DNA of 39,692 bases from Rhodocyclaceae bacterium (GTDB taxonomy: Bacteria; Pseudomonadota; Gammaproteobacteria; Burkholderiales; Rhodocyclaceae), in NCBI GenBank assembly GCA_905339315.1, contig CAJPFL010000041.1, forward strand, positions 1 through 39,692, in the 5' to 3' direction. The position numbers and the translations under genes are program-made. Numbering within the stretch: position 1 is the first letter of the stretch; the number at the start of each line of letters is the position of its first letter. The notes under the pieces are model-generated. The model saw only the letters and a program-made list of their open reading frames with translations. It had not been told where the DNA came from and ran no database searches. Positions 1 to 39,692 of the stretch are shown piece by piece.

Positions 1-16
1 AATGCACGCCTGTTCC

Positions 17-92
17 GCGGGAATAGCTCAGTTGGTAGAGCGCAACCTTGCCAAGGTTGAGGTCGGGAGTTCGAGACTCCTTTCCCGCTCCA
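17..92 (+). tRNA. tRNA-Gly (anticodon GCC)
   Basis: A complete 76-nt cloverleaf can be drawn. The acceptor stem GCGGGAA pairs with TTCCCGC, the D-loop carries AGCTCAGTTGGTAGAGC, the anticodon loop reads CTTGCCAAG, the T-arm is GGGAGTTCGAGACTCC, and the 3' CCA is encoded. The GCC anticodon decodes GGC/GGU glycine codons. It is the first of three closely spaced plus-strand tRNA genes that are probably cotranscribed. The promoter must lie upstream of the window. Confidence 0.97.
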
Positions 93-163
93 GATTCCCC
101 GGGGGAAAGCGTATGTCACTGCGTTTTCCCCTTTTAGTTTCGAAGAGTGCCCGGTCAAACCGC

Positions 164-237
164 GGCGGGGTAGCAAAGTGGTTATGCAGCGGCCTGCAAA
201 GCCGTCTACGCCGGTTCGATTCCGACCCCCGCCTCCA
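164..237 (+). tRNA. tRNA-Cys (anticodon GCA)
   Basis: A 74-nt tRNA with acceptor stem GGCGGGG pairing with CCCCGCC, anticodon loop around CTGCAAA (anticodon GCA), T-arm GCCGGTTCGATTCCGAC and encoded CCA. It sits 71 nt after tRNA-Gly. The Gly-Cys-Leu order is a common betaproteobacterial tRNA cluster (known gene order, recalled, not searched). Confidence 0.97.
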
Positions 238-263
238 ATCCTTTTCGTTTCGAGCCTTCATTT

Positions 264-352
264 GCCCGGATGGCGAAATTGGTAGACGCAAGGGACTTAA
301 AATCCCTCGACCGGAAACGGTCATGCCGGTTCGATTCCGGCTCCGGGCACCA
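264..352 (+). tRNA. tRNA-Leu (anticodon TAA)
   Basis: An 89-nt class II tRNA. The acceptor stem GCCCGGA pairs with TCCGGGC, the anticodon loop is ACTTAAAAT with anticodon TAA, and the long variable arm (CGACCGGAAACGGTC) is typical of leucine tRNAs. The T-arm is GCCGGTTCGATTCCGGC and CCA is encoded. It reads UUA/UUG codons. It is the last gene of the trio; the following 134 bp separate it from the convergent ankyrin gene. Confidence 0.97.
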
Positions 353-434
353 TATCAATGAGGCCTTTCTCGCCTAACGCATAACCGGTTCAATAGGGCG
401 GTCCTGTCAAGGATGCAGGGTTCATTAAATTAAA

Positions 435-462
435 CATAATACAGATTATACGTAATATTATG
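435..462. repeat. AT-rich inverted repeat in the tRNA-Leu/ankyrin gap
   Basis: Within the 134-bp gap (353-486) between tRNA-Leu and the convergent ankyrin gene lies a markedly AT-rich patch, 424-462. It holds a perfect 7-bp inverted repeat, CATAATA at 435-441 and TATTATG at 456-462, with a 14-nt spacer. It may be a weak bidirectional transcription end for the two convergent units, but there is no GC-rich stem with a T-run, so this is only a suggestion. I see nothing else in the gap. Confidence 0.3.
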
Positions 463-486
463 GCGTGAAAGGCAGGGCGATTCATT

Positions 487-1152
487 TCATTTCGTTGCCC
501 CAGCTTTCGTAAGCATTTCGACGATTTGATCATGCTTTCCGTCCGCAGCCCACTTCAGGGCTGAAGCTCCGTCAGGCGTTCTGATATTCGGGTTGGCGTT
601 GGCCTTGAGCAGCAATGTGACGGTACCCAAATGGCCATTTCTTGAAGCAAGCATCAAGGCGGTAGCCTGGTTAGGCGCCAGGGCATTGAGGTCGGCACCT
701 TTGGAAACAAGGAATTCGACCACGTCATCTCGGCCTTCGAAAGCTGCATAGATCAGAGGTGTCCAGCCAGGATGGTTGATCTCCCCGCCTGCAGCCACCA
801 ACAGCTTGACGATGTCGATATGGCCCTTCAATGCAGCGTACATCAATGGCGTATCGCCATACTGGTTTCTTACCCGAACGCGCGCTCGATGCTCGATCAG
901 GAATCTCACGAGCTCGACATTACCTTTTTCTACCGCCAGCATCAGGAGCGAGTTGCCGGACTTGTCGACCGTATTCACATCCATGCCACGCTGGAGAATG
1001 GTCGTGACAGCTTCAGTATTGTTGTCTTCGAGTGCCTTCAGGAGGTCGTCATAGACGCCAGCCGTTGCGATGCCGGCACAGATGCCCAAAGCGATGCCCA
1101 ACAGGGCTCTCCGCGCCTGACGATTAAGATATGAAAAATAACGAGTTATCAA
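487..1152 (-). CDS. Secreted ankyrin-repeat protein
   Basis: A 221-aa protein. Residues 1-31 form a signal peptide: an arginine-rich n-region (NRQARR), hydrophobic core LLGIALGICAGI and a likely cleavage after ATA. Residues from about 63 to 221 carry five ankyrin repeats, recognisable by motifs such as GDTPLMYAALKGHIDIVKLL and GWTPLIYAAFEGRDDVVEFL. Ankyrin repeats bind protein partners; the partner is unknown and the likely location is the periplasm. The start is a TTG whose last two bases overlap the tatD stop (TTGA), with AAGG about 6 nt upstream; no ATG precedes the signal peptide. It is the last gene of the mltG-tmk-holB-pilZ-tatD series, so translational coupling to tatD is likely. Function is not known. 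Confidence 0.85.
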   Translation of the reverse strand: MITRYFSYLNRQARRALLGIALGICAGIATAGVYDDLLKALEDNNTEAVTTILQRGMDVNTVDKSGNSLLMLAVEKGNVELVRFLIEHRARVRVRNQYGDTPLMYAALKGHIDIVKLLVAAGGEINHPGWTPLIYAAFEGRDDVVEFLVSKGADLNALAPNQATALMLASRNGHLGTVTLLLKANANPNIRTPDGASALKWAADGKHDQIVEMLTKAGATK

Positions 1153-1919
1153 TTGATTGCAACCTTGAATAAACGGCAGAAGTTCTGTGTGGTGGCTTGC
1201 TCGATCTCCAGTACGTCCATTTCCCTGAGCAAGGCAATTTCATTGGCTACGTGCCTGACATAAGCCGGCTCATTGGGCTTGCCGCGATACGGCACCGGTG
1301 CCAGATAAGGCGAATCGGTTTCCACGAGAATGCGATTCAAGGGAATTGACCTTGCGACCTGCTTGAGTTGTTTGGCGTTCTTGAACGTCACAATACCTGA
1401 AAATGAAATGTAAAAGCCAAGTGACAGCGCACTGTCCGCCACCGCTTGTGTTTCGGTAAAGCAATGCATTATCCCGCCGACAGCTTCGGCACCCTCCTCA
1501 CGCATGATGCGCAAGGTGTCCTCGGCAGAATCTCTTGTATGAATAATCAATGGCTTGTGTGATTCCCTTGCGGCCCTGATGTGGGTGCGAAAGCGTTCTC
1601 GCTGCCACTCGGGCCTGTCCTTGTGCCAGTAGTAATCCAGTCCGGTTTCACCGATGCCTATCACCCGCTGATGCTGTGCATAGCGCAATAAGGTTGCCAC
1701 ATCCGGTTCACGACAGTCCTGGTGTTCCGGGTGGACACCGACCGATGCAAAAAGATTTTCATGCTGCTCGGCCAACGATAGCACATCAGGCATTTTTTCC
1801 AGGCTAACCCCGATGCACAAGGCTGCGCCAACCCTGGCGCGCTCCATGGATGAGAGGACTTGATCGATGCGATTTGCCAGCTCCGGGAAATCGAGGTGGC
1901 AATGCGAATCAACCAGCAT
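1149..1919 (-). CDS. tatD: TatD family metal-dependent hydrolase (DNase)
   Basis: 256 aa, usual length for the family. It opens with MLVDSHCHLDF, the HxH metal-binding motif of the amidohydrolase-like TIM barrel. Further metal and active-site motifs are GETGLDYYWHKD (Glu), IIHTRDS (His), MHCFTE (His) and VETDSPYLAP (Asp). TatD/YcfH proteins act as 3'-5' exonucleases or DNases; the precise substrate here is inferred from the family. It lies 11 bp downstream of pilZ, an order known from pseudomonads and betaproteobacteria, and its TGA overlaps the TTG start of the ankyrin gene. It could equally be called ycfH. Confidence 0.93.
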   Translation of the reverse strand: MLVDSHCHLDFPELANRIDQVLSSMERARVGAALCIGVSLEKMPDVLSLAEQHENLFASVGVHPEHQDCREPDVATLLRYAQHQRVIGIGETGLDYYWHKDRPEWQRERFRTHIRAARESHKPLIIHTRDSAEDTLRIMREEGAEAVGGIMHCFTETQAVADSALSLGFYISFSGIVTFKNAKQLKQVARSIPLNRILVETDSPYLAPVPYRGKPNEPAYVRHVANEIALLREMDVLEIEQATTQNFCRLFKVAIN

Positions 1920-1930
1920 CGGCGAAAATA

Positions 1931-2299
1931 CTAGATGGTGTGGGTCTGGCGACCTGCGGGATATCCGGCCAGGATGGTTTCGATCTTATGACGGGCAGCC
2001 TGGCCAGACTCGTCTTCGCTAAATTGGACCCCTATGCCCTGCGTTTTGTTGTTTTGGGCTCCAGCCGGGGTAACCCAAACTACTGAGCCGGCTATCGGCA
2101 ATTTTCCCGGCTCATCCATCAACGACAGCAGCATGAACACCTCATCGCCGATAGTGTAGGGTTTGGCTGTCGGCACAAATATTCCGCCGCGCTTCAAGTA
2201 AGGCATGTAGGCAGCGTAAAGTGCTGATTTTGAATTTATATTTAAAGACAGAACACTCGGGCGCGCGCCGATTGGCTGGGGTTTGGCAGGCTCAGACAT
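1931..2299 (-). CDS. pilZ: Type IV pilus assembly protein PilZ
   Basis: A 122-aa protein made of one PilZ domain. The segment SALYAAYMPYLKRGGIFVPT and the later GDEVFMLLSLMDEP, VAWV-like VVWVTPAGAQ and GIGVQF strings match the PilZ orthologue needed for type IV pilus biogenesis. It lacks the RxxxR arginine motif that binds cyclic-di-GMP in other PilZ-domain proteins, as is known for true PilZ. The position between holB and tatD is the conserved one. In the known system PilZ works with PilB and FimX-like regulators in the cytoplasm; no other pilus genes are in this window. Confidence 0.93.
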   Translation of the reverse strand: MSEPAKPQPIGARPSVLSLNINSKSALYAAYMPYLKRGGIFVPTAKPYTIGDEVFMLLSLMDEPGKLPIAGSVVWVTPAGAQNNKTQGIGVQFSEDESGQAARHKIETILAGYPAGRQTHTI

Positions 2300-2307
2300 G
2301 GACTCCG

Positions 2308-3345
2308 TTATCTCCCGCTCGAGGCTGCTCTCGCATAGCGAGACAGCATGTCTTCCAGAAACAGGCGCGGATTCAAGGGGTGTTGCGATACCGCCCTGAT
2401 TCGCAGCAAGTCATTGTAGCAGTCAATCAAGGCACTGACTGAGGCCCGCCCTGCGGCAGTTCGAACCTCCTGCAATTTATGGATATGGAAAACAGCCTGG
2501 CCACACAAATTCATTGCAACCAGATCGAACACCCATTTCTGCATCCAGATAACCAGGGTACGTTTGTCGATGGTGGGTTCCTCTTCCTTGTTTTCTTTCA
2601 ACCAGGATTCCCAGCGTCCGGCAATCGTTACCGGGCCGGCGTGTTCAAGTTGCGCCAAGTCTCGATAAAACCCGTCCAACCGATCCCAGTCCCCGGCCTC
2701 ACTGCGGGCGGTAAGCGGCATGCCACCTGCGTGGGCCAGCAAATCCTCAGCGTGGGGCGTGCCGCATTCGCGTAACCAGGTCAAGGCCTGATCCATGGCA
2801 GGTTTCGCAAAGACAAGCGTCTGGCAACGGCTGAGGATTGTTGGAAGAAGCCTTCTTTTGTTATTAGTTATCAATATAAACATAGTACTTGAAGATGGTT
2901 CTTCAAGCATTTTAAGAAGTGAATTGGCTGTCGCCTGGTTCATGGCTTCGGCCGGCTGAATGATAATGATCCGGGCCCCCTGGCGATGCGTGCCGATCCC
3001 AAGGAAATCATTCAGTGCCCGAACCTGGTTGATACGAATCTGTTCGGATTTTTTTTTCTGCATGGCAGGTTCCGCGTCGGATTCAGGATCATCCAATTCG
3101 TCTCCGCCTGGTTCGATTAGCCTGAAGTCAGGGTGGTTGCCACTGGACATCCAGTTGCAGGAAGGGCATGCCCCGCAAGCCTGCTCGTTTCCGGTCGCCT
3201 TTTCACACAGCAGCCTGGTGGCCAGAGCATGGGCAAAATCCTGTTTTCCGCCACCATGTGGTCCCGCCAATAGCAAGGCGTGGGGCCATTGCCCGGCGCG
3301 CTCGAACAACTTTCTCCACAGCTCTTTATGCCAAGAATAAATCAT
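2308..3345 (-). CDS. holB: DNA polymerase III subunit delta'
   Basis: 345 aa, the usual size. It is the clamp-loader delta' subunit that helps load the beta sliding clamp during replication. An AAA+ module begins with the P-loop-like GPHGGGKQDFA near residue 29. A zinc-binding cluster follows (C in LLCEK, then CGACPSC), and the SRC motif is present as ILSRCQTL. The stretch AEAMNQATANSLLKMLEEPSSSTMFILIT is the conserved sensor region. It sits 4 bp after tmk and 8 bp before pilZ, so all three are cotranslated from one mRNA. Identification is by family motifs. Confidence 0.95.
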   Translation of the reverse strand: MIYSWHKELWRKLFERAGQWPHALLLAGPHGGGKQDFAHALATRLLCEKATGNEQACGACPSCNWMSSGNHPDFRLIEPGGDELDDPESDAEPAMQKKKSEQIRINQVRALNDFLGIGTHRQGARIIIIQPAEAMNQATANSLLKMLEEPSSSTMFILITNNKRRLLPTILSRCQTLVFAKPAMDQALTWLRECGTPHAEDLLAHAGGMPLTARSEAGDWDRLDGFYRDLAQLEHAGPVTIAGRWESWLKENKEEEPTIDKRTLVIWMQKWVFDLVAMNLCGQAVFHIHKLQEVRTAAGRASVSALIDCYNDLLRIRAVSQHPLNPRLFLEDMLSRYARAASSGR

Positions 3346-3349
3346 TTAT

Positions 3350-3958
3350 TCAGTTACTTACGACTATATTCTCAAGTTGTTTCTTGATTTCGGGAATGCT
3401 AAGCCTTGAGTCGATAACCTTGATTCTGTCGGGTTCGATCGCAGCCCTTCGTAAATAGGATTCCCTGACTCGCTCGAAAAATTCCCGGGTTTCCCGCTCG
3501 AACCGGTCCGGAGCCGACCCCGTTTTTGCCAGCCGTTCGCAGGCGATTTCCGTCGGCAGATCGAAAACAAACGTCAAATCCGGCTGAAAGTCCCCCTGCA
3601 CCCAACGTTCCAGAGCCTTGATTTTCTCCGGGGCCAGGCCCCTGCCGTCTCCCTGATAGGCGTAAGTGGCATCAGTGAAGCGGTCGGAAACAACCCATTT
3701 CCCATGCGCTAGAGCCGGCAGGATCAGTTTATCCAGGTGTTCCCGCCGGGCGGCAAACATCAGCAGCGCCTCGGTTTCCAGGTGCATGGGCTCAGACAGC
3801 AGCAAGGCGCGCAGCTTTTCCCCCAGTTCAGTACCCCCCGGCTCTCGCGTTGCAACAACGGCTTTCCCCTGGTGCTTCAGAAACTCGACCAGCCACGCAT
3901 GGTGGGTGCTTTTACCGGCGCCGTCTATGCCTTCCAGCGTGATGAACTTGCCACGCAT
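3350..3958 (-). CDS. tmk: Thymidylate kinase
   Basis: 202 aa. It phosphorylates dTMP to dTDP with ATP in the dTTP pathway. The P-loop [12 protein letters not shown] lies at residues 8-19. The dTMP-binding DR(Y/F) motif appears as [16 protein letters not shown], and [10 protein letters not shown] is the other typical stretch. The start ATG directly follows the mltG stop with no intergenic base. The neighbouring holB makes this a replication-supply pair, an arrangement conserved in many proteobacteria. Confidence 0.96.
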
Positions 3959-4954
3959 TCAATTCCCTTTTTTCAGTTGGTATTTCGCCACGGCACGATT
4001 GTGCTCCTCCAGCGTTCGTGAGAACTGGCTCGATCCGTCACCGCGGGCAACGAAATAGTACGCATCCGTCCTGACAGGGTTCAGCGTCGCCTGAATAGAA
4101 GCCAGGCCAGGCATGGCAATCGGCGTTGGCGGCAAGCCGGTCCGCGTATAGGTATTGTAGGGGCCATCCGCCTGAAGATCGCGCTTGCGCAGGTTGCCAT
4201 CGAAACGCTCGCCCAAACCATAGATCACCGTCGGATCGGTCTGGAGCAGCATGCACTTTTTCAGGCGGTTGATGAATACGGAGGCAATCTGCGCCCGGTC
4301 CTGTGACTGGCCGGTTTCCTTTTCAACGATGGAGGCCATGATGAGCGCCTCGTAAGGCGATGCATAGGGCAGGTTGGCTTGCCGCCGCCCCCATTCCGTG
4401 AGCAGCAATTTTTCCATCTGGCGGTAGGACCGCTTGAGTACCTCGAGATCGCTGGATCCCTTGGCGAACAAGTAGGTGTCCGGGAAAAAGCGGCCTTCTG
4501 CCGCCCCTTCGACTCCCAATTTCTCCATGATTTGGCGTTCCGTCAGGCCTGCCGTGTCGTGCCGGACGTGAGCATGGGCATCGAGTGCTGCACGCATTTG
4601 GCGGAATGTCCAGCCTTCCAGCAGTACGATTTCCGCCTGCGTAACGTCGCCCCGGGTGAGCTTTTCCAGCAACTTCAGCGGGGTGACGCCCTCAGCCAGC
4701 TGATAGCTGCCGGCTTTGATTTCCGCCGCTTTGCCCAGGGCACGCCCTAACAGTGTGAATTGCCAGGCAGGCATGGCCACGCCTGCTTCTTCGATCTGGC
4801 GTGAGGCGCTGCGCAGGGTGCTGCCGGCCTTTACCGTGAAATCAAGCGGGCTGGCCTGGAGCGCGAGCGGCTGGGTGGCGAAATACCCCATCCAGCCAAG
4901 GAAACCGAGCGCAGTTGCAAACGACAAGCCGAGCAGGCGAAGCAACCAGCGCAT
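3959..4954 (-). CDS. mltG: Endolytic murein transglycosylase MltG (YceG)
   Basis: 331 aa. It cleaves nascent glycan strands in the periplasm and is thought to end peptidoglycan synthesis. A single N-terminal membrane anchor (about residues 4-26, LLRLLGLSFATALGFLGWMGY) is followed by a LysM-like region and the YceG catalytic domain. The signature IMASIVEKETGQ holds the catalytic glutamate (E211 or E213), and the later LQTDPTVIYGLGERFDG and NTYTRTGLPPTPIAMPG stretches are typical. It is the first gene of the minus-strand run. No Shine-Dalgarno sequence precedes the ATG; the leader is instead pyrimidine-rich. Confidence 0.95.
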   Translation of the reverse strand: MRWLLRLLGLSFATALGFLGWMGYFATQPLALQASPLDFTVKAGSTLRSASRQIEEAGVAMPAWQFTLLGRALGKAAEIKAGSYQLAEGVTPLKLLEKLTRGDVTQAEIVLLEGWTFRQMRAALDAHAHVRHDTAGLTERQIMEKLGVEGAAEGRFFPDTYLFAKGSSDLEVLKRSYRQMEKLLLTEWGRRQANLPYASPYEALIMASIVEKETGQSQDRAQIASVFINRLKKCMLLQTDPTVIYGLGERFDGNLRKRDLQADGPYNTYTRTGLPPTPIAMPGLASIQATLNPVRTDAYYFVARGDGSSQFSRTLEEHNRAVAKYQLKKGN

Positions 4955-4995
4955 TATTGGAGGAGGGTTGAAAAAATGAGGGGAGGCACAAAAGC

Positions 4996-5001
4996 TATAA
5001 T
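4996..5001 (+). promoter_or_regulatory. Possible -10 element for ygfZ
   Basis: A perfect TATAAT lies 29 bp before the ygfZ start in the 76-bp divergent mltG/ygfZ gap. The best -35-like hexamer, TTGAAA at 4968-4973, is 22 bp away, which is too far, and there is no extended -10 TG. It is therefore only a candidate. The minus-strand promoter for mltG must lie in the same gap, but I see no convincing pair. Confidence 0.35.
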
Positions 5002-5030
5002 AACCTACCGCTCAACCAGACGAAGAAACC

Positions 5031-6062
5031 ATGAACTCCAGCAATTGGCAGGACTTCCTCGCAAGCGTTGGAGCCCGCCTTGAAGCGGGCGAAGCATGCG
5101 ATTTCGGCGACGCGCAAGCCGAGCTCAAGGCCGCCGCAGGGGATACGGTGCTGGCACCGTTGACGCAGTTCGGGGTGATTCGCGCCACCGGAGAGGACGC
5201 CGCCAGTTTCCTGCACAATCTGTTCTCGAATGATGTACAGCATCTTGGCCGGGAGCGCGCCGAGCGCTGCGGCTTCTGCAGCCCTAAAGGCCGCCTCCTG
5301 GCCGATTTTCTGATTTGGCGCGAAGGCCAGGACTACCTGCTCCAACTCTCGTCTGACATTCAGCCGGGAATGCTCAAGAAACTCGGCATGTACGTACTGC
5401 GTTCGAAGGTGAAACTCTCGGATGCCAACAGCGATATCGTCCTCCTGGGCATTGCCGGAACCGGGGCGGCAGCCGCTCTCAAGGCGCTGGGGGCAGGCAT
5501 TCCCTCCTCCCAGTACGATGTGCTGCGTTTCGACGCTGGAACGGCGATCCGTCTCGACGAACATCGGATCCAGTTGGCGGTTCATGCCAATGCTGCCGTG
5601 CCGGTGTGGAACAAGCTGGCCAGTCTGGCAAGACCTGTCGGCACGCCAGCCTGGCGCTGGTTGGAGATCGCGGCCGGTGTTCCGCATATCACTTCGGCAA
5701 CCCAGGAAGAATTCGTGCCGCAGATGGCCAATCTCGAATTGATCGGCGGCGTCAGCTTTACCAAGGGTTGCTATCCCGGCCAGGAAATCGTGGCACGCAC
5801 GAAATACCTCGGCAAGGTCAAGCGCCGTACCTATCGCGCGAGTGTCCAGAGCGACTGCCCGCAGCCCGGCACGGACCTCTTCAGCCCCGACTTGGCGGAC
5901 CAGTCCTGCGGCAAGGTCATCGAAGCCGCGCCCAGTCCGTCGGGCGGCTGTGAACTGCTTGCCTCGATGCTGATGTCGAGCGCCGAAGCCGGCGATGTGC
6001 GCGTCGGCAGCGCCGATGGCCCCCGGTTGTCATTCCTTGCCCTGCCCTACCCACTTGACTAG
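5031..6062 (+). CDS. ygfZ: Folate-binding protein YgfZ
   Basis: 343 aa, GcvT-like fold. YgfZ uses tetrahydrofolate to support the assembly or repair of some iron-sulfur enzymes and affects tRNA modification. The signature KGCYPGQEIVARTKYLGK (about residues 244-261) contains the conserved cysteine C246. The N-terminal region has the family's typical FLHNLFSNDV and RGRLL-like PKGRLLADFL stretches. It is divergent from mltG and 12 bp upstream of the TANGO2-family gene, with which it is probably cotranscribed. Confidence 0.93.
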   Translation: MNSSNWQDFLASVGARLEAGEACDFGDAQAELKAAAGDTVLAPLTQFGVIRATGEDAASFLHNLFSNDVQHLGRERAERCGFCSPKGRLLADFLIWREGQDYLLQLSSDIQPGMLKKLGMYVLRSKVKLSDANSDIVLLGIAGTGAAAALKALGAGIPSSQYDVLRFDAGTAIRLDEHRIQLAVHANAAVPVWNKLASLARPVGTPAWRWLEIAAGVPHITSATQEEFVPQMANLELIGGVSFTKGCYPGQEIVARTKYLGKVKRRTYRASVQSDCPQPGTDLFSPDLADQSCGKVIEAAPSPSGGCELLASMLMSSAEAGDVRVGSADGPRLSFLALPYPLD

Positions 6063-6074
6063 CGAACGCGGGCC

Positions 6075-6840
<766 letters not shown>

Positions 6841-6851
<11 letters not shown>

Positions 6852-7320
6852 TTTCCACAACGGTTCGGGCCGGCACGAGGTCGAACAGTTCGAGTATGTC
6901 GGCATTGCGCATGCGGATGCATCCGATCGAATTTGGCTGCCCCAGCTCGGTGCCGTCGGGCGTGCCGTGGATATAGACAAAACGGCGCATCGTATCCACA
7001 TCTCCCAGGCGATTGCGTCCCGGTTCGCATCCCGACAGCCAAAGGATGCGCGTCAGGATCCAGTCGCGCCCCGGATGCCGGTCCGCAAGTTCCCGCGAAT
7101 AGATTTCGCCCGTCGGCCGCCGCCGGACGAAGACGGCGTTCTCGGGTTGCCCCTCGCCAATCCTCGCGCGAACGATATGGCGGCCGCGCGGCGTTCGGAA
7201 GCTGCCGCGCTGTTCACCCGGCCCCATCTTGGAGGTCGAAACCGCGTAGTTGCGCAGGCATTTCCCGGAATCGTCGAAGAGTTCCAGCGTCTGGCGGGAG
7301 AGGTTGATGCGGATTTTCAT
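6841..7320 (-). CDS. L,D-transpeptidase (YkuD) domain protein without signal peptide
   Basis: 159 aa from the chosen ATG; a longer reading frame to 7356 would run into tadA. The YkuD catalytic motif is complete: HGTPDG with H118, then SIGCIRM with the nucleophile C134. Secreted members crosslink peptidoglycan or attach lipoproteins through D,L-amino acids. Here the domain begins almost at residue 1 (MKIRINLSRQTLELFDD) and no signal peptide or membrane segment is visible in either start version. Its start is one base from the tadA stop, so the two are cotranslated. Real substrate and location are unknown. Confidence 0.88.
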
Positions 7321-7321
7321 T

Positions 7322-7843
<522 letters not shown>

Positions 7844-7882
7844 TCACGCCCCTGCTGCGGGGTTCGCGAGGATGGAAGCATC

Positions 7883-8650
7883 ATGACAGTCTGGCTGCGC
7901 TTTTTACACCAGGGTTCGACCAAGTTCGGCATGTTCGACAAGGATACCATCGAGGTCTGTGCAGGCGATCCGTTTGCCGGTGCGCAGCCGACCGGCGAGC
8001 GCCTGACCTTGGAAGCCGTGGCCCTCCTGCCGCCCTGCCAGCCGACGAAGATGATCGGCCTGTGGAACAATTTCGCGGCGCGTGCCGAGGTCGAAAGCCT
8101 GCAGCGGCCCGAACACCCGCTCTGGTTCGTCAAGACGCCCAACTGCTTCGCGGCCCATGGGGAGCTGATCCGGCGGCCGACGGGCTACGCAGGCCCGGTG
8201 GTCTTCGAGGGCGAACTGGGCATAGTCATCGGCAAGCCCTGCCGGAGCGTCAGCGAGACCGAGGCGGACCGCCATATTCTCGGTTATACCTGCGTCAACG
8301 ACGTCACGGCCCGGCACATCCTGCGCAGCGACACCAGTTTTCCGCAATGGTGTCGCGCCAAGAGCTTCGATACCTTCGGACCGTTCGGCCCGGTCATCGT
8401 CACCGGCCTCGAGCCGGATACGCTGACGGTGAAGACGCTGGTGAACGGCATGGAGAAGCAGAACTATCCTGTGGCCGACATGTTCTTCGCGCCGCGCGCC
8501 ATCGTCAGCCGGCTGTCGCAGGACATGACGCTGATGCCGGGCGACATCATTGCCTGCGGCACTTCGCTCGGCGCCGGCCCGATCGAGGAAGGCGATCTGG
8601 TGGAGGTTGTAATCGAGGGCGTGGGCAGGCTGGCCAACCGCTTCGGCTGA
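7883..8650 (+). CDS. Fumarylacetoacetate hydrolase family protein
   Basis: 255 aa from ATG 7883, which has GGAAG seven bases upstream. The frame is open back to a GTG at 7832, but that start has its ribosome site only two bases away and would add residues unlike the family. The FAH fold is shown by KTPNCFAAHGELIRRP, the metal-binding VFEGELGIVIGK, YTCVNDVTARHILR and AKSFDTFGPFGPVIVTG. Members cleave or isomerise 2-hydroxy-dienedioates and acylpyruvates in aromatic or amino-acid catabolism; the substrate cannot be told from sequence. The gene stands alone between tadA and guaA, with no catabolic neighbours. Confidence 0.88.
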   Translation: MTVWLRFLHQGSTKFGMFDKDTIEVCAGDPFAGAQPTGERLTLEAVALLPPCQPTKMIGLWNNFAARAEVESLQRPEHPLWFVKTPNCFAAHGELIRRPTGYAGPVVFEGELGIVIGKPCRSVSETEADRHILGYTCVNDVTARHILRSDTSFPQWCRAKSFDTFGPFGPVIVTGLEPDTLTVKTLVNGMEKQNYPVADMFFAPRAIVSRLSQDMTLMPGDIIACGTSLGAGPIEEGDLVEVVIEGVGRLANRFG

Positions 8651-8656
8651 ACCGCC

Positions 8657-10219
8657 CTACTCCCACTCGATGGTCGCCGGCGGCTTGCCGGAGATGTCGT
8701 AGACCACGCGGTTGATGCCGCGCACCTCGTTGATGATGCGGTTGGACACCTTGGCCAGCAGGCTGTAGGGCAACTCCGCCCACTGGGCCGTCATGAAGTC
8801 CTGGGTCTGCACGGCGCGCAGGGCCACCACGTTTTCGTAGGTGCGGCCGTCGCCCATGACGCCGACGGAACGCACCGGCAGGAAGACGGCGAAGGCCTGG
8901 GAGGTCTTGTCGTACCACTCGGCCGCACGCAGCTCGTCGATGAAGATGGCGTCGGCGCGGCGCAACAGGTCGGCGTATTCACGCTTCACTTCGCCGAGGA
9001 TGCGCACGCCCAGGCCGGGGCCCGGGAAGGGATGGCGATACACCATGTCGTGCGGCAGGCCGAGTGCGACACCGAGTTCGCGCACCTCGTCCTTGAACAG
9101 CTCGCGCAGGGGCTCCAGCAGCTTGAGGTGCAGGGTGTCCGGCAGGCCGCCGACATTGTGGTGCGACTTGATGGTGTGGGCCTTCTTGGTCTTGGCGCCG
9201 GCGGATTCGATCACGTCCGGGTAGATGGTGCCTTGCGCCAGCCACTTGGCTTTCGGCAGCTTCTGCGCCTCTGCCTGAAACACCTCGACAAAGTCAGCCC
9301 CGATGATGCGGCGTTTCCGTTCGGGCTCGGTGACACCGGCCAGCTTGCCGAGGAACTGATCGGCAGCATCGACATGGATGACCTTGACGCCAAGGCTGCG
9401 GGCGAAGGTTTTCATCACCTGTTCCGCCTCGTTCAGGCGCAGCAGGCCGTTGTCGACGAAGACGCAGGTGAGCTGGTCGCCGATGGCGCGATGGATCAGC
9501 GCCGCCGCCACCGAGGAATCGACGCCGCCGGACAGGCCGAGGATCACCTCCTCCGTCCCGACCTGCGCGCGAATTTTTTCGACGGCTTCGTCGATGTAGT
9601 CCGGCATGTTCCAGTCGCCGGTGCAGCCGCAGATGTCCAGCACGAAGCGGGCAATGATCGCTTTGCCTTGGATGGTATGGGTGACCTCGGGGTGGAACTG
9701 GACGCCGTAGAAGCGACGCGCCTCGTCGGCCATGCCGGTAATGGGTGTCGACTCATTGCTGGCGATGACCTTGAAGCCCTGCGGCAGTTCGGTCACCTTG
9801 TCGCCGTGGCTCATCCAAACGTCGAGCAGGCCGTGGCCTGCAGCATTGACGCTGTCCTGGATGCCTTCCAGCAGCTTGGAGTGGCCGCGGGCGCGGATTT
9901 CCGCATAGCCGAACTCGCGTTTCTTGGCGCCTTCCACCTTGCCGCCCAGTTGCACGGCCATGGTCTGCATGCCGTAGCAGATGCCCAGGACCGGTACGCC
10001 CAGTTCGAAAACAACCTGGGCGGCGCGGTAGGCTTCCTCTTCATAAACCGAGTTCGGTCCGCCGGAGAGGATGATGCCGACGGGTGCGAACTCGCGGATG
10101 AAGGCTTCGGAAACATCATAGGGATGCAGTTCGCAATAGACCTGCTGCTCGCGCACGCGGCGGGCGATCAACTGCGAATACTGGGCGCCGAAATCGAGGA
10201 TGAGTATCTTTTTGTGCAT
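8657..10219 (-). CDS. guaA: GMP synthase (glutamine-hydrolysing)
   Basis: 520 aa. It converts XMP to GMP using ATP and glutamine. The class I amidotransferase domain has the nucleophile C81 in GICYGMQTM and the HPE part of the triad in [10 protein letters not shown]. The ATP-pyrophosphatase domain starts near residue 220 with the PP-loop [14 protein letters not shown]. The C-terminal dimerisation domain ends with the typical KPPATIEWE. It lies 23 bp after guaB, forming the guaBA operon, and ends 6 bp from the convergent FAH gene, leaving no room for a terminator between them. Confidence 0.97.
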
Positions 10220-10242
10220 GACTGAAACGCCCGCAGGGGGCC

Positions 10243-12220
<1,978 letters not shown>

Positions 12221-12221
<1 letters not shown>

Positions 12222-12243
12222 CTAGCGCCGCCGACCCGCTAGC
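12221..12243. repeat. Inverted repeat across the DUF4124/rnfH convergent ends
   Basis: A perfect 7-bp inverted repeat, GCTAGCG at 12221-12227 and CGCTAGC at 12237-12243 with a 9-nt loop, overlaps the stop codons of both convergent genes. It may mark transcript ends, but there is no T-run on either strand, so intrinsic termination is doubtful. Confidence 0.35.
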
Positions 12244-12556
12244 CCTCTAGGTCCCCGCCCCCCTTCTTCATCGCCTTGCCCTCCTCGGCCCGCTGCTTGC
12301 GGACTTCCTTCGGATCGGCGATCAGCGGCCGGTAGATCTCGACACGATCCCGGTCGCGCAATGGCGCATCGAGCCTGGTGAGCTTGCCGAAAACCCCGAC
12401 CTTGTTCTTCGCCAGATCGATCTCGGGATGCCTTTGCCTCAGCCCGGAGGCATCAATGGCCTGTTGCACGGTGCTGCCTGCTGGCAGTTTCAGATGCACC
12501 AGCTCCTGTTTTTGCGACAGTGCATAGGCGATTTCGATCGAAAGTGATTCAGCCAT
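12239..12556 (-). CDS. rnfH: RnfH family protein (RatB)
   Basis: 105 aa from ATG 12556 (MAESLSIEIAYAL). The frame stays open upstream but that part only shadows ratA. The beta-grasp, ubiquitin-like fold is indicated by VHLKLPAGSTVQQAIDASGL, VGVFGKLTRLDAPLRDRDRVEIYRPL and the polar tail EVRKQRAEEGKAMKKGG. The start overlaps the ratA end by 8 bp. RnfH/RatB is widely linked to ratA and smpB, but its biochemical role is not established; a toxin-antitoxin partnership has been proposed and is disputed. Confidence 0.9.
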   Translation of the reverse strand: MAESLSIEIAYALSQKQELVHLKLPAGSTVQQAIDASGLRQRHPEIDLAKNKVGVFGKLTRLDAPLRDRDRVEIYRPLIADPKEVRKQRAEEGKAMKKGGGDLEG

Positions 12557-12989
12557 TTTGCGCATAGACCTGACTCGCCCGGCGAACGAACGAATCGACA
12601 AAGGTGTTGGCAATATGGTGGAAGACCGGCCCCAATGCCTTCTCCAGCAGCTTGCTGGCGAATTCGTAATGGAGCTGGAACTCGACTTTGCAGGCGGTTT
12701 CGCCGAGTGGCTTGAAATGCCAGCAGCCATCGAGGTGTTCGAAGGGGCCGTGTCGCAGGTTGATCTTCATGAAAAACGGGGCTTCCTTGTCGTTCTCCGT
12801 GGAGAAATCCGCCTTGATGCCATGATAGTTGATGTGCAGCGTCGCGACGGTCTTGGCCTCGTCGCGATGGATCAGTTCGGTGCCCCCGCACCAGGGCAGA
12901 AACCGGGGATACTCCTCGACCCGGTCTACGAGATGGAACATCTGTCCGACGCTGTACTCGACCAGGACGGACTTCCTGACTTCGGCCAT
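12549..12989 (-). CDS. ratA: RatA-like START/cyclase-family protein
   Basis: 146 aa from ATG 12989; a GTG at 12998 would add three residues (MAN) and cannot be excluded because neither start has a clear ribosome site. The START/polyketide-cyclase fold is marked by MAEVRKSVLVEYSVGQMFHLV, VEEYPRFLPWCGGTEL and FKPLGETACKVEFQLHYEF. E. coli RatA was reported to block 70S assembly, while eukaryotic COQ10 relatives handle ubiquinone; either role is possible here. It is divergent from smpB and overlaps rnfH. Confidence 0.9.
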   Translation of the reverse strand: MAEVRKSVLVEYSVGQMFHLVDRVEEYPRFLPWCGGTELIHRDEAKTVATLHINYHGIKADFSTENDKEAPFFMKINLRHGPFEHLDGCWHFKPLGETACKVEFQLHYEFASKLLEKALGPVFHHIANTFVDSFVRRASQVYAQNG

Positions 12990-13036
12990 GTTTGCCACAT
13001 GCTATAGAATCACGCGAATTCTAGCGCAAAGCCATC

Positions 13037-13483
13037 ATGAGCATTGTTGACAACAAGAAGGCCTTCCACGACTATTTCATCGAGGAACGCTTCGAGGCGG
13101 GCCTCGTCCTGGAAGGCTGGGAAGTCAAGGCGATCCGCGCCGGGCGGGCGCAGATCAAGGAAGCCTACGTCATCCTTCGGGGCGGGGAGGTTTTCCTGAT
13201 TGGTTGCCATATCAGTCCGCTGCCGACGGCCTCGACCCACATCCAGCCCGATCCGGTTCGCACGCGCAAGCTGCTGTTGAATGCCGCAGAGATCAGCAAG
13301 CTGATCGGCAAGGTCGAGCGCGCCGGCTATGCCCTGGTGCCGCTCGACCTGCATTTCACCAAGGGGCGCGTGAAAATCGCCATCGGGCTCGCCCATGGCA
13401 AGAAACAGCACGACAAGCGGGACACGGAGAAGAAGCGCGACTGGGAGCGCGAAAAGCAGCGCCTGATGCGGGTCAGGGCTTGA
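13037..13483 (+). CDS. smpB: SsrA-binding protein SmpB
   Basis: 148 aa. SmpB binds tmRNA and brings it to stalled ribosomes for trans-translation. The family signatures are [28 protein letters not shown]-like residues 9-36, [29 protein letters not shown] and the basic C-terminal tail ([25 protein letters not shown]) that enters the mRNA channel. The ratA-rnfH pair is divergent, a conserved neighbourhood. Its last 11 bases overlap the end of the convergent slipin gene. The tmRNA gene is not in this window. Confidence 0.96.
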
Positions 13484-14330
13484 ACTTGCCCAGTACGCCG
13501 CGTATCGTTTCCTGAATGTCGGCCGGCAATACGACCATCTTGGCATTCTCGGATCCCGCCAGGTGGGTGATCGCAGTGATGTACCTTTCCCCCAGCAGGT
13601 AGAGCATCGGCGTGTCGCGGTCGCCGATCGCCTGTGCGACGCGCTTGATTGCCTCCGACGACGCCTCCGCCAGCGTCACCTGGGCTTCCGCGTCGCGCCG
13701 GGCGGATTCGACGCGCGCCTCGGCCTGCAGGATCATCGACTGCTTCTCTCCTTCGGCCCGCGTCACCATGGCCTTGCGTTCCCGTTCCGCGGATGCCTGT
13801 AATTCCATGGCCTTCTGCATCGAGGCAGACGGCTTGATGTCCTGGATTTCCACCGATTTCACCGTCAGGCCCCAATCGACCGCTTCGTCGGCGATGCTCT
13901 CGCGCAGGCGGACCTTGATCTTGTCCCGGCTGGACAGCGCCTGGTCCAGGTCCATCTCGCCGGTGATGGAACGCAGGGTGGTCATGATCAGGTTGCGGAT
14001 CGCCTCGGAGAAATCGACCACGCCATAGACGGCCTTCACCGGATCGGTCACCTTGATGAAGGCGATGGCATTGGTGAGGATTACTGCGTTGTCCCTGGTG
14101 ATGACCTCCTGCTCCTGCACGTCGAGGATGATGTCCTTGGTCACCAGCCTGTAGGCGATGCGGTCGAGGTAGGGAATGATGATGTTGAGGCCAGGATGGA
14201 GGGTGCCATGGTACTTGCCCAGGCGCTCGACGATCCATTCCTCTCCCTGGGGAATGATGCGTACGCCCTTCCAGACCGTGACCAGCGCGAAGGCGAGAAT
14301 TGCTACGACAACGATGAATCCAGCGCTCAT
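13473..14330 (-). CDS. SPFH-domain membrane protein (slipin/QmcA-like)
   Basis: 285 aa. An N-terminal membrane segment (about residues 3-22) is followed by an SPFH/Band 7 domain ([35 protein letters not shown]) and a charged, alanine-rich helical region about 165-230 ([27 protein letters not shown]). Such proteins form large ring or cage oligomers in lipid microdomains. It lies 9 bp after nfeD, the usual partner pair. The name qmcA would fit, though slipin subfamilies are hard to separate by eye. Confidence 0.92.
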
Positions 14331-14339
14331 GATTCCCCC

Positions 14340-14783
14340 TTAAGCCTTGCCAACCTTGAGAAAACTGCCCTCGATACCGAGCACCTTGACGCGCTCGCCC
14401 GACTTGATCACTTCGTCCGAGATGCATTCCCAGCTCTCAGAGCCGACGAGCGGCTTCTGGAAACGTACCTGTCCCTTCTGGTAAGGCTCGACGTCGCGGG
14501 TCAGCATGCCGACCTCGCCGACGATGTTCGAGTCCGACATGCCGATCCGGGTCTTGTGCATGCCGGGCTTGAAGATGCGGAACCAGATCACGACCATCGC
14601 CACCGAGGCGACCGTCCAGGTCAGCAGCTGTGCGGTCAGACCCAGGGAGGGCGCAACCAGCACGACAACCGAGACCAGCAAAGCGCCCAGCCCGAACCAG
14701 ACGATAAAGAATGCCGGCACTGCCAGTTCCGCAATGATCAGCCCGATACCCAATACAGCCCAGTGCCACCATTCGGGTTGCAT
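14340..14783 (-). CDS. NfeD-like membrane protein
   Basis: 147 aa from ATG 14783, chosen because GGAGG sits five bases upstream of it; an in-frame ATG at 14795 has no ribosome site. Two or three hydrophobic segments fill about residues 5-75 (HWAVLGIGLIIAELAVPAFFIVWFGLGALLVSVVVL), followed by a soluble OB-fold domain (VGEVGMLTRDV, GQVRFQKPLVGSESWEC, GERVKVLGIEGSFLKV). NfeD proteins accompany slipins and help organise membrane domains; this is the short form without a protease domain. It lies between trmH and the slipin gene. Confidence 0.92.
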   Translation of the reverse strand: MQPEWWHWAVLGIGLIIAELAVPAFFIVWFGLGALLVSVVVLVAPSLGLTAQLLTWTVASVAMVVIWFRIFKPGMHKTRIGMSDSNIVGEVGMLTRDVEPYQKGQVRFQKPLVGSESWECISDEVIKSGERVKVLGIEGSFLKVGKA

Positions 14784-14797
14784 GCCTGCCTCCATGT

Positions 14798-15610
14798 TTA
14801 TTTGCCCTGTTCCACCAGATGCATTCTAGCCCCAGCCGCTTTCTGCCGCACCTCCTCGAACAGGCAGATGGCGGTTGCCGCTGCGACGTTGAGGGATTCG
14901 ACCTTGCCGGGCATGGGAATCCGGACGGCCTGCCGGGACAGGGTAGCCGTTGCCTCCGTCAGCCCGCTCCCCTCGTTGCCGAATATCCACGCCACCGGTC
15001 CGGTCAGGTCCAACTCGTAGATCGTCTTCGCTGCATCCAGCCTCGTAGACACGCTGATGCCAGTGAAGCCTCCGATCACCTGATCGAGTGCGGCGTGCTC
15101 TTGAATGCGCAACAGGAAATGCGCGCCCATGGCGGCACGCAGGACGCGCGGAGACCAGGCCTGGGCGCAGCCGGGACCGAGAAAAACCTCGGGGATGCCG
15201 GCTGCCGCCGCCGTACGCAAAATCGACCCCAGATTGCCTGTGTCCTGAATGGCTTCGAGCAGGACGCAGGAATTCCTGATCGCGGGTGCAGGTTGCGGCT
15301 GCGGAATGCGGATCAGGGCGAGAATGCCGGTCGGCGTGGTGACCGGACTGACTTTGCCGAACAGGGCATCATCGAAGACATGCGGTTCGAGCTGCGGATG
15401 CCGGGCCAGAATTTTACGGATGTCAGCCTGTTGCGAGCCGCTCTCGCTGACAGCCAACAGTTCCGGCGGGCCGAAACGGTCCAACCAGGCCGTGACGAGA
15501 TGGATGCCGTCGAGCACGGTCTTGCCCTGCTTGCGCCGCTCGCGTGAGGATTCCACCAGCAGCCGCAACTGCTTGAACGTGGCGTTGTCCCTGGAAGTGA
15601 TTCTTTTCAT
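14798..15610 (-). CDS. TrmH/SpoU family RNA 2'-O-methyltransferase
   Basis: 270 aa from ATG 15610 (MKRITSRDNATFKQLRLL); an ATG at 15634 adds eight residues. An N-terminal SpoU substrate-binding domain (to about residue 105) precedes the knotted SPOUT catalytic domain. The three SpoU motifs are visible: DTGNLGSILRTAAAAGI, AWIFGNEGSGL and VRIPMPGKVESLNVAAA. The enzyme transfers a methyl group from S-adenosylmethionine to a ribose in rRNA or tRNA; the exact target is not clear. It follows rnhB after 76 bp, the widest gap in this part of the cluster. Confidence 0.92.
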   Translation of the reverse strand: MKRITSRDNATFKQLRLLVESSRERRKQGKTVLDGIHLVTAWLDRFGPPELLAVSESGSQQADIRKILARHPQLEPHVFDDALFGKVSPVTTPTGILALIRIPQPQPAPAIRNSCVLLEAIQDTGNLGSILRTAAAAGIPEVFLGPGCAQAWSPRVLRAAMGAHFLLRIQEHAALDQVIGGFTGISVSTRLDAAKTIYELDLTGPVAWIFGNEGSGLTEATATLSRQAVRIPMPGKVESLNVAAATAICLFEEVRQKAAGARMHLVEQGK

Positions 15611-15686
15611 CGTTGTCAAAAATATAGTGGCCATTCCATGGCTGCGGCCAACCCATGGCGATCAGTTCGCGGCTGCTGACTGCGTT

Positions 15687-16274
15687 TCAGGCCTTGCCGA
15701 GCAAATTTCGCACAGGGGCGAAGCTGCGACGGTAAATCCCTATGACGCCATGCTCGCGCAAGGCAGCAAGGTGGGCCGCCGTAGGATATCCCTTATGCCG
15801 GTCGAGGCCATACTGGGGATGCAACCCATGAAGGCGAAGCATTTCGGCGTCGCGTGCGGTCTTGGCCAGGATGGAGGCAGCGGAAATGGCAGCCACGGTG
15901 CTGTCCCCCTTCACGACAGCCCGGACAGGAAACTCGAGGCAGGGACAATGCGTGCCATCAACCAGAACCTCGTCCGGCAGCCGCGCCAGTCCCTGCACGG
16001 CCCGGCACATCGCCAGCAATGCCGCCTGCAGGATGTTCAGGGCATCTATTTCCTCGACCGAGGCACTGGCGACCGCCCAGGCCAGGGCGCGTTCGCGGAT
16101 CAGCGGCGCCAGCCTGTCTCGAGCTTTTTCGGTCAACTTCTTCGAGTCGGCCAGCCCCTCCACGGGATTGTTGGCATCAAGAATCACTGCAGCGGCAAAC
16201 ACCGGGCCAGCCAGCGGCCCCCTGCCTGCTTCGTCGACCCCGCAGATCAGACGGCCAGCGGTGCCCAGGATCAT
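15687..16274 (-). CDS. rnhB: Ribonuclease HII
   Basis: 195 aa. It cuts RNA in RNA-DNA hybrids and single ribonucleotides embedded in DNA. The DEDD active site is visible: D14 and E15 in [16 protein letters not shown], then Asp in LVDGTHCP and in [20 protein letters not shown] is also typical. Its ATG overlaps the lpxB stop (ATGA). The lpxA-lpxB-rnhB order is conserved in many proteobacteria. Confidence 0.96.
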
Positions 16275-17428
16275 GCGGCTGTCCTGATCAGGTAGGGCAT
16301 GATCGCCTCTGCCGCCCGCTCGGCCGAGTTCAGCCGCAACTTTTCATGCAAATTGGTGAAAATGCCGGCGATGCGCCGGCTGGTTTCCTGATCCTCCACG
16401 AGGTTGCCCAGCGCCTGGGCCAGATTCTCAGGCGTTGCATCGTCCTGCAGAAATTCCGGGACGACAAAACACGCTGACAATATGTTCGGCAAAGCGATCC
16501 AGGGCTGATACTGCATGCGTCGCATCAATCGCCAGGACCAGGGCGACATGCGGTAGGCGACAACCATGGGTTTTTTCAGAAGCGCAGCTTCGAGGGTTGC
16601 CGTCCCGCTGGCGACCAGCACCCCGTCAGCAACCGCCATTGCGTCCTGGGCATGGCCAAACAGGCGCGTAATTGGCAGTCCCTGGGCCGACAGCTTGTAG
16701 AGTGCGAGTTCAAACATGTCCCGTGTCTCGCGCGTAGCCAGTGGCACGAGAAACCGCGCCGCGGGAAAGCGCTGGTTCAGGCATTTGGCTGTCTCGATGA
16801 AGGTTTCGGCCATGTAGTGCAGTTCGGACTGCCTGCTCCCGGGCAGGAGCGCAAAGACGACCTGATCCACCGGAATGCCGAGTTTCTCGCGCAACGCCGC
16901 GCGGTTGACTTCGACAGGGATGACGTCCGCCAGCGGATGGCCGACATAACTGACGGGGATGTTGTTGCGTCGATAGATTTCTTCCTCGAACGGGAACAAT
17001 GCCAGCATGCGGGACACGGATTGGGCGATGCCGCGGATGCGGCCGCCACGCCAGGCCCAGATGGAGGGGCTCACGTAGTGGATCGCCGGAATGCCACGCG
17101 CCTTGAGGCGCTTCTCCAGATGAAGATTGAAATCCGGCGCATCGACACCGATGAATGCGTGCGGCGGATCGCTGAGCATGGCGGAGAGCAACTTGCTGCG
17201 AATGCCGGCGATTTCGCGATAATGCTTGAGCACTTCGGCGTAACCGCGCACCGCGAGTTTTTCGGCGGGGAACAGCGCCTGAAAGCCGACGGCCTGCATT
17301 TTGGGGCCGCCGATGCCGAAAAAGCGCGCATCGGGAAGCCTTTTCTTCAGGGACTGGATCAGCAGGCTGGCAAGCAGGTCACCGGAAGCCTCCCCGGCGA
17401 CCATCGCGATTCGGATTGTCTGTGACAC
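16271..17428 (-). CDS. lpxB: Lipid-A-disaccharide synthase
   Basis: 385 aa, GTG start at 17428. It joins UDP-2,3-diacylglucosamine and lipid X to make the lipid A disaccharide at the inner membrane face. The GT19 signature [14 protein letters not shown] lies at residues 10-23. Other typical stretches are [41 protein letters not shown] and [23 protein letters not shown]. It follows lpxA by 9 bp and overlaps rnhB by 4 bp. Confidence 0.97.
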
Positions 17429-17437
17429 GGACAGGCT

Positions 17438-18220
17438 CTATCTGATGATGCCTCTGCCAGGTTCGGAGAGAAATTCGGCCAGCAGGGACAGCGCAGGCTG
17501 GCTTTCGGCTTCCCCGCTAATTTTCAAACGCGCCTCCTCCAGCGCCATGCCGGAGCGATAGATCAGCTTGTAGGCCCGCTTCACGGCAGAGATGGCGTCG
17601 CTGCTGAAGCCGCGACGCCGCAGCCCTTCCGAATTGATGCCGAATGGCTTGGCGGTATTGCCGGCGGCTATGACGTAGGGCGGCAGGTCCTGGAGGAGGA
17701 CGGTGCCTACCGCCGTCATGCTGTGCGCACCGACGCGCGCGAATTGGTGCACCCCGGTGAAGCCGCCCAGGATGGCATGGTCCCCGACGTGGACATGGCC
17801 CGCCAGCTGTGCATTGTTGGCAAAGATGGTGTGGTTGCCGATCTGGCAGTCATGTGCCAGGTGGACATAGGCCATGATCCAGTTGTCCGAGCCCAGGCGG
17901 GTAACGCCAGCGTCCTGCGCGGTGCCGCAATTGAAGGTACAGAATTCCCGGATTGTGTTGCGATCGCCGATCTCGAGCCGGGTCGGTTCGCCCGCGTACT
18001 TCTTGTCCTGCGGAACCTCACCCAGCGATGAGAACTGGAAAATGCGGTTGTCGCGGCCGATGCGGGTATGTCCATTGATCACGACATGCGGCCCGATCCA
18101 GGTCCCATCGCCGATCTCGGCGTGTTCGCCAATGATCGAATAGGCGCCGATGGAAACGCCGCTGCCAAGCCGCGCGCCGTCGTGGACGATCGCGGTCGGA
18201 TGGATAGCCGGCGCCTTCAT
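17438..18220 (-). CDS. lpxA: UDP-N-acetylglucosamine acyltransferase
   Basis: 260 aa from ATG 18220 ([19 protein letters not shown]), which overlaps the fabZ stop as ATGA. A start 21 bases earlier is open but not family-like. The left-handed beta-helix hexapeptide repeats fill the first two thirds. The catalytic His is H123 in [12 protein letters not shown], matching H125 of E. coli. It moves a hydroxyacyl chain from ACP to UDP-GlcNAc, the first step of lipid A synthesis. The chain-length ruler residue cannot be judged with confidence by eye. Confidence 0.97.
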
Positions 18221-18663
18221 TCGATCGAACGCAAGGTGCACATGAGCTCCGCCTCGGCAGCGACCTGGTCATTCACTTTAGCCCGGGCGGCATATTTCCA
18301 GATGCTGTGCTTGCTCTTCAGGATAGAAACTTCGAGCACCAACTGGTCGCCCGGACTGACCGGCCGCTTGAAACGGGCACCATCAATGCCGACGAAGTAA
18401 TAGACCGACTTGTCGTCCGACTTGCCGCCCATCGTCTTGAAGGAGAGGATGGCCGCAGCCTGAGCCAGGGCTTCGACGACCAGCACGCCCGGCATGACCG
18501 GGTGGTGCGGGTAATGGCCGGGAAAAAAGGGCTCGTTGAAGCTGACGTTCTTCAAGGCGACGATGCGCTCTCCCGGGATGACTTCGAGGACACGGTCTAC
18601 CAGCAGCATGGGGTAGCGGTGGGGCAGATACTCAAGTATTTCGTGGATGTCCATCTGGCTCAA
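18217..18663 (-). CDS. fabZ: 3-hydroxyacyl-ACP dehydratase FabZ
   Basis: 148 aa hot-dog fold enzyme of fatty acid elongation. Catalytic H50 lies in [18 protein letters not shown] and E64 in [11 protein letters not shown]. It starts within the lpxD stop (4-bp overlap) and ends within the lpxA start. This placement lets the cell balance hydroxyacyl-ACP use between fatty acids and lipid A, as known in E. coli. Confidence 0.97.
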
Positions 18664-19703
18664 TTTTCACTCTCCCATTTTGCGAATCTCGCTTCAAGTT
18701 GGCGAATTCTGATCGCCATGTCCTCCAGATGCCGCAAGCGGGCAGCATTCTTCATCCACTCCCGGTGCGGCTCAAACGGCATCGCGCCGGTATAGGTGCC
18801 AGGCTGGGTGATGGATTTCGTCACCAGCGTGGCCGACGAGATATTTACATCGTCTGCGATCGTCAGGTGGCCGAGAATCATCGCCGCTCCACCGAAGGTG
18901 CAACGTCTTCCGATGCGGGCACTGCCAGCCACGCCGACGCAGCCGGCCATGGCCGTATGGGCACCGATGCGCACGTTGTGACCGATCTGGATCAGATTGT
19001 CCAGCTTGACGCCGTCCTCGATCACGGTATCGCCAAGGGCCCCGCGGTCGATGGTCGTGTTTGCGCCGATCTCGACGTTATCGCCGATCAAGACCCGGCC
19101 GATCTGCGGAATCTTTACCCAGCTGCCGTCGCTTTCGCGCGCCATGCCGAAACCATCGGCGCCGATGACGGCTCCGGCGTGAATGATGGCATTCCTGCCG
19201 ATGACGCAACCCGGGTATACCGTGACATTGGCATGTAGCCGTGAGCCTTCTCCGATGATGGTGCCCCGGCCGACCACGCAGCCCGGCCCGATTACGGTGC
19301 CAGGTCCGATAAGCGCCTCGGCGTCAATGAAGGCATGCGCGCCAACGTGTGCATCCCCGGGGACGATCGCGGCAACAACCGCCGAGGGATGGATGCCCGC
19401 CTCGTCATGCCGAGGCGGGTTAAGCAACTGTGCAACCCGTGCATAGTAGGCATAGGGATTGGCGCAGATGATGTGGAAACCTGGGCAGGCGTTTGCAGCG
19501 GCAGGGGTTAGAACGACAGCGCCCGCCTTCGTGCCCTGGAGCTGCTGTCGAAACTTCGGATTGGCAAGAAAGGAAATCTGATCCGCTGTTGCCCGTTCCA
19601 GCGGAGCTACCTGGGTGATGCGTCGGGAGCCGTCGCCGACCAGTTCGCCGCCGAAGCGCGCAACGATCTCATCCAGTGAAAATCCGTCAGCGCGTTCGCT
19701 CAT
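18660..19703 (-). CDS. lpxD: UDP-3-O-acylglucosamine N-acyltransferase
   Basis: 347 aa. It adds the N-linked hydroxyacyl chain, the third step of lipid A synthesis. An N-terminal uridine-binding domain ([23 protein letters not shown]) precedes hexapeptide repeats of a left-handed beta helix. The catalytic His is in [17 protein letters not shown]. The final helix ([27 protein letters not shown]) is the expected trimer-stabilising or ACP-binding extension. It follows skp by 9 bp. Confidence 0.97.
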
Positions 19704-19712
19704 GCATGTGCT

Positions 19713-20207
19713 TTACTTGCCGTCTGCCAGTGCCTTGATGACCTTCTCGGTGATGTCGAGCTTCGGCGAGGCATACACCGCCTCCTGCAGAATGACATCG
19801 TATTTTTCGGCCTCGGCTATTGCCTTGATCGCCTTGTTGGCCCGCTCAAGCACTGCGGCCAGCTCCTCGTTGCGACGCTGGTTGAGATCCTCGCGAAACT
19901 CACGCTGCTTGCGCTGAAAATCGCGGTTCAGGTCATTGAATTCGCGCTCCTTGTTGCGTTTCTCTGTTTCAGACATGGTGACTGCATTTTTTTCCAGGGA
20001 TTCCTGCGCGGCCTGCAGTTGTTTGGCAAGGCGCTGCATCTCCTGGTCGCGTTTTTCGAATTCCTTCTCGATCTTCTTCTGGGCGCGTACAGCTGGAGCC
20101 GCATCGCGGAAGATCTTCTCGGTATTGACGAAACCGATCTTGGTGTCGGCCCATGCCGGCACTGAAAGCAAAGCGACAAAGGTTAGTACTGCAAGCTTTT
20201 TCAACAT
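19713..20207 (-). CDS. skp: Periplasmic chaperone Skp/OmpH
   Basis: 164 aa from ATG 20207, which has AGGAG upstream. The signal peptide MLKKLAVLTFVALLSVPAWA is cleaved before DTKIGFV. The mature part has KIGFVNTEKIFRDAAPAV followed by a long coiled coil (about residues 40-115, rich in K/E/R/Q), the tentacle arms of the trimeric Skp. It holds unfolded outer-membrane proteins on the way to BamA, encoded just upstream with a 22-bp gap. Confidence 0.95.
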   Translation of the reverse strand: MLKKLAVLTFVALLSVPAWADTKIGFVNTEKIFRDAAPAVRAQKKIEKEFEKRDQEMQRLAKQLQAAQESLEKNAVTMSETEKRNKEREFNDLNRDFQRKQREFREDLNQRRNEELAAVLERANKAIKAIAEAEKYDVILQEAVYASPKLDITEKVIKALADGK

Positions 20208-20229
20208 AATTCTCCTGCGTATAAAGATC

Positions 20230-22518
20230 TCAGAATGACGTGCCCATCTGGAACTGGAAGCGCTCGATCTGATCCCCGGACTTCTTGTTGAGTGGCTGGG
20301 CAACGCTGACCTTGAGCGGCCCGAAGGGAGAGGCCCAAGCAACCGAAACGCCAACACTGTACCGCAAATCCGACAATCGCATCTTTTCCCCGGTTGCCCA
20401 GACATAACCGGCATCGAAAAATCCGCCAAACCGGAAAGACTTGTCCAGGCCGAACCCTGGAATGGGCATCAGGAACTCCGCGTTCCCCACCAGACGCCTG
20501 TTGCCTCCGAGTGCGTTTTCATCATTAGGATACACATCCTTCGGCCCGAGAGATCCCGACTTGAAGCCGCGCACCGAACCCATGCCGCCGGCGTAGAAAT
20601 TGCGGAAAAATGGGAGAGTCTCCCCGCTGTAGCCGTCACCCAGACCGAACTCGCCATTCAGCATCAGCGTGATCTCCTTGGTCAGGGGGAAGAATTTCTG
20701 ATGCTGATAATTCACCTTGTAAAACTTCAGGTCGGCACCGGGCAGGCCGATTTCGGCATAGGCCCGCTGCAGGGAGCCACTGGTGGTATAGATCAGGCTA
20801 TCCCGCTTGTCGTTGGTCCAGGTGGTGTTGAGCAGCAGAGTAGTATTCGAGGCACCAAACTTGCTCACAAAATCCTTGTACTGCTGCGGGCTGTCAAAGT
20901 AGGTCGTCACATGCGTATCGTCGAACGAGAGCCCGACGCCGATGGCATTGTCCTCTGCGATGGGGAAGCCGTAACGAACGCCGAATCCATGTGAAGATGT
21001 TTTGTAGTTCGCAACCCCGGTCGTGGACGCATCGAGGTCGCGACGATAGATATCAAATCCCCTGCTGACGCCATCGACTGTATGGTAGGGATTTGTGAAT
21101 GAAAGCGAGTAGGTCTTGTTGACCTTGCCGGTGTTGACATTGATGGCAAGATGCCTGCCGCTGCCGAAGATATTGTTCTGCGAAATGGAGCCTGACAGCA
21201 CAAACTTCTCGGTACTGGAAAAGCCCGCGCCGAGCATGATGTTTCCGGTCGGCTTTTCCTTGACATTGAGATTCATGTCCACCTGATCGGTGGTGCCGGC
21301 CACTGGCGGTGTCTCAACGTTGACTTCGTCGAAATAGCCGAGCCTGTCTATTCGAGTGCGCGTCCTGTTGATCTGCTCTCCATCGTACCAGGCGCCTTCC
21401 ATCTGACGCGCTTCACGGCGGATCACCTCGTCGCGCGTTCTGGTGTTGCCGGAGACATTGATGCGACGCACATATACCCTGCGGCCAGGATCGACGAGGA
21501 TCGTAAAGCCGACCTGTTTCTTGTCGCGGTCGATTTCCGGCGCCGCGTTGACGTTGGAGAAGGCAAACCCATCGTTGCCGAGCTTCTCGTTGATCAGTTT
21601 CGTCGTCTCGGTCAGCTTCTCCCTGGAAAACACTTCACCAGGCTTGATCCTGACCAGCTTTCGCAATTCTTCCTCGGGCAATGTCAATTCGCCGGCCAAC
21701 TTGACCGATGAAACCGTATACTTCTCCCCTTCCTTGACATTGATGGTGATATAAATGTTCTTCTTGTCGGGGCTGATGGATACCTGAGTGGATTCAACGT
21801 CGAATTCGATGTAACCGCGGTCCTGATAATAGGATTTCAATGTTTCCAGGTCCGCAGACAGCTTCTGCTTGGAATACTGGTCGTTTTTTGTGTACCAGCT
21901 GATCCAGTTCGGTGTGCGCAGAGCAAACACACTCAGCAGATCTTTTTCCTGGAATGCCTGCGAACCAACGATATTGATTTGGCGGATCTTGGCCACCTCG
22001 CCTTCGTCGACAGCAAAATTGATGCCGACCCGGTTTCGTTCAAGCGGCGTTACCGTTGTGGTGATATTGACAGCATACAGGCCGCGGCTCAGATATTGAC
22101 GCTTGAGTTCCTGCTCGGCTCTTTCCAGCATCGACCGGTCGAAAATGCGCGACTCGGCCAGACCAATCTCCTTCAGCCCCTTCTTCAGGGCATCCTTGTC
22201 GAATTCCTTGATGCCGACGAAATCAACCTGGGCGATCGCCGGCCGCTCCTCAAGGACCACGACGATCACATCGTTTTCGACTTCAATGCGGACGTCCTTG
22301 AAGAACCCTGTAGCGAAAAGTGCCTTGATTGCCTGGGCAGCCTTCTCGTCCGTCATGGTTTCGCCGACCTTCACAGGCAGATAACTGAAGACCGTGCCGG
22401 CTTCAGTACGCTGAATGCCTTCGACCCGAATATCCTTTACCACGAATGGCTGGAATGCAAAGCCGGATGCAGAGAACAGTGCCGCCACCAAGCCTGAAAG
22501 TATTGTTTTCTTTTTCAT
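20230..22518 (-). CDS. bamA: Outer membrane protein assembly factor BamA
   Basis: 762 aa from ATG 22518 (MKKKTILSGLVAALFSASGFA, a signal peptide cleaved before FQPF); the longer open frame overlaps rseP. Five POTRA domains occupy about residues 22-420 (first FVVKDIRVEGIQRTEAGTVF; fifth VYVRRINVSGNTRTRDEVIRRE). The C-terminal 16-strand barrel contains the conserved lid-lock motif VRGF in GGMGSVRGFKSGSLGP and ends with FQFQMGTSF, a terminal Phe insertion signal. BamA inserts beta-barrel proteins into the outer membrane. It follows rseP by 4 bp. Confidence 0.97.
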   Translation of the reverse strand: MKKKTILSGLVAALFSASGFAFQPFVVKDIRVEGIQRTEAGTVFSYLPVKVGETMTDEKAAQAIKALFATGFFKDVRIEVENDVIVVVLEERPAIAQVDFVGIKEFDKDALKKGLKEIGLAESRIFDRSMLERAEQELKRQYLSRGLYAVNITTTVTPLERNRVGINFAVDEGEVAKIRQINIVGSQAFQEKDLLSVFALRTPNWISWYTKNDQYSKQKLSADLETLKSYYQDRGYIEFDVESTQVSISPDKKNIYITINVKEGEKYTVSSVKLAGELTLPEEELRKLVRIKPGEVFSREKLTETTKLINEKLGNDGFAFSNVNAAPEIDRDKKQVGFTILVDPGRRVYVRRINVSGNTRTRDEVIRREARQMEGAWYDGEQINRTRTRIDRLGYFDEVNVETPPVAGTTDQVDMNLNVKEKPTGNIMLGAGFSSTEKFVLSGSISQNNIFGSGRHLAINVNTGKVNKTYSLSFTNPYHTVDGVSRGFDIYRRDLDASTTGVANYKTSSHGFGVRYGFPIAEDNAIGVGLSFDDTHVTTYFDSPQQYKDFVSKFGASNTTLLLNTTWTNDKRDSLIYTTSGSLQRAYAEIGLPGADLKFYKVNYQHQKFFPLTKEITLMLNGEFGLGDGYSGETLPFFRNFYAGGMGSVRGFKSGSLGPKDVYPNDENALGGNRRLVGNAEFLMPIPGFGLDKSFRFGGFFDAGYVWATGEKMRLSDLRYSVGVSVAWASPFGPLKVSVAQPLNKKSGDQIERFQFQMGTSF

Positions 22519-22522
22519 CGAT

Positions 22523-23890
22523 TCAGCCAGCAACAAGGCGATTGATATCGTTATAGAAGGCGAAAGCCATGAGCATGGCCAGCAGCGCCAAACCGATCTG
22601 CTGGCCAATCTCCATGACACGCTCGGAAACAGGGCCGCCCTTGATTATCTCGACGATATAATACATCAAGTGTCCCCCGTCCAATAAGGGTATGGGTAGC
22701 AAGTTGAGTACGCCCAGACTGATGCTGATCAGGGCCAGGAATTTGATGTAGTACGACAGCCCCATCTTCGCAGATTGCCCGGCATAGTCTGCGATCGTCA
22801 CCGGACCGCTGAGATTTTTCCAGGACACTTCTCCAACGATCATTCGGCCCAGCATTGCCAGGCTGAAAACGGAGGTTTCCCAGGTTTGACCTGCAGCCTT
22901 GCCGAGAGCGGCGACGGGGCCATACCGCACGATTTGCATCACTGCGGTGCGGTCAATTTCCTGCTCCCGGACCCCGATGCCGATGCGACCGATGCGCTTG
23001 CCGCGGTCATCGGCTGCCGCCGGCGTTACGGACAGGTTGAGGGTCCTGCCCTCGCGACCGGCATCGAGCCGGAGGGAGCGCCCGGGCGCCTCCCGGATGA
23101 CGGCCACAACTTGCGCCCAGTCTGCTATCGCTTCTCCATCGATGGCCAGGATTCTGTCCCCTTCGCGCAGGCCGGCCAGATCGGCAACCCCTCCGGGCGC
23201 GATCCTGCCGATGACCGGCGGAAGGTGTGGACGATAAAAGCGAAAACCTGTTTGCAGCAGGATGTCCCCTTCTAGATCCGAAGTGTCGAGGGAAGCAAGT
23301 TCGATCCTGCGGAAGGAAATTTCCTGCCGCTTGTTGATTACCTCAAGGGTAGCGCTACCCTTGGCGAGGGCCCGCTGCAGCAATTCCCAGCGCAGTTCCT
23401 GCCAGGTAGCGATTGCCTGGCCATCGATGCTGCGAACAAGCTCCCCCTCCTGGAAGCCCGCCCGCTCGGCTATCGATTGCGCCACAGGCTTGCCCAGCAA
23501 AGGCCTGGGTTCCTCCACGCCATGCACGAAGAGAACCCAGTACATGACGATGGCCAGCATGAAGTTGGCCACTGGGCCCGCCAGCACGATGACAAAACGC
23601 TTCCATACCGACTGCCGATTGAAGGCGCGCGGCAGTTCAGCGGCGTCCACCTCGCCTTCACGCTCGTCCAGCATCTTCACGTAGCCGCCGAGCGGGAAGG
23701 CTCCCAGCGCCAATTCCGTACGGTCCGGCCCAAAACGGCGGGACAAAATCGGCTTGCCGAAACCCACGGAAAAACGCAGCACCTTGACCCCGCACCAACG
23801 GGCAACGACGAAATGCCCGGCCTCGTGCACCACGATCAGAAGCCCCAGCGCCAGCGCAAAGGCGCCCAGATAGAAGAGAAAATCGCTCAT
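22523..23890 (-). CDS. rseP: Site-2 protease RseP
   Basis: 455 aa membrane zinc metalloprotease that cuts anti-sigma factors and signal-peptide remnants in the membrane. The HExxH motif is in [20 protein letters not shown] near residue 22, and the third ligand is in [17 protein letters not shown]. Two PDZ domains lie between (around [24 protein letters not shown] and [27 protein letters not shown]). Four membrane segments are apparent. Its start overlaps the dxr stop by 4 bp. Neighbouring bamA and skp suggest a link to envelope stress, as in E. coli. Confidence 0.96.
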
Positions 23891-25089
23891 GCTTGCCGGC
23901 GGCGATCAGCAGCGACCAGGTGTTGCGCCGAAGCACGACCTGCGGCATCCGCCGCCAGAACGTCCTGGATGGTGGTGACCTCTGCCCAAGGCACATCTGC
24001 CAGCGTTTGTTCGATCACAGCAGGTATGCGGGTGAAGCCCAGTTCCCCATTGAGGAAAGCTTCAACCGCGATTTCATTGGCGGCATTCAACACTGCCGGG
24101 GCATTGCCGCCGCGTTCCAAAGCCGCATAGGCCAGTCCCAGGCAGGGAAAGCGCACGAGATCGGGGCGCTCGAAATTCAAGGTCCCGATGCGGCAAAGAT
24201 CCAGCGGCTCGACACCAGCCTCGATTCGCTCTGGGTAGGCCAGGGCATGTGCGATCGGGGTGCGCATGTCCGGATTGCCGAGCTGGGCGATAACCGAGCC
24301 GTCGGCATATTCGACCATCGAATGAATAACGCTTTGGGGATGGATGACGACTTCGATGCTTTTGCGAGGGGCATCGAACAGCCAATGCGCCTCGATCACT
24401 TCCAGGCCCTTGTTCATCATGGTCGCCGAATCGACGGAAATTTTCCGTCCCATCACCCAATTCGGATGAGCGCATGCCTGCTCGGGCGTTACACCCGCCA
24501 ATGCTTCCAAGGGTAGTTGCCGAAATGGTCCGCCGGATGCGGTGAGGAGTATCCGGCGCACCCCCTTATCCTCTAAACCACTTGAAAAGTCAGACGGAAG
24601 TGACTGAAATATTGCATTATGTTCGCTGTCTATCGGTAGCAAGATAGCGCCATTCTGACGCACAACTTTCATGAATACGGCGCCGGCCATGACCAACGCC
24701 TCCTTGTTCGCCAACAGCACCTTCTTGCCCGCCTTGGCGGCCGCCAGGGCGGGGCGCAAGCCGGCGGCACCGACTATGGCCGCCATCACCGTATCCGCCT
24801 CGGGCAGGCTTGCTATGCGCTCCAAAGACTCGATGCCGGCCATCACGGTCGTATCTGCCCCGGCCTTCGTCAGCATATGCTCCAGCCTGGTCGCCATCGC
24901 CGCCGACCCGACTACCGCATAGCGCGGCCGAAATCGAAGGCATTGCTCGAACAAGCGCTCGATCTGGTGCAGTGCCGAAAGTGCCAGAACTTCGAATCGA
25001 TCGGGATGGCGAGTGACGACGTCCAGCGTATTGACGCCGATCGAGCCGGTTGCGCCCAGGACAACGAGTCTCTGCAGGGTGGCGCTCAT
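23887..25089 (-). CDS. dxr: 1-deoxy-D-xylulose 5-phosphate reductoisomerase
   Basis: 400 aa from ATG 25089, which overlaps the cdsA stop as ATGA; a start three codons earlier is possible. It converts DXP to MEP with NADPH, the committed MEP-pathway step. The nucleotide motif is [17 protein letters not shown]. Other family stretches are [37 protein letters not shown] and [22 protein letters not shown]. The product feeds isoprenoids needed for undecaprenyl phosphate, made by the neighbouring UppS. Downstream MEP genes ispD and ispF are about 9 kb away in this window. Confidence 0.97.
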
Positions 25090-25925
25090 GACGCCCATCC
25101 GTCCCAGGCCAGCAGGGCCAAGCTGGCCAGCGGCAAGGTAGACGTCAGGCTATCGATTCGATCCAGCAGCCCTCCATGTCCGGGGAGGATCGCCCCACTA
25201 TCTTTGACGCCGGCCTGACGCTTGACCAGAGACTCGAACAGGTCGCCCAAAATGCTGACGGCCGTCAGCATCAGGAGCATTCCCACGAATACAGGATTAG
25301 TAATTGATTTATTGAATAGCTGCCCCGCAGCCCACGCGATAATCATGCCGTAGAACGTCACTCCGATAAATGCTCCGATTGCGCCTTCCCAGGTTTTTCC
25401 AGGACTGATCGTGGGCGCCAGCTTGTGGCGGCCGAAAGCCCGTCCGCAGAAATAGGCAGCGATATCTGCGACCCAAACAGCCGCCATGCAAGCCAGCAAC
25501 AACAGAGGGTGGACAGACCGTAATTGGATCAGTGCCAGGCATGCGGGCAGGAGCACGATCAAGCCTGCCAACAGCCCAAGCAACAAATGCTCCACATTCC
25601 ATTTGGCCAGCAGCCAAAGCGGAACGACCAGCAACCAGAACAGCCCGGCGATGACAAACAACCCTATCAACAATTGTTCCTGCCTCACCATGCCGGTTTC
25701 GGAATTGAATATGAACCAACCCAGGGACGCACATAACGCCAATGATATGGTTGCGTATATAAGCTTGCCTGGGCGAGGCAGCCGCATCAGGCTAGCCCAC
25801 TCCCATCCCCCCAGCGCGGCAACCAGGCTGGAGAAAAACAGCCAGCCATAAAATGGCAGCAGGAAAAGGGCGGCAAGAAAACCCGCCAGCAGGAGCAATG
25901 CGGTGACGACCCGCGTCTTAAGCAT
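25086..25925 (-). CDS. cdsA: Phosphatidate cytidylyltransferase
   Basis: 279 aa from ATG 25925 ([20 protein letters not shown]); the frame is open further upstream but that part only shadows uppS. It makes CDP-diacylglycerol from phosphatidate and CTP, the branch point for phospholipids. About seven or eight hydrophobic segments are visible. The CDS signature is present near the C-terminus: [21 protein letters not shown] followed by [14 protein letters not shown]. The start overlaps the uppS end by 8 bp. Confidence 0.96.
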
Positions 25926-26727
25926 TCGCCTTCGCCGTTGAAGACGAAACCGGGGCCTCGGGGCTTTTGGATGGTATGTCCGAGCAGAGCTGTTCAGAAG
26001 TGCGGCCGAAACGCCGTTCCCTCTGCTGATATGAGGTGATGGCCTGATCCAGCGCCGCCGTGTCGAACTCAGGCCAAAGCGTGTCCGTAAAGTAGAACTC
26101 GCTGTAAGCCAGCTGCCAGAGCAGGAAGTTGCTGATTCTCTGCTCTCCTCCGGTGCGGATGAACAGGTCCGGTTCCGGGCCGTAGTTGAGCGCCAGGTGG
26201 CCAGCCAGGTCCGCTTCGGCGAAGCCGCTGCGTTTTTCCGGGCGTGCGGCCAGCATCTTTTCCATCGCCTGGAGAATGTCCCAGCGCCCCCCATAGTTGG
26301 CGGCAATGGTCAGGGTCAGCGAACCATTGCCGGCGGTCAATTCCTCGCCCCGCTTAATGAGGCTGACGATCTGCGGATCGAAGCGGGAGAGATCGCCGAT
26401 GACGCGGAAGCGGATGCCTTTTTCATGAAGCTTGGCCACCTCCTCTTCCAGCGCCCGCAGGAAAAGCTGCATGAGGAAGGAAACTTCCTCCTGGGGCCGG
26501 CGCCAGTTTTCCGAACTGAAGGCAAACAAGGTGAGATAGGAAACGCCGCGTTCGACGCAGGCCTTGATGATTTCGCGCACTGTTTCCACCCCGCGCTTGT
26601 GGCCGGCCACGCGCGGCAGGAAACGCTTCTTGGCCCAGCGTCCGTTGCCGTCCATGATGATGGCGATATGGCGCGGCACCGGGCCGACCAGCGGGATTTC
26701 CTGCGTGGAACTCGGGTAAAGGGTCAC
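25918..26727 (-). CDS. uppS: Undecaprenyl diphosphate synthase (di-trans,poly-cis)
   Basis: 269 aa from a GTG at 26727, selected because GGAGAAG lies five bases upstream; another GTG at 26751 is possible. It condenses isopentenyl diphosphate onto farnesyl diphosphate to form the C55 carrier for peptidoglycan and O-antigen. [16 protein letters not shown] contains the catalytic Asp (D26) in the same position as in E. coli. SSENWRRP, the RxE-type [20 protein letters not shown] and the final WPEFD are family marks. It follows frr by 34 bp. Confidence 0.96.
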
Positions 26728-26761
26728 GGCAGCTTCTCCGGGGTGCCGCACGAGGGCCGTC

Positions 26762-27319
26762 TCAGACGGCCATCAGGTCGCTTTCCTTCTGGGCGAGCGC
26801 CTTGTCAATCTCGGCGATGTGACGATCCGTCAGTTTCTGCACGTCGTCCTGCGCACGCCGCTCGTCGTCCTCGGAGATGGTCTTGGCCTTCATCGCCTCC
26901 TTCAGGGCATGGTTGGCGTCGCGCCGCAAATTGCGCACGGCCACGCGGGCATTCTCCGCCTCGCCGCGCACCACCTTGATGAGATCCTTGCGCCGTTCCT
27001 CCGTCAGTGCCGGCATGGGCACGCGCACCGTGTCGCCGACTGAGGAAGGATTGAGGCCCAGGTCGGATTCGCGGATCGCCTTCTCGATGACCGGCCCCAT
27101 CTTCTTTTCCCAGGGCGTCAAGCCGATGGTGCGCGCATCGATGAGGTTGATGTTGGCAACCTGGTTGATCGGCAGCAGGGAGCCGTAATAGTCCACCTGG
27201 ACGTGATCGAGGATGCCGGTGTGGGCACGCCCGGTACGCACCTTGCCGAGGTCGTTCTTCAGCGCCTCGAGCGATTTCTGCATTTTCTGTTCAGTCGTTT
27301 TCTTGAGCTCGGGGATCAT
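26762..27319 (-). CDS. frr: Ribosome recycling factor
   Basis: 185 aa, the standard length. With EF-G it splits the post-termination ribosome. Conserved stretches are [78 protein letters not shown] and the closing [22 protein letters not shown]. It lies 12 bp after pyrH in the universal rpsB-tsf-pyrH-frr order. Confidence 0.98.
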
Positions 27320-27331
27320 CCGGACCTCTCC

Positions 27332-28048
27332 TCAACAATGCACCATGGTGCCCTCGTCCTCGCCGAGGACGACCGCTTTCAGGGCACCGGACTTGAAGAT
27401 GCTGAAGACATTGATCGGCAGTTTCTGGTCGCGGCACAGGGCCAGCGCCGTCGCATCCATCACCTGCAGGTTCCTGCCGATCGCCTCGTCGAAGCTGACG
27501 CGTTGGTAGCGCTGAGCCTTCGGGTCCTTCTTCGGATCGGCGGTGTAGACGCCATCCACCTTGGTCGCCTTGATGACGATCTCGGCGCCGATTTCCGAGC
27601 CTCGCAGTGCGGCGGCCGTATCGGTGGTGAAGAACGGATTGCCGGTACCTGCCGCGAATATGACGATCTTGCCCTCTTCCAGATAGCGGATCGCCTTGCC
27701 ACGGATGTAGGGCTCGACCACCTGCTCGATGTTCAGCGCCGACTGGACGCGCCCGTTGAGGCCCGCCTGGCGCATGGCATCGGCCAGCGCCATGGCGTTC
27801 ATCACCGTGGCGAGCATGCCCATGTAGTCGGCCGTGGCGCGATCCATGCCGGAGGCGCTGCCGGCCACTCCGCGAAAAATGTTGCCGCCGCCGATGACCA
27901 CGCCGATCTCGACACCCAGGTCGGCAACCGACTTGATTTCGGCAACGATCCCCGCCAGCGTTTCCCGGTTGATGCCGTAGGCGTCGTTGCCCATGAGGGC
28001 CTCGCCCGACAGCTTGAGCAGGATGCGCTTGTAGGCGGGTGCAGCCAT
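27332..28048 (-). CDS. pyrH: Uridylate kinase (UMP kinase)
   Basis: 238 aa amino-acid-kinase fold enzyme that phosphorylates UMP to UDP and is feedback-controlled by UTP and GTP in relatives. Family stretches are [71 protein letters not shown] and [16 protein letters not shown]. It starts 4 bp after the tsf stop. Confidence 0.98.
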
Positions 28049-28052
28049 GCGC

Positions 28053-28949
28053 TTAGCGTGCCGCAGCCGCGGCAGCCTGGGCGGCCACCTCGGCGGCGAA
28101 GTCGTTGACCTTCTTCTCGATGCCCTCGCCGACGACGTAGAGGGTAAAGCCGGCCACCTGGGCGCCCTTCTGCTTGAGGAGTTGCTCGATGGTCTGCTTG
28201 CCGTCCTCGGCCTTGACGAAGACCTGGCCCAGCAGCGTCACCTCCTTGAGGTACTTCTGCACCGTGCCTTCGGCGATCTTCTCCAGCATGGCCTCCGGCT
28301 TGCCCGCCTCGCGCGCCTTCTCTACGGCGATGCGGCGCTCGGTGTCCAGCAGGTCGGCGGGCACCCCGGAGGAATCCAGCGCCTTCGGCTTGGAGGCGGC
28401 GATATGCATGGCCAGATCCTTGGCCATCTGTTCGTCGCCGCCGACGACGTCGATCAGCACGCCGATCTTCGAGCCGCCATGGACGTAGGAAGTCAGCTTG
28501 CCCTTGGCGTCGATGCGGACGAAGCGGCGGATCGACATGTTCTCGCCGATCTTGCCGACCAGTGCCGTGCGCGTGGCTTCCACCGTGGCGCCGCCCAAAG
28601 TCAGTCCCGAAAGGGCGGCGACGTCGGCCGGATTGTGCTTCGCCACCAGTTCCGCCAGCGCCTTGGTGAAGGCCAGGAAGTCGTCGTTCTTGGCGACGAA
28701 GTCGGTTTCGCAATTGACCTCGACGATCGCGCCCAGCTTCGCATCCGCGGCAATATGAATGCCGACGATGCCTTCGGCTGCGACGCGGGAGGCCGCCTTG
28801 CTCGCCTTGTTGCCGAGCTTGACGCGGAGAATCTCCTCCGCCTTGGCCATATCGCCGCCCGCCTCGCTCAGGGCCTTCTTGCATTCCATCATCGGCGCGT
28901 CGGTCTTCTCGCGCAGTTCTTTAACCATCGAAGCGGTGATTTCCGCCAT
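28053..28949 (-). CDS. tsf: Translation elongation factor Ts
   Basis: 298 aa from ATG 28949, with AGGAG seven bases upstream; the frame is open 15 codons further but without a ribosome site. EF-Ts exchanges GDP for GTP on EF-Tu. The N-terminal module ([34 protein letters not shown]) and the core signature [13 protein letters not shown] are clear. The TDxP contact with EF-Tu reads TDAPMMEC here. It lies 76 bp downstream of rpsB behind a strong hairpin. Confidence 0.98.
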
Positions 28950-28981
28950 GCTTGCTCCTGAATTCTTGCTGTTGATGCACA

Positions 28982-29004
28982 GCGGGGCGGCCACGCCGCC
29001 CCGC
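28982..29004 (-). promoter_or_regulatory. Hairpin between rpsB and tsf (possible attenuator)
   Basis: A perfect 10-bp GC stem, GCGGGGCGGC and GCCGCCCCGC around a 3-nt loop, lies 21 bases after the rpsB stop. On the minus-strand mRNA it is not followed by a U-run, so full termination is unlikely. A partial terminator or 3'-end stabiliser that lowers tsf relative to rpsB is plausible; an equivalent rpsB-tsf hairpin is known in E. coli. Confidence 0.6.
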
Positions 29005-29025
29005 AGGGTTCATGCCGGCCCGGAT

Positions 29026-29781
29026 TCAGGCCGCTGCTTCGGCGCCGCCCTCGTCGACCTCGACGAAATCGTCGGACACCGCAGCGACGACTTCCTGCAC
29101 CGACTGGTTGCGCCCCTCGAGCACGGCATCGGCCGCGCCACGCGCGTAGAGGCGGATGGCCCTGCTGGAATCGTCGTTGCCGGGAATGACATAGGCGACG
29201 CCCTCGGGGGTGTGGTTGGTGTCGACCACGGCGATCACCGGGATGCCCAGCTTGCCGGCTTCGGTGATGGCGATCTTGTGATAGCCGACGTCGATCACGA
29301 AGATCGCATCGGGCAAGCCGTTCATGTCCTTGATGCCGCCGATGCTCTTGTCCAGCTTGACCATCTCGCGCTGCAGCATCAGGGCTTCCTTCTTGCCGAG
29401 GCGCTCGAACGTGCCGTCCTGCGACATTGTCTCGAGCTCCTTGAGCCGCTTGATCGACTGCTTGACCGTCTTGACGTTGGTCAGCATGCCGCCCAGCCAG
29501 CGCTCGTCGACGAAGGGCACGCCGGCGCGGAGGGCTTCCTCGCGCACGATCTCGCGCGCCTGGCGCTTGGTACCGACGAAAAGCACGGTACCCTTGTTGG
29601 CCGACATCTTGCGCAGGAATGTCATCGCCTCCTGGTATTTGACCAGGGTCTTTTCCAGGTTGATGATGTGAATCTTGTTGCGATGGCCGAAGATGAAGGG
29701 GGCCATCTTGGGGTTCCAGAAGCGGGTCTGGTGACCGAAATGGACACCGGCCTCCAGCATTTGACGCATGGTCGTAGACAT
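29026..29781 (-). CDS. rpsB: 30S ribosomal protein S2
   Basis: 251 aa from ATG 29781, with GGAG eight bases upstream; the much longer open frame to 30690 only shadows map. S2 joins late to the 30S subunit and helps recruit S1. Signatures are [73 protein letters not shown] and [20 protein letters not shown]. It is the first gene of the long minus-strand cluster and is driven by a near-consensus promoter with a structured leader. Confidence 0.98.
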
Positions 29782-29807
29782 CAGATTCTCCGATAAGGGT
29801 TGGCCTC

Positions 29808-29885
29808 CGCCCGGCAGTGCAACATTGTTTCGGGGCACCCTTTCGGCGCCGGGCGTGCGAATTTTGCCTGTCCGAAGACAGACAA
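29808..29885 (-). promoter_or_regulatory. Structured rpsB mRNA leader
   Basis: Two elements can be folded in the leader of about 105 nt. First, a 9-bp hairpin with a UUCG-type tetraloop (29864-29885) begins right at the predicted transcription start. Second, a perfect long-range 8-bp stem joins CGCCCGGC (29848-29855 read on the minus strand) with GCCGGGCG (29808-29815), enclosing 32 nt that can form a smaller internal stem. S2 is known to repress its own operon through a leader structure in gammaproteobacteria; whether this is the same element is inference. Confidence 0.6.
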
Positions 29886-29892
29886 GACGATC

Positions 29893-29922
29893 ATTATAGC
29901 GGTTTTTCCCCTGATTTCTCAA
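29893..29922 (-). promoter_or_regulatory. Sigma-70 promoter of rpsB
   Basis: Minus strand: TTGAGA (29917-29922) and a perfect TATAAT (29893-29898), 18 bp apart. The predicted mRNA start is near 29886. This is among the best promoter matches in the window, as expected for a ribosomal protein operon. The divergent map gene must use a plus-strand promoter in the same gap, for example around CATAAT at 29924-29929, but no good -35 box was seen. Confidence 0.8.
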
Positions 29923-29967
29923 GCATAATTCTGTTTTAAAGGCCCAATGTACCGAACCCCCAGAGAA

Positions 29968-30771
29968 ATGAGCATCGTCATCAAGACCCCCGAAGAAATC
30001 GAAAAGATGCGGGTCGCCGGCCGCCTGGCCGCGGAAGTCCTCGATTACATCGAACCGCACGTCAAGCCTGGCGTCACCACGGCCGAGTTGGACCGCCTGT
30101 GCCACGACTACATGGTCAATGTGCAGGACACGATCCCGGCGCCCCTGAACTACGCCCCACCCGGCTACCAGCCCTACCCGAAGTCCATCTGCGCCTCGAT
30201 CAACCATCAGGTCTGCCACGGCGTTCCCGGCGACAAGGCCTTGAAAAAGGGAGACATTGTCAATCTCGACATCACCGTCATCAAGGACGGCTGGCACGGC
30301 GATACTTCCCGCATGTTCATTGTCGGCAAGGAGGCCAGCATCCTGGCGAAGCGGTTGTGTGCGGTGACCTACGAGTGCCTCTGGCTGGGCATCGGCCAGG
30401 TACGGCCGGGGGCCCATCTGGGCGACATCGGCCATGCCATCCAGCGACACGCCGAATCGAACGGTTTTTCCGTCGTGCGCGAGTTCTGCGGCCACGGCAT
30501 CGGCCGCCAGTTCCATGAAGAACCGCAGGTGCTGCATTACGGCAAGCCGGGCAGCGGCCCGGAACTGCGACCGGGCATGATCTTCACCATCGAGCCGATG
30601 ATCAACGCCGGCAAGGCCGCCATTTCCGAACTCCCAGACGGCTGGACCATCGTCACCAAGGATCGCAGCCTGTCCGCGCAGTGGGAACATACCGTGCTGG
30701 TAAGCGAGGATGGCGCTGAAGTCCTTACCCTGTCGGCCGGCTCCCCCCCCATACCCCGCAATCTGGGCTGA
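29968..30771 (+). CDS. map: Methionine aminopeptidase, type I
   Basis: 267 aa from ATG 29968 ([28 protein letters not shown]), which lines up with known MAPs; ATG 29947, with AAAGG upstream, would add seven residues and cannot be excluded. It removes initiator methionine. The five metal ligands are recognisable in [20 protein letters not shown] (two Asp), the [14 protein letters not shown] His, TIEPMI Glu and QWEHTVLV Glu. It is divergent from rpsB, a conserved arrangement, and ends 2 bp before glnD. A run of eight C (30743-30750) lies in the last codons. Confidence 0.96.
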
Positions 30772-30773
30772 AC

Positions 30774-33368
30774 ATGCTGCCCACCCCCACCCCCGAAGGC
30801 GCCGCCGCCATCCGGGAGCGCATCAGCCTGCTCAAGAGCGAATTGGCGCAGGGCCAGTCCGCCCTCCGGGCGGCCTATGAGGCCCGCGACGATGCGCTAC
30901 AGCTGCTGCGAGGCCGCTGCCAACTCGTCGATGAAGTCCTCAAGGCCCTCTGGCAGGATGCCCGCCTGCCGCCGGGGCTCTGCCTCGTGGCCGTTGGCGG
31001 CTATGGCCGGCGCGAGCTTTATCCCGCCTCGGACATCGATCTCCTGTTCCTGCTGCCGGACAACGTCGCCCAGGCAACCGAGCGCCAGCTCGAGGCGCTG
31101 ATCGGCCTGCTCTGGGACATCGGCCTGGACATCGGCCACAGCGTGCGCACGGTCTGGCAATGCCTCGACGAGGCATCACGCGATATCACCGTACAGACCA
31201 ACCTGCTGGAATCCCGCCTGATCTGCGGCAGCCGCAGCCTGTTCGCAGAGTACACCGGGAAAATCCGCGCTCAACTGGATCCCAAGGCCTTCTTCAAGGG
31301 CAAGCGGCTGGAACAGGATGAGCGCTACGTGCGTTACCAGGAAACCCCCTACGCGCTGGAGCCCAACTGCAAGGAAAGCCCCGGCGGACTGCGCGACCTG
31401 CAGGTCATCCTGTGGATCAGCCGCGCCGCCGGCCTGGGGGATTCCTGGAACGATCTGGCCCGCCGCGGCTTCATCACCCGCGGCGAGGCGCTCCAGCTCA
31501 AGGGGCTGGAAGCCTTCCTCCGGCATGCCCGCATCCGCCTGCACTATCTGACTGCGCGGCGCGAGGACCGCCTGCTCTTCGACCACCAGGAAGCCGTCGC
31601 GAACCAGTTCGGCATCGTTGCCGGCAGGACGCGGCGCGCCGCCGAAATTCTGATGCAACGCTACTTCCGGACGGCAAAATCCATCACCCAGCTCAACACC
31701 ATCCTGCTGCAGAACCTCGGCGCGGCAATTTTCCCCGAGAAGAACAAGGCGCCGATCGTCATCAACGAGCGCTTCCAGATGGACCACGAGTTGCTCGACG
31801 TGCGCACCGAAGACGTCTTCGACAAAACCCCCCCGGCCGTTCTGGAAAGCTTCCTGCTCATGGCGCAACGGCCGGAACTGAAGGGCATGACGGCACGAAC
31901 CCTGCGCGCGCTTTGGCGTGCCCGCCGTCTCATCGGGCCTGACTTTCGCCGCGATCCGCGCAACCGGGCGGCCTTCCTGCAGCTCTTCCAGCAGCGGCGC
32001 GGCCTGGTGCACGAACTGCGGCGCATGAACCAGTACGGCATCCTCGGGCGCTACCTGCCGGCCTTCCGCCGCATTGTCTGCCAGATGCAGCACGACCTGT
32101 TCCACGCCTACACCGTGGATCAGCACATCCTCATGGTGGTGCGCAACCTGCGCCGCTTCGCCCTGCCCGAGTTCGCCCACGAATATCCGTTCTGCAGCCG
32201 ACTCTTTGCGGGCATCGAGAAGCCCTGGCTGCTTTACATTGCCGCCCTCTTCCATGACATCGCCAAGGGGCGCGGCGGCGACCACTCGAAGCTGGGCATG
32301 GCGGATGCGCGCCGCTTCTGCCGCGAGCATGGCCTGGCCGAGGAGGACACGGCGCAGGTGGTCTGGCTGGTCGAGCAGCATCTGACCATGTCGCATGTCG
32401 CCCAGAAGCAGGACCTGGCCGACCCTGAGGTCGTGCGCGCCTTTGCCGCGCTGGTCGGCGACGAACGCCGCCTGACGGCCCTCTACCTGCTCACCGTCGC
32501 CGACATCCGCGGCACCAGCCCGAAGGTGTGGAACGGCTGGAAGGGAAAGCTGCTGGAGGACCTGTACAACGCCAGCCTGCGCCTGCTGCGTGGCGCCACG
32601 CCGCAGCAGGCCATGGGCATCGCCGAGCGGCAGGAGGAGGCACGCCGTCTGCTGCGCTATTTCGGCCTGCGCCAGGGCGTCGAGGACGGCTTCTGGAAGG
32701 AACTCGACACGGTCTATTTCCTGCGCCACGATGCCGAGGAGATCGCCTGGCACACGCGCGCCCTCTACCATCGGCCGGCGTCGGAACAACCGGTGGTGAA
32801 GGCGCGCCTGCCCCACATCGGCGAGGAGGGCCTGCAGGTGATGGTCTACGTCCCCGACCAGCCGCACCTCTTCGCCCGCCTGTGCGGCTTCTTCAGCCGG
32901 CTCGGCTACAGCATCGCCGAGGCAAAGATCCACACCACCCGCCACGGCTATGCCCTGGACAGCTTCATGCTGCTCGACCCGGACGGCACGCTGGCCTACC
33001 GCGACATGATCAGCCTCATCGAGCACGACCTGTCCGCCCGGCTGGCTTCCGGCGCGGTGCCCGAGAAAGCCGCCAGCGGCCGCCTCTCCCGCCAGGTGCG
33101 CAACTTTCCCATCACCCCGGAGGTGCAGATCCGCCAGACGGAGAAGCCCGGCCAGTGTCTGCTGTCGATCATCGCCGCCGACCGGCCCGGCCTGCTGTTC
33201 ACCGTGGCAAGCACGCTCGACGCACACGACATCAACGTGCATACCGCCAAGATTGCCACGCTCGGCGAGCGCGTCGAGGACACCTTCCTCGTCAGCGGCG
33301 CGGAGCTGGCCAAGACGGCCACGCTGCTGCGGCTGGAAAGCGAACTGCTGGAAAGACTTCAGGTCTGA
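30774..33368 (+). CDS. glnD: Bifunctional [protein-PII] uridylyltransferase/uridylyl-removing enzyme
   Basis: 864 aa. It senses glutamine and adds or removes UMP on PII proteins to control nitrogen assimilation. The nucleotidyltransferase motif [18 protein letters not shown] is at residues 75-92. The HD hydrolase domain lies around 449-510 ([12 protein letters not shown] and [17 protein letters not shown]). Two ACT domains begin near 685 ([17 protein letters not shown]) and 794 ([19 protein letters not shown]). It is very GC-rich. It starts 2 bp after map and its end overlaps thpR by 10 bp tail to tail. PII and glutamine synthetase genes are not in the window. Confidence 0.97.
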
Positions 33369-33898
33369 TCGAGCGGCCAGCGCTGCAGGACGCGGTAACC
33401 GGCCCCTTCCGGCCGCAATTCCGATTCGACCAACACGAAATCCCGCACCGGCCACTCGATGCGCAGGTCCCCCGCCGGCAATGCCTTGTCGCAACGGGCA
33501 TGGCGCAGCAGCGTGACATGCGCGGCGAAGGGCCGGTCCTCGGTGCGGAAATCCGCGGCCTTGAGCCGCTCGTTGAGGGCCGTCGCGAGTTCGCGCAGCC
33601 CGGGAGAAACGATGCTGGCCGCAGCCCAGAAGAGTTTTCTGCGCGCCAGGCAATGCCGTCGGTCGAACAGCAGGTCGAAGGCCGGCAGACGGACCGAGCT
33701 GGCAATGCCGCGGAGTTCTGCGAGTCGTTCTGCCGGAACGTCGCCGATAAAAGCCAGCGTCAGGTGCAGGGTCTCGCGGCGCATGCGGCGCCCGCCAAGC
33801 GACCGGTGTGCCAGGTGCCCCGCCTCGTCGAACTGCCGCGCGACCTCGTCTTCCGGCCAGAGCGCAAAAAAGACCCTGTGCTGCCTATCCTGCGGCAC
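33359..33898 (-). CDS. thpR: RNA 2',3'-cyclic phosphodiesterase (2'-5' RNA ligase family)
   Basis: 179 aa, GTG start at 33898 inside the end of ispF (14-bp overlap). The 2H phosphoesterase fold is shown by two HxT motifs, [12 protein letters not shown] near residue 47 and [11 protein letters not shown] near 130, and by the opening [16 protein letters not shown]. The enzyme opens 2',3'-cyclic phosphates and can join tRNA halves in vitro; its role in the cell is unclear. It is the last gene after ispD-ispF and is probably translationally coupled to ispF. Confidence 0.92.
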
Positions 33899-34364
33899 GC
33901 TCGATCAGGGCGATCGCCTGGGCGGCGATGCCCTCCCCGCGACCGGTGAAGCCAAGGCTCTCGGTGGTCTTGGCCTTGATGTTGACGCAACCAGCCTCGA
34001 TGCCGATATCCGCCGCGATATTGGCCGCCATCGCCGCCACGTGCGGCGCCATGCGCGGGGCGCGGGCGATCACCGTGGCGTCGATGTTGACCGTGTGATA
34101 GCCGGCCTCCCGAATCAGCCGATCCGCCTCGCGCAGGAGCTGGCGGCTGTCGGCATCCTTGAAGCGCGGATCGCTGTCCGGAAAATGCCGGCCGATGTCG
34201 CCGAGTCCGGCGGCACCGAGCAGCGCATCCGTCACCGCGTGCAACAGCACATCGGCATCGGAATGGCCGAGCAGGCCGCGCGCGAAGGGGATGTCCACTC
34301 CGCCGATGATCAGTTTCCTGCCCGGCACCAGGGCATGGACGTCGAAGCCTTGGCCGATGCGCAT
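33885..34364 (-). CDS. ispF: 2-C-methyl-D-erythritol 2,4-cyclodiphosphate synthase
   Basis: 159 aa from ATG 34364, sharing one base with the ispD stop (TAATG). It cyclises CDP-ME 2-phosphate to MEcPP in the MEP pathway. The metal site D8/H10 is in [12 protein letters not shown] and H42 in [52 protein letters not shown] is the conserved C-terminal stretch. Confidence 0.97.
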
Positions 34365-35056
34365 TACGCCTCCTTTCTGTCCAGCAGGATTTTTTCCGCC
34401 AGGGCGAGGTCGGCCGGATAGGTCACCTTCAGGTTGCTGGCGTCGGCGGACACCAGCAGCGGACGGTAGCCCAGCGCCTCCAGCGCGCCGGACTCGTCGG
34501 TGACGACCCCGCTCTGCTCGAGGGCCTCGCGCAGCAGGCCATAGCGGAACATCTGCGGCGTCTGCGCCTGCCACAGGGGCTCTCGCGGCACGGTCGCATC
34601 GATGCGACCGTCCTGCCCCGACTGCTTCAGCGTATCGGCCACCGGCACCGCAAGGATGCCGCCGACCTCGTCATGTCCAACCTGCTCGATCAGCCTGTCG
34701 AGCTGCGCCGACGACAGGCAGGGACGCGCCGCATCGTGCACCAGCACCCAGTCGTCCGGCTTCGCAAACGCCGAAAGGGCCAGCAGGCCGTTCAGCACGC
34801 TGCCCGCCCGCGTCGGCCCGCCGCAGCGCAGGACGGAAAGCTTGACGCCCAGTTCGCTCCAGTCGAAGCGTTCCCAGATGTCGTCCCGCTCGGCCAGGAC
34901 GACGAAGACGCGCTGGATCAGGGGTGAGGCACAAAGCACTTCGAGGGCGTGCCGGAGCATGGGCCGGCCGGCGAGCAGATGGTATTGCTTGGGCAGATCG
35001 TCGCCCATGCGCGTGCCCGATCCGGCGGCGGGCACCAAGGCAAAATTTCGAGACAT
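34364..35056 (-). CDS. ispD: 2-C-methyl-D-erythritol 4-phosphate cytidylyltransferase
   Basis: 230 aa from ATG 35056 ([25 protein letters not shown], the nucleotide-binding signature). It joins MEP to CTP, giving [17 protein letters not shown] and the C-terminal [17 protein letters not shown] are further marks. The frame extends upstream to 35137 without family-like sequence. No Shine-Dalgarno sequence precedes the ATG and the best -10 box implies a leaderless mRNA. First gene of ispD-ispF-thpR. Confidence 0.96.
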
Positions 35057-35062
35057 GACGGA

Positions 35063-35094
35063 ATTGTAATCGGATTGGAATCCGGCAGTAGAAT
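35063..35094. promoter_or_regulatory. Symmetric divergent promoter between ispD and the DUF4010 gene
   Basis: In a 45-bp gap both strands show -10-like boxes: TACAAT on the minus strand (35063-35068) and TAGAAT on the plus strand (35089-35094). Each overlaps the other's -35-like box (TTGTAA at 35064-35069; TTCTAC at 35088-35093), with 19-bp spacers. In the centre lies the palindrome CGGATTGGAATCCG (35071-35084). The boxes are moderate matches with long spacers, so this remains a suggestion. Confidence 0.35.
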
Positions 35095-35101
35095 TCGCGG
35101 A

Positions 35102-36361
35102 ATGGACATCTTCGAACAGCTCTCCGCGCCGCCACACCTGCAGGCCTTCATGACGAGCCTGGCCATCGGCCTGCTCATCGGCCTCGAGCGCGAGCGGCGC
35201 AGTTCGGCCAAGGCCGGTTTACGCACCTTCGCCCTGGTGGCCCTGCTCGGCACCCTCTCCGGCCTGCTGGCGGAAAAGACCGGCTCAGGCTGGATCCTCT
35301 CCGCCGGCCTGCTGTCGGTCGGCGCCATGATCATCGCCGCCTACATCAACCGGCCCGACGACGCCGGCGATTCGGGCACCACCTCCGTCGTCGCCATCCT
35401 GGTCTGCTTCTGCCTCGGCGCCGCCGTCTGGTTCGGCTACGGCACCCTGGCCGTGATGCTGGGCATCGCCACCACCGTCCTGCTGTATTTCAAAGCCGAG
35501 TTGCACGGCCTGTCGAGCCAGCTGACGTCGAAGGACCTCATCTCCATCCTGCAGTTCGCGGTGCTGACCTTCGTCATCCTGCCCATCCTGCCCGACCGCA
35601 ACTACGGCCCCTATGAGGCGCTCAACCCCTATCAGGCCTGGCTCATGGTGGTGCTGGTCTCCGGCGTCTCGCTCGCAGGCTATGCCGCCCTGCGTCTGGC
35701 CGGTCCGCAGCACGGCGCGCCGATGATGGGCCTGCTCGGCGGCCTCGTCTCGAGCACCGCGACTACCGTGGTCTTCTCCCGCCATGCCCATGCCCATGTC
35801 GCGCTGGCGCGCACCGCCATGGTGGTGATCATGATCGCCAGCCTGATGGTGCTGCTGCGTCTGACGGTGATGGCCGCCGTGGTGGCGCCCGACGTCATCG
35901 AGCCCCTCGCCAAGGTATTCGCCGGAGGGCTGGTGCTCGGCCTGGCCGTGACCGCCTTTGGCTGGCGCCGGCTGGAGGCGCAGGGGGAACTGCCCATGCC
36001 CGAGGTGCGCAACCCGACGGAAATCCGTACCGCGCTGGGCTTCGGCGCCCTCTACGCCGTGGTGCTGTTCTGCTCGGCCTGGCTGTCGGACGTGGCCGGC
36101 ACCAAGGGGATGTATGCCGTGGCGCTGGCGTCCGGGCTGACCGACGTCGACGCCATCACCCTCTCCAGCCTGCGCCTGTTCTCGATCGACAAGCTGTCGG
36201 CGGGGCAGGCTGTCACCGCAATCGCGCTCGCCGTGCTGTCGAACCTGACTTTCAAGGCCGGGCTGATCGTCACCCTCGGAGGCTGGAAGCTGGCGCGGCT
36301 CACCCTGCCGGCCATGCTGGCCGTCGCCGCGGGCATCGGCATCGGACTGTTTCTCGTATAG
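35102..36361 (+). CDS. MgtC/DUF4010 family membrane protein
   Basis: 419 aa integral membrane protein with roughly a dozen hydrophobic segments. The N-terminal part resembles the MgtC/SapB domain (LAIGLLIGLERERR, AGLRTFALVALLGTLSGLL); the C-terminal half fits DUF4010 (GLLGGLVSSTATTVVFSRHA, GMYAVALASGLTDVDAITLSSLRL). The buried charged and polar motifs suggest transport or ion handling, but no substrate is known. It is divergent from ispD and followed by the aminotransferase, which has its own promoter. Confidence 0.85.
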   Translation: MDIFEQLSAPPHLQAFMTSLAIGLLIGLERERRSSAKAGLRTFALVALLGTLSGLLAEKTGSGWILSAGLLSVGAMIIAAYINRPDDAGDSGTTSVVAILVCFCLGAAVWFGYGTLAVMLGIATTVLLYFKAELHGLSSQLTSKDLISILQFAVLTFVILPILPDRNYGPYEALNPYQAWLMVVLVSGVSLAGYAALRLAGPQHGAPMMGLLGGLVSSTATTVVFSRHAHAHVALARTAMVVIMIASLMVLLRLTVMAAVVAPDVIEPLAKVFAGGLVLGLAVTAFGWRRLEAQGELPMPEVRNPTEIRTALGFGALYAVVLFCSAWLSDVAGTKGMYAVALASGLTDVDAITLSSLRLFSIDKLSAGQAVTAIALAVLSNLTFKAGLIVTLGGWKLARLTLPAMLAVAAGIGIGLFLV

Positions 36362-36379
36362 ACCGATAAGCGGCTTGAC

Positions 36380-36408
36380 TTGGGCCGGCATCGCGGCACA
36401 GGTACAAT
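36380..36408 (+). promoter_or_regulatory. Putative sigma-70 promoter of the aminotransferase gene
   Basis: TTGGGC (36380-36385) and TACAAT (36403-36408) are 17 bp apart in the 82-bp gap. A better -35 hexamer, TTGACT at 36375-36380, overlaps it but would give a 22-bp spacer. The leader would be about 30 nt. Confidence 0.5.
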
Positions 36409-36443
36409 ACGGCCGCGTTTTCTTTCCTGGTTTCCGACCCGAC

Positions 36444-37652
36444 ATGACAGCCTCGATTTTCGCAGCGGTGGAACTGGCTCCCCGCGACCCCATCCTTGGC
36501 CTGAACGAAGCATTCAACGCCGATGCGCGCACGACCAAGGTCAATCTCGGCGTCGGCGTGTATTGCGACGACAGCGGCAAGATTCCCCTGCTCGCCGCCG
36601 TGCGCGCGGCGGAAAGGGCCCGCCTCGAAGCCATGCCGGCGCGCGGCTACCAGCCGATCGAGGGCCCGGCCAGCTACAACCAGGCCGTGCAGAACCTGAT
36701 CTTCGGCGCCGATTCCGCCCTGCTCAAGGACGGCCGCGTCGTCACCGTCGAGGCGCTCGGCGGCACCGGCGCCCTCAAGGTCGGCGCGGATTATCTCCGG
36801 CGCCTGCTGCCCGGGGCCGCCGTGCATATCAGCGACCCGAGCTGGGAGAATCACCGCGCCCTGTTCGAGTCGGCCGGCTTCCGCGTCGAGAACTACCCCT
36901 ACTACGACGCTGCCACGAAAGGCGTCAACTTCGCCGGCATGATGGCCTGCCTGGCCGGGCTGCCGGCTGGCTCGATCGTCGTCCTGCACGCCTGCTGCCA
37001 CAACCCGACCGGCGCCGACCTCTCCGAAGCGCAATGGCAGGAAGTGGTCGGGATCGTCGGCGCGCGCGGCCTGGTCGCCTTCATCGACATGGCCTACCAG
37101 GGCTTCGCCGACGGCATCGAGCCGGACGCCCTGGCGCTCAGGCTGTTCGCCGCCTCCGGCCTGCAGTTCTTCGTCTCCAGCTCCTTCTCGAAGTCCTTCT
37201 CGCTCTACGGCGAGCGCGTCGGCGCGCTGTCCATCGTCACCGCCAGCAGGGACGAATCGGCGCGCGTCATGTCGCAGGTGAAACGCGTCGTCCGCACCAA
37301 CTACTCCAACCCGCCGACCCACGGGGGCGCCGTGGTGGCGGCGGTGCTTGCCAGCCCGGAGCTGCGCAAGCTGTGGGAGGAAGAACTGGCCGGCATGCGC
37401 GAGCGCATCCGCGCCATGCGCACCGGCCTGGTCGACAAGCTCAAGGCACGCGGCGTGGCACAGGACTTTGCCTTTGTCGCCAGGCAGCGCGGCATGTTTT
37501 CCTACACCGGCCTGACGGCCGAACAGGTCGAGCGCCTGAAGTCGGAGTTCGGCATCTATGCCGTCAGCACAGGGCGCATCTGCCTCGCCGCGCTGAACAC
37601 GCGCAACCTCGATTACGTCGCCGACGCGATCGCTGCCGTCATCAGGAAATAA
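36444..37652 (+). CDS. tyrB: Aspartate/aromatic amino acid aminotransferase (class I)
   Basis: 402 aa from ATG 36444. It is a PLP enzyme of the AspC/TyrB type: APRDPILGLNEAFNADARTTKVNLGVGVY at the N-terminus, GGTGALKVGADYL, HACCHNPTGADL and the PLP lysine K250 in SSSFSKSFSLYGERVGAL; NYSNPPTHGG and RQRGMFSYTGL complete the family pattern. It moves amino groups between aspartate or aromatic amino acids and 2-oxoglutarate. TyrB and AspC cannot be separated safely by eye. The gene is its own unit, with a promoter and terminator. Confidence 0.92.
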   Translation: MTASIFAAVELAPRDPILGLNEAFNADARTTKVNLGVGVYCDDSGKIPLLAAVRAAERARLEAMPARGYQPIEGPASYNQAVQNLIFGADSALLKDGRVVTVEALGGTGALKVGADYLRRLLPGAAVHISDPSWENHRALFESAGFRVENYPYYDAATKGVNFAGMMACLAGLPAGSIVVLHACCHNPTGADLSEAQWQEVVGIVGARGLVAFIDMAYQGFADGIEPDALALRLFAASGLQFFVSSSFSKSFSLYGERVGALSIVTASRDESARVMSQVKRVVRTNYSNPPTHGGAVVAAVLASPELRKLWEEELAGMRERIRAMRTGLVDKLKARGVAQDFAFVARQRGMFSYTGLTAEQVERLKSEFGIYAVSTGRICLAALNTRNLDYVADAIAAVIRK

Positions 37653-37678
37653 AAACGGGCGCCCATGGCGCCCGTTTT
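37652..37678. terminator. Bidirectional intrinsic terminator
   Basis: A perfect 9-bp stem ACGGGCGCC/GGCGCCCGT with loop CAT (37655-37675) is flanked by A-run and T-run, so it can work on both strands. It begins in the stop codon of the aminotransferase gene and lies just before the end of the convergent AsmA-like gene. It is the clearest terminator in the window. Confidence 0.88.
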
Positions 37679-37695
37679 GTTGCCTGCCGCCGCCC

Positions 37696-39507
37696 TTACC
37701 GCCCGCGGCTTTGCGTAAGCTGCGGGGCTTTCGCCGTGCCGCCGATGGCGAGCGGCATCCGCACCACGGCTGCCGAGCTCTTCAGTTCGACGTTCATCGC
37801 CCCACCCAGTTTCCCGTCGCGGGCGATGCCGAGATTGCCGCCGGCCGTCAGCAGGCCGGAAGTCAGGCGCAGGTCGCCGAGGCGGCTCTCCTGCTGGCCG
37901 TACTGGATCACGCCGGTCAGCTGCTCGAACTTCGTTTCGCCGCCGCGCGCCACTGCGCGCCCGCTGCTGCGCGCCGCCTCGATCAGATCGAAGCCCCTGG
38001 CAGCACCCCGCTTGATTTCGAATCCCCCGCCGACGCGCAAGGCCTCGCCCAGACTGTCCAGCCTGTCTGCCTTGGCATCGAGCTTCAGTCGGGCGCTCAG
38101 TTCCCCTTCCGTCAACAAGTCCGATCCGAGCGCTGCCAGCAGCCTGGTCGAATTCATGTGCTTGAGTTCCAGGTTGCCGGCGAGAACCGCGCCGCCCGCC
38201 CAACCCAATGCTGCCTTGCCTTCGATCAGTCCCTCATAGGCCCTGCCATCGAATTTGCTCAATTCCAGCTGCGAAGGCTGCAGCACCCCCTGCGCCTCGA
38301 TTGCCTGGAATATCAGCGTCGGCTTGAAGGGTGTTTTCCAGTTGCTGCCGGATGCCGTGAACAGAAACCCCTCTCCCTTCGGCTGCATGTCGAGCTTGAG
38401 CGAGCCGTCGGCATTGCGCAGCAGAATCTTCTCTGGCGCGCCTGCGGAAGTCATCAGCACTTCCCCGCCGAAGCCGCTGAGAACCACATCGCCAATCGTC
38501 AGCCGAATGCCATTGAGGGTGATACGGCGAATCTCCGCCGTTGCGGCCCCGGCCAGGGCCAGCCGGCCCAGGCCGGCATTGCTCACGGCGACATCGCTGA
38601 GGGCCAGTTCGTGAAACACCTTTCTGGCGCCCAGCAACGAGAAGAAATCCGGCACCGCACGCACTGAAGCGATGGTCAGGTGCGCTTCCTTCCCGACCGT
38701 GATGTTGTTCAAGGCGATATGCGGGTGCGGCAAGAAATTGAAGCCGATCCCGCCCACCTTCACCGGATCCTGCAGCATGGCAGAAGCATTGCGCTCGATA
38801 TCCGGCAAATGACGGCCGTAGGGATAGAACAGCAAACCCAGCAGCAGCAGCGCGGCGAGACCGACGAAGGCGATGAGGACAAGCTTGGGCAAACTGACGG
38901 AAATCCCCGGACCACCGACGGTCGGCGCCTGTTCAGGCGCGTCATTGGCCGGGTCATCCCCGGAATCCTTTGTTTTGGCATTCTTGGGCTTGCTGGCCGA
39001 TTTTTCCAGCTTGCCCGCAAGCTGGGCCCTGATCCGTTCAGTCCACCCCCGGGCGGCAGAAACCGTTGGCTGATCGTGCCTTGGCGATTCTCCCGGAAGG
39101 CCGGGCGGCGGCAGGGATTCATACTCCGGCGGGTGCAGTTCGATTTCCTCGATATCCGGCGGCAAGGTGGGTGGCGGTTCGGGGACGGGGTTCTGGTCGG
39201 GCGGCGCGCCGACCTGCGCGGTCAGGACCGGCACGTCTTCGGCCTTTTCCGACGGGTCATCAGGAGGGGGGGTTACCGTGAAGTCCAACTGATTGGCGGG
39301 CTCGGCGATGAAGCCACCTGCCAGCAATTCGCCCAGGGCGGCCTGCGCCACGTTCTCGTCGCCGAAGCGCCTGCACAGGTCGGCCACGGAGGCATGACCG
39401 TCGACCATGATGAGGATGTTGCGCAGATTGCGCTGAACCAGGCGGGTGCGCTGGCGCATCGCCTCATCCCCCTCCTTGGTTTTCACGAAAACGGTTTTCT
39501 TGTCCAT
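37696..39507 (-). CDS. AsmA-like membrane protein with N-terminal cytoplasmic domain
   Basis: 603 aa from ATG 39507 (MDKKTVFVKTKEGDEAM); a TTG at 39525 is a weaker option. Three parts are visible. Residues 1-75 are a compact, probably helical or winged-helix domain (LVQRNLRNILIMVDGHASVADLCRRF, then ALGELLAGGFI). Residues 75-205 are a low-complexity linker, first Pro/Glu-rich, then Lys/Asp-rich. One membrane segment (about 208-233, LPKLVLIAFVGLAALLLLGLLFYPYG) is followed by a periplasmic AsmA-type region of repeated beta-strand blocks (GGIGFNFLPHPHIALNNITVGK, LRVGGGFEIKRGAARGFDLIEA). AsmA relatives move lipids or act in outer-membrane assembly; the role of this protein is unknown. Confidence 0.8.
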   Translation of the reverse strand: MDKKTVFVKTKEGDEAMRQRTRLVQRNLRNILIMVDGHASVADLCRRFGDENVAQAALGELLAGGFIAEPANQLDFTVTPPPDDPSEKAEDVPVLTAQVGAPPDQNPVPEPPPTLPPDIEEIELHPPEYESLPPPGLPGESPRHDQPTVSAARGWTERIRAQLAGKLEKSASKPKNAKTKDSGDDPANDAPEQAPTVGGPGISVSLPKLVLIAFVGLAALLLLGLLFYPYGRHLPDIERNASAMLQDPVKVGGIGFNFLPHPHIALNNITVGKEAHLTIASVRAVPDFFSLLGARKVFHELALSDVAVSNAGLGRLALAGAATAEIRRITLNGIRLTIGDVVLSGFGGEVLMTSAGAPEKILLRNADGSLKLDMQPKGEGFLFTASGSNWKTPFKPTLIFQAIEAQGVLQPSQLELSKFDGRAYEGLIEGKAALGWAGGAVLAGNLELKHMNSTRLLAALGSDLLTEGELSARLKLDAKADRLDSLGEALRVGGGFEIKRGAARGFDLIEAARSSGRAVARGGETKFEQLTGVIQYGQQESRLGDLRLTSGLLTAGGNLGIARDGKLGGAMNVELKSSAAVVRMPLAIGGTAKAPQLTQSRGR

Positions 39508-39561
39508 TTTTCTTATGCCAGCCAAGTAATTGCGGCGATTCCGATTCTACACTCGAACAAC

Positions 39562-39590
39562 TTGACGCACTGTTGCGAAATGTCTACCAT
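39562..39590 (+). promoter_or_regulatory. Sigma-70 promoter of tRNA-Asn
   Basis: TTGACG (39562-39567) and TACCAT (39585-39590) are exactly 17 bp apart, with a GC-rich discriminator (CGCGCC) after the -10 box, as usual for stringently controlled stable RNA genes. The mature tRNA starts 15 bp further on. Confidence 0.7.
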
Positions 39591-39605
39591 TCGCGCCTCG
39601 GTTAT

Positions 39606-39681
39606 TCCCCGATAGCTCAGTTGGTAGAGCAACGGACTGTTAATCCGTGTGTCCCTGGTTCGAGCCCAGGTCGGGGAGCCA
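39606..39681 (+). tRNA. tRNA-Asn (anticodon GTT)
   Basis: A 76-nt cloverleaf: acceptor stem TCCCCGA pairing with TCGGGGA, D-arm AGCTCAGTTGGTAGAGC, anticodon loop CTGTTAA with anticodon GTT, T-arm CCTGGTTCGAGCCCAGG and encoded CCA. It decodes AAC/AAU. It is probably the first or only gene of its transcript; the window ends 11 bases later. Confidence 0.97.
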
Positions 39682-39692
39682 CCTCCTCCGTT

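Follow-up and report, generated by a model that had tools for sequence, protein, structure and literature searches.

The minus-strand gene at 37696–39507 of the window (the whole stretch of DNA analysed, 39,692 nucleotides of contig CAJPFL010000041.1 from a Rhodocyclaceae bacterium) encodes a protein of 603 residues, read from the ATG at 39507 and followed by a stop codon, in which an N-terminal domain (ND), a linker and a membrane helix precede an AsmA-type part. We consider it an inner-membrane protein of the AsmA superfamily, probably a carrier of phospholipid from the inner to the outer membrane, with an added docking arm in the cytoplasm; the probability we attach to this reading is roughly 0.55. 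Both the lipid transfer and the docking to a putative partner are what we infer. The docking arm is favoured because the ND is highly constrained, the spacer is flexible or helix-like, a linear motif often follows the ND and the fold is one for protein contacts.

Gene layout, topology and the AsmA-type part

The ND comprises residues 1–72 (39292–39507, on the minus strand like all features of the gene), is predicted to be a winged helix and carries the motif KTxxGxEA...R...LR..LI.VDG. It is followed by a disordered, proline-rich linker (residues 73–205, 38893–39291), a single membrane helix at about residues 206–227 (38827–38892) and a beta-rich AsmA-type part, predicted to be periplasmic and recognised from profiles and the model (residues 228–603, 37699–38826). 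The hydropathy scan gives one membrane segment, at 209–227, and the structure model a helix at 206–226, so that about 205 residues precede the helix, as the initial annotation had stated for this AsmA-like protein. The layout it had described, with a cytoplasmic domain, a linker, one membrane helix and an AsmA-type part, is likewise supported by prediction and is widespread among relatives. A comparison of the window protein with a plasmid collection gave no match.

Upstream of the ATG at 39507 there is an in-frame TTG at 39525. Of 24 related loci from named records, 22 have an ATG where the alignment places the first residue, the other two being a partial match (L078) and a locus with a different codon at this position (L083); the ATG at 39507 is the conserved start. 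A start just before the membrane segment disagrees both with this conservation and with the substitution rates, the ND having the lowest dN/dS of the three gene parts in all seven pairs compared. The values are 0.08–0.25 for the ND, 0.21–0.61 for the linker and 0.21–0.41 for the membrane helix and AsmA-type part together. The ND is the most constrained part of the gene, above the lipid-transfer part.

Among the fetched relatives in which the ND is fused to an AsmA-type part, one membrane segment is found in 46 out of 46; it immediately precedes the AsmA-type part except in L099, where the matched AsmA stretch is farther away. Lysines and arginines are more numerous in the 20 residues before the segment than after it in all 45 fusions whose segment could be assigned to a position close to the AsmA start, which excludes L099. 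The membrane helix of the window protein has one such residue before it and two after it; its topology is therefore taken from the relatives, whose charge bias suggests that the N-terminus is inside and the C-terminus outside. The hydropathy threshold was also passed inside the ND of 2 of 27 short ND proteins, which was taken as false.

On its own, the window protein matches the Pfam AsmA model (PF05170) with an E-value of 7e-4 and 19 bits, below the cut-off of 29.8. In the 25-member alignment of relatives, the window protein included, 23 members match AsmA at E ≤ 0.01 (best 3.9e-17) and 20 match YhdP at the same threshold (best 3.7e-8); judged by this homology, the protein belongs to the AsmA superfamily. 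The model of the AsmA-type part contains 22 strands, from residue 249 to 599. A Foldseek search of the PDB with the whole-protein model returned nothing at E ≤ 0.001. In VIA-align, residues 207–386 aligned with LPD-3 (Z 7.2), residues 231–386 with Vps13 (N-terminal fragment, 7.2), residues 231–367 with N-terminal fragments of Atg2 (6.9–7.0) and residues 288–602 with TamAB (6.5); porins reached Z-scores of up to 9.0, level with or above Vps13, Atg2 and TamAB, and no solved structure of AsmA or YhdP was among the matches listed, an absence that carries no weight either way. Because porins score as high and Foldseek gave no match at its threshold, the reading as a lipid groove is based on sequence homology. 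The fold data obtained here are not decisive by themselves, but a lipid-transfer fold is supported by the published link between the N-termini of AsmA and TamB and the chorein-N domain of Vps13, as set out in part of PMC6791001. From its family membership, the AsmA-type part may be expected to bridge lipids.

The same part could instead be an assembly or scaffold factor and not a lipid conduit. Its predicted periplasmic portion of about 375 residues may not span the periplasm alone, and the indecisive fold comparison also fits such a role, for which the type II secretion system protein GspN, reportedly the subject of a paper surfacing alongside AsmA, was counted as well. The homology to AsmA and YhdP, the alignments with the Vps13 and Atg2 fragments and the MsbA-related exporter gene that comes after the fusion gene in one family (f22, see below) all argue against it, and we regard a scaffold as highly unlikely.

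Predicted fold and charge of the N-terminal domain

Modelled alone from 20 sequences, residues 1–72 have a mean pLDDT of 85.6, with helices at residues 11–18, 26–34, 41–48 and 51–63. The compact N-terminal domain claimed earlier, at about 75 residues, thus folds alone in the model, and disorder of this part, which would have spoken against the claim, is contradicted by the confident prediction. Searches of Pfam and NCBIfam with the ND provided no name for the domain, a match to ApbA at E 0.033 being treated as noise, and Foldseek against the PDB with the ND model returned nothing at E ≤ 0.001. Its first six rows, with probabilities of 0.97–0.99, were chains of GATOR1 and KICSTOR, FAM91A1 and the Clostridium protein 3k9t. 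VIA-align, which was a second look at Foldseek's own list, superimposed the ND on chains of the GATOR1/KICSTOR and SEA complexes with Z-scores of 7.8–9.4 (rmsd 2.1–2.4, 70–72 residues aligned); the matched rows name the complexes only, and we assume the chains of GATOR1 and SEA to be NPRL2/NPRL3. Further matches were 3k9t (Z 7.8), the N-terminal domain of FAM91A1 (7.7), a methyltransferase (7.5), and, for TruD (6.5) and TigE (6.2), N-terminal regions that we take to be RRE domains. Winged helices linked to DNA were also in the list: the DNA helicase PriA (7.3), an RNA polymerase III subunit (6.8), Lrp (5.7), TubR (4.8) and LexA (4.5). When a profile of 53 ND sequences was compared with the PDB, PqqD (5sxy) came first, with an E-value of 3.7e-4 over 37 profile positions. 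The ND is a predicted winged helix and, on account of the fold and PqqD profile matches, would be of a kind that often binds proteins or peptides; from the model, a binding role is plausible.

In ToxR and CadC, a cytoplasmic N-terminal winged helix is followed by a linker, one membrane helix and a periplasmic part, and the predicted order of parts in the window protein matches this. The main functional rival to the docking arm is therefore a membrane-integrated one-component regulator of this layout, in which the winged helix would bind DNA and the AsmA-type part would sense the state of the lipids or the envelope. Some of the 53 single ND rows show weak matches to helix-turn-helix models, 13 of them to HTH_47 (best 3.2e-5) and seven to HTH_24 (best 8.2e-6), which favours such a regulator, as does the presence of PriA, Lrp, TubR and LexA in the fold list. 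The charges point the other way. Over the 53 sequences, the mean net charge is −1.15 at the position of the recognition helix, with +1.6 for the whole domain; helix 51–63 of the window protein contains neither lysine nor arginine, and the conserved basic residues are in the first half of the domain instead. An acidic recognition-helix position is unlike that of a DNA reader and argues against DNA binding, although charge is no proof. The best fold matches, moreover, are subunits of protein complexes, and we hold such a regulator to be quite improbable.

Spacers, distribution and gene neighbourhood

In the structure model, the linker of the window protein has pLDDT values below 50 at residues 72–106, 136–153 and 169–201 and in short stretches between these. 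Its description as a low-complexity linker is right insofar as it is mostly disordered in the model, but it also contains short conserved motifs: LDFT (residues 74–77, 39277–39288), PVLT (residues 93–96, 39220–39231) and EEIELHPPEYESLPP (residues 120–134, 39106–39150), which covers the patterns EEIxL and PEYESxPP. In the 25 short-spacer rows, from the window and 24 loci, EEIxL occurs in 14, PEYESxPP in 10 and P[VILE]LT in 13, where shuffling predicts 0.11, 0.0 and 0.38, and the pattern [LF]DF[TS] is found 4–45 residues after the ND in 39 of 72 ND-AsmA fusions (0.07 expected); the rows of all these counts are related, hence the counts are not independent. The 72 fusions comprise the 46 fetched ones, 25 others from the window and the named loci, and one more, L028. 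Since this last is the gene of L091 again, the distinct genes number 71, of which 38 have the motif. The exact LDFT motif is absent from the other 33 of the 72. It is present with both short and long spacers, in 6 of 8 ND proteins cut by the edge of the fetched stretch and in a single one of the 27 short ND proteins. A model helix at residues 155–168 was considered as an amphipathic helix and rejected, the best hydrophobic moment not exceeding that of the shuffled linker (p 0.18–0.92, 10 proteins).

The spacers of the 46 fetched fusions are of two kinds, seven of them having 86–152 residues and 39 having 365–1,235. In the long ones, charges four residues apart (i/i+4) are anticorrelated in 39 of 39 (−0.56 to −0.96, z < −3), and charges at i/i+8 show a positive correlation (z > 3) in all but one of the 39. 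For 31 of these spacers the best sequence period is 8, for four it is 14, for two 16 and for two 18, and the composition is a median 11% hydrophobic and 2% proline plus glycine. A charge pattern of period 8 with opposite charges at i/i+4 is the signature of a single alpha-helix, and the sequences of the relatives' long spacers have a charge pattern like this. A coiled coil is disfavoured, as a best period of 7 is found in none of the 39, even if the four spacers of period 14 and a lag-7 charge correlation with z > 3 in 13 of the 39 are signals on the coiled-coil side. The spacer of the window protein does not have the single-alpha-helix pattern, its linker being disordered; disorder is also the type of its relatives, whereas in most other families the spacer resembles a single alpha-helix. 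The long spacers, in L121 (about 1,235 residues), L126, L132, L115 and 35 others, are charged, rich in alanine and predicted to be cytoplasmic; among relatives, as many as about 1,280 residues precede the membrane helix (L121). With 0.15 nm per residue, the longest spacer could extend to about 170 nm (1,156 residues).

A vague association of the ND with other betaproteobacterial proteins had been noted initially and is borne out: of 300 genomes sampled from the window's order, 141 have the ND at E 1e-4. Loci were fetched for the best 80 matches of the order list, leaving out the window's genome and G034. These contain 82 ND open reading frames, namely 46 AsmA fusions, 27 short ND proteins (fewer than 260 residues from the ND), eight cut by the edge of the stretch and one longer protein without AsmA (L130). 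In the 27 short proteins, a helical domain accompanies the ND. By eye, seven of the eight cut proteins run into a long charged linker, and one is an edge fragment. Each of the 46 fusions is from a different genome, and 15 families are represented among them; the short proteins are from 24 genomes of 12 families, and eight genomes have both. Five larger ND open reading frames, one of which is the gene of L130 again, have no AsmA match and are of the short type by eye, and a Pfam search with five short ND proteins gave no match at E 0.01.

In a sample of the class, the ND is present in 21 of 274 genomes, 18 of them outside the window's order; the 19 loci examined from this sample (one from the order; flanks of about 1.5 kb) gave no AsmA match, and their ND open reading frames from outside the order reach at most 337 residues. 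In a sample of the phylum, the 13 ND-bearing genomes out of 299 all belong to the same class. Given these results, the ND is more widely spread as a short protein, and in the samples searched its fusion to AsmA is seen in the window's order only. L170–L187 are stand-alone short ND proteins of class members outside the order. The window's own genome (77% complete) encodes two further ND proteins, of 277 and 152 residues, both consisting of the ND and helical-looking segments. Short ND genes of this genome are located on the minus strand at 880–1710 of L002, where a GroEL-like gene adjoins (by eye), and at about 1252–1707 of L003.

Coexistence of fusion and short protein in the eight genomes mentioned, and the two short proteins of the window's genome, would fit an ND that has no dedicated outside partner and pairs with short ND proteins, or else associates with itself, clustering or stabilising the AsmA protein. 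The origin of the ND fold matches in multi-subunit complexes is in line with self-association, which however leaves the conserved LDFT motif and the very long helix-like spacers unexplained; we think an ND of this kind unlikely.

A tree was calculated for 81 AsmA parts, with a midpoint root and many open forks. The long-spacer rows share a branch (49 rows, support 94/97) with four rows without an ND and with L118, whose spacer is short. Around this branch, with no single supported fork, are the short-spacer rows of f1, the family of the window, and a short-spacer group from f14 straddles the midpoint root. Family f1 has both spacer types, since its long-spacer rows (L093, probably also L031 and L032, both cut) are inside the long-spacer branch. 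Five AsmA homologues in the tree have no ND, and one of these, L020, is nested among ND-bearing short-spacer Rhodocyclaceae, a position that suggests loss of the ND; the domain thus appears to be dispensable in some lineages.

Across the mapped ND-AsmA loci, from which neighbourhood clusters and maps based on wrong-frame open reading frames were left out, no neighbour gene is common to all families. In the window, the neighbours are a convergent class I/II aminotransferase gene (36375–37652) and a tRNA-Asn gene (39606–39681), and neither names a partner. The convergent aminotransferase gene recurs in Rhodocyclaceae (window, L079, L081 and L090), which implies no functional link. Between ispD and this gene, the window encodes an MgtC plus DUF4010 membrane protein (34949–36361), and tRNA genes are found at both of its ends, those for Gly, Cys and Leu on the left (17–352) and the one for Asn on the right. 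By eye, a two-component cluster resembling glrK-qseG-glrR is located upstream of the ND-AsmA gene in two of eight loci mapped (L079, 912–6779; L081, 1363–6773).

In family f22, the next gene on the same strand after the fusion gene encodes an MsbA-related ABC exporter in eight loci out of eight (L099, L105, L106, L114, L118, L135, L144 and L154). The best NCBIfam match of all eight exporters is TIGR02204, above the cut-off in seven (L154 is 4 bits below), and the curated model for the lipid A exporter stays below its cut-off in all eight. Such an exporter gene after the fusion gene is seen in f22 only, the other families having other genes there; the remaining five loci of the exporter BLAST cluster are short-ND loci with different ABC proteins. 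For that family, the gene order fits a role in lipid export, and the exporter and the ND-AsmA protein are possibly a pair of flippase and bridge.

Proposed role and comparison with known systems

For the docking arm that we prefer, the mechanism would be as follows. The ND and the LDFT motif would bind a protein partner in the cytoplasm or near the membrane, and not DNA, while the spacer, disordered or helix-like, would set the reach of the ND. Docking to the partner may then recruit the AsmA-type part to a site or gate it from the cytoplasm, and the AsmA-type part, as its sequence homology suggests, would move phospholipid from the inner towards the outer membrane. More tentatively, we can imagine a cytoplasm-controlled AsmA lipid bridge in much of the order, with the ND and LDFT as a hand on a disordered spacer or a rigid helix of up to about 170 nm, and with a partner from lipid synthesis, the division site or the cell pole that places or gates the delivery of lipid to the outer membrane; this wider proposal is possible, though somewhat doubtful.

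A 2026 study of E. coli (PMC12977461) describes enrichment of YhdP, TamB and YdbH at the poles of the cell and regards the way in which they are positioned and controlled as an open question. A search of open-licence papers listed none that deals with AsmA proteins having a domain in the cytoplasm. The analysis defines an unnamed, conserved domain that is common in the order and, in relatives, very long spacers of single-alpha-helix pattern on the predicted cytoplasmic side. A strongly conserved, folded cytoplasmic domain is a hint that the cell can place or control this lipid machinery from its inner side, and such a conserved handle, of one domain and one short motif, would offer a direct route to what recruits or gates AsmA-type transporters.

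The proteins of the AsmA superfamily (AsmA, YhdP, TamB, YdbH, YicH and YhjG) likewise combine a single membrane helix with a beta-rich AsmA-type part behind it. According to part of PMC10900882, the membrane helix is usually N-terminal and anchors AsmA-like proteins in the inner membrane, and it is predicted in all those of P. aeruginosa; the window protein instead begins with about 205 residues that include a folded domain. The winged helices of GATOR1/SEA (NPRL2/NPRL3 type, as we assume) and FAM91A1 are the best fold matches of the ND (Z 7.7–9.4, with nearly the whole domain aligned), but they are eukaryotic, come from an unrelated context and have at most 21% identity to the ND over 70–71 residues. 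With PqqD and the RRE domains, the ND shares the winged-helix core, as the PqqD profile match and the Z-scores of 6.2–6.5 for TruD and TigE indicate. RRE domains have an N-terminal three-stranded beta-meander before the helices, which is absent from the ND model, where strand is found only at residues 6 and 8–9 and helix 11–18 precedes the core. From ToxR and CadC, the window protein differs, despite the shared order of parts, by the acidic recognition-helix position and the AsmA-type periplasmic part. Finally, ER/K single alpha-helices and domain II of TolA are the systems with which charged helices of period 8 can be compared; the long spacers of the relatives have a period-8 pattern like theirs, absent from the window protein, and are here predicted to be on the cytoplasmic side.
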